Shown here: positions 1 through 33,067 of the stretch, one piece after another | How positions within the stretch are numbered: position 1 is the first letter of the stretch | How the letters are laid out: every line of letters begins with the position of its first letter | NCBI GenBank assembly: GCA_026988575.1 | Contig: JALSKZ010000076.1 | Location: 1 to 33,067, forward strand | Direction: 5' to 3' | Length of the DNA stretch: 33,067 bases | From: Thermodesulfobacteriales bacterium | GTDB taxonomy: Bacteria; Desulfobacterota; Thermodesulfobacteria; Thermodesulfobacteriales; Thermodesulfatatoraceae | Position numbers and translations under genes: made by a program | Notes under the pieces: generated by a model | Told to the model about the DNA's origin: nothing | Database searches by the model: none | Seen by the model: only the letters and a program-made list of their open reading frames with translations

Positions 1-1
1 A

Positions 2-922
2 TGCTTTAGTGATTGTGCCTATTGTCCCCTGCGGGCTGATAACGACCCTTTGCGCTCGAGCCTAAGCCCTGAAGAAATTGTAAGGGCCTTTATGGCTCTC
101 TGGCAAAAAAGAATAGTGCACGGGCTCTTTCTGAGTTCAGGTGTCTTTGCTGCCCCTGATACCGTGATGGAACATCTCATTCAGGTGGCCCGCATTCTGC
201 GGGAAAAAGAAGGGTTCCAGGGCTACATTCACTTAAAAGTCATTCCCGGGGCAAGTGAGGCTGCCATAGCAGAAGCCGCCAAATTTGCCAATGCCCTTTC
301 GGTAAACCTTGAGGCCCCCAGCGCCAGATATCTGTCTTCTCTTAGCAGGCGCAAGGATTTTGCCAAGGTGTTTGAAAATCTCAAAAAAATTTCTCTTATC
401 AGGGAAAGAAGAGGATTTTCTCTTTCTCAGACAACGCAGTTTGTGGTAGGGGCCGCTGGCGAAAAAGACGCAGACATAATCTTTCAAACAGCCTTTCTTT
501 ATGAAAGGCTTAAGCTTAACCGGGTTTACTTTTCAGCCTATCAACCAGGCCTTGGGCGAGAGGATTTGCCTGGCGAAACTTTGGCTCCCAAGAGCAATTT
601 TTTGCTGCGTGAGCACAGGCTTTATCAGGTGGATTTTATGCTTCGCAAATATGGCTTCAAAGCCAAAGAAATCCCTTTAAAAAATGGTTTCTTGTCCCTT
701 GAAAAAGACCCCAAAGAGGCCTGGGCAGAGAAGAATCAAGCCTTCTTTCCGGTAAATGTAAACCGCGCTTCTTACTGGAAACTTTTGCGTGTGCCAGGCA
801 TTGGCCCTACCATTGCCAAAAGAATAGTGGCCGCAAGAAAGCATGCCAGGCTAAGGGACATCGAGCCCTTCTTCCCCAATAAAAAACTCTTTGCCAAGGC
901 CAAGCGTTATGTTTGCTATTAG
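2..922 (+). CDS. Radical SAM DNA modification/repair protein, 3' part (gene begins before the window)
   Basis: The frame is open to the left edge. Its first visible residues are CFSDCAYC, the CxxxCxxC cysteine triad that holds the [4Fe-4S] cluster of radical SAM enzymes, so the TTG at 50 is not the true start. The C-terminus, from about position 755, carries a helix-hairpin-helix (VNRASYWKLLRVPGIGPTIA), a DNA-binding element. The middle has REHRLYQVDFMLRKYGF, typical of the family named putative DNA modification/repair radical SAM protein, often linked to a uracil-DNA-glycosylase-like partner. That partner is not the next gene here; a methyltransferase follows after 168 bp. The substrate is unknown. 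Confident on family, not on reaction. The missing N-terminus should be well under 100 residues, because the cysteine motif lies near the start in this superfamily. Confidence 0.85.
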   Translation, partial: CFSDCAYCPLRADNDPLRSSLSPEEIVRAFMALWQKRIVHGLFLSSGVFAAPDTVMEHLIQVARILREKEGFQGYIHLKVIPGASEAAIAEAAKFANALSVNLEAPSARYLSSLSRRKDFAKVFENLKKISLIRERRGFSLSQTTQFVVGAAGEKDADIIFQTAFLYERLKLNRVYFSAYQPGLGREDLPGETLAPKSNFLLREHRLYQVDFMLRKYGFKAKEIPLKNGFLSLEKDPKEAWAEKNQAFFPVNVNRASYWKLLRVPGIGPTIAKRIVAARKHARLRDIEPFFPNKKLFAKAKRYVCY

Positions 923-1090
923 GGAAATTCAAGCTGCCGTTGCAAGCGAAGGGGGAGCTTGAGATCACCAGGGCAGGTTAATGCCTAACCGTAAGGGAAG
1001 ATTATTAACGTCTCTAAGGCTACCCATTGACGAATAGTTAGAAATGTTGTCTAAAAATTTTGTCGTTATGCAAAATTAGGAGAGTAAGCG
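923..1090 (+). other. Intergenic leader with small inverted repeats
   Basis: No ORF. Two inverted repeats are visible: TCAAGCT (929-935) with AGCTTGA (956-962), and GGTTA (976-980) with TAACC (986-990) around a 5-nt loop. Neither is followed by a T-run, so they do not look like a terminator. An AT-rich stretch and an AGGAG Shine-Dalgarno precede the next gene. I could not match it to a known riboswitch. Confidence 0.35.
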
Positions 1091-1789
1091 TTGAAACGTA
1101 TTCTGGAACCAGAACTTATGCTCGATGAGGAACAGGCCAAGGCCTATGCCCTGGCTGATTTTTCCGTTCCGCACCAGATGTTTGTGGACCTTTTCAGAAA
1201 AAAGTTTGGTCCTGTGCTCACCGGTTTGGTATTAGACCTTGGTTGTGGCCCGGCAGATATAAGCGTGCGCTTTGCCAAGGCCTATCCCCATTGCACTATC
1301 ATCGGCCTTGATGGCTCTCCTGCCATGCTCAAATACGGCCAAAGGCGCCTGGAAAAAGAAGGCCTAACTGACCGCATAAAGCTCACCCTTGGTAAAATAC
1401 CTGAGGTTGATTTGCCTGAAAAATCATTTGACGCTGTTATTGTAAACTCCCTTCTGCACCACTTGCCAGAGCCCCTGATAATGTGGGAAATAATCAAAAA
1501 AGTAGCCAAACCCAAGGCTCCAGTCTTTGTAATGGACCTTTTGCGCCCCGCAACCAAAGAAGAGGCCCTAAATATAGTAGAAAAATACGCGAGAAACGAA
1601 CCAGATATTCTCAAAAGAGACTTCTACTATTCTCTCTTGGCGGGTTTTCGCCCGGAAGAAATCGAGGAACAACTCAGGCAAGCAGCCCTTTCTTACTGGA
1701 CCTTCGAAATAATTACCGACCGACATTTTATTGTTTATGGGCGGTTTCTTGCCGTTTCCCAAAAGAGGCTGACCTCTGGTTCCCTCTAA
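1091..1789 (+). CDS. Class I SAM-dependent methyltransferase
   Basis: A 232-residue Rossmann-fold methyltransferase. Motif I (VLDLGCGPADISV) lies at about residues 46-58, the acidic end of beta-2 (IIGLDGSPAML) binds the SAM ribose, and VIVNSLLHHLPEP is the motif IV/post-IV region of the Methyltransf_11/25 group. The start is TTG with an AGGAG Shine-Dalgarno 6-7 nt upstream. The acceptor cannot be read from sequence; relatives act on small molecules, lipids, quinones or arsenite. No arsenite-binding cysteine cluster is present. The neighbours (radical SAM protein upstream, chemoreceptor downstream) do not fix the role. The C-terminus (about 150-232) is helical and may shape the acceptor pocket. 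Confidence 0.85.
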   Translation: MKRILEPELMLDEEQAKAYALADFSVPHQMFVDLFRKKFGPVLTGLVLDLGCGPADISVRFAKAYPHCTIIGLDGSPAMLKYGQRRLEKEGLTDRIKLTLGKIPEVDLPEKSFDAVIVNSLLHHLPEPLIMWEIIKKVAKPKAPVFVMDLLRPATKEEALNIVEKYARNEPDILKRDFYYSLLAGFRPEEIEEQLRQAALSYWTFEIITDRHFIVYGRFLAVSQKRLTSGSL

Positions 1790-1858
1790 GCATCATAATG
1801 GCCATTTAAAAGTTTTTTTTTACCTTCCGAAAATACACAAAAAAAGCGGGAGGGAGAG

Positions 1859-3472
1859 ATGAGAAGAGTCCTAGAAAAGTATTGGACGTTTCGGTTTTTT
1901 TCTTTTTTGCAGGCCTTTTTGGGTTGTTTGATCTTTGCGGTTTTTTTGGCCGTAATAATTCATTCTACCACTACGATCCTGCTACATCTTCAAAAGCAGA
2001 AATTAAGGGACTTGGTAGAATCTGCCTATTCTATTGTAGATCATTACTATTCTCTGGCACAAAAAGGAAAACTTACCGAGGCGGAGGCTCAAGAACTAGC
2101 CAAAGAGACAATAAAATCTTTAAAATACGGTCCAGAAAAGAAAGATTATTTTTGGATAAATAGCGATAATCCCTCTAAAACTATAATGATTATGCATCCA
2201 TATAATACCAATCTTGTGGGAAGAGATATCACAGATATTCACGATAAAAAAGGGATTAGAATGTGGCGTAAAATGGCCCAAATTGCTTCTACGCAGGGAG
2301 AAGGCTTTTTAAGATATTATTGGCAGTATAAAGATAATAAAAATCTAGTCGAGCAAAAAATTTCATTTGTCAAGCATTTTGCTCCTTGGGGATGGGTAAT
2401 CGGTACGGGATTATATAAAAGAGACTTTAATGAGGAATACTATAGGGTAGTTAAAAAAATAATAGCTGGTTTTGTCGTATGTATCTTGCTTTATATAGGG
2501 ATATCTCTATTTTTTACGAGCATAATAATAAAGCCTATTATGTATCTAAAAGAATCTCTTAATTCTTTGTCAAAGGGAGATTTAAGAATAAAATTTCGAG
2601 AGTTTGGTGTAAAAGAATTTAGAGAAATTGCAAGGTCACTAAACATTACTACTTCAAATTTAAAAGATCTTTTGCGAGGAGTTTATAAAGAAACAGAAAA
2701 TATGGCTATTAAGACAAGTAATGTAAAGGAATCTGCGTCTGAAGTAGAAGAAGACATTGTTGGGGCAGAAAAGATAAGTGGAGAAATGGAATCTTTTGTT
2801 CAAAGAGTAATAGAAAGCATTAAAGATGAACAGATACTTATGGAACAGGTTTCTCAAGCGGTGCAAGAAATCAGTGAAAATACTATCAAGACTTCAGAGG
2901 TCACTTCTCAAGCGGTAGAAGAGGCCCAAAGGAGTCAAAAGATTATGAAAGATTTGCATAACACCATTGAGGGAGTTAACGGGATCCTTAAGATGATCGA
3001 AGATATTGCCAACCAGACTAATCTTTTGGCCTTAAACGCCAGTATAGAGGCTGCCAGGGCTGGGGAAGCCGGTAAAGGGTTTGCAGTGGTAGCAAACGAG
3101 GTGAAAGAGCTGGCCAAACAGACTACCGAGGCCACCAAGGAAATTTCGCAGCAATTAAAGAGTATTAAATCCCAAAGCAGAGGTGCCTTAGAGGCCGTGG
3201 AAAATATTGCTGCAATAATAGATCAGGTCAATGAAGGCGCTGCTTCGGTGGCTTCGGCTATAGAGGAACACACTTCGGTGATGGGAGAGATAACCCAACG
3301 TATAGAACAACAAGGGGAAACAGCTGAAGAGATAGGGACAAAGAGTGCGAAAGTACGAGAAACCATGACCAAGAGTGTGGAGATAGTGAAAAACTTTTAC
3401 CGCGACGCCGAAGAATTGCTTAATGCTACTGAGCGCCTGAAGGAAAAGGCGGCCCAATTTCGTATAGAGTAG
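1859..3472 (+). CDS. Methyl-accepting chemotaxis protein with a single Cache sensor
   Basis: A 537-residue transmembrane chemoreceptor. TM1 is at about residues 12-36. A periplasmic sCache_2-type domain follows ([20 protein letters not shown], then GWVIGTGLY near its end). TM2 is at about 200-222, a HAMP region at 223-275, and the long coiled-coil signalling domain runs to the C-terminus. The hairpin tip that contacts CheA/CheW is clear ([19 protein letters not shown], about residues 383-401). There is no C-terminal CheR-binding pentapeptide. The start ATG has a GGGAGGGA Shine-Dalgarno. Relatives of this sensor often bind small carboxylates, but the ligand here is unknown. The first two thirds of the gene are distinctly more AT-rich than the signalling module. 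Confidence 0.93.
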
Positions 3473-3596
3473 GAGAGTTTGTGCCTTTCAGGGCAGAGTT
3501 AGCCGGGTTGCCGGGATGAAAAGGCTGTATTCTTTGGGTTGATTTGTAAGGGGGTTTGTTTTATGTACTGAAATTTTTTTATAAGTCGTCTCCATC
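3473..3596. other. Intergenic region between the chemoreceptor and the tRNA promoter
   Basis: No ORF or recognised RNA. A short TGCC/GGCA inverted repeat lies at 3482-3495. No convincing terminator follows the chemoreceptor gene. Confidence 0.4.
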
Positions 3597-3625
3597 TTGA
3601 CATAGCTTTGGTAGGCTTCTAATAT
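3597..3625 (+). promoter_or_regulatory. Sigma70-type promoter of tRNA-Gly
   Basis: The -35 box TTGACA (3597-3602) and -10 box TAATAT (3620-3625) are separated by exactly 17 nt. The predicted transcription start is near 3632, about 13 nt before the mature tRNA 5' end. Confidence 0.8.
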
Positions 3626-3644
3626 TATTTTTGCGCTATAAAGG

Positions 3645-3720
3645 GCGGGTATAGCTCAGTTGGTAGAGCATCAGCTTCCCAAGCTGAGGGTCGCGGGTTC
3701 GAATCCCGTTGCCCGCTCCA
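3645..3720 (+). tRNA. tRNA-Gly (anticodon CCC)
   Basis: A full cloverleaf is visible: acceptor GCGGGTA pairs with TGCCCGC (one G-T wobble), D arm GCTC...GAGC, anticodon stem TCAGC/GCTGA with loop TTCCCAA (anticodon CCC, reading GGG), T arm GCGGG-TTCGAAT-CCCGT. The discriminator is T and the CCA end (3718-3720) is encoded. It has its own promoter upstream and a terminator directly downstream. Confidence 0.96.
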
Positions 3721-3726
3721 GAAAGA

Positions 3727-3750
3727 AACCGGCTCAAGGCCGGTTTTTTA
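3727..3750 (+). terminator. Intrinsic terminator after tRNA-Gly
   Basis: The stem AACCGGC / GCCGGTT closes a short CTCAAG-type loop and is followed by a run of T (TTTTTT). It begins within 10 nt of the tRNA CCA end. Confidence 0.85.
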
Positions 3751-3761
3751 TATGGGCTTTT

Positions 3762-3791
3762 AAAAGTGGGCCTTTAACGCCCACTTTTTTT
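3762..3791 (+). terminator. Second terminator-like hairpin just before rimP
   Basis: AAAAGTGGGC and GCCCACTTTT form a long stem with a CTTTAAC loop, followed by more T. It lies about 15 nt before the rimP ATG, so it either backs up the first terminator or acts as a conditional attenuator of the rimP-nusA operon. Confidence 0.65.
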
Positions 3792-3805
3792 GTTAGGGAA
3801 ACCTT

Positions 3806-4273
3806 ATGTCTAGAGAAGAAGTAGTGAAAAAGGTTTGGGATTTGGCCGAACCGGTGGTCTTGGCCCGGGGGCTAGAGCTAGTCGATGTGGTATTTCGCCG
3901 TGAACCCCAAGGGTGGGTTTTGCGACTATACATTGATCGTCCAGGCGGTGTTACTTTGGGAGATTGTGTGCAAATAAGCGAAATTATAAGCGATTTGTTA
4001 GATGCTAAGGATTTTATTCACCATTCTTATAATCTAGAGGTATCTTCTCCTGGACTAGATAGACCTTTGCGCAGACCGGAGGATTTTGAGCGTTTTGCCG
4101 GAGACAAGGTAAAGATCACTCTCAAACAGCCTTTGGAAGGGCGACGAAATTTTACTGGTTTGTTAAGAGGTTTAAGGCAGGGGAAGGTCCTTTTGGAGAT
4201 AGAGGGACGGGTGTGGGAGCTTCCCTTAGAGGGGATCAAAAAGGCCCACATCAAATATGAGTTTGATGTTTAA
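3806..4273 (+). CDS. rimP: Ribosome maturation factor RimP
   Basis: A 155-residue protein, the usual RimP length, needed for maturation of the 30S subunit. Family signatures are LVDVVFRREPQGWVLRLYIDRPGGVTLGDC-like text near residues 22-53 (read in two pieces: LVDVVFRRE and LRLYIDRPGG) and LEVSSPGLDRPL (about 79-90), followed by the C-terminal SH3-like domain. The start ATG follows a TTAGGGAAAC leader with a weak Shine-Dalgarno. It is the first gene of the nusA-infB operon, as in many bacteria, and NusA follows within about 30 bp. Confidence 0.95.
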   Translation: MSREEVVKKVWDLAEPVVLARGLELVDVVFRREPQGWVLRLYIDRPGGVTLGDCVQISEIISDLLDAKDFIHHSYNLEVSSPGLDRPLRRPEDFERFAGDKVKITLKQPLEGRRNFTGLLRGLRQGKVLLEIEGRVWELPLEGIKKAHIKYEFDV

Positions 4274-4300
4274 GGGAGTTTGATTTTTAAGGGGATGAAC

Positions 4301-5614
4301 ATGGCCGGAGAAGTGCGCAAGATCGTCGAACAATTTAGTAAAGAAAAGGGAATCCCTCGTCAGATTATTATTGAAGCCTTGGTAGAAGGTATGCGGGCAG
4401 CCGCACGCAAACGTTTTGGCCCTAGGGCCGAGATAGATGTGCAATATAATGAAGATACCGGGGAGATAGAAGTCTTTCGTTTCCGTCAGGTAGTGGAAAG
4501 GGTCAAGGATCCAGACAGAGAAATATCCCTGGAGGAAGCGCGGTCCTTGGATCCAAACGTACAGGTAGGTGATGAAATCGGGGTCAAGATCGATGTACGG
4601 GAGTTAGGACGTATAGCGGCCCAGTTGGCCAAGCAAATTCTCTTTCAGAAGGTTCGTGGGGCTGAACGCGAGCTTATCTATCAGGAATATAAAGATCGTA
4701 TAGGACAAATTGTTACCGGTTTTGTGCACCGTTTTGACCGGGGAAACATTATTGTTTCTCTAGGTCGTGCGGAGGCAGTGCTACCTACCGCAGAACAGAT
4801 CCCCAATGAGCGTTACCATAGGGGAGACCGCATAAGGGCCCTGATATTGGAGGTGCACCGGGCTGGTAGAGATCCCCAAATAGTGCTTTCGCGCACACAT
4901 CCCGATTTTTTAAGGCGCCTTTTTGAGCTAGAAGTCCCGGAGATTAAGGAAGGGATCGTCAAGATAGTCGCGGTGGCCCGTGAGCCTGGCTCGAGGGCCA
5001 AGATGGCGGTGGTTTCTTCCGACCCTGATGTTGATCCCGTGGGCGCTTGTGTAGGGCTAAAGGGTTCAAGGGTCCAGGCGGTGGTGCAAGAATTAAAAGG
5101 CGAAAAGATCGACATTATCCCCTGGAATCCGGATCCGGCCCGTTTGGTCTATAATGCTTTGGCGCCGGCAGAATGCACACGGGTGATTATCGATGAAGAC
5201 AGCAAGACCCTAGAGGTCATTGTACCAGACGATCAACTTTCTTTGGCCATTGGCAAACAGGGCCAAAATGTACGTTTGGCTTCTAAACTCTTGGGCTGGC
5301 GTATAGACGTGATGAGTGAAAGCCAGTACATGCGCCGCCAAGATCCTTTCTTCCTGGAGATGCTCGAGATAGATGGAATGACCGAAGAAATCGCGGCTAA
5401 ACTCTATGATCAGGGTATAAATTCTCTTTCGGCTCTGGTGCAAGCGGATATAGAGCAGGTGGCAGAAATAGCAAGGTTGCGGGATTCAGAGGCAAAGTCG
5501 TTGATCGAGGCGGCTCAAAAATATCTGGAAACAAAGGCCAGTGTCCAGTCTGAACAAGACGTGACGGAAGAGAATACTTTAGAGGTGTCCAGTGCAGAAG
5601 GTGTTGAGTCCTAA
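4301..5614 (+). CDS. nusA: Transcription termination/antitermination protein NusA
   Basis: About 437 residues. The order is the RNA-polymerase-binding N-terminal domain (with RQIIIEALVEGM and ARKRFG), S1 domain (about 130-195, GQIVTGFVHRFDRGNIIVSL), two KH domains (GACVGLKGSRVQAVVQEL, then LAIGKQGQNVRLASKL), then one helical/HhH C-terminal region (about 355-420) and an acidic tail. Three in-frame starts exist: TTG 4280, ATG 4295 and ATG 4301. I chose 4301 because AAGGGG ends 6 nt before it; the others sit almost on top of their Shine-Dalgarno. NusA controls pausing and termination and couples to the rimP-infB operon. The 3' end overlaps ylxR by about 23 nt. Confidence 0.95.
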   Translation: MAGEVRKIVEQFSKEKGIPRQIIIEALVEGMRAAARKRFGPRAEIDVQYNEDTGEIEVFRFRQVVERVKDPDREISLEEARSLDPNVQVGDEIGVKIDVRELGRIAAQLAKQILFQKVRGAERELIYQEYKDRIGQIVTGFVHRFDRGNIIVSLGRAEAVLPTAEQIPNERYHRGDRIRALILEVHRAGRDPQIVLSRTHPDFLRRLFELEVPEIKEGIVKIVAVAREPGSRAKMAVVSSDPDVDPVGACVGLKGSRVQAVVQELKGEKIDIIPWNPDPARLVYNALAPAECTRVIIDEDSKTLEVIVPDDQLSLAIGKQGQNVRLASKLLGWRIDVMSESQYMRRQDPFFLEMLEIDGMTEEIAAKLYDQGINSLSALVQADIEQVAEIARLRDSEAKSLIEAAQKYLETKASVQSEQDVTEENTLEVSSAEGVES

Positions 5615-5909
5615 AAAGAGGCATATCCCCAAGAGGATGTGCCTTATTTGTGGACAAAAAAGGCCCAAAAAAGATCTGTGGCGGTTGGCCCTAAACGAGA
5701 GAGGGTATGTCTTTTTTGATCCGGAACAGGTTTCTCCTGGGCGGGGGGCATATGTGTGCCCGGAAGATACTTGTATAGCAAAACTTTTTACCAAACATGG
5801 TGAAAAGCGTTTGCGCCATGCCTTTAAGGGACGGGCGCGGGGTTTGACCCAAAAAACAATTGAAGCATTAATGGCGGCCTTGGAGTCGCGGGAAGGGGGC
5901 ACAGGTTAA
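5592..5909 (+). CDS. ylxR: YlxR family RNA-binding protein (DUF448)
   Basis: A small basic protein of about 105 residues that begins (GTG) inside the end of nusA. The family motif is visible: [17 protein letters not shown], then [17 protein letters not shown], with the GRGAY loop and a CxxC/C..C cysteine arrangement. YlxR proteins have a nucleic-acid-binding fold and sit between nusA and infB in many genomes; a role in transcriptional regulation or in RNase P interaction has been proposed for homologues. The start could also be GTG 5601, TTG 5604 or ATG 5637; the family normally has about 10-15 residues before the first cysteine, which favours an upstream start. Confidence 0.88.
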
Positions 5910-5910
5910 T

Positions 5911-8853
5911 ATGGGTAAGATAAGAGTATATGATCTGGCCAAAGAAATGGGGGTAGCTCCTAAAGAGCTGGCAGACAGGATCAAACAAATGGGCTATAGC
6001 ATTCGAACGCATTCAAGTACTATCTCAGAAAGTGAGGCTAGGGAAATTCGTGTTCGTTTGGAAGCCGAAGGTTGGGGCAAGAAAGAAGGCCTTTCAGAAA
6101 ATAAAGAAGAGAAGAAGACAGTTTCGCAGCATACAGTAATTGTGCGTCGGTCTAAAGAAACTTCGCAAGAGAAAGAAGATACGCTGGAAGAAGAGAGAGA
6201 AGACATCCAGCCTACTCCAGAAGAAGCAACCCCCAAAGCAAAAGTTAAGCCAAAGATCAAACTAAAGTTAAAGATTAAAAAGCCTTTAAAAGGCAAAACA
6301 GAAAAAGAAACAAAGAAAGAGCCCCCGAAAGAAGAAATCAAAGAGGTTTCCTCTGCTAAAACCGTAGAAGAAGTAGCAGAAAAAGGCGAAAAGAAGGTTG
6401 TTGCTCCTTCCGTTCCTGAGATCAAGGCCAGGATTGTTGAGAAAAAGGTCCTTAAACCCAAAGAAGAACAAAAGGAGAAGGAGGTCCGAAAAGAAAAAGA
6501 AGCTCCTCCAGTAGAGGAAATTAAAGAGCCAGAAGCCCGGGCTGAAGAAAAGCCTCCCAAGGAGGCCAAGGTAGGAGTTGAAAAGGAACCTTCCCAAGAA
6601 GTCTCTGCCCCTTCGGAAAAGAAGGAGGCCAGGGTTACCAAGCCCTCTAGTGGGCCAAAGGTTGTAGCCCGTGCAGTGGGTATGGTCAAAACCCCTCTGC
6701 AAAGAGAAAGGGACAAAAAAGAAGGGGAATCCCGGATAAAGAAACACAAGAAAGAGCGGCGTGTAGTGACTGATTTTGCCAAGCGTTCCAAGCCTAAGGC
6801 CCCGGCTCCATCTCCCACCAGTATGGAAAAACCAGGAGACAAGAAGCCCAAACGGTCCCGTAAAAAACAAGTCGTGGAAATGGAAGATTTCCTTAAAAAG
6901 AAGGCCAAAAAGAAAGTTGGTCGCCCCAAGGCTGAACGGGAAGAGATTATGGAAGAGCTTGAGCTCATGAAAGAGCTGGAAAGTGTTGAGGGGATGGAGC
7001 TCCCAGAGGTTACGGAAGAGAAAAAGCCAGGGCCCAAAGGGGAAACGGAGAAGAAAGTTTCGGAAGAGCAGGAGCCAAAGGCCTCTACCTTGCCTCGTAG
7101 AGAGAAGAAGATAAAAGTTTACGAATCTATTCAGGTAGGCGAGTTGGCCAAGCTGATGGGGGTTAAGGCTTCAGATATTATCCGAAAGTTTATGGAAATG
7201 GGCACCATGGTAACCATCAACCAATCTATAGACCCCGATACAGCCGCGATTATAGCGGCAGAATTTGGTTTTGAAGTGGAACAAGCGCCTATAGAGGAAG
7301 AACAGCTACTGGAATACAAGCCCCCTGCTCCAGAGGAGCTAGAGCCTAGGTCTCCAGTAGTAACGGTTATGGGCCATGTAGACCATGGTAAGACTACCCT
7401 GTTAGACGCTGTTCGTCAGACCGATGTAGCCCTGAGAGAAGCCGGAGGGATTACCCAGCACATTGGTGCTTACAAGGTGCGTTTGGAAAACGGGCAAGAG
7501 ATCACTTTTATTGACACTCCTGGTCATGAAGCCTTTACTTCCATGCGTGCTCGTGGGGCCCAGGTTACCGATATAGTTATTCTGGTGGTAGCAGCAGACG
7601 ATGGCGTTATGGATCAGACCCGTGAAGCCATAGATCACGCCAAGGCTGCCGGGGTGCCGGTGGTGGTGGCTATTAACAAGATCGACAAACCCGATGCCAA
7701 TCCCGAGAGGGTCAAGACAGAGCTTGCCGAGCTGGGTTTGGTCCCTGAAGAATGGGGCGGAGAGACCCTTTATGTAGAGATTTCGGCCAAGAAAAAGATA
7801 GGCATTCGGGAGCTTCTGGATTTGGTTCTACTTCAGGCCGAAATGCTTGAGCTAAAGGCCGCTCCCAACCGTCCTGCGCGGGGGCGTATTATCGAGTCAC
7901 GTCTCGACAAGGGGCGCGGTCCGGTGGCCACTGTAATTATTCAGGAGGGCACCTTACACGAGGGGGATCCCTTTGTCGCAGGAGTTACCCATGGCCGGGT
8001 ACGGGCAATGCTCGATGAGCATGGGCGTCGCCTCAAGGAAGCGGGGCCTTCTACACCGGTTGAAATCCTTGGTTTTTCTGAGGTACCTCAGGCGGGAGAC
8101 GACTTTATCGTCATGCCCGATGAACAAAAAGCACGGAAAGTAGCAGAATACAGGGCGAGAAAACAGCGTGAGGCGGAGATGGCCCGGGAGGCCAAGATGT
8201 CCCTGGAACAACTCTTTGATAGGCTCCGCGAAGGAGAGATTAAAGAACTTAAGGTAATTCTTAAGGCCGATGTTCAGGGCACTTTAGAGGCCCTGGCCGA
8301 TTCTTTACGTAAACTAGCCACAGAAGAAGTAAGGGTAAATATTATCCGCACGGGTATAGGGGCGATCTCCGAAAGTGATGTAATGCTGGCCTCGGCCTCC
8401 AAGGCCATAATTATCGGCTTTAATGTTCGTCCTACACCCAAGGCCAAACAATTGGCTCAGCAAGAAAAGGTCGAGATCCGCTTCTATGACGTGATCTATA
8501 AGGTCATTGAAGATATTAAAAAGGCCATGAGCGGCCTTTTAGAACCGGAATACGAAGAAAAAATTATGGGGCTGGCGGAAGTACGGGCTACCTTTAAGGT
8601 ACCTAAGGTTGGTGTGGTGGCGGGTTGCTATGTCAAAGAAGGCCGGATTGAACGAGGAGCAAGGGTTCGTTTGCTTCGGGATAATGTGGTCGTCTATAAC
8701 GGGCGTATTTCCTCCCTTAAACGCTTTAAAGAGGATGTAAAAGAGGTACATGCCGGTTACGAGTGTGGTGTGGGGCTGGAAAACTTTAACGACATAAAGG
8801 TTGGAGACCACATCGAGGCCTACGAAATAATAGAGATCAAGCGCGAACTATAA
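5911..8853 (+). CDS. infB: Translation initiation factor IF-2
   Basis: A 980-residue GTPase that delivers initiator tRNA to the ribosome. An N-terminal IF2_N domain (about 1-52) is followed by a long Lys/Glu/Pro-rich low-complexity linker (about 60-400), a second IF2_N-like domain (about 405-460), and the G domain. The G-domain motifs are GHVDHGKT (G1, about 487-494), DTPGHE (G3, about 535) and NKID (G4, about 589). Domains II, III and the C-terminal fMet-tRNA-binding domain (ending near [10 protein letters not shown]) follow. Length is at the upper end of the family because of the linker. The ATG is 1 nt after the ylxR stop. The linker produces a long Ser/Phe-rich antisense reading frame that is not a gene. 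Confidence 0.97.
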
Positions 8854-8871
8854 TTGGTCCTCTGGGTGCTT

Positions 8872-9162
8872 ATGGTGGTAGGCATTATAAAGTTTAGCAT
8901 CCATATCCCTGAGACCAGGTCTCTTAAGGCCAAACGACAGGTTGTTCGCCGACTATTACAAAAAGCTAATGGTCGGTTTAAAAATATTGCTATATCTGAG
9001 GTTGGCAGCCACGACCTGTGGCAAAAGGCCGAAATAGGTGTATCAGCTGTGGGAGTAGACCACCAGGTCATCAACAGCTTGTTAGACCAGGTGCTAGACT
9101 ATTTTGAAGAGTTTGAAGATATCGAGATTATTCATGCCGATATGGAAATTTTTTCCCTGTGA
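8872..9162 (+). CDS. ylxP: YlxP-like protein (DUF503)
   Basis: A 96-residue protein with the DUF503 core IHIPETRSLKAKRQVVRRLL, SEVGSHDLWQKAEIGV and VDHQVINSLLDQVLDYFE. It lies between infB and rbfA, the conserved place for this family. Function is not established; neighbourhood points to ribosome assembly or translation. The frame is open from a TTG at 8854, immediately after the infB stop, but family members start with the equivalent of MVVGIIKF, so I chose ATG 8872. No strong Shine-Dalgarno is seen at either, which suggests translational coupling to infB. Confidence 0.85.
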   Translation: MVVGIIKFSIHIPETRSLKAKRQVVRRLLQKANGRFKNIAISEVGSHDLWQKAEIGVSAVGVDHQVINSLLDQVLDYFEEFEDIEIIHADMEIFSL

Positions 9163-9176
9163 GGGTGATAAACAAC

Positions 9177-9539
9177 ATGAAAACGCGCCGTCAGCGCCGT
9201 ATGGCCGACTTTATTCAGGAAGAAGTAGCGCAGATTATACGAGAAGAGTTAAGTGACCCTGCTTTACAGGGGCTGATTACTATTTCGCGGGTAGAATTGA
9301 CCAAAGACCTCAAACACGCCAAGATATTTTACCAAGTCCACGGGGACGAAGAAGACGAAGTAAGGGCCAACCGTGGCTTTTTACGTGCTAGTTCTTACAT
9401 ACGCAAATTAATAGCCCAGCGTTTACATACTAAATTTGTCCCGGAAATAAGCTTTGTTTTGGACAAGCCTGATGAAGAGCAGGAGCGCTTAGAAGCACTC
9501 TTTGCCCAGATTAGACAGAAAAAGGCAGGGCAAGACTGA
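9177..9539 (+). CDS. rbfA: 30S ribosome-binding factor RbfA
   Basis: About 120 residues, a single KH-type domain that binds the immature 30S subunit and helps 16S rRNA 5'-end processing. Signatures are RRMADFIQEEVAQIIREEL at the N-terminus, DPALQGLITISRVELTKDL, and FVPEISFVLD near the C-terminus. Earlier GTG codons (9159, 9165) are in frame, but GAGGGTGA at 9161-9168 is a Shine-Dalgarno placed 8 nt before ATG 9177, so I chose that start. The ylxP stop codon lies within the same region, consistent with coupled translation. Confidence 0.93.
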   Translation: MKTRRQRRMADFIQEEVAQIIREELSDPALQGLITISRVELTKDLKHAKIFYQVHGDEEDEVRANRGFLRASSYIRKLIAQRLHTKFVPEISFVLDKPDEEQERLEALFAQIRQKKAGQD

Positions 9540-9556
9540 CTACTAGCCCGAAATCT

Positions 9557-10519
9557 ATGTTCAAAGGACTTTTGGCCCCCATATTGGATATATTTCGTAA
9601 CGGGAAGCGCTTCTTTTTATGCACCCATGTGCATCCAGACGCCGATGGCCTAGGATCTATGTTAGCCCTGGCTTTGGCCTTGGAAGAGCATGGTAAAGAA
9701 GTTTGGTGTTATATTGACGGTGAGAGGCCCCATTTCACAAAATGGTTGCCTGGCGGGCAAAAATTATTGTCTTCTTTACCAGGCGATAGGTCATGGATCG
9801 GCGTTGTCCTTGACTGTTCCGAGGCCGCTCGGGTGGGGCAGGCCAAAGATTTTGTCTGTGGTTTGGATCCGTTAGTGGTACTTGACCATCATGAGGTAAC
9901 TGGTGCTCTGGGGACGCATCAAGTTATAGTGCCCATTTATGCCACCGGAGGGCTGATTTATTATTTACTTAAGGCCTTGGGGTGGTCGATCACTATCCCT
10001 ATAGCCGAAAACCTGTATGCGGCTATTTTTTCCGACACAGGGGGGTTTAGATATTCTCAAACCACCCTGGATACGTTTCAGGTAGCTTGTGATTTAGTGG
10101 CCAGGGGGGTTGATCCGCATAAAATAGCCGAAATCCTTTACGAACATTATCCGCTCTCCCGTTTTTGTCTCCTGGGACAGGTTTTGAGCCGCTTGATTTT
10201 TTTGGCCCAGGGGAAGGTGGTGCTTTCATACATAAGTCACGAAGATTTTCTCAGGTGTCAGGCTCAGAAGACCGATCCGGCAGATTTTTCTTCTATGTTG
10301 CGCTGTATCGACGGGGTGGAGGTAAGCGTTTTACTTAAAGAGTACCATCCGGGGGAATTTTCGGTGAGTTTACGGAGTCGGGGGCAGATCAATGTAGCCC
10401 TCCTGGCCCAAGAATGGGGGGGAGGGGGACACAGTTGTGCGGCTGGTTTCAGGATTAACGACTCGCTTGCAAGCATCTTAAAACTCCTAAAGCGGCGATT
10501 GGAGGACTTGTTTAAATGA
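9557..10519 (+). CDS. nrnA: DHH/DHHA1 phosphoesterase, NrnA-type nanoRNase
   Basis: A 320-residue protein that degrades short oligoribonucleotides and, in many homologues, dephosphorylates pAp. The manganese-binding residues are visible: HPDAD (residues 26-30), D86 in VVLDCSEA, and DHH (110-112). A further Asp occurs in IFSDTGGFRYS. The DHHA1 substrate domain ends with GGGGHSCAAGF. It lies between rbfA and truB, the typical location of nrnA in firmicute and deltaproteobacterial-type infB operons. Its last bases overlap the truB start (ATGA), so the two are translationally coupled. It acts downstream of RNases such as the PNPase encoded three genes later. Confidence 0.92.
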   Translation: MFKGLLAPILDIFRNGKRFFLCTHVHPDADGLGSMLALALALEEHGKEVWCYIDGERPHFTKWLPGGQKLLSSLPGDRSWIGVVLDCSEAARVGQAKDFVCGLDPLVVLDHHEVTGALGTHQVIVPIYATGGLIYYLLKALGWSITIPIAENLYAAIFSDTGGFRYSQTTLDTFQVACDLVARGVDPHKIAEILYEHYPLSRFCLLGQVLSRLIFLAQGKVVLSYISHEDFLRCQAQKTDPADFSSMLRCIDGVEVSVLLKEYHPGEFSVSLRSRGQINVALLAQEWGGGGHSCAAGFRINDSLASILKLLKRRLEDLFK

Positions 10520-11445
10520 AAGATGGGATCTTGGTGTTGGATAAGCCCGAAGGTAAGAGTTCTACAGAGATGGTCGAGTGGGTAAAGCGACGCTTTAGGG
10601 TTCGGAAGGCCGGTCATGCAGGCACCTTAGATCCCTTTGCCACAGGGGTCTTGCCTATTTGTCTGGGGCGCGGGACAAAAATTGCCCAGTTTATTTTGGC
10701 GGGGGACAAAGAATACGAAGGCCGTTTTGAATTGGGGGTAGAGACCGATACATATGATTTTACCGGCGAAGAGGTAGCCCGATATCCCTTGCCGGACCTG
10801 TCGCGGGCTGAAGTACAGAGGGTCTGTGAGGAATTCGTAGGGGTGATAGAACAACGCCCGCCGGCCTTTTCTGCCGCCAAGCTCCATGGTCGTCCCCTTT
10901 ACAAATACGCCCGGGAGGGACTCAAGGTAGAAAAGCCTCCCAAAAAGGTGGAAGTATTGGCGTTTGAAATTTTGGATTTTCAACCACCTTTTGTGGACTT
11001 TCGTATCTACTGTAGTAAAGGCACGTATATTCGCTCCTTAATCCACGAAGTGGGCCAAAAATTGGGGTGTGGGGCGGTATTATTGAGCCTGCGTCGTTTG
11101 CGCAAAGGGCCCTTTACTCTCGGACAAGCCCTCAGTGTAGAAGAGTGCGAAACTCTTGGCCCAAAAGGGCTTGAACAAAAGATCATTCCTATTCCCCAGG
11201 CCCTTTCTTTTATCCCTGCCCTGACGATAACTCCCGAACTGGCCAGGCAAATACGTCATGGGCGTCCTTTGTCTCTTGGAGTACTGGGCAATATGATTAA
11301 ATTTCAGAGGGTAATGCGTAACCCTCGTGTGCCTTGGTTGAGGTTGATTACTGCAGAGGGGTCGTTGGTGGCGGTATTAGAATATCCAGAGGTATTTGAG
11401 GGTATGGGAAACGCCAAAATGGTGCGGGTCTTTCCTGAAGGCTGA
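10516..11445 (+). CDS. truB: tRNA pseudouridine(55) synthase TruB
   Basis: A 309-residue enzyme that isomerises U55 in the T loop of tRNAs. The catalytic aspartate is D39 in GHAGTLDPFATG. Further family motifs are LGRGTKIAQF, KEYEGRFELGVETDTYD and CSKGTYIRSLIHEVG. The C-terminal region (about 235-309) carries a PUA-like extension. The start overlaps the nrnA stop (ATGA). It is followed by about 118 bp before rpsO. Confidence 0.96.
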   Translation: MKDGILVLDKPEGKSSTEMVEWVKRRFRVRKAGHAGTLDPFATGVLPICLGRGTKIAQFILAGDKEYEGRFELGVETDTYDFTGEEVARYPLPDLSRAEVQRVCEEFVGVIEQRPPAFSAAKLHGRPLYKYAREGLKVEKPPKKVEVLAFEILDFQPPFVDFRIYCSKGTYIRSLIHEVGQKLGCGAVLLSLRRLRKGPFTLGQALSVEECETLGPKGLEQKIIPIPQALSFIPALTITPELARQIRHGRPLSLGVLGNMIKFQRVMRNPRVPWLRLITAEGSLVAVLEYPEVFEGMGNAKMVRVFPEG

Positions 11446-11505
11446 AGACTTTTTTTCTGGTAGTATTGATGCTTTCCGGCACTGATGTTAGAAAAGAGAA
11501 ATGCG

Positions 11506-11530
11506 CAAGGGCGGGCCTAATCCCCCCTTG
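11506..11530 (+). promoter_or_regulatory. Candidate rpsO leader hairpin
   Basis: CAAGGG-C-GGG pairs with CCC-CCCTTG across a CCTAAT loop, a strong GC-rich stem with one bulged C, 34 nt before the rpsO start and without a T-run. S15 represses its own mRNA through leader structures in several bacteria, so this is a plausible S15-responsive element, but the known S15 binding determinants were not demonstrated. Confidence 0.35.
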
Positions 11531-11563
11531 GGCTTAAAATTAATATGTTTAGGAGGAAGGAAA

Positions 11564-11833
11564 ATGGCCTTTGATACAGAAGTAAAGCAGGAAATCATCA
11601 AAAAATTTGCCCGACACGAAAAGGACACGGGTAGTCCAGAGGTGCAAATTGCCCTTCTGACCGCACGTATTAAACACTTGGAACAGCACTTTAAGATACA
11701 CAAGAAAGACCATCATTCTCGGCGGGGGTTACTCAAATTGGTAGGACAACGTCGTCAACTTTTGAACTACCTCCGGCGTACCGATTTTGATCGCTATCGA
11801 AATTTAGTAAAGGCTTTAGGTCTCAGGGCGTAG
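11564..11833 (+). CDS. rpsO: 30S ribosomal protein S15
   Basis: An 89-residue primary 16S rRNA-binding protein. The family core is complete: [50 protein letters not shown]. An in-frame GTG/ATG-like extension exists upstream (from 11501), but AGGAGG at 11551-11556 lies 7 nt before ATG 11564 and the family starts here. S15 nucleates the central domain of the 30S subunit. The gene is placed between truB and pnp as in Escherichia coli. Confidence 0.97.
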
Positions 11834-11836
11834 AGA

Positions 11837-11859
11837 GAGGGCCTTGGGCCCTCGTTTTT
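11837..11859 (+). terminator. Hairpin between rpsO and pnp
   Basis: GAGGGCC-TTG-GGCCCTC is a 7-bp perfect stem followed by GTTTTTATTTTT. It starts 4 nt after the rpsO stop. It should act as an intrinsic terminator, perhaps partial, leaving some read-through to pnp. Confidence 0.8.
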
Positions 11860-11917
11860 ATTTTTACTCTCTCTGGTCTCTCCCAAAGTCAATCCATTCT
11901 ATAAAAGAGGTGTTAAC

Positions 11918-14062
11918 ATGCAACGCATAGAAACCGAAATAGCCGGGCGCAAATTTGTTTTGGAAACCGGTAAAGTAGCCAAGCAGGCTCACGGAGCGGT
12001 GTGGGCATCTTATGGTGATACCGTAGTTTTGGTTACGGTGGTAGCTGCTGATGAGCCAAAAGATATGGATTTTGTGCCCCTTACCGTAGAATATCAAGAG
12101 ATGTACTATGCTGCCGGGCGTATTCCTGGTAGCTATTTTCGTCGGGAGATGGGCCGGGGCAGCGAAAAAGAGATAATTACCGCCCGCCTTATCGATCGTC
12201 CCATTCGTCCACTGTTTCCCAAGAATTGGCGTTACGAAACCCAAATAATGGCCACGGTATTATCCCTCGATCCGGAGATAAATCCCGATGTCGTGGCCAT
12301 TACCGCTGCCTCGGCAGCGCTTGAACTCTCTCCTCTTCCTTTCCAGGGCCCGGTGGCGGCGGTACGGGTAGGTATGATAAACAACGACTTTGTGCTGAAT
12401 CCCTCTACCTCACAACAAAAAGAAAGTAAGCTCAATTTAGTGGTGGTGGGTAACGAAGAGGCCATTGTTATGGTAGAGGGGTTGGCCCAAGAGGTGCCGG
12501 AGGAAACGGTAAAAGAGGCCCTGTTTTTTGCACACGAGGGGCTAAAGCCCCTGCTGGGTCTCCAAAAAGACTTTCGTTCTCAGGCCGGCCGGCCCAAGAT
12601 GGACTTTCCTGCTCCCCAGATAGACCAAAACCTTAAAGACAAGGTGCGTAGGTTGGCTTTGTCTCCTTTGGAGGAAGTGATTCGTACTGCACCCAAGGTG
12701 GAGAGGGGGCAGAAGCGCAAGAAGGCCTGGTCGGATCTCCTTGCGGCTTTGGGTGAAGAGGCCCAGGGTCGGGAGGCCGAGGTGCGAGAATACTTTGAAG
12801 AACTCGAAAAGGAACTCATGCGTCGTATGCTCCTGGAAGAGGGGCGGCGGGTTGATGGTAGGCGGCCAGACCAAGTACGTCCTATTTGGGCCGAGGTTTC
12901 GGTGCTGCCTCGCACCCATGGCTCAGCTATCTTTACCCGGGGCGAAACCCAGGTCTTGACTGTGGCAACCTTGGGCAGCCCTGAAGAAGAACAACGCATT
13001 GATATGCCCGGGCAAGAAGTATTTAAACACTTCATCCTCCATTACAATTTTCCCCCTTATTGCGTGGGCGAAGTGCGTCCGTTGAGGGGGCCTAGCCGGC
13101 GGGAAATTGGTCACGGTATGCTTGCCGAAAGGGCCCTTGTACCGGTGATGCCTAAAGAACACGAGTTCCCCTATACCGTTAGGGTGGTCTCTGACGTCTT
13201 GGAATCAAACGGCTCTTCCTCTATGGCCACGGTGTGTGGGGCAACCCTCTCCCTTATGGATGCAGGAGTACCCATTAAAGATATGGTAGCTGGTATAGCC
13301 ATGGGCCTCATTAAGCAAGAAGATAAGGTAGTGATCCTTACGGATATTTTGGGCGATGAGGATCGCATGGGTGATATGGATTTTAAAGTGGCGGGGACAG
13401 AAAAGGGCGTTACGGCCCTCCAGATGGATATAAAAATTACGGGTATTACGCGAGAGATAATGGGGCAGGCCTTGGCGCGGGCCCGGGAAGCCAGACTCCA
13501 TGTATTAGAGTGTATGCGTAGGGTGCTCGACAAACCAAGGGAGCGCCTTTCCTCATACGCCCCTAAGGTATTGACTCTGCATATTAGTCCAGAAAAGGTA
13601 AGGGACCTCATTGGCCCTGGCGGAAAGACTATCAAGGGTATTATTGCCGCCTGTGGGGACGTAAAGATCGATATTGAAGACCAACGTGGCGAAGTGCGTA
13701 TATATTCTTCCTCTTCTGAGGCGGCAGAAAAGGCGGCTAAAATGGTCAAAGAGGTGACCCAAGAAGCCGAGGTGGGTAAGCTCTATCTGGGTAGGGTCAC
13801 CCGGGTGGCTGACTTCGGGGCCTTTGTGGAGATATTTCCCGGCACAGAAGGCCTAATACACATCTCTCAACTAGATAACCGTCGTGTACGCCAGGTCACA
13901 GATATCTTAAAAGAGGGTGATGAGGTCTTGGTAAAAGTCATCGACATTGACAAGATGGGACGTATTAAGCTTTCACGCAAGGCAGCTTTATCCGAGGCCG
14001 CTAAGGAATTAAAGCCTAGTGCTCCCGAAAAAAAGACACCTTCCAACCAAGACCAAGATTAA
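11918..14062 (+). CDS. pnp: Polyribonucleotide nucleotidyltransferase (PNPase)
   Basis: A 714-residue 3'-to-5' phosphorolytic exoribonuclease. It has two RNase PH domains (about 1-220 and 305-530) separated by a helical domain, then a KH domain (RDLIGPGGKTIKGI, about residue 560) and an S1 domain (LGRVTRVADFGAFVEIFPG, from about 620). The second RNase PH domain holds the conserved ETQVLTVATLGS and GDEDRMGDMDFKVAGT motifs, the latter with the catalytic aspartates. Length matches the family. The gene follows rpsO after a terminator-like hairpin and about 60 bp; in other bacteria this leader is the site of RNase III processing and PNPase autoregulation. No clear independent promoter was identified. 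Confidence 0.97.
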   Translation: MQRIETEIAGRKFVLETGKVAKQAHGAVWASYGDTVVLVTVVAADEPKDMDFVPLTVEYQEMYYAAGRIPGSYFRREMGRGSEKEIITARLIDRPIRPLFPKNWRYETQIMATVLSLDPEINPDVVAITAASAALELSPLPFQGPVAAVRVGMINNDFVLNPSTSQQKESKLNLVVVGNEEAIVMVEGLAQEVPEETVKEALFFAHEGLKPLLGLQKDFRSQAGRPKMDFPAPQIDQNLKDKVRRLALSPLEEVIRTAPKVERGQKRKKAWSDLLAALGEEAQGREAEVREYFEELEKELMRRMLLEEGRRVDGRRPDQVRPIWAEVSVLPRTHGSAIFTRGETQVLTVATLGSPEEEQRIDMPGQEVFKHFILHYNFPPYCVGEVRPLRGPSRREIGHGMLAERALVPVMPKEHEFPYTVRVVSDVLESNGSSSMATVCGATLSLMDAGVPIKDMVAGIAMGLIKQEDKVVILTDILGDEDRMGDMDFKVAGTEKGVTALQMDIKITGITREIMGQALARAREARLHVLECMRRVLDKPRERLSSYAPKVLTLHISPEKVRDLIGPGGKTIKGIIAACGDVKIDIEDQRGEVRIYSSSSEAAEKAAKMVKEVTQEAEVGKLYLGRVTRVADFGAFVEIFPGTEGLIHISQLDNRRVRQVTDILKEGDEVLVKVIDIDKMGRIKLSRKAALSEAAKELKPSAPEKKTPSNQDQD

Positions 14063-14089
14063 AGAAAGGGGGGATTTCCCCCTTTCTTT
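14061..14089. terminator. Bidirectional terminator between pnp and argF
   Basis: AAAGAAAGGGGG pairs with CCCCCTTTCTTT around a short loop, and is T-rich on both sides. It begins at the pnp stop and ends 5 nt before the argF stop, so it can serve both convergent transcripts. Confidence 0.85.
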
Positions 14090-14094
14090 GCCTC

Positions 14095-15006
14095 TTATTT
14101 GGCCAGGAGCCATTCTAAAAGGGCCAGGTGTAGCCACATTTTATTTTCGGCCTGATCCCAAACCACAGACTGTGGGCCTTCTAAGACTTCCTCGGTAATT
14201 TCTTCTCCCCGATGGGCAGGAAGACAGTGGAGTACAATGGCCTCTGGTTTGGCATGCGCCAGTAGCTCTTTGTTTACTTGGTAAGGGGCAAAGACTTTTT
14301 TACGCTCTTGGGCCTCGTCTTCTTGCCCCATACTGGCCCAGACATCGGTGTTGATAACATCGGCTCCCCTTACGGCCTCTATCGGATCGCGTACTATTTT
14401 AACGGGAATAGGGGCCTGTTCTTGTACCTCTTGGAGGATTTGAGGGTCGGGATCATAACCCTGGGGACAGGCCAAGACAAATTCAAAGCCAAGCCTTGCT
14501 GCTGCCTCCATCCAAGAGTGGGCCACATTGTTACCATCACCCACCCAGGCAATCTTTAGCCCTTCTAGGCCTCCTTTCTTTTCTATAACCGTCAGTACAT
14601 CGGAGAGGGCTTGGCAGGGGTGGTGTTTGTCCGAAAGGCCATTAATAATGGGCACGGAGGCGTAGCGGGCCAGCTCCTCAAGCACCTCTTGCCCAAAGGT
14701 CCGGACCACTATGGCGTGGACGTACCGGGAAAGTACCCGCGCTGTATCTTTCAGAGGTTCGCCTCTAGCCAACTGCAAATCACCCCGTGAGAGAAAAATG
14801 GTCTGGCCCCCTAAACGATGCATAGCGGCTTCAAAGGATACCCGGGTCCTTGTAGAAGGTTTCTCAAAGATAAGGGCCAAAATTTGCCCCGTTAAAGGGC
14901 GATGGGATATCCCCTCTTTAAAGTGCTTTTTGAGTTCTTGGGCCCTCTTTAGGAGATATTGAATCTCAAGCGGAGAAAAATCAAAGACCCTTAGAAAGTG
15001 TCTCAT
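14095..15006 (-). CDS. argF: Ornithine carbamoyltransferase
   Basis: A 303-residue enzyme of arginine biosynthesis that makes citrulline from ornithine and carbamoyl phosphate. The carbamoyl-phosphate loop is FEKPSTRTR (STRTR at residues 51-55). Ornithine-side motifs are SDKHHPCQALSD, VWASMGQE and HCLPAHRGEEIT with the catalytic Cys. This distinguishes it from aspartate carbamoyltransferase. The ATG follows AAAGGGGG on the minus strand. It is a single-gene unit here with no other arg genes nearby; upstream is an AT-rich promoter region, downstream a shared terminator with pnp. Confidence 0.96.
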   Translation of the reverse strand: MRHFLRVFDFSPLEIQYLLKRAQELKKHFKEGISHRPLTGQILALIFEKPSTRTRVSFEAAMHRLGGQTIFLSRGDLQLARGEPLKDTARVLSRYVHAIVVRTFGQEVLEELARYASVPIINGLSDKHHPCQALSDVLTVIEKKGGLEGLKIAWVGDGNNVAHSWMEAAARLGFEFVLACPQGYDPDPQILQEVQEQAPIPVKIVRDPIEAVRGADVINTDVWASMGQEDEAQERKKVFAPYQVNKELLAHAKPEAIVLHCLPAHRGEEITEEVLEGPQSVVWDQAENKMWLHLALLEWLLAK

Positions 15007-15101
15007 GGTAAACCCCCTTTAGCCCATGTAGAAAAGATTTTTTATAGCACAGATAAGAAAATTTTTAAGAGGCCCTAATTCTCGGGGGCCAAGAAAAGTC
15101 C

Positions 15102-15137
15102 TTAAAAGAAAAGAGGGCACCTTGAGGTGCCCTCTTT
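15102..15137 (-). terminator. Terminator of the PEP-CTERM gene
   Basis: An 11-bp perfect stem (AAAGAGGGCAC / GTGCCCTCTTT, 15110-15137) with a 6-nt loop. Read on the minus strand it is followed by TTCTTTT. It begins 28 bp after the stop of the gene at 15165-15842 and separates it from argF. Confidence 0.85.
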
Positions 15138-15164
15138 GGGAAGGTCAGTTGTGGTTATCTTTGG

Positions 15165-15842
15165 CTACTGTTTAATCCTTTTTCGAGCCAAGAAAAGCCC
15201 TGCCAGAGCACTTCCTACCAGAAGCATAGAAGTGGGCTCAGGAACAGTGGTAGCTACCTGTCGTATACCAAAACTGCCGTACCCTTGACCGCCAAGGTTC
15301 TGATCTATTTTAGCCAAATCTATTTTTAACACGAAGGTCTCGGTACTGTTGCTTTGTTGCCAACCAGGGGCCCAAAACTCCAAAACTTTTCCGTCGAAAC
15401 GGTCATTCTGAAAGACAGTACTCGAATACTCAACCAAGGGGAATTTATCATAACGATTCTGAAAATCCTTGTCCCAGAACTCAAAATGGTAGTCGGACCA
15501 ATCGTAAGGAGTAGTGTTTTTAATCATAAAGTCTAGCTCCCAAGTAGGGTTGTTTAGGTCATTGCTGTCGAAGGTGAAGACCTTGTCAAAATACTTACCG
15601 TCTTTGTTTACAATTGCGTACCCGTCGTGTGAGGGATAAGGGACCCGGTAGGTCTCGTTGTAGTCTTCTAAAAGAACCGCTTTCCCAGATGTAATAGCTA
15701 AACCAGTAATCTCGTTCAAGTCATTGGGATAGACATCTGTTACGGTTAAGGCCCTTACTGATACCACCGAAAGGACGATCAAAAACCATAAAGCCAAGCC
15801 TAAAACCAACCATTTCCTTTGTGTTTGTGTTTCGTTTTGCAT
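15165..15842 (-). CDS. Secreted PEP-CTERM sorting-domain protein of unknown function
   Basis: A 225-residue exported protein. The N-terminus has a charged stretch and a hydrophobic signal segment (about 10-31: WLVLGLALWFLIVLSVVSV). The C-terminus has the complete PEP-CTERM tripartite signal: VPEP, a membrane segment (MLLVGSALAGLFLA) and a basic tail (RKRIKQ). PEP-CTERM proteins are cleaved and sorted by an exosortase, usually in organisms making exopolysaccharide. No exosortase gene is in this window. The region between is rich in Trp, Tyr, Asp and Asn, with a likely beta-sandwich character, but I do not recognise a domain. The ATG follows AAAGGAGG at a good distance. It has its own terminator and is probably monocistronic. 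Confidence 0.88.
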   Translation of the reverse strand: MQNETQTQRKWLVLGLALWFLIVLSVVSVRALTVTDVYPNDLNEITGLAITSGKAVLLEDYNETYRVPYPSHDGYAIVNKDGKYFDKVFTFDSNDLNNPTWELDFMIKNTTPYDWSDYHFEFWDKDFQNRYDKFPLVEYSSTVFQNDRFDGKVLEFWAPGWQQSNSTETFVLKIDLAKIDQNLGGQGYGSFGIRQVATTVPEPTSMLLVGSALAGLFLARKRIKQ

Positions 15843-16194
15843 CCTGTCCCTCCTTTGATTTTTTATCTACCTAAAACCCATAAAAATGATCCACCACCTC
15901 CTTTCTTCTGTATTTGGAGTTGCAAACTATTACTATTTGCATGCAAAATCAGTTCCTGATTGCTTTGTTTGAAAACTTCAAAAAAATTGAAGTTTAGTAA
16001 AATTTTTTGTCCTATTAATAGAACTAAACCTTTTTTAGAGGTCAAAAAGTGGGAAAAGAAGTGGAGCTTTTGGTCCTCTTTTGTCTTATAATATCGCCAT
16101 ATAACGTTTATTTTTGTAATGTTTAGATTTAAGGAAAAATTTTTCCTAAATGGAAAAATTTTTCCCTTCAAGGGAAGGTAAAAAGGAGGACGTG
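15843..16194. other. AT-rich divergent intergenic region with several inverted repeats
   Basis: 352 bp between a minus-strand and a plus-strand gene, so it must carry both promoters. It holds AAACTTCA-A6T-TGAAGTTT (15973-15995), an imperfect pair AGAGGTCAAAAAG / CTTTTGGTCCTCT (about 16037-16079), a TATAAT at 16087-16092 lacking a good -35 box, and two copies of a 14-bp palindrome near 16133-16165. The 102-residue minus-strand reading frame here has no protein-like features. Confidence 0.6.
16133..16165. repeat. Twin 14-bp palindromes upstream of the ADP-ribosylglycohydrolase
   Basis: GGAAAAATTTTTCC occurs at 16133-16146 and again at 16152-16165, with centres 19 bp apart. Each is a perfect palindrome. 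They lie 30-60 bp before the chosen GTG start and downstream of the TATAAT at 16087, so they look like paired operator sites for a dimeric regulator; alternatively they form an RNA hairpin leader. Confidence 0.6.
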
Positions 16195-16980
16195 GTGTTA
16201 GGAGCTATAGCAGGTGACATTATTGGGTCGGTGTATGAAGGTCGGCCTATGAAGGGCAAGGATTTTCCCCTGTTTTTACCGGAGTCTCATTTTACCGACG
16301 ATACCGTACTGACCGTTGCGGTGGCCAAGGCCGTTATGGAAGATAGAGACTATCGTCGTTGGCTTTGGACTATAGGGCGGCAATATATGGGTGTTGGCTA
16401 TGGGGCCTCTTTCCGTCGCTGGTTGCAGGCCCATGATCCCAAACCCTATAATAGTTGGGGAAATGGGGCAGCCATGCGGGTTAGCCCTATTGGTTTTGCC
16501 TTTGATGATATTGATACCGTTTTAACTGAGGCCCGAAGATCTGCCGAGGTCTCTCACAATCATCCCGAGGGTATAAAAGGGGCCCAAGCCACGGCCTTGG
16601 TGGTGTTTTTGGCCCGTACAACTCATGATAAAGACCGTATAAGAGAAGAGATAACCAGGCGTTTTGGCTACCACTTGTCCCCTATAGAAGAAATTCGTCC
16701 GCACTACAGTTTTGATGTTTCTTGCCAGGCTACAGTGCCTGCGGCGATAAGTGCCTTTTTGGATTCTTCTTCTTACGAGGAGGCCATCCGTAACGCCATC
16801 TCTTTGGGAGGAGACGCGGACACCCTGGCCTGTATTGCTGGTGGTTTTGCAGAGGCCTACTACGGGCCGGTAGCACCATATATTGTAGAGGAGCTGAAGC
16901 GTCGTTTGCCCGAAGACCTTTGGCAAATTGCTGTCCGATTTTGGCAGAAATATGTCCTGGCAAGGTTTGCTAGTCCCTGA
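16195..16980 (+). CDS. ADP-ribosylglycohydrolase family protein
   Basis: About 261 residues of the DraG/ARH fold, which removes ADP-ribose from proteins, nucleic acids or small molecules using two Mg ions. The N-terminus reads LGAIAGDIIGSVYEG; metal-ligand motifs are FTDDTVLT (about residues 33-40) and SLGGDADTLACIAG near the C-terminus. An ATG at 16150 is in frame, but it would put a palindrome in the coding region. AAGGAGG at 16183-16189 is 5 nt from GTG 16195, and family members start with MLGAIAGD, so I chose 16195. It is the first gene of a plus-strand unit with a universal stress protein, yacG and an MBL-fold hydrolase. No partner ADP-ribosyltransferase is in the window, so the substrate is open. 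Confidence 0.9.
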   Translation: MLGAIAGDIIGSVYEGRPMKGKDFPLFLPESHFTDDTVLTVAVAKAVMEDRDYRRWLWTIGRQYMGVGYGASFRRWLQAHDPKPYNSWGNGAAMRVSPIGFAFDDIDTVLTEARRSAEVSHNHPEGIKGAQATALVVFLARTTHDKDRIREEITRRFGYHLSPIEEIRPHYSFDVSCQATVPAAISAFLDSSSYEEAIRNAISLGGDADTLACIAGGFAEAYYGPVAPYIVEELKRRLPEDLWQIAVRFWQKYVLARFASP

Positions 16981-17046
16981 GGTCTTTAAAAAGGGGGAGT
17001 TAGATTTAACTTGACCGATTTGAGTAAAACAAGGCAAAACTATAAC

Positions 17047-17976
17047 ATGAATAAGCATATACTTTTGGCTACCGATGGTTCCTCTTTTGCGCGTAAGGCC
17101 CTCAAATATTTGGGGCAGATCTTTTCTCCAGGGGCCCTAGAGGTAACGGTTTTGGCCATTGCCCCTGCTGCGCCGTCTCATTTACGTACCCCAAATCCAG
17201 CAATAAAAGAGTTGGCTAGACAAGAGCGTTTGGAAAAAATCGAGATGGAAAACTTGACCAAGGCCCAAAATTGTGTCCAAGAGGCTATAGATATACTTAT
17301 CCGGTCTGGCTGGCCTCCAGAATTCTTACACAGCAAGGTACAGATCAAAAGGGGAGATCTGGCCTACACCATCTTGCGCGAGGCTCGACAAGGCCGTTAC
17401 GATGCCCTGGTAGTGGGGCGCCGGGGTTTGGGACGTATTGCCTCGGCCTGGATGGGTAGCGTGTCCCAGAAACTTGTCACCTATGGTCAAGGCGTGCCCC
17501 TGTGGATTGTGGCTGGCAAAGATTGGTCTTTACGTTTTTTAGTGCCCCTTGATTTCTCCTCCGACGGTTTAAAAGTCGTTGATCATCTTGGGTTTATCCT
17601 CTCCGAACACCCTCGGGCCGAAATAGTACTTATGCACGTCTGGCCATGGAGTATATCATCTACCCAAGAGGGTCCCCTGACAGATCTGGAAAAGATATAT
17701 CCCAAGAAGTTCCCCTCCGAAGGGTTAGATTTTTTCACGCAAGTACGCAAAATTTTGGTAGAATTTGGTATATCTCCGGAAAAGGTCTGGTTAAAGTTGA
17801 AAAGTAATGTACTAGGTCCGGCAGGGGCCATTATAAAAGAGGCCCGCGAAGGGGGTTACGGTACCGTAGTAATTGGTCGCCGAGGACAGGGAGGCTTTAA
17901 AGAATTGCTTTTAGGTTCGGTTTCGATGAAGGTTTTGTCCAATTTAAACAATAGGACCGTATGGGTGGTAGGATGA
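17047..17976 (+). CDS. Universal stress protein with two UspA domains
   Basis: About 309 residues, two tandem USP domains. Each ends with the ATP-binding signature G-2x-G-9x-G(S): GRRGLGRIASAWMGS in the first and GRRGQGGFKELLLGS in the second; the first domain starts with HILLATDGSS. Both domains therefore probably bind ATP. An in-frame TTG at 17011 with an AAGGGGGAG about 11 nt upstream would add 12 residues; I prefer ATG 17047 because USP domains begin just before the first beta strand. The stop overlaps yacG (ATGA). Cytoplasmic; partner and trigger unknown. Confidence 0.9.
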   Translation: MNKHILLATDGSSFARKALKYLGQIFSPGALEVTVLAIAPAAPSHLRTPNPAIKELARQERLEKIEMENLTKAQNCVQEAIDILIRSGWPPEFLHSKVQIKRGDLAYTILREARQGRYDALVVGRRGLGRIASAWMGSVSQKLVTYGQGVPLWIVAGKDWSLRFLVPLDFSSDGLKVVDHLGFILSEHPRAEIVLMHVWPWSISSTQEGPLTDLEKIYPKKFPSEGLDFFTQVRKILVEFGISPEKVWLKLKSNVLGPAGAIIKEAREGGYGTVVIGRRGQGGFKELLLGSVSMKVLSNLNNRTVWVVG

Positions 17977-18188
17977 AAAAAGTACGTTGTCCTCATTGCG
18001 GCCGTTTGGTGCCTTGGAAAGGGAATCCCTATCGTCCGTTTTGTTCCCAACGTTGTAAACTTATAGATTTAGGACAATGGCTTGGTGAGGCCTACCGGAT
18101 ATCTGTCCCTGCAGAAGGAGTGGAAGAAGTGCATGACTCTTCTGAGGCCATGGCTGATCAAGGTGATTTCATGGGGAGGAAACCATGA
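17973..18188 (+). CDS. yacG: YacG zinc-finger protein (DNA gyrase inhibitor family)
   Basis: 71 residues from ATG 17973, which overlaps the universal stress protein stop. It has the family's four-cysteine zinc site (CPHCGRLVPW, then FCSQRCKLIDLGQWLGE). The last motif, CKLIDLGQWL, is diagnostic of YacG, which binds GyrB and inhibits gyrase in Escherichia coli. The tail after residue 46 is acidic and poorly conserved. A slightly earlier ATG (17961) is possible. The stop overlaps the start of the next gene. Confidence 0.9.
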   Translation: MKKVRCPHCGRLVPWKGNPYRPFCSQRCKLIDLGQWLGEAYRISVPAEGVEEVHDSSEAMADQGDFMGRKP

Positions 18189-18838
18189 GGGTAGAGATCC
18201 TTACCGTAGGGCCATTGGCCGTTTGTTGTTATTTTGTGATTTGCCCTGCTACTCAAAAAGCCGCTATTATTGATCCTGGAGGAGATGAAGATTTGATCTT
18301 AGGGAAGATAAAGTCTTTGGGGCTTAAGGTCTCTTATATTTTGGCTACGCACGGCCATGCAGACCATGTATGTGGGGCGTGGAGGCTTAGGCGGGAACTG
18401 GATGCCCCCTTGGCCATGCATAAAGATGACGATGAATTTTTCCGTACGCCAGAGGCTATGGCTATCTTTTCTGCCTGGGGTTTTGAGCCCAATGAGCCCG
18501 CAGACTTAACCTTTGAGGACGGAGAAGTATTTTCTATAGGGAAGATACATCTTAAGGTCATTCATACCCCGGGGCATTCTCCTGGATCAGTGTGCTTTTA
18601 CGACGAAGAGAGATATATCTTCACTGGTGATACCCTTTTTGTAGGTGCTGTGGGCAGATCAGATTTGCCCGGGGGTAATTTTCAAGAAATGCTGCGTTCC
18701 ATCGAGAAAAAACTATTGGTGTTACCAGACGAAACGATTATTCTGCCGGGCCATGATTACGGCGATAGACCTTATTCTACCATAGGCCAGGAGAAAAAAA
18801 CTAACCCCTATATAACGGAATTTATCCTTGGTGGATAG
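18185..18838 (+). CDS. MBL-fold hydrolase, glyoxalase II-like
   Basis: A 217-residue metallo-beta-lactamase-fold hydrolase. The metal-binding motif is THGHADHVCG (HGHADH at residues 56-61). Other ligands are seen in HTPGHSPGS, FTGDTLF and LPGHDYG. The overall shape is that of the short hydroxyacylglutathione hydrolase-like group (YcbL type), lacking the long C-terminal glutathione-binding domain of classical GloB. Substrate unknown; thioester hydrolysis or methylglyoxal detoxification is likely. Starts at an ATGA overlap with yacG. Its 3' end overlaps the converging ugd gene by 17 bp. Confidence 0.88.
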   Translation: MRVEILTVGPLAVCCYFVICPATQKAAIIDPGGDEDLILGKIKSLGLKVSYILATHGHADHVCGAWRLRRELDAPLAMHKDDDEFFRTPEAMAIFSAWGFEPNEPADLTFEDGEVFSIGKIHLKVIHTPGHSPGSVCFYDEERYIFTGDTLFVGAVGRSDLPGGNFQEMLRSIEKKLLVLPDETIILPGHDYGDRPYSTIGQEKKTNPYITEFILGG

Positions 18839-20150
18839 ATCTACCCCGTCCCATTCCCTCGTATCTAAAGCCTATTTGGCGCACTCTTTCGGGCTCGTAT
18901 ATGTTACGGGTGTCTACCAAACAAGGTTCCTGCATGAGAGATTTGATCTTTTCTAGATCAAGATACCGAAATTCGTTCCACTCAGTAATTATCAAAAGGC
19001 AGTGCGCCCCTCTGGCGGCTTCATAGGCATCTTTAACGTAATTTATAGGCAGATGGGGTTTGGCCTTTTGGAATTCAGCCTCGGCTATGGGGTCATAGGC
19101 ATTTATTTGGGCACCTTTTTCGACGAGCATTTCGATAATTTCTAGGGCCGGAGATTCACGCACATCGCTGGTATTGGGCTTGAAGGCCAGCCCTAAGACT
19201 CCTATTGTCTTACCCTGTAGGTCCCCGCCGCACATCTTTTCTACCTTGTTTACCGTGACTTGACGCTGTTCTTGGTTTACCTCCAATACGGCTTCTAAGA
19301 TGCGTAGACGATAACCATTTTTTCGCCCCAGGTAACACAGGGCTTGAACATCTTTAGGGAAACAAGAGCCCCCAAACCCAGGTCCCGGGTTTAGAAAACG
19401 AGCGCCTATCCTGGGGTCTAACCCCATGGCTTTGGCCACGGTTACCACGTCGGCCCCTACGCGTTCGCAAAGATTGGCTACTTCGTTGATAAAACTTATT
19501 TTGGTGGCCAAAAAGGAATTTGAGGCATATTTGATCATCTCGGCGGTTTCAAGATCAGTAATAACAAAAGGTGTTTCGGCTAGATACAAAGGTCGATAAA
19601 TGTCTTTAATTATGGCAATGGCGTAAGCACTTTCTCCGCCAATTACTACGCGGTCAGGGCGCATGAAGTCTTCTATGGCACACCCTTCTCTTAAGAATTC
19701 CGGGTTAGAAATAATGTCTACAGCCACGTTGTTTTTCTTGTTTTCGTCTATTAATTTTTTGATCCATCGGTTAGTGCCCACGGGGACGGTACTTTTGGTC
19801 ACAATGACCTTATAGTCGTCAATAACCTCGGCCAGACTCAAGGCCACCTCACGTATATAGGTAAGATCTGCAGAACCGTCTGGGGCCGGCGGGGTCCCTA
19901 CACAAATAAAGATTACCAAGGCTCGGCGTACAGCTTCGGCCAGGTCTGTACCAAAGGAAAGGCGTCCGGCGCTTACATTTTTTTGGACCAGTTCTTTTAG
20001 ACCGGGTTCGTAAAAAGGGATTTTACCCTCTTGGAGTTGGCGTATTTTTTCGACGTCTTTATCAATACAAATAACGTTCATGCCGAAGTCAGCCATCCCT
20101 GCTCCGGATACAAGTCCTACATAGCCGGTACCTACCACGGCAATATGCAT
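18822..20150 (-). CDS. ugd: UDP-glucose 6-dehydrogenase
   Basis: A 442-residue NAD-dependent enzyme that oxidises UDP-glucose to UDP-glucuronate, a precursor for surface polysaccharides. The NAD-binding GTGYVG is at residues 7-12, the catalytic lysine region is EMIKYASNSF (K207), and the nucleophile is C263 in GPGFGGSCFPKD. The length matches the family. GDP-mannose dehydrogenase is a related alternative, but the spacing and the GGSCFPKD context fit Ugd better. The ATG follows AGGAGG on the minus strand. It is the last gene of hisB-lipoprotein-ugd, 15 bp after the lipoprotein. Its product could feed the exopolysaccharide that usually accompanies PEP-CTERM systems. Confidence 0.94.
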   Translation of the reverse strand: MHIAVVGTGYVGLVSGAGMADFGMNVICIDKDVEKIRQLQEGKIPFYEPGLKELVQKNVSAGRLSFGTDLAEAVRRALVIFICVGTPPAPDGSADLTYIREVALSLAEVIDDYKVIVTKSTVPVGTNRWIKKLIDENKKNNVAVDIISNPEFLREGCAIEDFMRPDRVVIGGESAYAIAIIKDIYRPLYLAETPFVITDLETAEMIKYASNSFLATKISFINEVANLCERVGADVVTVAKAMGLDPRIGARFLNPGPGFGGSCFPKDVQALCYLGRKNGYRLRILEAVLEVNQEQRQVTVNKVEKMCGGDLQGKTIGVLGLAFKPNTSDVRESPALEIIEMLVEKGAQINAYDPIAEAEFQKAKPHLPINYVKDAYEAARGAHCLLIITEWNEFRYLDLEKIKSLMQEPCLVDTRNIYEPERVRQIGFRYEGMGRGRSIHQG

Positions 20151-20165
20151 AAACTCCTCCTGATT

Positions 20166-20819
20166 CTATAAATAGGGAAAATCATCTAAGACTTTTTCTA
20201 ACCCTTTTTCCGCCAGTTCTTGGACCGTCAGCCAGCCAATGCCCTTGTAAAAACGTATGGCCAAAATATTTTCGAAAAGGGGTTTTTGGGTCTCGTCGAA
20301 CCAGCCTTTCCATAAGACTTTAGCGTCTTTAGTGTGTACTAAAATCAAGGCAAAGGCCACCGAAGCCGGTTTAGCCACGGCAAACCCTGAACCTTTCCTC
20401 TCCTCGTATCGGAAAACTTTACCGTATAATACAGCATCGGCACCCAATTTTTGACCGATAAGGGAGATGAGTTTTAGGCTACGGGCTCCTGTGTGTTTAG
20501 AAAGTACTTCGGCCCAGAGGCCTAAGGCAGTATTTTCAGGTACCAAATAGAAGAGACTACGCCCTTTCAGGTGTTTATAAAGGAGGGCGGTTAAGATTTC
20601 GGCCCCCTGGGCGGAGACGTGTCCTCTATTTATAGGATTGGGGAAGGTACAGGTGATTTCGTCTTCTCTCTGCCCTGGACATACTGGTTCAAAAGGCAAG
20701 ACAGCAATCTTTTTTAGAGGGGGATACTGCTTTGGAGGAATACTGGGCCTGGGTGCACAAGAAAAAAGGACCCCCAGGCATAATAAGAAGAAGGTTTGAT
20801 AGTATAGTTTGCTGTGCAC
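20166..20819 (-). CDS. Outer-envelope lipoprotein of unknown function
   Basis: 217 residues with a type II signal peptide (hydrophobic LFLLCLGV-like stretch and lipobox LFSC, cysteine at about residue 21). After cleavage the protein should be lipid-anchored. The mature part has an alternating alpha/beta pattern with KKIAVLPFEP, then a helix, then LGADAVLYGKVFRYEER, resembling the GNA1162/CsgG/TolB-N-like lipoproteins; I do not claim a specific family. The GTG start overlaps the hisB stop by one base (TAGTG), so translation is coupled. It precedes ugd in the same direction. Possibly involved in envelope assembly, by analogy only. Confidence 0.8.
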   Translation of the reverse strand: MHSKLYYQTFFLLCLGVLFSCAPRPSIPPKQYPPLKKIAVLPFEPVCPGQREDEITCTFPNPINRGHVSAQGAEILTALLYKHLKGRSLFYLVPENTALGLWAEVLSKHTGARSLKLISLIGQKLGADAVLYGKVFRYEERKGSGFAVAKPASVAFALILVHTKDAKVLWKGWFDETQKPLFENILAIRFYKGIGWLTVQELAEKGLEKVLDDFPYL

Positions 20820-21406
20820 TAAAGGACCCCCTTGGTAGATAAAGGCCCTTTGCCCTTGGGGCTTAAGGCCTTACGTAAGGCATGCCCCAGGGCTTTGAAA
20901 CTGGCTTCAGCCAAATGGTGGGCATTTTTTCCGTATAAGAGGTTTACGTGTAAGGTAAAGAGTCCGTTCATGGCCAGGGCCTTGTAAAATTCTGGGATGA
21001 GTTCGGTATCGAAAGAGCCTATTTTTTCCACGGGTAAGCTCCCCTTAAAGACAAAGCAGGGCCTGCGGGCCAGGTCGACCACTACTTGAGCCAGAGATTC
21101 TTCCATGGGAAGAGTCATTTCACCGTAACGGGCAAGGCCAGCCCGGTCTCCTAAGGCCTCACAGAGGGCCTGGCCCAACACAATACCCACATCTTCAACT
21201 GTGTGATGATAATCTACGTGGTAGTCACCGCGGGCCTTTATTTTTAGATCGAACCCGGCGTGGACCCCCAGCAGGGTAAGCATGTGGTCGAGAAACCCTA
21301 CCCCTGTATCTATGTAGACCTCTGCCTTACCCCAAGGATGAAGCAAGACCTCAATTTGGGTTTCGTGAGTGTTCCTTTCACGTTGTATAGGTAAGTTATC
21401 TATCAT
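20819..21406 (-). CDS. hisB: Imidazoleglycerol-phosphate dehydratase
   Basis: A 195-residue enzyme of histidine biosynthesis. Metal-binding His/Glu motifs are FLDHMLTLLGVHAGFD and DYHHTVEDVGIVLGQAL in the first half, and HHLAEASFKALGHALRKAL in the second, giving the usual duplicated fold. Only the dehydratase is present, not a fused phosphatase. A TTG at 21412 is in frame, but GAGAGG lies 8 nt before ATG 21406, so that start is preferred. It is an isolated his gene followed by a lipoprotein and ugd, overlapping the former by one base. Confidence 0.96.
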   Translation of the reverse strand: MIDNLPIQRERNTHETQIEVLLHPWGKAEVYIDTGVGFLDHMLTLLGVHAGFDLKIKARGDYHVDYHHTVEDVGIVLGQALCEALGDRAGLARYGEMTLPMEESLAQVVVDLARRPCFVFKGSLPVEKIGSFDTELIPEFYKALAMNGLFTLHVNLLYGKNAHHLAEASFKALGHALRKALSPKGKGPLSTKGVL

Positions 21407-21445
21407 CTTCAAGTCCTCTCTCTAAGATACCGATTTTCTTTTGCG

Positions 21446-21787
21446 ATGAACGAAGTATTGAGAACACAAATTAACCAGCTTTTAGAAAAGCTGCAAAAGC
21501 AGCTTCCTGTCAAGTTTTTTGCCTTAAGGGAGATCCCTGAGGCTGTGGTATGGGCCGAGAGAGGGGGTATAGCAGTACACGAAAACTTTCATACCAAAAG
21601 GCGTTATGCCTTCCATGTTATCTGTGCTGATCGAAAGGTCCTGGAGAATTTTTGTCGGGTGGTCAACCTGTCTTCCGACCAGATAAAGGCCTCTGAATTT
21701 TTCCGTTTTTGGCATATCACTTGGATACCGTTTCCCCCCCCACCCAAGAAGAAACGCTCTCGAGGCAGGCCTAGAAAGACAGTCTAA
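21446..21787 (+). CDS. Small unknown protein with an AT-hook-like basic tail
   Basis: 113 residues. The body (about 1-95) is compact, with EKLQKQLPVKFFALREIPEA, FHTKRRYAFHVICADRKVLE and FFRFWHITWIPF, suggesting one small alpha/beta domain. The tail PPPPKKKRSRGRPRK contains an RGRP core like an AT-hook, which binds the minor groove of AT-rich DNA. I do not recognise the domain and see no strong Shine-Dalgarno at the ATG. It is divergent from hisB (39 bp) and convergent with the TetR gene, with which it shares a 4-bp overlap at the stops. It is likely real because its codon use resembles the neighbours. Confidence 0.65.
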   Translation: MNEVLRTQINQLLEKLQKQLPVKFFALREIPEAVVWAERGGIAVHENFHTKRRYAFHVICADRKVLENFCRVVNLSSDQIKASEFFRFWHITWIPFPPPPKKKRSRGRPRKTV

Positions 21788-22386
21788 GACCTAGCTGAAG
21801 GGCTAAGGATACCCTCAAGAAAAAAAGAGGCTATTTGTTTCGCTGCTGTAGAAACCCGATATTTCTTACGTGAAGACAGGATCCAAAAACGAGACATTTC
21901 GTCTAAGGCCCCAAAAAAGGCCCGCTTAAAGATACCTGGTTTTATATCTTGGCGAAAGATACCCTGGGCCTGACCTTCTCGCACTATGGCAGAAATAATA
22001 TTTACGTATTCGGCAAACTTTCGTTGATGGCGTTCTCGAAAAAATTTGTAACTTTGTCGGAGTTCCAGCTGGAAGAGTTCGGCTAGGTCCCTGTTTTCTT
22101 CGACGAGATTTAGGTGTAACAGGGCGTAGCGTTCCAGCTTTTCTCTAGGATCGGAAAGGGAAGATAATTCTTGCTTTACACGGTTAACTATACGCCCCAT
22201 CTCCCTTTCTAATATGGAGACCAGGAGATCATATTTGTTTTGAAAATATAAATATATCGTCCCGTCGGCTACCCCTGCTTCCTTGGCTATTTCAGATATG
22301 CGGGCGTTAAAAAAACCTTTGCGGGCAAAGACCCTAATGGCCGCCTTGAGAATCCGTTCTTCCTTGTCCGGGGACTTTTTAGACAT
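21784..22386 (-). CDS. TetR-family regulator, FadR-like
   Basis: About 200 residues from ATG 22386. The helix-turn-helix is ISEIAKEAGVADGTIYLYF followed by NKYDLLVSILE, very close to the DNA-binding domain of Bacillus subtilis FadR (YsiA), the repressor of fatty-acid degradation. The C-terminal half (about 75-195), with LFQLELRQSYKFFRERHQ and FFGALDEMSRFWIL, resembles the FadR acyl-CoA-binding domain. An in-frame ATG at 22422 lies inside a near-consensus FadR operator and upstream of any transcript from the -35 at 22444, so I prefer 22386. No fatty-acid degradation gene is in the window; targets must lie elsewhere. Likely autoregulated. Confidence 0.85.
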   Translation of the reverse strand: MSKKSPDKEERILKAAIRVFARKGFFNARISEIAKEAGVADGTIYLYFQNKYDLLVSILEREMGRIVNRVKQELSSLSDPREKLERYALLHLNLVEENRDLAELFQLELRQSYKFFRERHQRKFAEYVNIISAIVREGQAQGIFRQDIKPGIFKRAFFGALDEMSRFWILSSRKKYRVSTAAKQIASFFLEGILSPSARS

Positions 22387-22403
22387 CTTCACAAAACAAT
22401 TAG

Positions 22404-22421
22404 TGAATGTATTTTCATTCA
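22404..22421. promoter_or_regulatory. FadR-type operator at the TetR regulator promoter
   Basis: TGAATG-TATTTT-CATTCA, an 18-bp inverted repeat with 6-bp arms. The half-sites and total length match the FadR box of Bacillus (TGAATG...CATTCA, 18 bp), with 16 of 18 positions fitting on the minus strand. It lies just after the predicted promoter and 18 bp before the regulator's likely start, so binding would block transcription of its own gene. Confidence 0.7.
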
Positions 22422-22425
22422 TTTA

Positions 22426-22449
22426 TTATTATCGATATTAGACTGTCAA
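22426..22449 (-). promoter_or_regulatory. Probable promoter of the TetR regulator
   Basis: On the minus strand TTGACA (22444-22449 as TGTCAA) is a perfect -35 box. The AT-rich -10 region, about 17 nt further on (ATAAAT-like), is poor. It abuts the operator at 22404-22421. Confidence 0.45.
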
Positions 22450-22656
22450 GCTATTTTATAACTCGTCTTTAAGACGAAAAAAATTAAATATCAAACACTT
22501 TAGAAAGGTGGGGAGAGGATTAGGTATTAGTTAAATAAATCATGTTTATGCCGGGCGAAGCCAAGCCCCTCCCGACCTCTCGTTGGCTCTTTCACGGAAC
22601 CTTTTAGAGCAAGCCCCTTTACCCATCATGGCAAGCGAACTCCCGTTACGTGTCGT

Positions 22657-22700
22657 TGCGAGTCACGAAGTGGCGAAGCAAGCTCAGAGAGCGAGTGGAT
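22657..22700. repeat. TTGCGAG...CGAAG dispersed repeat-like element
   Basis: CGTTGCGAG-TCACGAAGTGG-CGAAGCAAGCTC resembles the family of small dispersed intergenic repeats of the form TTGCGAG...GCGAAGCAATCTC seen in many bacterial genomes. The centre CACGAAGTG is a partial palindrome. No second full copy is in this window, though CGTTGCAAGCGAA at about 939-951 shares the core. Confidence 0.4.
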
Positions 22701-23426
22701 CTAGATCGCCACAGTAGGATTTACCCACCTCTCCGTTTTTTACGGGCCCTGCTCGAAAGACGCGAGAGGCGAAGCCGTCGAGCGCCTTGAGCCCCTAAGT
22801 CTTTCTCAGACACAAAGAAAAAGGTGTCCAGGACAACCCTAATCATGAAGCCCGGCGGTAGTTGGGGAGCAGAGCCTCCAGGTCGTCTTCATCCTTCAGA
22901 TCAAACCTTTCAGCAGTTTTGCGGCATCCAGGAACGGATCTGAGACCATAGATCCAGAAGCAAAAAAATTGACTATTTTTGTGTTTTTGGGCCTGGTCAC
23001 ATCCCCTTTCCGCGAATTTTAAGTAATTCAAAGACCTGGTCAAACAAGAGGTATAGCTCTAGTACTCACGCCTGATTTTGGGCGATGCCCGCAAAAGCTT
23101 AATTATCACAATAGATACAGCCTTTTCGTGTATCCATAAACTGTCAAACTTCGGTTTTAATACCAAAACCACGGTCAAATGTGCTGATTATCTACCTATT
23201 CTGTGGTGCGAGCAGGCGATTCTTTCGGGCGAAAAGGAAGGAGCACTAGTTTATATAGAAATGGTTATGGATTCCTACGAGGAGTCCTCTTAAACCTGGA
23301 GCGGAGAAATATACGGTTTTCCGACCATCTTCCATCTGAGGCGCCTGCTCCAAAAGAAGAAATTTGTGGCCAGCCATTATCTCCCGTCTCTCGCGGGTTT
23401 TCCTAGTTGTTACCTGTCCTCTCTCC

Positions 23427-23537
23427 TGGCTCAAAGCCTATTTGAAATTCAAGGATACAAACCCAGAATTATTGGAAGAATTTTTCAGCAAAGAGGATTT
23501 AGTAGCGTTAAATGAAGCGCTGTTTGCTAATAAAGAG
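23427..23537 (+). pseudogene. Possible C-terminal gene fragment cut by the insertion sequence
   Basis: The frame reads WLKAYLKFKDTNPELLEEFF followed by SKEDLVALNEALFANKEE, a soluble-protein-like run that stops being protein-like exactly at the left terminal repeat of the IS at 23538. No start or upstream homology is visible and I do not recognise the family. It may be the remnant of a gene interrupted by the IS. Confidence 0.35.
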
Positions 23538-23563
23538 GAGTGTCCACCCAATTGTGTAAATTT
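23538..23563. repeat. Left terminal inverted repeat
   Basis: Starts GAGTGTCCA and ends TGTGTAAATTT; pairs with the right repeat at 22 of 26 positions. Confidence 0.85.
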
Positions 23564-23592
23564 AAAATGACCAAATTAAGGAGGATGGACAC

Positions 23593-24055
23593 ATGAGCAA
23601 CTGTATCTTCTATAAGAATCCGGGAAGATGGCCAGGTCAAGAATAAGGCCATTTATGTGGTAGTAGGGCTAGATCTTGAGGGCTACAAGGAAATCTTGGG
23701 TTTTTGGGTAAACGGTACGGAATCGAGCCGATTTTGGCTTGGGTATTAAACGACCTCAAGGCCCAAGGGGTAAAAGACGTCTTCATTTTCAGCATAGATG
23801 GGCTATCTGGACTTGAAAAGGCGATAGAGTAGAAATAAGGCGGGTTATGTACACGACAAATATCATAGAGAGCTTAAATAGCAAATTTCGTAAGGCGACA
23901 GGGGGAAGGAGGGTCTTTCCCACAGACGAGGCCCTGCTAAAATGCATGTATATGGCGGCTCTAGATCTGGAGAAAAATGGACTCGGCCGATGAAAGATTG
24001 GCCATCGGTCTATAGCCAGATAGCCATTTTATTCATTGAGGATAGGCTGGGATGA
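23593..24055 (+). pseudogene. Broken IS256-family (mutator) transposase
   Basis: Homology pieces in order: REDGQVKNKAIYVVVGLDLE and YKEILGFWVNGTESSRFW (from about 23612); after a frameshift near 23743, NDLKAQGVKDVFIFSIDGLS; after an internal deletion near 23830-23845, YTTNIIESLNSKFRKATGGR and RVFPTDEALLKCMYMAALDL; after another frameshift in an A-run near 23973, KWTRPMKDWPSVYSQIAI and FIEDRLG, then the stop. The start ATG 23593 with AAGGAGG upstream remains, fused by a further deletion to the middle of the gene. The N-terminal DNA-binding part, the first catalytic Asp and the region before the catalytic Glu are lost, so it is inactive. Confidence 0.85.
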
Positions 24056-24080
24056 AATTTACACAGTTATATGGACACTC
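24055..24080. repeat. Right terminal inverted repeat
   Basis: Starts AAATTTACACA and ends GGACACTC, the reverse complement of the left repeat except at 4 positions. Its first bases overlap the stop of the transposase remnant. Confidence 0.85.
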
Positions 24081-24255
24081 TCCAAGAACGATGGCAGAGT
24101 TACAAATGGCTTGACAAAATCCACAGTATCTTCTGGGGGCCTATGGGCCCTAAGAATCCACAGGTCGATTGATAATCCTTCGCCTGCGGCTCAGGGCTTC
24201 GGCTTAGGATGATTAGGATGATAAGGACTGGCAGCAATCAACGTATCGGTATTTT

Positions 24256-24614
24256 TGGTGGAGGCGGCGGGAATCGAACCCGCGTCCGGAGGTGTTTCAG
24301 ACTGAACTTCTACGTGCGTAGCCTGGGCTTTGACTTTCGGCTGGGGAGACTCCCCAGGCTGGCCTCCTCCAGCCTAGCCTGCAAAAATCTCGCGAAGAGA
24401 GCGGCAGGCGCGCTCTCTCCGCCAGCCCGCTAGCTGGCGTCCTAGATCCCCCGCGGGCAGAGGACGGATCTAGGACGGGCTGCTTTTCTATTAAGCAGCC
24501 ATTGCGTAGCTGTATTCGTCGGCACTTGTGTTTTCCCCACCTTTTTTACGAGGCGGTGGGCACCTCGGCACGCTGTTCAGCCCTACGCACCTCCGTCGAA
24601 CCCATTTCGCCCCC
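24256..24614 (-). ncRNA. ssrA: tmRNA (SsrA)
   Basis: About 359 nt. The 5' end GGGGGCG pairs with the 3' CGCCTCC (one G-T), followed by discriminator A and an encoded CCA (24256-24258). The 3' T arm (GCGGGTTCGATTCCCGC) and the 5' GGGTTCGACGG motif are typical. The tag frame reads GAC GAA TAC AGC TAC GCA ATG GCT GCT TAA after a GCC resume codon, giving ADEYSYAMAA. GC-rich pseudoknot stems follow the tag. It rescues stalled ribosomes together with SmpB, whose gene lies 59 bp upstream on the same strand. No clear terminator follows. Confidence 0.95.
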
Positions 24615-24673
24615 TCAAGGACAGAAAACCGACGAAGATGCAGGGCCAAGCCCCAATTTTAAAAGAACAAGTT

Positions 24674-25129
24674 TTATTTTATGCGCCCTTTGTACCGGCG
24701 CCTTAACTCGCGCTCTATGTCTCGACGGCGAAGTGTCTCCCGCCGGTCATAAAGCTTTTTACCCTTGGCCAAAGCCAACTCCACCTTGGCCTTGCCGTCT
24801 CGAAAATAAACCCGCAAAGGAATTAAAGTATAACCTCTCTGTTGAACCTTGCCAAGCAACCGCCTTATTTCCTGCTTCTTGAGTAGGAGCTTGCGTGTGC
24901 GCGTGGGATCCAAAAACTGGGCTTCTCGACTAAAAGGATAAGGACTGATATGCATGTTGTAAAGATATACCTCGCCGTCTTTTATACGGGCAAAACTGTC
25001 CGAAAGATTAGCCCGCCCCAGACGCAACGATTTCACCTCTGGCCCAAGGAGGGCCATACCTGCTTCGATAGTCTCTTCTATATGATAAAGATGCCTGGCC
25101 TTCTTATTGGTGGTTACCGTTTTTTCCAT
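24674..25129 (-). CDS. smpB: SsrA-binding protein SmpB
   Basis: A 151-residue beta-barrel RNA-binding protein that loads tmRNA into stalled ribosomes. Family motifs are NKKARHLYHIEETIEAGM, LLGPEVKSLRLGRANLSDSF, YLYNMHISPYPF, RTRKLLLKKQEIRRL and the C-terminal LALAKGKKLYDRRE with a basic tail that enters the mRNA channel. Length and order are normal. It is directly upstream of ssrA on the same strand, so the two may be co-expressed. Confidence 0.96.
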   Translation of the reverse strand: MEKTVTTNKKARHLYHIEETIEAGMALLGPEVKSLRLGRANLSDSFARIKDGEVYLYNMHISPYPFSREAQFLDPTRTRKLLLKKQEIRRLLGKVQQRGYTLIPLRVYFRDGKAKVELALAKGKKLYDRRETLRRRDIERELRRRYKGRIK

Positions 25130-25391
25130 AAGATATCAGCTCCTAAAGCACACTCTCTAGCTTATCTGAAAAATCTTTTTGTCTTTGTTATGGGGCTTCA
25201 CAAGCCAAACAAATAATTAGTTTACCCCTTTTCTGACACTATCAAGGGGAGCATCTTAATACACAAATCTTCCTGGTAAGGCAGGGATGCCCTCCATGAC
25301 CAAAAAGGATATCCGCTCACCATGATAAAGTTAAATATCAGCTGTTTTGTAGTTCAAAACAATATAATAATAATTTATCCTAAAAACCACT
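25130..25391. other. Intergenic region upstream of smpB
   Basis: 262 bp with no protein-like frame. It contains CCCCTT...AAGGGG (about 25225-25253), an imperfect hairpin, and AT-rich stretches suitable for the smpB promoter. Confidence 0.45.
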
Positions 25392-26138
25392 TCATTTAGA
25401 GGGGAGATAATCGGGTCTACAATTAAAGATAGCGTGAAAAATATTCCCCTTAAATTTAGGGTTTACCGGGTATAAAACTTCTTCCAGAAAACGTTCCATT
25501 TTGACCCGTCGGGTATCTTTGCTAAGGGGACAAGGGTTAGGCAAAACAGGCATTTTCTCTCTCTGAGCAAAGGCGTGAATAAGATCTTTATCCACAAAGA
25601 CCAAGGGTCTGATGAGATCAATTTTGCCTTTGAACATCTCTTGTTTGGGAAGCAGGGTGGAAAGTTCACCGTGATAACACATATTCAGAAAAAAGGTAAC
25701 AATCAGATCGTCTTTGTGGTGCCCAAAGGCAATCTTGTTAAAACCATGCTCACCAGCTAGCCTAAAAAGGTGTTTTCGGCGGTGCCAGGAACACACAAAA
25801 CAGGGAGAAATATTTCTCTTGGAGGCCTCTAACGCCTGTGGGCCACAGTCGGTACGTTTAAAAATATAAGGCACTTTTAACTCTTCACAAAAATTCTTGA
25901 GCTTAACTAGAGATTCTTGATAGATATCGTCTTCGCCAAACCCCATATCCAAATGTATGGCCACCAGCTCCCAGGGAAAAGGGGTCTTGCGCCGCCAAAG
26001 GGCCAAAAAATATAAGAGCACCAGGCTATCTTCACCCCCTGACACGGCCACCAGCACCCGATCGCCTTGTTCCAATAGTTCGTAACGATGAATGGCTCGA
26101 CCAATCAGTCGCTTTAGTCGCGGAAACGGATTTCCCAT
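25392..26138 (-). CDS. ttcA: TtcA-like tRNA 2-thiocytidine synthetase / PP-loop ATPase
   Basis: 248 residues. The PP-loop SGGEDS at residues 33-38 binds ATP. C113 and C116 (SPCFVC) with C203 (NPCPLS) match the three cluster cysteines of TtcA, which holds a [4Fe-4S] cluster and thiolates C32 of tRNA. KIAFGHHKDD (about 135-144) and LIRPLVFVDK are further family motifs. TtuA-like relatives carry extra zinc fingers that are absent here. The substrate is inferred from the family; the symbol is assigned with reservation. Its ATG diverges from the UvrD-like gene across 95 bp. Confidence 0.83.
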   Translation of the reverse strand: MGNPFPRLKRLIGRAIHRYELLEQGDRVLVAVSGGEDSLVLLYFLALWRRKTPFPWELVAIHLDMGFGEDDIYQESLVKLKNFCEELKVPYIFKRTDCGPQALEASKRNISPCFVCSWHRRKHLFRLAGEHGFNKIAFGHHKDDLIVTFFLNMCYHGELSTLLPKQEMFKGKIDLIRPLVFVDKDLIHAFAQREKMPVLPNPCPLSKDTRRVKMERFLEEVLYPVNPKFKGNIFHAIFNCRPDYLPSK

Positions 26139-26233
26139 AAATTTTTCTCTCAGAATAAAAAGTTTGTCATAGCTATGGTTCTAGTAAAAGTCTTTATAAA
26201 ACACAGTTTGGCGTTTAGAATAACCGCCACGGC

Positions 26234-27784
26234 ATGATATACAAGATAGGTAGCTTAAAACTCACTCCAGAGCAGTACAAGGCCGCGACCAATCCTGGCC
26301 ACACGTTAGTTGTAGCTGGCCCAGGGACAGGAAAGACCCGTACCCTACTTGCCAGGGCCTTATATCTATTGGAGCAGGACATACCCCCTGAGAAGATCAT
26401 CATCCTCACCTTTACCGTAAAAACGGCCCAAGAACTTAGGCAACGCCTTCAAGAGTTAGGAGCGCAAGCGCGGGTAGATACCTTCCATGCCTTGGCCTAC
26501 GACCTTTGCCGCAGCCAAGGACTAAAAATAAAACTCCTGGAAGAGCGAGAAAAGACAGCACTTTTGGCCCAAATTCTCAAATATTTAGGCCAAAATCCCC
26601 GTCAGGCCTCAAAAATAGCAGAAAGGGTCTCTTTTTCCCCCCCACTTGAAGGGACCCAAAAAATCTACTCCCTTTATCGAGACACCTTAAAGAGTGAAGG
26701 CCTATGGGATTACGAACGTCTCCTAGAAGAAGGAAAAAATCACCCTTTAACGCAGCAGGATCTGCACTTACTCATAGACGAGTTTCAAGACCTAAACCGG
26801 GGCCTGATACAATTTTTGGTCTCCTTCCCCAAAGCCACTTATTTTTTGGTGGGGGATCCGGCCCAGGCCATATATGGGTTTAGGGGAGGAGACCCTTACC
26901 TGGTGCGCACCTTCATCGCTCCCCTCCCGGGGATAAAAATATTTTCTCTTTCAGAGAGTTTTCGCCTACCAGAGGAGGTCTTAAAGAGGTCAGAGACCTT
27001 ACGCCAGCGTCTTTATGGAGAAAGGCCTCTCTTTACCAAAATAAAAGGCGGTAAGGTAGCAGGATTTGCGTGTGCCCATAAAGACGCCGAGGCCCAAAAG
27101 ATAGTAGAGCTTGTAGAAGAAAAACTCGGTACTTTTCAGATGGAGCGAGCCCGAGGGGATACACAGAGTCCATCGGACCTAGCAGTCTTGTTTCGGGTGA
27201 GGGCCCTCATGACCCCGGTGGCGGAAAAACTGCAGCAGAGAGGAATTCCCCTAAAGATTCCCGGCCAAAAAGTCTCTTCGCTTGCCGAACACCTTACCCA
27301 ATGGGCCAAAGGACTAAAGACTATTCCCACGGAAGGATCCCTAGCGCAGGAATTAGCGGTTTTCCCCGCTTCTCTGCGCAACCTAATTAAAGGCATAGTC
27401 CAGTCTTGTACAGACTTAGAACATCTGCAATTTACTCTTTCCCTAATAAACGATTTAGATTTACTAGACCTCACCCACGATGCTGTCTCTTTACTCACCA
27501 TCCACGAAGCCAAAGGGCTTGAATTCCCCGTGGTTATTTTAGCCGGTGCCGAAGAAGGTCTATTACCCTTTAATCTTATGCCCGAGGTCAACGAAGACGA
27601 AGAAAAACGACTGGCCTATGTGGGCATTACCCGGGCAAGCAAGGCCTTTTATTTCACCTGGGCACAGAAACGTTTTGTCTATGGCCAAAAACTTCCGGGA
27701 GAGATAAGCCGTTTTTTCAAGTCCTTTCCCCAAAAACCCCTTGTCCCTAAAAAACCCAGAAAACGACAGATGTCTCTGTTTTAG
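26234..27784 (+). CDS. Compact UvrD/Rep-like superfamily 1 helicase
   Basis: 516 residues, short for UvrD/Rep (about 650-750). Motif I is VVAGPGTGKT (about residues 28-37), motif Ia ILTFTVKTAQEL, motif II LLIDEFQD, motif III VGDPAQAIYGFRGG, motif IV-like LSESFRL, motif V LLTIHEAKGLEFPVVILAGA and motif VI LAYVGITRASKAFYF. All helicase motifs are present, so it should be an active 3'-to-5' ATPase/helicase. The 1B and 2B insertions are reduced. It ends in a basic tail (KKPRKRQMSLF) whose last residues resemble a beta-clamp-binding motif. ATG 26234; no strong Shine-Dalgarno. Role in repair or replication is by family only. Confidence 0.88.
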   Translation: MIYKIGSLKLTPEQYKAATNPGHTLVVAGPGTGKTRTLLARALYLLEQDIPPEKIIILTFTVKTAQELRQRLQELGAQARVDTFHALAYDLCRSQGLKIKLLEEREKTALLAQILKYLGQNPRQASKIAERVSFSPPLEGTQKIYSLYRDTLKSEGLWDYERLLEEGKNHPLTQQDLHLLIDEFQDLNRGLIQFLVSFPKATYFLVGDPAQAIYGFRGGDPYLVRTFIAPLPGIKIFSLSESFRLPEEVLKRSETLRQRLYGERPLFTKIKGGKVAGFACAHKDAEAQKIVELVEEKLGTFQMERARGDTQSPSDLAVLFRVRALMTPVAEKLQQRGIPLKIPGQKVSSLAEHLTQWAKGLKTIPTEGSLAQELAVFPASLRNLIKGIVQSCTDLEHLQFTLSLINDLDLLDLTHDAVSLLTIHEAKGLEFPVVILAGAEEGLLPFNLMPEVNEDEEKRLAYVGITRASKAFYFTWAQKRFVYGQKLPGEISRFFKSFPQKPLVPKKPRKRQMSLF

Positions 27785-28046
27785 TTGTATCTTTAAGTTA
27801 CAGTCGTATACTAAAAGATACACTTTGACAGAACAAACTATAATGCTGTTTTTTAGCCTTACGTGTAGTATAAAGATTACAAAAGAAGCCCTCTAAAGGC
27901 TTAAGATTTGGTTAAAAGCGCTTCCCACAAACCTATAGACCTCCTAAGACTTAACGGAAACAGGCATCACCCCATATTGGCACGCCTTATGCATTCATTT
28001 AAAAGACAAAAAGATTAAGGAAACTCTCGAGGAGGAAATAAGATGA
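27785..28046. other. Intergenic region with inverted repeats before tRNA-Cys
   Basis: It holds TGTATCTTT (27786-27794) with its complement AAAGATACA (27814-27822), a weak AAGCC/GGCTT hairpin at about 27889-27905, and a sigma54-type promoter. No terminator with a proper T-run follows the helicase gene. Confidence 0.5.
27977..27993 (+). promoter_or_regulatory. Sigma54-type promoter upstream of tRNA-Cys
   Basis: TTGGCACGCCTTATGCA has the -24 GG (27979-27980) and -12 GC (27991-27992) exactly 10 nt apart, and seven matches at the -24 element (TGGCACG). Transcription would start near 28004. AGGAGG (28030-28035) and ATG 28043 follow at ideal spacing, though the ATG leads into a tRNA gene. Confidence 0.65.
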
Positions 28047-28122
28047 GGCGGCGTAGCCAAGTGGTCAAGGCGACGGTCTGCAAAACCGTTATCCCCAGGT
28101 TCAAATCCTGGCGCCGCCTCCA
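28047..28122 (+). tRNA. tRNA-Cys (anticodon GCA)
   Basis: Acceptor GGCGGCG pairs with CGCCGCC; the anticodon stem ACGGT/ACCGT closes loop CTGCAAA with anticodon GCA; the T arm is CCAGG-TTCAAAT-CCTGG; discriminator T and encoded CCA (28120-28122). It begins 4 nt after a Shine-Dalgarno-preceded ATG and ends 13 nt before the DUF2156 gene. Confidence 0.96.
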
Positions 28123-28135
28123 TATGGTAGGAGCC

Positions 28136-29071
28136 ATGAATATACCTCAATTTCCCCAATTTAAGGACCTAAGCTTGGAAGATAAGAAACTATTAGTACC
28201 TTTATTTCACGAAATGAAACCGGAAATTTCTGATTGTAACTTTACCAACCTGTTTATGTGGCAAGATTTCTATCAAATAAAAATTACTCGTCATCGAGAA
28301 AATATATGTTTATTTGCCTCTGCCGATAATACACCTGAGAGACAATTCTTTTTTGCTCCTCTTGGTCATCATGAAATAAAAGAAACTATTGCTGACCTTT
28401 TTGAGTTTCTACAAGACAACAACTGTCAACCTATTATCAGACGTGTCTCTGAACAGTTTATTAAGCAACACGCTTCAGAATTGTCTTGCTTTAAAGTAGT
28501 ACAAGATCCTGACATCTCCGATTATATTTATAGAACAGAAGATCTGATACAATTAAAAGGTCGAAGATATCACGGACAACGCAATTTTATATCGCGTTTT
28601 AAAAAGAAATATTCTTACACCATAGAAGAGATTACCTCAGAAAATGCACCCGAATGTATAGAATTTTGCCGTCAATGGTTAGCCAAAAAGATTGAGCGTT
28701 TTCAAGAGTTAAATATGCCCCCAGAGGCTTACGTGTTTTTAAAGGCTGAGGTTGCGGCTACTAATAAGGTACTAAAACACTGGTCTGTATTGGACGTACG
28801 GGGCATGCTTATCCGAATTGACGGCAAAATTGCTGGCCTTAGTATAGGCGAACTCCTAAACCCAGAAATTGCTGTTATACATGTAGAAAAATGTGACCAC
28901 ACCTATTTAGGCATCAGCCAATTTATTTGTCAGGAGTTTTGTAAACGTTTTTGGGCCTTTTGTAAATACATTAACCGGATGGAAGACCTAGGCCTAGAAA
29001 CTCTACGTAAAGCCAAGATGGCCCTAGGTCCCCATCACATGGGACTCAAGTACAACATTATGCCGCTATGA
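28136..29071 (+). CDS. DUF2156 protein (MprF C-terminal-domain-like acyltransferase)
   Basis: About 311 residues. It resembles the DUF2156 family, related to the soluble C-terminal domain of phosphatidylglycerol lysyltransferase MprF, a double-GNAT fold that uses aminoacyl-tRNA. Typical stretches are SDCNFTNLFMWQDFYQIKI at the N-terminus, GRRYHGQRNFISRFKKKY in the middle, and YINRMEDLGLETLRKAKMAL at the C-terminus. There is no membrane domain. The frame is open up to ATG 28043 through the tRNA gene; I chose ATG 28136 because AGGAG is just before it and the 31-residue extension would be encoded by tRNA. Its stop overlaps the dapF start (ATGA). Substrate unknown; next genes make lysine. Confidence 0.85.
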   Translation: MNIPQFPQFKDLSLEDKKLLVPLFHEMKPEISDCNFTNLFMWQDFYQIKITRHRENICLFASADNTPERQFFFAPLGHHEIKETIADLFEFLQDNNCQPIIRRVSEQFIKQHASELSCFKVVQDPDISDYIYRTEDLIQLKGRRYHGQRNFISRFKKKYSYTIEEITSENAPECIEFCRQWLAKKIERFQELNMPPEAYVFLKAEVAATNKVLKHWSVLDVRGMLIRIDGKIAGLSIGELLNPEIAVIHVEKCDHTYLGISQFICQEFCKRFWAFCKYINRMEDLGLETLRKAKMALGPHHMGLKYNIMPL

Positions 29072-30330
29072 CCAAAAGAGATCTTTTACCCTTTACCAAG
29101 TATAGTGCCCTGGGCAACAATTTTTGCCTAATCGACGAGACCGAAGGACTTATAATCCCTGAGGAACTAAAGCCATTTTTTGCTCAGGAATATGCTAACA
29201 CTCAATATGGCATAGGGTGTGACAGTATACTTTTTATACAAACTCCCGGGGTAGACACCTTCAGCGAACTGGAAAAACGTTTTGGTAAGATATGGCAAGG
29301 GCAAGGGATTTATAACCAAATGAGGGCCCTTATTGCGGAAAATACCGGCCAGGCCCAAACCATTATGCGCATCTTTGAGCCCTGTGGACAAGAATCTGCC
29401 ATGTGTGGCAACGGCATCCGCTGCCTGGCAGACTACCTGTGCCGCAAATGGGGCCTTGAAGAAGTTTCTATCTTGGCCGAGATTACCACGGCACACCCTC
29501 GCTTGTATAAAGTCAAAAAAGTAAGTCCCGAGGGATATTATGCCCTCAAACTGGAAGAACCAGGTCCTCTTCCCTCTCAGTTTAAAGGCCCCCGTTACGA
29601 TCTCTATGCCAAGCCCTTGGGAAGTTTTGCCCATGTACTAGACTTACAGATAGATAAATCGATATTGGGGGTATGGGCAGCTAAGAGGCTACGGGCCTTT
29701 ACGATATATACCGGAGAACCCCATTTAGTATGCTTTACCGCTTCCTTAGAAAAAATACGCCAAAAATTAGACCTACCGCGACATCAATTTACAGATTTCT
29801 TTAAGCGTTCAGAACAATACCGTACCGGTATACTACAGGCCTTGGGTCACTATTTAAACGATCGTGATCCTTTAAGCCCCTATCTAGGTCTAGTAAATCA
29901 GTCTGAAGGGATAAACGTGAACATTGCTGAGGTAGATCCAGAAAACCGCCTCATCTATATGCGTGTTTACGAAAGAGGAATATGGCGCAAAACTTTGGCC
30001 TGCGGCACCGGGGCCATTGCGGTAGCGTCTCTAGCCCTTATGCTGGGCTTGGTCGAAGGGCACCAGGTCAAGGTATTGCCTGAGGGATCCTTTTATCAAA
30101 ATTCTGGCTCTGAGCTTACGCCGGCCTTTGTGCGTCATTGTGGCCATTTAGAGGTCCTGCACCAGGGACAAAATTGGTTTCTAATCGGCCCTGTAGAAGA
30201 AATTTATCGTGGACATATCCCTTACTGGAAAGAAAAGTTAAACAACAGGAGACTACAGAGCAAAATCTATGCTAACCCTAAAAAAGCCTCTAAAACCCAT
30301 AGTGATTTACAAAAACGCCTGGCTGCTTGA
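29068..30330 (+). CDS. dapF: Diaminopimelate epimerase, long divergent form
   Basis: 420 residues against about 275 for the family. Both catalytic cysteines are in place: C113 in AMCGNGIRC and C312 in ACGTGAIA. The N-terminal substrate loop reads SALGNNF (usual GLGNDF). Extra sequence lies at about residues 60-98, 225-280 and after 385. The usual ERGxGET-x-ACGTGA stretch reads ERGIWRKTLACGTGA, one residue longer, with the GE pair replaced. It converts LL- to meso-diaminopimelate for lysine and cell wall. It overlaps lysA by 62 bp and the DUF2156 gene by 4 bp, so the three are one operon. Function is very likely; specificity is worth testing. Confidence 0.88.
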   Translation: MTKRDLLPFTKYSALGNNFCLIDETEGLIIPEELKPFFAQEYANTQYGIGCDSILFIQTPGVDTFSELEKRFGKIWQGQGIYNQMRALIAENTGQAQTIMRIFEPCGQESAMCGNGIRCLADYLCRKWGLEEVSILAEITTAHPRLYKVKKVSPEGYYALKLEEPGPLPSQFKGPRYDLYAKPLGSFAHVLDLQIDKSILGVWAAKRLRAFTIYTGEPHLVCFTASLEKIRQKLDLPRHQFTDFFKRSEQYRTGILQALGHYLNDRDPLSPYLGLVNQSEGINVNIAEVDPENRLIYMRVYERGIWRKTLACGTGAIAVASLALMLGLVEGHQVKVLPEGSFYQNSGSELTPAFVRHCGHLEVLHQGQNWFLIGPVEEIYRGHIPYWKEKLNNRRLQSKIYANPKKASKTHSDLQKRLAA

Positions 30331-31621
30331 GGCCCCTGCCCTTCAACTACTGGCCGAAGAGTTTGGGACCCCCCTTTTTGTTTTTTGGGAAGAAAGGCTC
30401 TGGCAAAATGTAGCCGAGTTAAAAGAAGGTCTTGGTCTCTTGGAGAGTAATTTCCGCCTATTTTATGCCTGTAAGGCCAATGCCAACCTTTCTATTTTAC
30501 GCACGCTGCTAGAAGCCGGACTGGATTTGGAAGTAAACAGCGTGGGCGAATTATGGAAGGGCCTTAAGGCTGGCTATAAACCCCAACAAATTATTTTTAA
30601 CGGTGTAGGCAAGAGCGAAAGGGAATTAAAAGAGGCCATTTTACAGGGTATACACTGTATAAATGTAGATTCTCTGTCTGAATTGATGGACATCGTCCAT
30701 ATTGCCTCGCGATACCGCAAGGATGTACCTATTGCCTTGCGTTTAGTACCGGAGATAAAAGACGGCGGTCTTGAAGGCCTGGAAACAGGGCATAGTCAAA
30801 CCAAATTTGGTCTTCCCCCCTCGCAACTACCGGAAATTTGTAAAGTGCTCAAAGACCACCCCTACGTACACCTTAGCGGACTACATACCCATGTGGGATC
30901 CCAGCTGAGCAACCCTGTTTCTTACCGCCTGGCCTTAGAACGCCTCCTTGGCCTGCGTAAAGAACTGGAAAAGGCCCTAAAAACGGAGATAAAACACCTA
31001 AACCTCGGCGGCGGCCTACCTGTGGAATATAGACACGAGGCCTACCCCCAAAAGGCCCCCTGTCCGGGTCCAGATAAGAGTTTTGCCCAGAGTTTTGGTC
31101 CTAAAGAAATGGCCCTCGTCTTAAAAGATGTGGTACCTCAGGATATTGTCCTTTATTTTGAGCCAGGAAGACGCCTCGTAGGCAATACCGCCTTTTTATT
31201 AACTAGGGTAGTACGGAAAAAGACCATCTCTGCCCGTACAGCCCCGTGGTTAATATTAGATGCGGGTTTTAATGTCCTGCTAGAGGCCCTTTCTTACCGG
31301 TGGTATTTTCACCTGATCGCGGCCGAAAGGCCCCAGGCCCCACACAACACCGGCTATTTTGTGGCCGGACCCCTTTGTGATGGGGGAGACATATTCCCTA
31401 TACCCCACACAAACTGCCCCTTTTACCACCGCTTGCTCCCGGAAAACGTCGAAGAAGGAGAACTTCTGGCCTTTTTAGACACGGGGGCCTATACTCTGGA
31501 ACAGATGACCTATTATAACGGACGCTTACCCGCGGCCGCGGTACTCATTGATCGAAAAGGTCAAATAAGACTGATCCGCAAACGGGAAACAAGCCAGGCC
31601 CTTTGGGCTAATGACTTATAA
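30269..31621 (+). CDS. lysA: Diaminopimelate decarboxylase
   Basis: A 450-residue PLP enzyme that decarboxylates meso-diaminopimelate to lysine. The PLP lysine is in FYACKANANLSIL; other motifs are HTHVGSQL, LNLGGGLPVEY, FEPGRRLVGNT and GPLCDGGDIF (the usual CESxD variant), with TYYNGR at the C-terminus. The ATG 30269 lies inside dapF, giving a 62-bp overlap; GTG 30302 would reduce this to about 29 bp. A carboxynorspermidine decarboxylase relative is less likely because the neighbour is dapF. It converges on rsmG with 11 bp between stops. Confidence 0.92.
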   Translation: MLTLKKPLKPIVIYKNAWLLEAPALQLLAEEFGTPLFVFWEERLWQNVAELKEGLGLLESNFRLFYACKANANLSILRTLLEAGLDLEVNSVGELWKGLKAGYKPQQIIFNGVGKSERELKEAILQGIHCINVDSLSELMDIVHIASRYRKDVPIALRLVPEIKDGGLEGLETGHSQTKFGLPPSQLPEICKVLKDHPYVHLSGLHTHVGSQLSNPVSYRLALERLLGLRKELEKALKTEIKHLNLGGGLPVEYRHEAYPQKAPCPGPDKSFAQSFGPKEMALVLKDVVPQDIVLYFEPGRRLVGNTAFLLTRVVRKKTISARTAPWLILDAGFNVLLEALSYRWYFHLIAAERPQAPHNTGYFVAGPLCDGGDIFPIPHTNCPFYHRLLPENVEEGELLAFLDTGAYTLEQMTYYNGRLPAAAVLIDRKGQIRLIRKRETSQALWANDL

Positions 31622-31632
31622 GTAAGCTATCT

Positions 31633-32265
31633 TTAGGCTTGCCAGCACAGAAGCGGCGATTTACACCCAACAAGCTCCTTTTGCCCCTCAAAACGCAAGG
31701 GGATAGGCCCTTTGCCCCAAGGTTCGCAATCTTTACGCCATAAATAAAAGGCCTGGCCCCCAGGACGCAGACATTGGGCCGCATGAGAGGTAAATTTCGT
31801 AACCGCCCCGTACCCCCGAGCCAACACAATGTCAAAGGGCCCTGGCCAAGGATCTCTACCCAAATACAAAGTGTGTGCTTCTATACCTGACAGGCCTAGT
31901 TCCTTAATGATTTTTTGCATAAAAGACACCCGTTTAGGTAGGGCCTCCAGGAGTAGCATCTTCAATTCCGGACGCATTAATTTGACCAAGAAACCTGGTA
32001 TACCCGCCCCCGAACCCAAATCGGCACAATAAAAGGCCCCGCGCGGCAGATTTATAGCCAAAAATAAAGATTCTAGCACCTGGGTACGGACCCTTTCTTC
32101 GCGACTCTTTACGGCGGTAAGGTTTAAAAAGGAGGCCTTCTGCTCCAAGGCCTCCAAATAAAAGGTCATCTGCTCCCACGTCTCTGGATATAAACTAAAG
32201 TCAAGACCGGAAAGCCTCTTTAACAGCCAATCCCTGGCCTGGGCCCAAGACATATCTCTTTTCAT
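31633..32265 (-). CDS. rsmG: 16S rRNA (guanine527-N7)-methyltransferase RsmG
   Basis: A 210-residue SAM-dependent methyltransferase (GidB). Motif I is ADLGSGAGIPG at residues 81-91, and LLLEALPKRVSFM follows as the family's beta-2 motif. The N-terminal NLTAVKSREE (about 48-57) matches the typical NLTAI...E stretch of RsmG. It methylates G527 of 16S rRNA. It starts 3 bp after the pyrG stop, so it is probably co-transcribed with pyrG. Confidence 0.92.
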   Translation of the reverse strand: MKRDMSWAQARDWLLKRLSGLDFSLYPETWEQMTFYLEALEQKASFLNLTAVKSREERVRTQVLESLFLAINLPRGAFYCADLGSGAGIPGFLVKLMRPELKMLLLEALPKRVSFMQKIIKELGLSGIEAHTLYLGRDPWPGPFDIVLARGYGAVTKFTSHAAQCLRPGGQAFYLWRKDCEPWGKGPIPLRFEGQKELVGCKSPLLCWQA

Positions 32266-32268
32266 GTC

Positions 32269-33067
32269 CTACTCTTTCCGGCCTTGTTTGTGGGCCAAGG
32301 CTGCATTTATAAAAGAGACAAAGAGAGGATGTGGAGCCATGGGTTTAGACCTAAATTCAGGGTGAAACTGGCACCCCAAAAACCATGGATGATCTTTTAG
32401 CTCCACAATTTCGACCAATTCTCCATCCGGAGAGACCCCACTTACCCGAAGCCCGTGTTTCTCAAAGACACCTCGAAATTCGTTATTAAATTCGTATCGG
32501 TGACGATGACGCTCAAAGATCTCTTCTACCTTATAAGCTTCCTTGGCCAAGGTCCCTTCCACCAAACGACAGGGATAGGCGCCAAGCCGCATGGTGCCGC
32601 CCTTTTCGGTCTTCTCGTCTCTTACCTCTACTTTTTGGGTCCGATAGTTGAACCACTCACGCATGAGATAAATCACCGGATACGGGGTTTCAGGGTCAAA
32701 TTCGGTGGAGTTGGCCTCTTTAAGCCCGGCTACATGGCGGGCAAACTCGATTACCGATAATTGCATGCCCAAACATATCCCAAAAAAGGGCAGGTTATGT
32801 TCTCGGGCATAGCGTATGGCCAAAATTTTCCCCTCTATCCCCCGCGAACCAAAACCACCTGGGACTAACACACCATTAACGTCTTTTAACGCCTGGGGTA
32901 CGTTGTCACTGGTGAGCTCTTCGGCGTCAATGTATTTAATGTTGACCGCTGTCTGTGAAGGCAATCCTCCGTGTACCAAAGCCTCATGTAGGGACTTGTA
33001 AGAATCTTTGAGGTGTACATATTTACCCACCACAGCGATGGTCACCTGGTGCTGAGGGTTTTTCATA
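32269..33067 (-). CDS. pyrG: CTP synthase, C-terminal part (gene continues past the window end)
   Basis: The visible 265 residues are the linker and the class I glutamine amidotransferase domain of CTP synthase. Seen are [35 protein letters not shown], the nucleophile C98 in GICLGMQL, and QFHPEF with the His and Glu of the triad. The N-terminal synthetase domain (about 270 residues) must lie beyond 33067, because the apparent ATG at 33064-33066 is an internal methionine. The enzyme converts UTP to CTP using glutamine. Its stop is 3 bp from the rsmG start. Confidence 0.96.

Follow-up and report, generated by a model that had tools for sequence, protein, structure and literature searches.

The window analysed here is the whole 33,067-bp stretch, which makes up bases 1–33,067 of contig C76; the genome, G000, comprises 2.0 Mb in 88 contigs. 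Within the window, a sigma54 site, a tRNA-Cys gene and genes for a DUF2156 protein, a DapF-family protein (DapF2) and a LysA-family protein (LysA2) followed one another on one strand, the protein genes overlapping. A genome of another family, G057, served for comparison. The features, with coordinates in the window, were as follows.

27786–27802, minus strand: putative activator-binding site 1, TGTAACTTAAAGATACA, an inverted repeat TGTA-N8-11-TACA.
27805–27823, plus strand: a weaker, half-conserved copy of the motif, CGTATACTAAAAGATACAC, of which AAAAGATACAC was common with the G057 site and the rest was assigned by eye.
27864–27881, plus strand: putative activator-binding site 2, TGTAGTATAAAGATTACA, identical at 14/15 positions to G057 GTGTAGTAAAAAGAT.
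27977–27993, plus strand: sigma54 (−24/−12) promoter, TTGGCACGCCTTATGCA, with the same type of site in G057.
28030–28045, plus strand: AGGAGG-N7-ATG, located just before the tRNA gene; the G057 leader lacks it, and it is probably without function.
28047–28122, plus strand: second tRNA-Cys(GCA) gene, CCA encoded, U73 (ARAGORN; Rfam RF00005, 71.7 bits).
28136–29071, plus strand: DUF2156/LPG_synthase_C protein of 311 aa, a probable aminoacyl-tRNA-dependent transferase.
29068–30330, plus strand: divergent DapF-family paralogue of 420 aa (PF01678; TIGR00652 just above its cut-off).
30269–31621, plus strand: divergent LysA-family (fold III PLP) decarboxylase paralogue (TIGR01048, 315 bits).

The tRNA-Cys gene was identified by both ARAGORN and Rfam, and the cloverleaf, GCA anticodon, U73 and CCA were all present. 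The housekeeping tRNA-Cys gene of G000, 88% identical to the operon copy, was located on contig C15 beside tRNA-Met, as in the rest of the family, and G057 likewise had a separate tRNA-Cys gene outside its operon. The operon copy was fully canonical and carried no mark of exclusion from translation, a form compatible with a role there.

tRNA genes are normally sigma70-driven and belong to translation. The sigma54 element that an earlier note on this DNA had placed upstream of the tRNA-Cys gene was real: GG (27979–27980) and GC (27991–27992) were separated by 10 nt, and the element matched 12 of the 13 positions of YTGGCACGN4TTGCW, the top score in the window. It was also the sole match in the window to TTGGCACN6TGCA with at most one mismatch (shuffled sequences averaged 0.41). 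The distance from the element to the tRNA start was 53 nt, and from the geometry of the site transcription would be expected to start near 28004. The counter-case raised in the note was an unrelated sigma70 start for the tRNA; no sigma70-like promoter was found at 27700–28200. RpoN was encoded on contig C81 of the same genome (PF04552, 205 bits).

Elsewhere in the window, a PEP-CTERM protein was encoded at 15165–15842 (minus strand), with a weaker GG-N10-GC site (10/13) ~115 bp upstream of it. A remnant of the C-terminus of a Mutator-family (PF00872) transposase lay at 23847–23993, in a gene-poor stretch beside tmRNA.

Only two inverted repeats of the form TGTA-N8-11-TACA occurred in the 33 kb, and both were upstream of the sigma54 site; at least two repeats in this 192-bp region were reached by 1 of 5000 shuffles. 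Site 1 was the only exact match in G000 to TGTAN4AAAGATACA, a motif derived from these sites. In the 172 kb examined there were just ten TGTA-N8-10-TACA repeats, six of them in three pairs, located in the window, in G057 and behind a response regulator gene on contig C38 of G000 and spaced 78, 83 and 74 bp apart, respectively. Shuffles of the three regions reached two repeats in 1, 2 and 0 of 5000. Because the repeat motif had been chosen after the first two of these regions were seen, the pair on C38 tests it more fairly.

The C38 response regulator was 57–58% identical to a regulator of G057 that adjoined the operon there (next best regulator of G000, 46%). Both belonged to a shared four-gene module of a CHASE2-HD-GYP protein, a FecR-like protein, a kinase and the regulator, the CHASE2 and FecR names being presumptive ones given by eye. 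On C38 (L231) the perfect repeats TGTATTATTTTTAATACA and TGTAGTATTTTTACTACA were found behind the regulator gene, in a segment (8740–8909) running to the contig end, and a sigma54 target probably follows them past that end. A 12/13 sigma54 site (2425–2441) was also seen before the first gene of the module. Assignment of the C38 and G057 regulators to the PEP-CTERM response regulator PrsR was rejected, their TIGR02915 scores being 391–398 bits against a cut-off of 502.6.

In G057, a histidine kinase gene and a sigma54-type response regulator gene were followed by TTGGCACAGTTAGTGCA, tRNA-Cys, an AdoMet_dc-family gene and DUF2156. The TGC of the sigma54 site was 22 nt from the tRNA, compared with 54 nt in G000. 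When 395 genomes of the phylum were searched for a sigma54 site at most ~70 nt before a tRNA-Cys start, only G000 and G057 matched, and the reversed pattern used as a control gave 0 matches. DUF2156 homologues were present in 175 of the 395 genomes, the one in G057 being the best (53% identical; others ≤41%), and the G000 and G057 proteins were each other's closest relatives in a 100/100 clade. The two instances may descend from one event. No DUF2156 homologue was found in nine genomes of the family or 31 of the order, and thus the tRNA-DUF2156 block was probably acquired. No tRNA-Cys gene lay within 1.5 kb of 32 other DUF2156 loci of the phylum. In a broad collection of genome contigs, a scan with the window DUF2156 protein found no relative, and the sigma54-tRNA-Cys pattern gave, among the matches listed, chance matches only, with no tRNA; a scan of viral contigs found none, and plasmid DUF2156 proteins were 25–29% identical at most.

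The next-closest DUF2156 genes (~40% identical) were those of family f10. Most of them were also preceded by an NtrC-type gene and a sigma54-like site, and the intervening DNA held small ORFs but no tRNA, so that in this enzyme group sigma54 control reaches further than the association with a tRNA. The arrangement in f10 (L005, L011–L014, L016 and L022), a related sigma54 operon, was an NtrC-type gene, sigma54-like TTGGTAYRAAAWTTGCT, a small ORF, a lone receiver-domain ORF and DUF2156, the elements not all being present in every genome. With the promoter found also in a distant relative, putative paired upstream sites, a response regulator as candidate activator and RpoN, the claim of sigma54 control over the tRNA-DUF2156 block was supported, and regulation of the operon by sigma54 and a two-component system is well supported at the level of sequence.

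The DUF2156 protein matched PF09924 (LPG_synthase_C) with 148 bits against a gathering score of 27.5 (E 3.4e-43), and homology to the family began at the residues encoded from 28136. An AlphaFold2 model from this start was complete and had high confidence throughout (pLDDT 95). In Foldseek the model, a tandem-GNAT fold, matched 2hqy, the MprF catalytic domain, streptothricin Sbb17/Sba18 and FemX, with E values down to 2e-11 for MprF and 5e-8 for FemX. The N-terminal membrane flippase domain of MprF was not found, the 311 residues being covered by the catalytic domain alone. Members of the GNAT-fold aminoacyl-tRNA-dependent class take an amino acid from a charged tRNA and pass it to an acceptor (PMC12945691), and by its predicted fold the DUF2156 protein is probably such a transferase. 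Because the operon also contains a tRNA-Cys gene, Cys is the suggested donor and would be the residue transferred.

The start of the DapF-family gene overlapped the DUF2156 stop (ATGA). Its 420-aa product kept both Cys motifs, AMCGNG and LACGTG. A separate short dapF of ordinary length, common to the family, was located on C36, and other LysA-family genes were located on C63 (544 bits, likely the housekeeping LysA) and C53. Thus, the window DapF and LysA copies are extra and divergent, and their identification as the housekeeping lysine genes was rejected. In the window LysA-family protein CDGGD stood in place of the CETGD of the housekeeping LysA, and the substrate of the window protein may differ. 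A decarboxylase-family gene was present in both operons, of LysA type in G000 and of AdoMetDC type in G057, which hints at an amine as the acceptor. Ornithine and arginine decarboxylases occur among the relatives of AdoMetDC (PMC10407285). The AdoMetDC-family protein of G057 (L004, 1085–1489) scored 37.8 bits with TIGR03330 (cut-off 75.65 bits) and is possibly a decarboxylase of another substrate.

The reading that we favour, and consider somewhat probable, is a sigma54 operon (tRNA-Cys, DUF2156, DapF2 and LysA2) switched by a two-component system and carrying its own tRNA-Cys to feed a Cys-transferring enzyme. The response regulator, with its orthologue on C38, would bind the paired sites ~110–190 bp upstream and activate sigma54 RNA polymerase. 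After cleavage by RNase P and processing at the tRNA 3′ end, a single transcript from near 28004 would give an additional tRNA-Cys together with an mRNA whose translation begins at 28136. The ordinary CysRS would charge the additional tRNA-Cys, which would be the Cys donor for DUF2156 or would replace tRNA drained from translation. DUF2156 would move Cys to an acceptor, perhaps an amine, that the epimerase and decarboxylase of the operon make or modify. Several observations speak against this reading: there are two instances only; the f10 enzymes lack a tRNA, so the enzyme group needs none in its operon; the tRNA is canonical; and the genes that lie between or follow are not the same, being AdoMetDC in G057 and DapF with LysA in G000. 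In a fuller version, which we regard as possible rather than probable, the locus would be the first pathway with its own tRNA gene switched by sigma54 and a two-component system, tRNA-Cys made on demand supplying a Cys-tRNA-dependent transferase that, helped by the epimerase and decarboxylase, forms a Cys conjugate (e.g. a thiol amine).

It is unlikely that the sigma54-driven tRNA-Cys just raises the supply for translation of Cys-rich proteins on induction, with DUF2156 and the other genes sharing the promoter without using Cys-tRNA. The canonical tRNA would suit such a supply, as would the f10 DUF2156 genes that are under sigma54/NtrC control without a tRNA; however, two distant lineages have kept the tRNA beside DUF2156 genes of this subgroup despite changes in spacing and in the intervening gene, and the predicted fold of DUF2156 is that of enzymes consuming aminoacyl-tRNAs.

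Quite improbable is a tRNA acting mainly as a processing signal, in which RNase P and 3′ cleavage would shorten the transcript and define where the downstream mRNA begins. Just 13 nt, with GGAG among them, separate the CCA end of the tRNA from the DUF2156 ATG, and the acceptor stem and arms stay paired in the predicted RNA fold, both in keeping with this role. In G057, however, the tRNA is followed by 60 nt and a different gene, and any tRNA would serve as such a signal, yet both loci have tRNA-Cys.

The leader bears on two further explanations, both offered in the earlier note. AGGAGG (28030–28035) with ATG 7 nt on (28043–28045) was present as described there, and the frame of this ATG was indeed open through the tRNA and joined DUF2156 in frame (ORF 28043–29071, 342 aa). 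AGGAGG-N5-9-ATG was found at five places in the window, shuffled sequences giving 1.53, so the motif alone is weak evidence. In the G057 locus, a comparison with relatives being what the note had proposed, the sigma54 promoter was present, but the leader had no Shine-Dalgarno before the tRNA and its ATG frame ended just past the tRNA. The promoter-tRNA distance differs as well, so this ribosome-binding site is not conserved between the loci, and AGGAGG-N7-ATG is probably without function. That the tRNA-DUF2156 block landed behind the start codon of a sigma54-driven gene whose body was lost, leaving AGGAGG and ATG as relics, would account for the ideal placing of the motif and agrees with the probable acquisition of the block, but is very improbable, since in G057 the sigma54 site runs directly into tRNA-Cys without that ribosome-binding site and with matching upstream sites, so that promoter, tRNA and enzyme appear to belong together there too. 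Dual use of the transcript as tRNA and mRNA, with translation from 28043 through the tRNA giving an N-extended DUF2156 that includes MRRRSQVVKATVCKTVIPRFKSWRR, is scarcely credible: the 31-codon open frame would allow it, but 31 random codons would stay open by an estimated chance of ~1 in 4, homologues have no extension, another gene intervenes before DUF2156 in G057 after the leader frame has stopped, and translation through the tRNA would be expected to be blocked by its stable fold and by the RNase P cut.

If the favoured reading, an operon with its own switched tRNA-Cys for a Cys-transferring enzyme, is true, specialised pathways can come with a tRNA supply of their own, placed under strictly activator-dependent sigma54 control, the neighbouring tRNA allows a prediction of which amino acid a DUF2156 enzyme uses as donor, and the locus points to an undescribed cysteine-containing metabolite. 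In the open-licence literature on DUF2156 with a tRNA and on sigma54 with tRNA-Cys, no report of this arrangement was found, and the review PMC12945691 had no mention of "tRNA gene".

Several known systems resemble the locus in part. MprF (LPG_synthase_C) has the same Pfam family and fold as the window protein, which lacks the membrane flippase half. Lys or Ala tRNA is the substrate of the known MprF enzymes. PEARLs such as TglB add Cys from Cys-tRNA (PMC12945691) and would share with the window the use of this donor in specialised metabolism, but they are LanB-like and ATP-using, act on a peptide acceptor and have an unrelated fold. The RtcR-controlled sigma54 RNA-repair operon encodes YrlA, an RNA with a tRNA-like domain, plus protein genes (PMC7790460). 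Like the window, it joins a tRNA-like RNA and protein genes in a sigma54 operon, but it has another activator and RtcA/RtcB genes, and its Y RNA is not a chargeable tRNA. As for the PEP-CTERM/PrsK-PrsR sigma54 systems (PMC9850573), C38 holds a weak TIGR03016 neighbour, and the regulators score well with TIGR02915 but stay below the cut-off, as given above. VlmA, DhpH-C, DhpK, PacB and BD-12 Orf11 (PMC12945691) and Sbb17/Sba18 (PDB 9wqx, 9wqy) match the window DUF2156 in fold. These natural-product GNAT-fold transferases are, like DUF2156, stand-alone soluble enzymes in small operons with other enzymes, but here a tRNA gene heads the operon, with Cys as the putative donor.
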